A stretch of DNA of 11,131 nt, taken from Candidatus Magasanikbacteria bacterium CG_4_10_14_0_8_um_filter_42_12 (GTDB lineage: Bacteria > Patescibacteriota > Patescibacteriia > Magasanikbacterales > UBA922). The notes under the pieces were generated by a model. It worked only from the letters and a program-made list of their open reading frames with translations, was not told the DNA's origin and made no database searches. The stretch covers positions 1 to 11,131 of the forward strand of contig PFLZ01000134.1 in the NCBI GenBank assembly GCA_002784795.1, given 5' to 3'. A program made the position numbers and the translations under genes. Shown here in pieces: positions 1 through 11,131 of the stretch (positions are counted from its first letter, which is position 1; every line of letters starts with the position of its first letter).

Positions 1-204
1 TTGATTGCTGTTGTCATCATCCTGATCGGTGGTTTCCGTTGGATGACTGCTGGTGGAAATGAAGACAAAGTTGGCGAAGCACGAAAAACGATCTTTGCAG
101 GTATTATTGGTCTTGCGATCATTCTGTTCGCTTGGGGTATTACGATTTTTGTGGTCCAGCAACTTGGAAAAGCTTCTGGAGCTGCAGAATTCCAAAATCT
201 TTAG
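1..204 (+). CDS. T4SS-pilin-like small membrane protein, 5' end cut by window
   Basis: This is the C-terminal part of a VirB2/TrbC-like (T4SS_pilin type) subunit. The signal peptide and most of the first membrane helix lie upstream of the window, so the first codon (TTG) is here an internal leucine, not a start. What is visible is the end of helix 1 (VVIILIGGFRWM), the charged loop TAGGNEDKVGEARK, the second helix (GIIGLAIILFAWGITIFVV) and a short tail ending in EFQNL. The same core recurs in seven genes downstream, and the GNED loop is closest to the next gene (311-700). The subunit is expected to sit in the cytoplasmic membrane with both ends outside and the loop inside. A strong hairpin follows the stop codon. 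Family assignment is by motif resemblance only. Confidence 0.8.
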   Translation: MIAVVIILIGGFRWMTAGGNEDKVGEARKTIFAGIIGLAIILFAWGITIFVVQQLGKASGAAEFQNL

Positions 205-215
205 TATATATTGCC

Positions 216-249
216 TATACGAGACCTTGCGTGTGCAGGGTCTCGTATA
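216..249 (+). terminator. Strong hairpin after the first pilin gene
   Basis: The arms 216-230 and 235-249 pair over 15 positions with one G-U pair and a 4-nt GTGT loop. There is no T-run directly after it, so it may stop transcription poorly, protect the 3' end of the mRNA, or work in both directions. It lies 11 nt past the stop codon at 202-204. Confidence 0.55.
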
Positions 250-272
250 CAGCAAGGTTGTACATTTTCCCG

Positions 273-301
273 TGAATAATATTCAACAGAAAGTGTATAA
301 T
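273..301 (+). promoter_or_regulatory. Possible promoter giving a near-leaderless transcript
   Basis: A perfect TATAAT lies at 296-301, only nine bases before the ATG at 311. The -35 region is weak (TGAATA at 273-278 with a 17-bp spacer). Transcription would start at about 307-309, so the mRNA for the next pilin would be leaderless or nearly so. There is no Shine-Dalgarno sequence here, which fits. Confidence 0.4.
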
Positions 302-310
302 CATCATATT

Positions 311-700
311 ATGAAACGAACTCTTGCCTTCCTCACTCTCCTCGTTGTTGGATTTTTTGGACTCATGCACGCATTTCCTGTACTGGCTGCGGATCCTCTT
401 GGGGTCAACTATGGTGCATCGAGTGGACTCTCTGGTCAGGATCTCCGTGTGAGTATCGCGCGTGTGATCAAGTTTATCTTGAGTTTTCTTGGTCTTATTT
501 TTCTCATCCTTACCCTCTACGCTGGCTTCATGTGGATGACTTCTGCCGGCAACGAAGATAGAGTGGGTACTGCAAAGAAAATTCTCTGGGGCGCAATTAT
601 TGGTCTTGCGATTATCTTGTTTTCCTACGCGATTACGCAGTTTGTGATTACCAATTTGTACGAGGTGTCGACGAGCGGGGCGTATAATGCGGCGCAGTAA
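311..700 (+). CDS. T4SS-pilin-like small membrane protein (129 aa)
   Basis: Minimal VirB2/TrbC-like subunit. Residues 1-26 form a clear signal peptide (MKRTLAFLTLLVVGFF...) with cleavage expected near PVLA/AD. Helix 1 spans about 49-75, the charged loop is TSAGNEDRVGTAKK (77-90), and helix 2 spans about 92-115 (GAIIGLAIILFSYAITQFV). A short polar tail without cysteines ends in NAAQ. The open frame extends upstream to about position 53, but that extension runs through the preceding hairpin and only the ATG at 311 puts the signal peptide at the N-terminus. TATAAT lies just upstream and there is no ribosome binding site. The stop codon TAA (698-700) is also the first three bases of the heptamer array that follows. 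Membrane topology is predicted N-out/C-out, as for VirB2 pilins. A role in a filament or secretion conduit is inference. Confidence 0.85.
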   Translation: MKRTLAFLTLLVVGFFGLMHAFPVLAADPLGVNYGASSGLSGQDLRVSIARVIKFILSFLGLIFLILTLYAGFMWMTSAGNEDRVGTAKKILWGAIIGLAIILFSYAITQFVITNLYEVSTSGAYNAAQ

Positions 701-760
701 TTCGTAATTAGTAAAAAGTAAATGGTAATTTGTAAATCGTAATTAGTAAAAAGTAAAAAG
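698..760 (+). repeat. Heptamer array, nine perfect TAANNNG units
   Basis: Nine consecutive 7-bp units fit TAANNNG without a break: TAATTCG, TAATTAG, TAAAAAG, TAAATGG, TAATTTG, TAAATCG, TAATTAG, TAAAAAG, TAAAAAG. The first unit contains the pilin stop codon. The last leads into the ribosome binding site of the four-helix-bundle gene. A 7-bp period puts TAA in each of the three frames every 21 bp, so the array closes all forward frames. Confidence 0.85.
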
Positions 761-768
761 GAAACGAT

Positions 769-1134
769 ATGGGAGGGATAACGTCATTTCAGGATTTGGA
801 CGTGTGGAAGGAAGGACACCGACTCGTTCTCTCCGTGTATCGTGTGACGAAGGATTTCCCAGCAGACGAACGATTTGGTATCATAAGTCAGCTCAGACGA
901 GCATCGAGTTCTATTACAGCAAATATTGCAGAAGGATTTTCGCGGTATTATTTCAAAGATAAAATACGATTTTATTATCAATCAAGAGGATCTGTATCCG
1001 AGGTACAAAACTTTCTTATTTTATCAAAAGATCTTGGCTATCTAGATGAGGAAATCCTCCAAGATTTGAATACACAAGCAACGAAAATACTGCTCTTAAC
1101 AAATGGTCTCATCCGCTCTATCCGCAATCAGTAA
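769..1134 (+). CDS. Four-helix-bundle protein, S23/IVP family
   Basis: This 121-aa protein has the hallmarks of the four-helix-bundle family also called 23S rRNA intervening-sequence (S23) protein: FQDLDVWKEGHRL at the start, VYRVTKDFPADERFG (24-38), the signature QLRRASSSITANIAEG (41-56) and a C-terminal SVSEVQNFLILSKDLGYL. Length is typical. Relatives are encoded inside 23S rRNA intervening sequences or as stand-alone genes, and the fold is shared with Avd of diversity-generating retroelements. Biochemical function is not established. The start at 769 is supported by AAAAGG seven bases upstream, the only good Shine-Dalgarno sequence before any gene here. The gene has no similarity to the pilins around it and lies between heptamer arrays, so it looks like an inserted cassette. 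No rRNA, reverse transcriptase or template repeat is present. Confidence 0.9.
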   Translation: MGGITSFQDLDVWKEGHRLVLSVYRVTKDFPADERFGIISQLRRASSSITANIAEGFSRYYFKDKIRFYYQSRGSVSEVQNFLILSKDLGYLDEEILQDLNTQATKILLLTNGLIRSIRNQ

Positions 1135-1166
1135 TTTGTAAATAGTAAAAAGTAAATCGTAAGTGG
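1132..1166 (+). repeat. Heptamer array, five TAANNNG units
   Basis: Five units (TAATTTG, TAAATAG, TAAAAAG, TAAATCG, TAAGTGG) start on the stop codon of the four-helix-bundle gene, just as the upstream array starts on the pilin stop codon. This array has the same orientation as 698-760 and is followed by the inverted array at 1198-1253, with which it can form an imperfect hairpin. Confidence 0.85.
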
Positions 1167-1190
1167 CACACACCTGACAATCATGCCTTA

Positions 1191-1260
1191 CGAATTGCCA
1201 TTTACTTTTTACCATTTACTTTTTACCAATTACAAATTACCATTTACCATTTACTAATCA
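1191..1260 (+). repeat. Inverted heptamer array, CNNNTTA units
   Basis: Eight perfect CNNNTTA units occupy 1198-1253, with degenerate units on both sides (CGAATTG, CTAATCA). On the minus strand they read TAAATGG, TAATTTG, TAATTGG, TAAAAAG and so on, the same repeat as 698-760 and 1132-1166 but inverted. The arm can pair with either upstream array. The array ends eight bases before the ATG at 1268 and so fills the space where a promoter or leader would be expected. Confidence 0.85.
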
Positions 1261-1267
1261 CTTCCGT

Positions 1268-2572
1268 ATGAATCGTCTGTCAAAAAAATCATTTTTCCTC
1301 GGTCTGGTAGTGAGCCTGGTGTTCGTGCCACTGTTTGTGTTTGCACAGAGTGATGATTCGTATGGACTCAAGGCGACGGCAAATGCTGCAAACCTCACAA
1401 AATATGGGGATAATGTCCCGGCGCTCATCGGAAATGTCATTGGTACGTTGTTGTCACTTGTATCGGTCATCTTTTTTATTCTCATGATCTACGGTGGTCT
1501 CAGATGGATGCTTTCGAGAGGCAACGAAGACCAGAGCAAAAAAGCACTTGATACGATTATTGCGGCGATCATCGGTATCATCATTGTCCTCGCGTCATAC
1601 GCGATTACCACGTTTGTCTTCAATAGTGTGGGAGCAGCAAGTACAGGTGGGGGTGGCGGTGGAACACCTACTGAACAACCAAAAAAAGCTGATGGTGCTG
1701 TTTGTACAGCTGGAACACAGTGTACGTCTGGGGTGTGTACTGGTGGTGTGTGTGGGGTTGGAGGTTGTACCGCTGATACAGATTGTCAGTTAGGATTTAC
1801 GTGCAATAGTGAATCGAAGACGTGCGTCGATGCCGGTTCATGGTGTTTGACCTCTGCTGGTGAATGTAATCCTGGAAATGGACAATGCACTCTGCAGCCA
1901 TTTACCAGTCAAGCATTATGCCAGGCTGATCCAAGATATCAACAGCAAGGTACTATTTCCTGTAATTCCAAATGGGATTGTTATGCTGAATTTGATGACG
2001 CTATCCATGATTGTATAGGTGGATTTTGTAAAGAATTGTCTACGGCAGGTTTGGCTTGTACTACCAATAGTGCATGTAACAACCCAGGTAAGATTTGTGT
2101 TGCAGGATCTTGTGATGCTCTGACGTATTGTTCTGAATCAGTGTCAAATTTTGTTAGTTGTCCAAATGGATATGAATGTGATGTGACGCAAAATGATGCG
2201 AATGGAACCTGTAGAGCTGATGGATCATATTGTCTCCTTCAAGGAAGCGGCGGTACAGAATGTATTCTTAATGTAGGCGGAGGACAATGTGCTTCAAACA
2301 TTACCTTTAAAACTCAAAACGATTGTATGGCTCAACTTGCTGGATTGCAATGTGGTAATGATTATGATTGCTATGCATATGCTAAAACTCATGATAATGG
2401 ATTTGAATCGTTGTATTCTTGCCGAGTTGGGTATTGTGTTCAAATTCCAGAAAGTGAAACAGTCCAGTGTGCAAATAATTCGCAATGTGGTACAAATGAA
2501 AGTATTTGTGTAGGTGGAAAATGTCTTCCTTTAAGTACTATACCTCAGGATTTTGATCCTAATGCTACGTAA
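1268..2572 (+). CDS. Pilin-like protein fused to a 36-cysteine exported tail (434 aa)
   Basis: Residues 1-26 are a signal peptide (cleavage near VFA/QS). Residues 54-81 (helix 1), the loop SRGNEDQSKKALDT and 96-118 (helix 2, ending ASYAITTFVF) form the same core as the neighbouring pilin-like genes. A glycine run (127-132) then links to a tail of about 300 residues holding 36 cysteines (146-419), while the pilin core has none. The tail starts with one C-x5-C-x4-C-x4-C module and continues with two copies of a 16-cysteine block (167-282 and 288-419). The modules look like small disulfide knots, somewhat like Dickkopf-type cysteine-rich repeats, but no exact family is recognised. By topology the tail should lie outside the cytoplasmic membrane. 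No ribosome binding site precedes the ATG. Base composition drops in GC partway through the tail. An adhesive or substrate-binding role is only inference. Confidence 0.85.
   Translation: MNRLSKKSFFLGLVVSLVFVPLFVFAQSDDSYGLKATANAANLTKYGDNVPALIGNVIGTLLSLVSVIFFILMIYGGLRWMLSRGNEDQSKKALDTIIAAIIGIIIVLASYAITTFVFNSVGAASTGGGGGGTPTEQPKKADGAVCTAGTQCTSGVCTGGVCGVGGCTADTDCQLGFTCNSESKTCVDAGSWCLTSAGECNPGNGQCTLQPFTSQALCQADPRYQQQGTISCNSKWDCYAEFDDAIHDCIGGFCKELSTAGLACTTNSACNNPGKICVAGSCDALTYCSESVSNFVSCPNGYECDVTQNDANGTCRADGSYCLLQGSGGTECILNVGGGQCASNITFKTQNDCMAQLAGLQCGNDYDCYAYAKTHDNGFESLYSCRVGYCVQIPESETVQCANNSQCGTNESICVGGKCLPLSTIPQDFDPNAT
1766..2524 (+). repeat. Protein-level tandem duplication of a 16-cysteine block
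   Basis: Codons 167-282 and 288-419 of the cysteine-rich pilin align as two copies. Both have 16 cysteines in the same order, with identical spacing at several steps, including the last three (C-x5-C-x6-C-x4-C). Matching landmarks are WDCYA/YDCYA, GNGQC/GGGQC, GGFC/VGYC and ICVAGSC/ICVGGKC. The DNA copies have diverged, so this is an old duplication. Confidence 0.8.
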
Positions 2573-2578
2573 TAAATT

Positions 2579-3244
2579 ATGTTTAAACAAAGGGTACATT
2601 ATTTTGTTTTATTGTTTAGTTCTTTTTTATTATTTCCTACAATAGCCCACGCAAAAAAAACAATCGATGATGCCCCTACAGCGCTCAACGCTGTAGCTGG
2701 CAGAGTGGGGGTAGAACAAACGACAGTGCCATTGTATGTCGGGACCATCATTCAGACGATTCTCATGTTTAGTGGAATACTGTTTTTCGTCCTCATGGTG
2801 TATGCAGGATTTCGGTGGATGACCGCGCGTGGCGAAGAAGAAAAAATTACCAAAGCAAAGCGTACACTCATCGGCGCTATTATTGGTCTTGCTATTCTGG
2901 TTTCATCATACGCACTGACCAACTTCATCACCACACGTATTATAGAAGGAAAAGCAAATGCAGGTGGAGATATCAATTTTGAAAACAACGACTTTACCAC
3001 ACTTGGCTGTTGTTTTGATAAAGTACGTCATCCTAGCTCTGGTGCAGAGCTCCGTGCTACGACGTGGGCATGGCGGGTCACATCAGAAGGAAATTGTCGT
3101 GAAGAAGGAGAGCGTGTCAGTGCTACGGATGAAATCGCTGGTGCAGGGATGTGGAAGTTCACTCCTGTAGATTCAGAACAGCAATGTGAAGCACTGTATA
3201 CGAGCTTTTGTGAGACAGAAGATTGTTATGATCTTTCCTTTTAA
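2579..3244 (+). CDS. Pilin-like protein with a six-cysteine C-terminal domain (221 aa)
   Basis: The signal peptide is MFKQRVHYFVLLFSSFLLFP..., with cleavage near AHA/KK (25). Helix 1 spans about 52-79, the loop is TARGEEEKITKAKR (82-95), and helix 2 spans about 97-118 (GAIIGLAILVSSYALTNFI). After a linker, residues 140-221 form an extra domain with cysteines at 144, 145, 173, 203, 211 and 216. It is rich in W, E and T and ends CYDLSF. This domain resembles neither the cysteine-rich tail upstream nor any family I recognise. The gene starts six bases after the previous stop with no ribosome binding site, so the two cysteine-tailed pilins are very likely cotranscribed and perhaps translationally coupled. 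The first 70 bases are notably AT-rich compared with the rest. Export and disulfide formation outside the membrane are inferred. Confidence 0.82.
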   Translation: MFKQRVHYFVLLFSSFLLFPTIAHAKKTIDDAPTALNAVAGRVGVEQTTVPLYVGTIIQTILMFSGILFFVLMVYAGFRWMTARGEEEKITKAKRTLIGAIIGLAILVSSYALTNFITTRIIEGKANAGGDINFENNDFTTLGCCFDKVRHPSSGAELRATTWAWRVTSEGNCREEGERVSATDEIAGAGMWKFTPVDSEQQCEALYTSFCETEDCYDLSF

Positions 3245-3248
3245 TAGC

Positions 3249-3276
3249 GTACGGATTACTGATAATCCTGATGTAC
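3249..3276 (+). terminator. Small hairpin after the cysteine-tailed pilins
   Basis: GGATTA (3253-3258) pairs with TAATCC (3263-3268) around a CTGA loop. GTAC at 3249-3252 and 3273-3276 can extend the stem across a 4-nt bulge. There is no T-run, so it is a weak candidate for a terminator or mRNA 3'-end structure. Confidence 0.3.
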
Positions 3277-3295
3277 AGATGTGCAGTGATGTATT

Positions 3296-3323
3296 TTGAT
3301 CTCACAGGTTTTTAGGGTATACT
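3296..3323 (+). promoter_or_regulatory. Probable promoter for the 3422-5299 pilin genes
   Basis: TTGATC (3296-3301), a 16-bp spacer and TATACT (3318-3323) resemble a sigma70-type promoter. It lies in the 177-bp gap after the cysteine-tailed pilins. The transcript would carry a leader of about 90 nt that includes the hairpin at 3344-3359. Confidence 0.5.
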
Positions 3324-3343
3324 TGGGTGACACAAAAGGAGTG

Positions 3344-3363
3344 ACGAGCGTTAGCTCGTTTTC
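3344..3363 (+). terminator. Hairpin with T-run inside the leader (possible attenuator)
   Basis: ACGAGC (3344-3349) and GCTCGT (3354-3359) form a 6-bp stem with a GTTA loop, followed by TTTC. The preceding segment is A-rich (ACAAAAGGA). It looks like a short intrinsic terminator placed between the promoter and the pilin start, so it could reduce read-through into the pilin genes or end a transcript from upstream. Confidence 0.4.
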
Positions 3364-3421
3364 TCAGAAGCAATATTTGTGGATGAAGGGTAAACGCTCT
3401 TCACGTCATGTTTCAAATGGT

Positions 3422-3787
3422 ATGAAGTATATACACACAATTGTTACCGCTCCACTCCTATCAATATTCAGTGCACTCCCAGCATATGCGCAGGGGAGTC
3501 TAAAAGATGCGGGGAAAAATTTAGGTATCGTCTCTACAAAAGCGGGGACATCAGAATCTGATATTGGGAGTGTCGTTGGTATTGTTATCAATGCCGCCCT
3601 CACTCTTGTAGGACTTATTTTCCTTGCTCTCATGGTGTATGCCGGGTATCTCTGGATGACCGCACGAGGAGAAAGTGAGCCCGTCGACAAAGCGAAAAAA
3701 ATCATTGCAGGATCTCTCATCGGGCTCGTGATTGTGTTGAGTGCGTATGCTATTACGGTCTTTGTTACTACAGGATTTACGAGATAG
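3422..3787 (+). CDS. T4SS-pilin-like small membrane protein (121 aa)
   Basis: Minimal subunit: signal peptide MKYIHTIVTAPLLSIFSALP with cleavage after AYA (23), helix 1 about 51-78, loop TARGESEPVDKAKK (80-93), helix 2 about 95-117 (GSLIGLVIVLSAYAITVFV), and almost no tail. I chose the ATG at 3422 because it gives the compact signal peptide seen in its siblings. The in-frame ATG at 3383 would add 13 residues (MKGKRSSRHVSNG) and cannot be excluded. Neither start has a ribosome binding site. The core is very close to the next gene (3904-4284) at both protein and DNA level, so these two are probably the most recent duplicates in the cluster. A gene-free pair of heptamer arrays separates them. 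Confidence 0.82.
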   Translation: MKYIHTIVTAPLLSIFSALPAYAQGSLKDAGKNLGIVSTKAGTSESDIGSVVGIVINAALTLVGLIFLALMVYAGYLWMTARGESEPVDKAKKIIAGSLIGLVIVLSAYAITVFVTTGFTR

Positions 3788-3829
3788 TAATTTGTAATTA
3801 GTAAATCATACATTGTACATAGTACATAG
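3788..3829 (+). repeat. Heptamer array (left arm of a gene-less inverted pair)
   Basis: Units TAATTTG, TAATTAG, TAAATCA, TACATTG, TACATAG, TACATAG keep an exact 7-bp period and begin directly after the TAG stop codon of the pilin gene. The last units drift from TAANNNG to TACATNG. Bases 3786-3806 match the reverse complement of 3864-3891 except for one extra heptamer in the right arm. Confidence 0.75.
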
Positions 3830-3861
3830 TGAGGAGAGTACAGAAAAAAAGTATGTAATTA

Positions 3862-3896
3862 TTATTTACTAATTACCATTTACAAATTACTAGTTC
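3862..3896 (+). repeat. Inverted heptamer array (right arm of the gene-less pair)
   Basis: Units CTAATTA, CCATTTA and CAAATTA (3869-3889), with degenerate units on both sides, are the inverted form of the array at 3788-3829. The two arms can form a hairpin of about 21 bp with one 7-nt bulge and a loop of about 57 nt. The space between the arms has no gene. The array ends a few bases before the ATG at 3904. Confidence 0.75.
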
Positions 3897-3903
3897 CTCA
3901 CTT

Positions 3904-4284
3904 ATGAAACGTTTTATTGTCTTTACTGTCTCACTCGCGTTCTTTCTCGGTGTGGTGTCAAATGCCTACGCGATTGACCTCGGAAACAATTATATCACCA
4001 GTGCCGCAAACAAAGCAGGCTATGCGTCGAATACAGATGAAACGACGTTTGCAGCAACACTCGGTACGGTTGTCAAAACAGCATTATCCTTTGTGGGTAT
4101 TATTTTTCTTTCGCTCATGGTCTATGCTGGGTTTCTCTGGATGACCGCCCGTGGAGAAAGTGACCAAGTAGACAAAGCCAAAAAAATTATCATTCAATCT
4201 ATTATTGGCCTTGCGATTACTGTCGGAGCATATAGCATCACCGCATTTATTGTCCCTATTATTCTCACGCGTACAGCGAAATAA
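3904..4284 (+). CDS. T4SS-pilin-like small membrane protein (126 aa)
   Basis: Signal peptide MKRFIVFTVSLAFFLGVVSN with cleavage after AYA (23). The short mature N-terminus (IDLGNNYITSAANKAGYAS) is followed by helix 1 at about 53-79, loop TARGESDQVDKAKK (81-94) and helix 2 at about 96-120. The tail is only LTRTAK. Closest to the preceding pilin gene (TARGES-x2-VDKAKK in both), suggesting a local duplication. The next pilin starts nine bases after this stop codon, so this gene and the two after it look like one transcription unit. No ribosome binding site is visible. Expected in the cytoplasmic membrane with both termini outside. Whether it polymerises cannot be told from sequence. Confidence 0.85.
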   Translation: MKRFIVFTVSLAFFLGVVSNAYAIDLGNNYITSAANKAGYASNTDETTFAATLGTVVKTALSFVGIIFLSLMVYAGFLWMTARGESDQVDKAKKIIIQSIIGLAITVGAYSITAFIVPIILTRTAK

Positions 4285-4293
4285 TATCTATAT

Positions 4294-4773
4294 ATGAGAT
4301 ATGCGTTTGTTCGGTTTGGGGTTCTCATGAGCATTGTTGCACTAGAATGTTCTTTTTCTTTGTCTGCATCTCCTGTCTACGCGCAGACGCTGAGTAAGGA
4401 TATTATCAGTCAAGTCGATAGTGCTGGAGGAAATGCAGGGTATGCAACATCGTCGACGTCAACGCCTATGGTGTTTTTTGCATCATTTATTTCGGTCATG
4501 CTTAGTATTATTGGGATGCTGTTTTTTGTGCTTTTGATATATGCTGGATATGTTCGGTTGACTGCACATGGAGAAGAAGATCGTTTGAAAAAATCTACCA
4601 AAACAATGGTAGCGGCACTCCTCGGATTGACTATTGTGTTGCTCTCCTACAGTATTACAAAATTTGTCCTTCCTCGTGTGTACAATGCATCCCGGGTCGA
4701 ACCTGTGTATGAAGAAAACAATGATTCTCCAAATACGATATACAATAAAAGTATTGATATAAAATTGTTTTAG
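4294..4773 (+). CDS. T4SS-pilin-like membrane protein, divergent loop (159 aa)
   Basis: The signal peptide runs to VYA/QT (30). The mature N-terminus is rich in S, G and T. Helix 1 is about 58-86, the loop is TAHGEEDRLKKSTK (90-103), and helix 2 is about 105-127 (AALLGLTIVLLSYSITKFV). A polar tail of about 30 residues (RVEPVYEENNDSPNTIYNK...) carries no cysteine. The otherwise conserved W-M before the loop is replaced by R-L, so this subunit has diverged at the membrane/loop boundary. An alternative start at Met12 (4327) would leave a shorter signal peptide. There is no ribosome binding site, and the spacing to both neighbours is under 10 bases, which suggests cotranscription. Confidence 0.82.
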   Translation: MRYAFVRFGVLMSIVALECSFSLSASPVYAQTLSKDIISQVDSAGGNAGYATSSTSTPMVFFASFISVMLSIIGMLFFVLLIYAGYVRLTAHGEEDRLKKSTKTMVAALLGLTIVLLSYSITKFVLPRVYNASRVEPVYEENNDSPNTIYNKSIDIKLF

Positions 4774-4777
4774 GTAT

Positions 4778-5299
4778 ATGAAACATCGATTTATTGCGTT
4801 TGCATGCCTTCTGGCAATGATGGGGAGTATTCCTTTTTTTGTGTATGCGGTTCCTGCGTCAGATGCATTCCAGATGGACGGACAAGTGGACTTTCACGTT
4901 GCTGATGTCAATAAACAAACACAAGCGTTCACAGGATCAAAAGGAGCAGACCTTGGTGGTGTCAAGGACGTTCGTACCGCAGTCGCATCAACGATCCAAA
5001 AATTTCTTGTGGTACTCGGGACCTTGTTTCTTGTCTATATGATTTATGCGGGGTATCTGATTTTGACCTCAGCCGGGATAGAGGAACGTGTTGAAAAAGG
5101 AAAAAGTATATTGCGGAACGCGATTATTGGTCTTATTATTATTTTGTTTTCGTACGCGGCGACATGGTTTGTCCGGTGGCTCTTTCTCGCAACTGGGGAT
5201 GAAGCGTATAAAAATTGTGTGCCTTATTCGATTGATTACAATGGTGACCCTCTCGACGCGAGTGGTAATCTTATCGAAAATCCTCAAAATGGCTGTTAA
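4778..5299 (+). CDS. T4SS-pilin-like membrane protein with two-cysteine tail (173 aa)
   Basis: Signal peptide MKHRFIAFACLLAMMGSIPF with cleavage near VYA/VP (24). A longer exported N-terminal segment (25-66, including QVDFHVADVNKQ) precedes helix 1 (about 68-96). The loop is TSAGIEERVEKGKS and helix 2 is about 113-137 (NAIIGLIIILFSYAATWFV). The tail has exactly two cysteines (147 and 173, the last residue), so a single disulfide closing a 25-residue loop is plausible. W-M before the loop is replaced by I-L, making this the most divergent core of the set. It is the last gene of the pilin cluster: a terminator-like hairpin follows at 5320. It begins four bases after the previous stop codon. Confidence 0.82.
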   Translation: MKHRFIAFACLLAMMGSIPFFVYAVPASDAFQMDGQVDFHVADVNKQTQAFTGSKGADLGGVKDVRTAVASTIQKFLVVLGTLFLVYMIYAGYLILTSAGIEERVEKGKSILRNAIIGLIIILFSYAATWFVRWLFLATGDEAYKNCVPYSIDYNGDPLDASGNLIENPQNGC

Positions 5300-5313
5300 T
5301 ACCCATACCCTAA

Positions 5314-5342
5314 TTGACGAAGACAGGATGGTGCGATATCCT
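5314..5342 (+). promoter_or_regulatory. Possible promoter for the glycosyltransferase gene
   Basis: TTGACG (5314-5319), a 17-bp spacer and TATCCT (5337-5342) would place transcription start near 5350, about 18 bases before the ATG. It overlaps the terminator hairpin almost completely, so one segment may both end the pilin transcript and start the next. The -10 match is modest. Confidence 0.35.
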
Positions 5343-5349
5343 GTCTTTT
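5320..5349 (+). terminator. Terminator-like hairpin closing the pilin cluster
   Basis: AAGACAGGAT (5320-5329) pairs perfectly with ATCCTGTCTT (5338-5347) around an 8-nt loop and runs into TTTTG. It starts 21 bases after the stop codon of the last pilin gene. Confidence 0.65.
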
Positions 5350-5367
5350 GTATCTAAGTATTTTTTT

Positions 5368-6129
5368 ATGAGTACATTTCATTCCCATATTGCTGTTTCT
5401 ATTGTCATCCCTGCGCGCAACGAGGAAGATTTTTTGCCGGCATGTCTCTCTGCAATAGACGCACAGGAAACGGATGCACAGCTTGAAATAATTGTTGTAG
5501 ACAATGGATCCACAGACAAAACCGTACTCATTGCAGAAGGACATGGTGTACAGGTACTCTATGAACCTGTGCCTGGAGTGGGGCGTGCTCGCGCACATGG
5601 TACGCGTGCAGCCCATGGGACGTATGTCTTGCATATAGATGCAGATACCAGACTTCCAAAAACGTATATACAAGAAGCACTCACACGATTTGCTGCAGAT
5701 CCGTCCCTCGTATGTCTCGGTGGTCGAATGCGTTGGTATGATGCAGGAAAAATGTACAATGCGGTCTGTTGGTCGTTTCATATGGTATTTGCTCCCTTGG
5801 TTCGTTTTTTGACACGGGGAGCGCTTGGCCCGATAGGCAACAACATGATGTTTCTCAAGTCTATCTATGACAAAACCACAGGGTTTGATACGAACGTAAA
5901 TTTTGGGGAAGACGCCGACATTGCAAAAAAGTTGCATACATATGGAAAGGTACGTCTCGATTTGTCCCTTGTGTGTGATACTTCTTCTCGTAGATTTCGG
6001 ACATTCAAGGATATTACCAGGCATATCGTAAATACAACGTATTTGTGTCTGAACAAGGCCATTCCCTACAATTATCTCTCTCCTTCGATGTGGCGCAAAG
6101 CAAAAGAGACGTCCTCCATTGACAAATAG
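5368..6129 (+). CDS. Family 2 glycosyltransferase (253 aa)
   Basis: Transfers a sugar from a nucleotide-activated donor in the cytoplasm; the acceptor cannot be told from sequence. The GT-A fold signatures are present: SIVIPARNEE (11-20), IVVDNGSTDKT (42-52), the metal-binding DxD in HIDADT (D91, D93) and NFGEDADIAKKL (178-189), whose ED is the usual catalytic-base region. There is no membrane anchor at the C-terminus, and the length is that of a bare catalytic domain. I chose the ATG at 5368. An upstream in-frame TTG at 5314 would run through the terminator hairpin. There is no Shine-Dalgarno sequence. It lies between the pilin cluster and ftsH, so modification of exported pilins is possible, but envelope polysaccharide synthesis is equally likely. 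Confidence 0.9.
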   Translation: MSTFHSHIAVSIVIPARNEEDFLPACLSAIDAQETDAQLEIIVVDNGSTDKTVLIAEGHGVQVLYEPVPGVGRARAHGTRAAHGTYVLHIDADTRLPKTYIQEALTRFAADPSLVCLGGRMRWYDAGKMYNAVCWSFHMVFAPLVRFLTRGALGPIGNNMMFLKSIYDKTTGFDTNVNFGEDADIAKKLHTYGKVRLDLSLVCDTSSRRFRTFKDITRHIVNTTYLCLNKAIPYNYLSPSMWRKAKETSSIDK

Positions 6130-6147
6130 CGTATCTGTACCTATACT
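6119..6147 (+). promoter_or_regulatory. Near-consensus promoter of ftsH
   Basis: TTGACA (6119-6124), a 17-bp spacer and TATACT (6142-6147) make the best sigma70-type promoter in the window. The -35 box overlaps the final codons and stop of the glycosyltransferase gene. Transcription would start near 6154, giving a 5' leader of about 26 nt without a Shine-Dalgarno sequence. Confidence 0.75.
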
Positions 6148-6179
6148 AACATGACTGTTTTTTTGACCATTCATTTTAT

Positions 6180-8009
6180 ATGAAACAGCTTTTGAAGAAT
6201 TTTGCCCTGGTTTTTATTGTGTTGTTTATTGCCGCAGGCCTTTGGGGGTATGCCGAATATGGCAATATCAAGCCTGAGACAGTAGGAATCAATCGTCTCG
6301 TCACTGAGATCAAGACTGATCAGGTATCCAAGATAGAAGTACAGGGAAGTACTATTCTCGCGACTCTCGACAATCCAGAAGAAACACAGCTTGAAGTACG
6401 AAAAGAATCAGGACAGCCTTTTTCTGAACTCATGCAAACGTATGGTGTCACAGCAGAGGAGCTGGCCATGATTGGTGATGTTCAGATAAAAGAACAATCG
6501 GGTATTCTTTTTTGGATGGCGATGCTTGCACCGTATCTGTTGCCATTGCTCCTTATCGTTGGTCTACTCTTTTTTATGACACGTCAGGCCAGTGGTATGA
6601 ACAACAAGGCCATGGGCTTTGGGCAAAGTAGTGCTCGACAGGCAAAACCGGATGACAAAGATAAAAAAACATTCAAAGATGTCGCAGGAGCGGCAGAAGC
6701 AAAAGAAGAACTTGAAGAAATTGTAGATTTTCTGAAAGACCCAAAGAAATTTGCAGACATGGGAGCAAAAATTCCAAAAGGTGTGCTCCTGATGGGAGCT
6801 CCTGGAACAGGGAAAACACTCCTTGCAAAAGCTGTCGCAGGAGAAGCTGGTGTGCCATTTTTTCACATCTCTGGTTCTGAGTTTGTAGAAATGTTTGTTG
6901 GTGTTGGTGCCTCTCGTGTGAGAGATCTGTTCAACAAAGCAAAAAAAGAAGCACCTGCAATTATTTTTGTAGATGAAATCGATGCTGTGGGACGAAAACG
7001 AGGATCTGGGCTTGGGGGATCACATGATGAACGAGAACAAACGCTCAATCAAATTCTTGTCGAGATGGATGGATTCGACCCAAATATTGGTGTTATTGTT
7101 ATGGCAGCTACCAACAGACCTGATGTCCTTGATTCAGCGCTTTTGCGCCCAGGCCGATTTGATCGACGGGTGACCATTAGCAAGCCAGATATCAAAGATC
7201 GTGAAGCTATTCTCAAAGTACATGCTGCCAACAAGCCATTTGAAAAAGAAGTGGATCTCAAAAATTTGGCTGAGCGAACGCCTGGATTTACTGGGGCAGA
7301 TCTCGCAAATCTCCTCAACGAAGCAGCAATTTATGCAGTGCGAAATAAGAAAAAGACTATTACACAAGATGATGTTCTTGAAAGTATAGAAAAAGTATTG
7401 CTTGGTCCACAGAAACGATCGAAGGTTATGAGCAAGAAAGAACGAGAAATGACTGCGTATCATGAAGCAGGGCATGCTATTGTGGGTCACTTTTTGGAAT
7501 TTGCAGATCCTATTCGAAAGGTTTCTATTATTGGTCGTGGTATGGCAGGTGGATATACCCTCTCTATGCCAACAGAAGATATCAGCTACAAAACAATTGC
7601 CATGTTCAAAGATGATATGGCTATGGCCATGGGAGGTTTTGTGGCAGAGCGTATGATCTATGGACATGAGTCTCTCAGTACCGGCCCAAGTAGTGATCTG
7701 AAAAGTGCGACCCAGTCTGCAAAAGCAATGGTGCTTCGCTATGGTATGAGTGACAAACTTGGTCCACGAGATTTTGGTCAAAATGAAGAAATGATTTTCC
7801 TTGCACAGGAAATTCATGAACAAAAAAATTATAGTGAAAAAACTGCTGAACTTATTGATGATGAAATTAGTTCGTTGCTCACCGAAGCTCGTGAGCGTGC
7901 AGAAAAGACGCTTGTAGACAAGCGAGATCAAATGGAGGCGCTTGTGAAATTATTGCTCGAAAAGGAAACGGTTGAGGAAGAAGAGTTTAAGGCGATTATG
8001 GATGCATAG
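6180..8009 (+). CDS. ftsH: ATP-dependent zinc metalloprotease FtsH (609 aa)
   Basis: Membrane-bound AAA+ protease that unfolds and degrades misfolded or unassembled membrane proteins and short-lived regulators, working as a hexamer. Helix 1 is about 7-24, a small exported domain spans 30-105, and helix 2 is about 110-133. The AAA+ module shows Walker A GAPGTGKT (206-213), the pore loop MFVGVG (F239), Walker [10 protein letters not shown] (261-269) and the second region of homology with arginine fingers in LLRPGRFDR (321-329). The protease domain has HEAGH (428-432) and the third zinc ligand D506 in [10 protein letters not shown], so it should be active. A charged coiled C-terminus follows. 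Length is normal for the family. It has its own strong promoter. Quality control of the many pilin-like proteins nearby is a reasonable guess but not shown. Confidence 0.98.
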
Positions 8010-8026
8010 ATACGTGTGAGAGGTGT

Positions 8027-8218
8027 TGCGTAGAAAGATTGCGTTCAGCTTCGCTTCACTAAGATTCATTTTTGCTAGCGCAAAAAAAGATTGAAGATTA
8101 CGCTCTAAAAAGAAGGACATGCATGATATGCATGTCCTTCTTCGTATGTAACATAATCTTCAGTCTTATCCTGACAACGTCAGGATATATTCTTAGCGAA
8201 GCGCAATCTTTCTCCGCA
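8027..8218 (+). repeat. Nested inverted repeats forming a cloverleaf-like element
   Basis: This fills most of the 278-bp gap after ftsH. The outer stem pairs 8027-8043 with 8202-8218 (one mismatch in 17). A second stem pairs 8052-8064 with 8191-8203 (12 of 13), or alternatively 8048-8055 with 8195-8202. Inside lie a left hairpin (TTTTTGC/GCAAAAA, 8069-8086), a stem 8087-8100 with 8154-8167 (one G-U pair) topped by the 15-bp hairpin at 8110-8142, and a right hairpin (8167-8187). All are compatible in a single fold, apart from shared bases at 8202-8203 and 8167. It could be a palindromic mobile repeat (MITE or REP-like) or a structured RNA at the end of the ftsH transcript. No target-site duplication is visible. 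Confidence 0.75.
8110..8142 (+). terminator. Perfect 15-bp hairpin, likely 3' end of the ftsH transcript
   Basis: The arms 8110-8124 and 8128-8142 are perfectly complementary with a GAT loop. It has an A-run before and only TT after the stem, so it could act in either direction. It is the tip of the larger cloverleaf element. Confidence 0.5.
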
Positions 8219-8253
8219 CTCCCACAGAACATGGTAGCGAATTTCCGTCTATG

Positions 8254-8262
8254 TGATATACT
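8254..8262 (+). promoter_or_regulatory. Extended -10 promoter for the membrane-protein gene
   Basis: TGATATACT is an extended -10 box (TG-n-TATACT). No good -35 box is seen at the right distance, which is common for extended -10 promoters. Transcription would start near 8269, about 19 bases before the ATG. Confidence 0.5.
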
Positions 8263-8287
8263 ACTCATACTTGTCCCGTAAACTCCT

Positions 8288-9250
8288 ATGAAACCACCAC
8301 TCTACAGAGAAGCACTCGCACACAGCTGGCATCTTGCCTGGAAAGAACATAGCCTTTGGCCCTTTGGTATGTTTGCTGCTGCCCTTGGGCAGATGGGTAT
8401 TGTTGATGCTCTCGTACAACTCTGGTTTACGGCACGTGGATATCGTCCAGGATCTGGTTTTGTGACACTATATGATCTTTTTCAAGCAGGATTTTCTGGA
8501 AATCCTATTCCACATGGATTGATTGGGTGGGTTGCGTTTCTCTGTATTGTATTCGTTGGGTTTGGTATTGTTATGACTTTTTTTGCTGTGGTTTCCCAAG
8601 GGGCTTTGGTACACAGCACCGCACATAGCGTACACCACAAGCGGTTGCCAGATGCGGGTGTTTCATGGGATGTAGGAGTCGCTTCATTGTGGAAAGTATT
8701 TGCTATCAATGTACTCAAAAAGGTCCTGTTGGGCGTAGTAGGACTTCTTGTTGCCCTTATGTCTTGGCCGATTCTTTTTTCGCTCGGTGGATCTCCGTTG
8801 TTGTTTTTGGTTGTGTTTTTACTTGCTGCTATGAGTTCTCTGATCGTGTCTGTTGTATCGGTCTATGCTATTGGGTATGTGGTCATAGAAGAGTATGCGT
8901 TTCTTCCAGCCGTGAGAACAGGCTGGACACTTTTTAGAGAACATTGGCTCGTGTCACTCGAAGTAGGCATGGTTATTTTTGTCTTCGACCTTCTGGTATC
9001 GTTCCTTTTTGTGACGATATTTTTTGTCTCTCTATTGCCGGCGTTTGTGGCGTATATGTTTGCTTTGTTATTTTCATCTACATTGATTTTTTCGCTCGGG
9101 GTTGCTGTTTCTACCACACTTTTTCTTATCTGCCTCTTTCTCATTGCTTCGGTGTTTTCAACATTTACTATTGCTGCATGGACATATCTCTTTATGCAGA
9201 TGCATAAGACTGGGCTCAAGAGTCACGTGCTACATTGGCTTGGTCGGTAG
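8288..9250 (+). CDS. Multi-pass membrane protein of unknown function (320 aa)
   Basis: I do not recognise a named family with confidence. The protein has about six or seven hydrophobic segments, near residues 24-45, 78-105, 138-163, 169-200, 222-248, 251-275 and 277-305. The cytoplasmic-looking start ALAHSWHLAWKEHSLWPFG resembles the opening of uncharacterised integral membrane proteins common in CPR and other bacteria. A second amphipathic stretch, EYAFLPAVRTGWTLFREHW (202-220), lies before the last helices. No catalytic motif, transporter signature or signal peptide is visible. A histidine-rich bit (VHSTAHSVHHK, 108-118) follows the second helix. The ATG at 8288 follows an extended -10 promoter and has no Shine-Dalgarno sequence. 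The ATPase gene starts 30 bases after its stop codon, so the two may be cotranscribed. Confidence 0.8.
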   Translation: MKPPLYREALAHSWHLAWKEHSLWPFGMFAAALGQMGIVDALVQLWFTARGYRPGSGFVTLYDLFQAGFSGNPIPHGLIGWVAFLCIVFVGFGIVMTFFAVVSQGALVHSTAHSVHHKRLPDAGVSWDVGVASLWKVFAINVLKKVLLGVVGLLVALMSWPILFSLGGSPLLFLVVFLLAAMSSLIVSVVSVYAIGYVVIEEYAFLPAVRTGWTLFREHWLVSLEVGMVIFVFDLLVSFLFVTIFFVSLLPAFVAYMFALLFSSTLIFSLGVAVSTTLFLICLFLIASVFSTFTIAAWTYLFMQMHKTGLKSHVLHWLGR

Positions 9251-9280
9251 ATATTCGTTATTTTGTTAGCTTCAACTTGT

Positions 9281-11047
9281 ATGGGCGACCTTCCTTCAAT
9301 AGACGATTTACTTCCTTCAAAAAAACAACCCGAAGGTGATACGGAAGACGTATCTTCTGTTCAACCCCTATCGCAATCTTCGATTCGTGTTGCTTCTGAT
9401 GAAACAGAAGAAAAGTTTGCAAAAAAAATGCAAAAGGTTGGCATAAAAGAAAAAGAAGTAGAAATTCAGAGAAAGGCGAGCATGCTTGGGTTTCCTCATA
9501 TTGATTTGTCTTCATTTCCAATCAGTCATGAAGCGCTCAAACAAATTTCACAAGAAGATGCCGTACGTCTGAACATGGTTTGTTTTTTTGTGAATCAAGA
9601 TGAAATTCGTCTCGGTGCACTTGATCCGCAATCGGAAGAAAACAAGGCTTTTTTGAAAGATATAGAACATCGTACCTATACAAAAGGAACGCTGTACATG
9701 ATTTCAGAGCATAGTCTGCAACGTGTATTTGATTTGTATAATACACTTCCACACATATCGCCAATATCAAAAGATGTTGAAATCGAAACGTCGGATCTTG
9801 AAAAAGTGCAAGCAAGTGTGCAGGATTTTCGGTCATTGCAAGAGAGTATTGAGCGTGTGAGTACGACTGATCTTGTCACCTTTCTTCTAGGAGCAGGTCT
9901 GAAGCTCAATGCGTCTGACGTGCATGTAGAACCAGAAGAGGACAAAACTGTCATTCGTCTCCGTCTTGATGGGATGCTGCATGATGCCGCAACACTTCCA
10001 AAAGAGGCGTACCAAAAATTGGTCTCTCGTATAAAATTACTTTCTTCTCTCAAATTGAACATTACCGACAAGCCACAAGATGGACGATTTACGATCAATG
10101 TCCCTACTGGTGAAGTCGATGTGCGTGTTTCTGTCATGCCAACGGTCTATGGTGAAGGCATTGTTATGCGTCTTTTGGTCCAAAATCGTGAAGGGCTTAC
10201 CCTCGACAGCTTGGGACTTCATGGTGAAGCCTACAAGGTATTACTCGCTGAAATTGCGCGTCCGAATGGGATGATCATTACTACCGGACCAACCGGGAGC
10301 GGAAAAACAACGACGCTCTATGCGATCATGCAGATGCTCAATAAATCTGATGTCAAAATTATTACGCTCGAAGATCCTGTTGAATACAAAATGCCGGGGA
10401 TAAATCAAAGTCAGATTGATCATGCAAAAGACTACACGTTTGCAAAAGGATTGAAATCTATTTTGCGGCAGGATCCTGACATTGCTATGGTCGGAGAAAT
10501 TCGTGATCTCGAGACAGCTGATACGGCTATTCAGGCAGCGCTGACAGGACATCTTATTCTATCTACACTCCATACCAATAGTGCGGCTGGTGCAATTCCT
10601 CGTTTTCTCGCTATGGGGGTCAAACCATTTTTGCTCGCACCTGCGCTGAATGCTGTGATAGGGCAGCGACTTGTACGAAAGCTTTCGGATACTGCAAAAG
10701 TCGAGGCGACTTTGACGCCAGAGCAACAAACAAAGGTAGATGCTATCATTGCGTCCCTTCCTCCCAAAATTCTTGAAAAAGTGCAGGGGAAAAAACAGAC
10801 TTTTTATACAGCGCCAGAGTTCACATCGGGTGGGGAGTTGGGGTATAAGGGAAGAATTGGCATATACGAAATTTTTGTGATGAGCGATACTATCGAGGAA
10901 TCAATTATGTCAAACAAAATTTCTGAATATGATATAGAGAAGCTTGCGCAGGAACAGGGGATGATTACTATGGCGCAAGATGGTGTGCTCAAGGCGCTCG
11001 ATGGGTTGACCTCTATCGAAGAAGTCTTCCGCGTTACAGAACAATAA
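9281..11047 (+). CDS. pilB: Type IV pilus assembly ATPase, PilB/GspE family (588 aa)
   Basis: Cytoplasmic hexameric ATPase that powers pilin polymerisation in type IV pili or related secretion systems. Residues 1-40 are polar and unstructured. About 45-160 resembles the N-terminal MshEN/T2SSE_N domain (FPHIDLSSFPISHEAL). The catalytic core has Walker A GPTGSGKT (336-343), the Asp box ITLEDPVEY (361-369), Walker B AMVGEIRD (402-409) and the His box LTGHLILSTLHTN (421-433). The four zinc-binding cysteines expected between RLVRKL (463-468) and GYKGRIGIYE (521-530) are missing. Only one cysteine (C101) remains in the whole protein. The ATG at 9281 is preferred; an in-frame TTG at 9263 would add six residues. 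No ribosome binding site is present. It is PilB rather than PilT because of the N-terminal domain, but GspE cannot be separated from it here. Confidence 0.93.
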   Translation: MGDLPSIDDLLPSKKQPEGDTEDVSSVQPLSQSSIRVASDETEEKFAKKMQKVGIKEKEVEIQRKASMLGFPHIDLSSFPISHEALKQISQEDAVRLNMVCFFVNQDEIRLGALDPQSEENKAFLKDIEHRTYTKGTLYMISEHSLQRVFDLYNTLPHISPISKDVEIETSDLEKVQASVQDFRSLQESIERVSTTDLVTFLLGAGLKLNASDVHVEPEEDKTVIRLRLDGMLHDAATLPKEAYQKLVSRIKLLSSLKLNITDKPQDGRFTINVPTGEVDVRVSVMPTVYGEGIVMRLLVQNREGLTLDSLGLHGEAYKVLLAEIARPNGMIITTGPTGSGKTTTLYAIMQMLNKSDVKIITLEDPVEYKMPGINQSQIDHAKDYTFAKGLKSILRQDPDIAMVGEIRDLETADTAIQAALTGHLILSTLHTNSAAGAIPRFLAMGVKPFLLAPALNAVIGQRLVRKLSDTAKVEATLTPEQQTKVDAIIASLPPKILEKVQGKKQTFYTAPEFTSGGELGYKGRIGIYEIFVMSDTIEESIMSNKISEYDIEKLAQEQGMITMAQDGVLKALDGLTSIEEVFRVTEQ

Positions 11048-11088
11048 AAATGTGGTATTATACTCTACAGAGTGAACTCATACAGAGT
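11034..11088 (+). promoter_or_regulatory. Possible promoter and repeat-containing leader of the next gene
   Basis: TATACT lies at 11059-11064 with only a weak -35 (TTACAG at 11034-11039, 19-bp spacer). Downstream, TACAGAGT occurs twice (11066-11073, 11081-11088), each part of a small hairpin (CTCT/AGAG and AACTC/GAGTT). An ATG at 11120 (Met-Pro-Glu-Ile) could start the next gene, but only four codons are visible. Confidence 0.3.
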
Positions 11089-11131
11089 TTCCAACAAAGA
11101 CACGCAAATTAATCAGCGCATGCCCGAGATA

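Follow-up and report, generated by a model that had tools for sequence, protein, structure and literature searches.

An S23 four-helix-bundle gene between inverted heptamer arrays in a Magasanikbacteria genome, and its possible place in a mobile element

The S23 locus between pilin-like genes

The window, by which we mean the whole stretch of 11,131 nucleotides analysed (contig PFLZ01000134.1, here C80), belongs to the genome of Candidatus Magasanikbacteria bacterium CG_4_10_14_0_8_um_filter_42_12 (G000), a draft of 1,044,817 bases in 169 contigs. A small gene of the S23 family lies in it, flanked by arrays of a degenerate heptamer, with the following features.

311..700, + strand: upstream host gene, T4SS pilin-like (PF18895 at 23.2 bits, below the cut-off of 26.6)
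698..760, + strand: left arm, nine TAANNNG units found by pattern search; its first TAA doubles as the stop of the pilin-like gene upstream
769..1134, + strand: S23 (23S_rRNA_IVP) four-helix-bundle gene, 121 aa, identified by PF05635, an AlphaFold2 model and a structural match to 2gsc
1132..1166, + strand: second forward array of five TAANNNG units, the first of them on the stop codon of S23 (1132-1134)
1198..1253, - strand: right arm, eight inverted units (CNNNTTA on the + strand), ending 14 nt before the ATG at 1268 and pairing with the left arm
1268..2572, + strand: downstream T4SS pilin-like host gene whose C-terminal part is long (PF18895 at 32.1 bits, cut-off 26.6), with homologues in the relatives G001, G002 and G003
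about 3788..3892, strand not given: gene-less TAANNNG hairpin, directly after the TAG stop (3785-3787) of another pilin-like gene

Positions 1-5300 hold a same-direction run of T4SS pilin-like paralogues, and one protein of 434 aa has seven matches on C80, itself included.

Three consecutive TAANNNG units are matched 17 times in the window, against 0.01 expected and a count reached by none of 200 shuffles; the matches fall at 698-760 (+), 1132-1166 (+) and 1198-1253 (-), plus one at 3869-3889 (-). The nine units before and five after the gene that the original prediction had reported are confirmed, and its ‘eight or more’ inverted units number eight. It had also held that the arms can pair around the gene as a stem-loop, and in the predicted transcript of the cassette the left arm does pair with the right (−139.3 kcal/mol, z −3.78, 0/100 shuffles as good); the left-right alignment score of the locus, 72, is the highest in its row when set against mismatched pairings. 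For the gene-less hairpin at about 3788-3892 the fold has a z of −2.28, with 10 of 200 shuffles equally good. That both forward arrays start exactly on a stop codon is correct for the window, but as a general statement it has to be relaxed to arms that lie on the host stop, immediately before it or in its vicinity. The complementary arms around the gene reproduce the layout of 23S rRNA intervening sequences (IVS), here at a site between pilin-like genes with no rRNA gene.

The four-helix-bundle identity, first read from the sequence, was borne out for the product: PF05635 is matched at 122.2 bits (cut-off 33.8), the AlphaFold2 model has a pLDDT of 97.2, and a structure search gave 2gsc as the best match (TM 0.90), with 2rld also found. 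Weaker structural matches (E 0.01-0.07) were to Avd and a diversity-generating retroelement (DGR) particle (4dwl, 8ub7), and PHROG 3206, matched with E 4.9e-8, points to the same likeness to Avd. Each of the solved S23 entries, 2gsc (from X. campestris) and 2rld, has five chains, and by analogy with them the window protein is probably pentameric. S23 proteins are widespread and, to our knowledge, have no established function outside rRNA; we know of no catalytic site in them. The window's S23 gave no tblastn match in phages. Values of dN/dS between 0.03 and 0.13 in eight of nine orthologous pairs indicate purifying selection, the ninth pair being saturated and two further pairs having pS near 0.7, and internal stops mark decayed copies in eight of 118 locus rows of the wider set described below.

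Inverted arms at S23 genes of other loci and genomes

The source genome contains 15 S23 matches, corresponding to 14 loci after merging of one split gene, i.e. that of the window and 13 others. With flanks read by eye, most were found in the gap between two genes and inside inverted short tandem repeats, the words of which differ among loci: TAANNNG at C80 and C13, GTTCGGA at C52, a 9-mer around GAAAGCTTA at C49, CAGCANNNN at C106, GTTNATTN at C112 and C149, and further words elsewhere. The sites include pheS-S23-pheT, atpG-S23-atpD and, by eye from the translation, frr-S23-dtd. TAANNNG as a signature of S23 in general was rejected, the triple pattern coinciding in this genome with the C80 gene only and, loosely, with that of C13. 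Of the tie originally drawn between TAANNNG 7-bp arrays and this protein family, what stands is the accompaniment of S23 genes by inverted arrays, whereas TAANNNG turns out to be one of many words and hairpins without the gene occur.

Other arrangements were also met. At L013 (G000:C30:9868-9895) and L015 (G000:C32:4387-4414) TAANNNG arrays lie within long ORFs, in the antisense stop-free orientation, placing 28 bp of repeat in coding sequence. A different palindromic repeat (gacttgattcaggatctttc...) is found between or beside TAANNNG arrays at L044 (G000:C84), and parts of it stand beside such arrays at L019 (C37), L020 (C42) and L022 (C54), which looks as if one element occupies another's loop. 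In G002, locus L126 (G002:C11:105015-106374) has two same-strand S23 genes about 1 kb apart that encode unlike proteins (score ratio 0.18).

The comparison was extended to 39 genomes (the source and 38 relatives), 22 of which have S23, with 0-16 matches per genome; of the 118 loci obtained, five had too little flank, leaving 113, and the eight with internal stops were retained. Pairing was scored by local alignment of 250 nt upstream with the reverse complement of 250 nt downstream, mismatched pairings in the 113-locus set giving a 95th percentile of 24 and a 99th of 29. The mean score was 35.5 for true pairs and 18.6 for mismatched ones; 71 of the 113 loci exceeded the 99th percentile and 85 the 95th, 57 were top of their row and 28 scored below the 95th percentile. 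The source-genome loci score above 24 in 13 of 14 cases and above 29 in nine. Among the controls, distal windows exceeded the 99th percentile in 0/109 cases, neighbouring ORFs of the same loci exceeded 29 in 4/142, and the same-orientation comparison gave 10/113. Arms with a score over 24 and a length of 20 nt or more (n = 81 and 51) repeat themselves most strongly at lags of 7 and 14, lags of 8 and 9 being also represented, which indicates units mostly of 7 and in part of 8-9 nt.

A second set of named loci, other phyla included, was drawn from the best 80 of 566 confirmed matches, of which 78 were usable. In this set 57/78 lie above the 95th percentile (24) and 30/78 above the 99th, which is higher here (36) because one protein clade was sampled; the latter comprise 12/30 loci of Bacteroidota, 6/22 of CPR, 4/5 of Planctomycetota, 8/16 of other groups and 0/5 unnamed. 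Still among these best 80 of 566, scores above 29 were reached by 43/78 S23 genes vs 3/119 neighbour ORFs, and the distal-window and same-orientation controls gave 0/75 and 5, respectively. On cyanobacterial plasmids (36 records matched) short inverted repeats were seen at seven of eight S23 loci viewed, three of the seven scoring 20-25; the eighth, on a Calothrix PCC 7716 plasmid, has none. The architecture is general among the sampled loci, and inverted arms and S23 gene co-occur.

Heptanucleotide repeats are common in bacteria (available text of PMC4679880), and ordinary intergenic slippage might have placed such repeats beside S23 genes by coincidence. The flank-pairing controls, the inverted arrangement and the link between unit and protein clade make this explanation scarcely credible, and arrays arising by chance were rejected by the shuffles, mismatched pairings, distal windows and neighbour ORFs.

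The link between unit and protein was examined in 6227 locus pairs, after dropping pairs with a similar flanking gene. A cross-arm score above 29 was found in 0.8-1.0% of pairs with a protein score ratio below 0.4, in 3.8% at 0.4-0.5, in 4.5% at 0.5-0.6 and in 19 of 73 (26%) at 0.6 or more. Taken across the whole set of 6227 unlinked pairs, protein and arm similarity have a Spearman coefficient of 0.03, and the link is therefore confined to close relatives. With the loci reduced to 47 representatives, one per site cluster (20 close pairs), the cross-arm score averaged 25.45, with 30% above 29; the permutations (n = 500) gave at most a mean of 21.65 and 10%, and 0/500 matched the observed values. 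Close S23 proteins at different sites share the repeat word more often than expected by chance. Units also change, as at one shared site where, by eye, the word is similar in three of four related S23s and different in the fourth.

With ORFs taken by the longest-frame rule and arms scoring above 24, the left arm starts at a median of 2 nt after the upstream stop (80 loci), or 0 nt in 53 named loci from the best 80 of 566, with wide tails, and the median distance from the end of the right arm to the following start is 12.5 nt (84 loci), or 13 nt in 55 named loci from the same best 80 of 566. Between co-directional neighbours S23 is in sense at 71/71 loci, and at 37/38 in the named set (best 80 of 566), counts that leave out loci with other or unclear neighbours (47/118 and 42/80); on cyanobacterial plasmids two of eight copies are antisense to both neighbours. 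In arms read in sense, stop triplets are more frequent on the left than on the right (249/2536 vs 187/2524, p 0.003; 189/1537 vs 110/1531, p 2e-6). As a universal rule for the units, stops in three frames hold only in part, a 9-nt period being incapable of supplying them. S23 copies lie at host gene ends, at or just after the stop codon or supplying it, and usually in sense. At L305 of Nostoc edaphicum, an exception to the sense rule, S23 has long AGGGAGT arms and runs antisense to the two ribonucleotide reductase genes that flank it.

The sense orientation and the good fold of the transcript would also suit an intervening sequence acting at the RNA level in mRNA, the stem being cut by RNase III or another enzyme so as to free the S23 message from the operon, with RNA pairing under selection. 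Genes of the same S23/IVP family sit in RNase III-cut stems of rRNA (available text of PMC4990558), the 23S rRNA IVS being genes enclosed by complementary arms with a sporadic distribution (available text of PMC4990558 and PMC11270868), and in CPR bacteria IVP ORFs are found in 16S and 23S insertions (same part of PMC11270868). However, a need for read-through transcription predicts sense orientation as well, and sense-strand G-U pairs do not outnumber A-C mismatches to a significant degree (80 vs 69, p 0.41; 50 vs 46, p 0.76), giving no support to strand-specific selection of RNA pairing. In 16 sources no Rfam match reached the gathering score, and a search of fetched S23 loci with rRNA motifs, run without a positive control, found none; no S23 in rRNA was thus seen among these loci. 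An intervening sequence in mRNA is compatible with a mobile element rather than exclusive of it; as the explanation of the locus we regard it as unlikely.

Filled and empty sites, and hairpins without the gene

The window site is empty in all three congeners, where homologues of the flanking pilin-like genes are adjacent without S23, at gaps of 43 nt (G001), 14 nt (G002) and 43 nt (G003); an AT-rich stretch in the G003 gap could be a relic. Of 30 pheS-pheT loci fetched, those of G000, G002 and G003 contain S23 in 461-481 nt, ten including that of G001 have a 1-nt gap, and those of G018 and G012 carry, by eye, tandem-repeat hairpins without S23. The 30 atpG-atpD loci fetched include 467 nt with S23 in G000, gaps of 34, 24 and 25 nt in G001-G003, and, by eye, hairpins without the gene in G011 and G018. 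In a type III-B CRISPR module, Picosynechococcus PCC 7003 has an S23 cassette between cas10 and a cmr3-like gene (L307/L336), where PCC 7002 has a 12-nt gap without S23.

Among plasmids of 97-98% identity, those of Trichormus and Scytonema are filled and those of Tolypothrix PCC 7601 and N. carneum empty. The junctions read as an insertion at the stop codon flanked on either side by GTAAT, which fits a 5-nt duplication or microhomology; this is the sole clean site, the others being too diverged, and 5 nt is our own reading of junctions for which the script printed 8 nt from a loose alignment. The 7-10 nt overlaps printed at some other junctions are not claimed as duplications because they come from loose local alignments. 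In Aulosira, a stretch resembling the 3' end of the Tolypothrix gene downstream of the cassette points to an insertion some 30 nt within the gene and a new stop on the left side, although the left flank is too diverged for certainty.

The presence of S23 cassettes is patchy, sites being filled in some relatives and empty in others, and it is because both states exist that we infer mobility. The suggestion of a mobile cassette in the original prediction is strongly supported, as the arrays go with S23, the window site is empty in the three congeners, and filled and empty alleles are found elsewhere; the comparison of relatives that it had called for gave filled and empty sites, but clean boundaries at one site only.

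Arms of the same unit also exist alone, with other loops. Triple TAANNNG arrays were matched 250 times in the 22 S23-positive genomes (16 of which carry them) vs three times in the 17 S23-negative ones (three carriers; Fisher p 0.001); a backward control pattern was also commoner in the former (66 vs 5), so that part of the effect reflects general repeat richness. One genome, G026, has 109 triple matches, and of 20 regions fetched from it, 18 have both arms of a hairpin but no S23, one holds an S23 cassette with the TAANNNG unit and the last shows only forward arrays. Its gene-less copies share their unit with a gene-bearing copy, several of the loops have a palindrome in common (by eye), and in 8 of the 18 a long + strand frame on the left terminates within the first units. 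All two-armed TAANNNG hairpins viewed have TAANNNG first and the inverted units second. In MITEs and REP/RAYT systems short gene-less inverted-repeat copies likewise accompany a gene-bearing copy. S23 hairpins without the gene resemble them in occurring beside a gene-bearing cassette, but the S23 cassette has no fixed terminal repeat and no transposase.

A host regulatory device, in which S23 binds its own arrays in mRNA or DNA to tune the flanking genes and copies are kept for usefulness rather than movement, would account for the purifying selection on S23 and for right arms ending about 12-13 nt before the next start codon, and for TAACTGA repeats close to start codons roles in translation have been proposed by MacGregor (available text of PMC4679880). 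This is hard to reconcile with a patchy presence (22/39 genomes, 0-16 matches) at unrelated host genes, with decayed copies (8/118 rows with stops) and with gene-less hairpins having other loops, and we consider it quite improbable.

Hairpins are Y1 substrates in known systems and S23 has the Avd fold, so that mobilisation in trans by a known enzyme (an IS200-like Y1 transposase as for REP, or a reverse transcriptase, RT, as for DGRs), with S23 as an accessory, had to be weighed. PF00078 (RT) has no match in the 169-contig draft of G000, nor was RT matched in the drafts of G012, G013 and G018, these four genomes having 15, 11, 7 and 16 S23 matches, respectively. Across the 39 draft genomes S23 is associated neither with RT (10/22 S23-positive, 10/17 S23-negative, p 0.52) nor with Y1 (12/22 and 6/17, p 0.33); 10 of the 22 S23-positive genomes lack a Y1 match and six lack both, in drafts that may miss genes. 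G000 has three weak PF01797 matches, none on C80. Dependence on RT or Y1 was rejected for want of association, and neither enzyme appears to be required in the genome for S23 cassettes. Past enzyme activity or genes missed in draft assemblies may lie behind the negative genomes; even so, mobilisation by a known enzyme is very improbable.

Two loci deserve mention in this context. At L056 (G024:C14:43633-43944), an RT match (G024:C14:41998-42639) stands at a distance of about 1 kb from the S23 gene, which may be the Avd of a DGR yet is flanked by short tandem arms (score 35). The 27 Y1 transposase matches of G003, mostly half-length and many at contig ends, are probably one multi-copy IS200-like element breaking the assembly.

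A putative mobile element and the systems it resembles

On balance we think it likely that positions 698-1253 hold a copy of a mobile S23 element that has MITE-like derivatives and whose S23 would recognise its own unit. In such an element, a single small four-helix-bundle gene would be bounded on both sides by inverted arms that repeat a degenerate 7-9 nt unit in tandem. Recognition of the unit, mobilisation in trans and RNA processing are put forward as hypotheses in the following form. The S23 protein, probably a pentamer, would recognise nucleic acid carrying its own unit, single-stranded or as a hairpin, perhaps with one unit per subunit by analogy with TRAP; it would be needed for spread or upkeep, in trans also for the gene-less hairpins. 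A 7- or 8-nt period combined with a stop triplet in the unit would bring stops in every frame, so that insertion at the 3' end of a gene would be tolerated, and the host operon would supply transcription of S23. With less support, the arms might form a stem in the transcript and be open to processing of the kind known from rRNA IVS.

Several observations weigh against a mobile S23 element. No transposition or gain event was observed as such, filled and empty sites do not by themselves tell the direction of change at each site, and a possible target duplication is seen at one clean junction only. The protein-arm correlation over the 6227 pairs is close to nil, 54 of the 73 close pairs stay under the arm threshold, and one of the four related S23s at a shared site has a different word. 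Moreover, a quarter of the loci (28/113) are below the 95th percentile, the two antisense plasmid copies depart from the rule, and S23 has no catalytic site known to us.

Among the closest known systems are the 23S rRNA IVS, and the likeness to their plan originally pointed out is borne out in the protein family and in the enclosure of the gene by arms, to which the sporadic distribution can be added. The cassettes differ in standing between protein genes, in arms made of degenerate 7-9 nt arrays of variable word and in having gene-less derivatives. With Avd of DGRs they share the fold, whereas the draft genome from which the S23 cassette comes has no RT match. The P6b hairpin of the Nostoc tRNA-Leu intron is also built of degenerate heptamers but within a group I intron. 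Xanthomonas GGGAATC, Nostoc GGGGAYT and Beggiatoaceae TAACTGA repeats are likewise intergenic 7-nt tandem units, those of Xanthomonas forming convergent pairs (70 and 75 in two genomes; available text of PMC4692102); in the searched text of the source papers (PMC4692102, PMC4679880) ‘S23’ and ‘four helix’ occur 0 times. The solved 2gsc is an X. campestris protein, and we propose that the Xanthomonas repeats may be tied to S23. No description of S23 genes tied to tandem-repeat arms outside rRNA was recognised in the literature searched, which mostly excludes subscription papers and preprints.

The protein and the enclosed layout are thus those of IVS and the location, arms and derivatives are not, and there is a real chance of a new class. 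Tentatively, and with somewhat less than an even chance of being right, we would describe the cassette as a bacterial mobile element of a new class: a small S23 pentamer reading a short tandem unit, one per subunit, would be the only protein; its ends would be arrays of clade-specific 7-9 nt words rather than fixed terminal repeats; it would target gene ends, bringing stops in all frames; and many unexplained bacterial heptanucleotide repeats would be its gene-less derivatives.

That this package recurs, with a varying word, at further gene ends in several groups of bacteria suggests a mobile element that is apparently undescribed. The link between protein clade and repeat word makes the recognition of the repeat by S23 directly testable, and the element is a possible source of heptanucleotide repeats so far described without explanation. 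If its spread needs neither a transposase nor a reverse transcriptase, the mechanism itself would be new.
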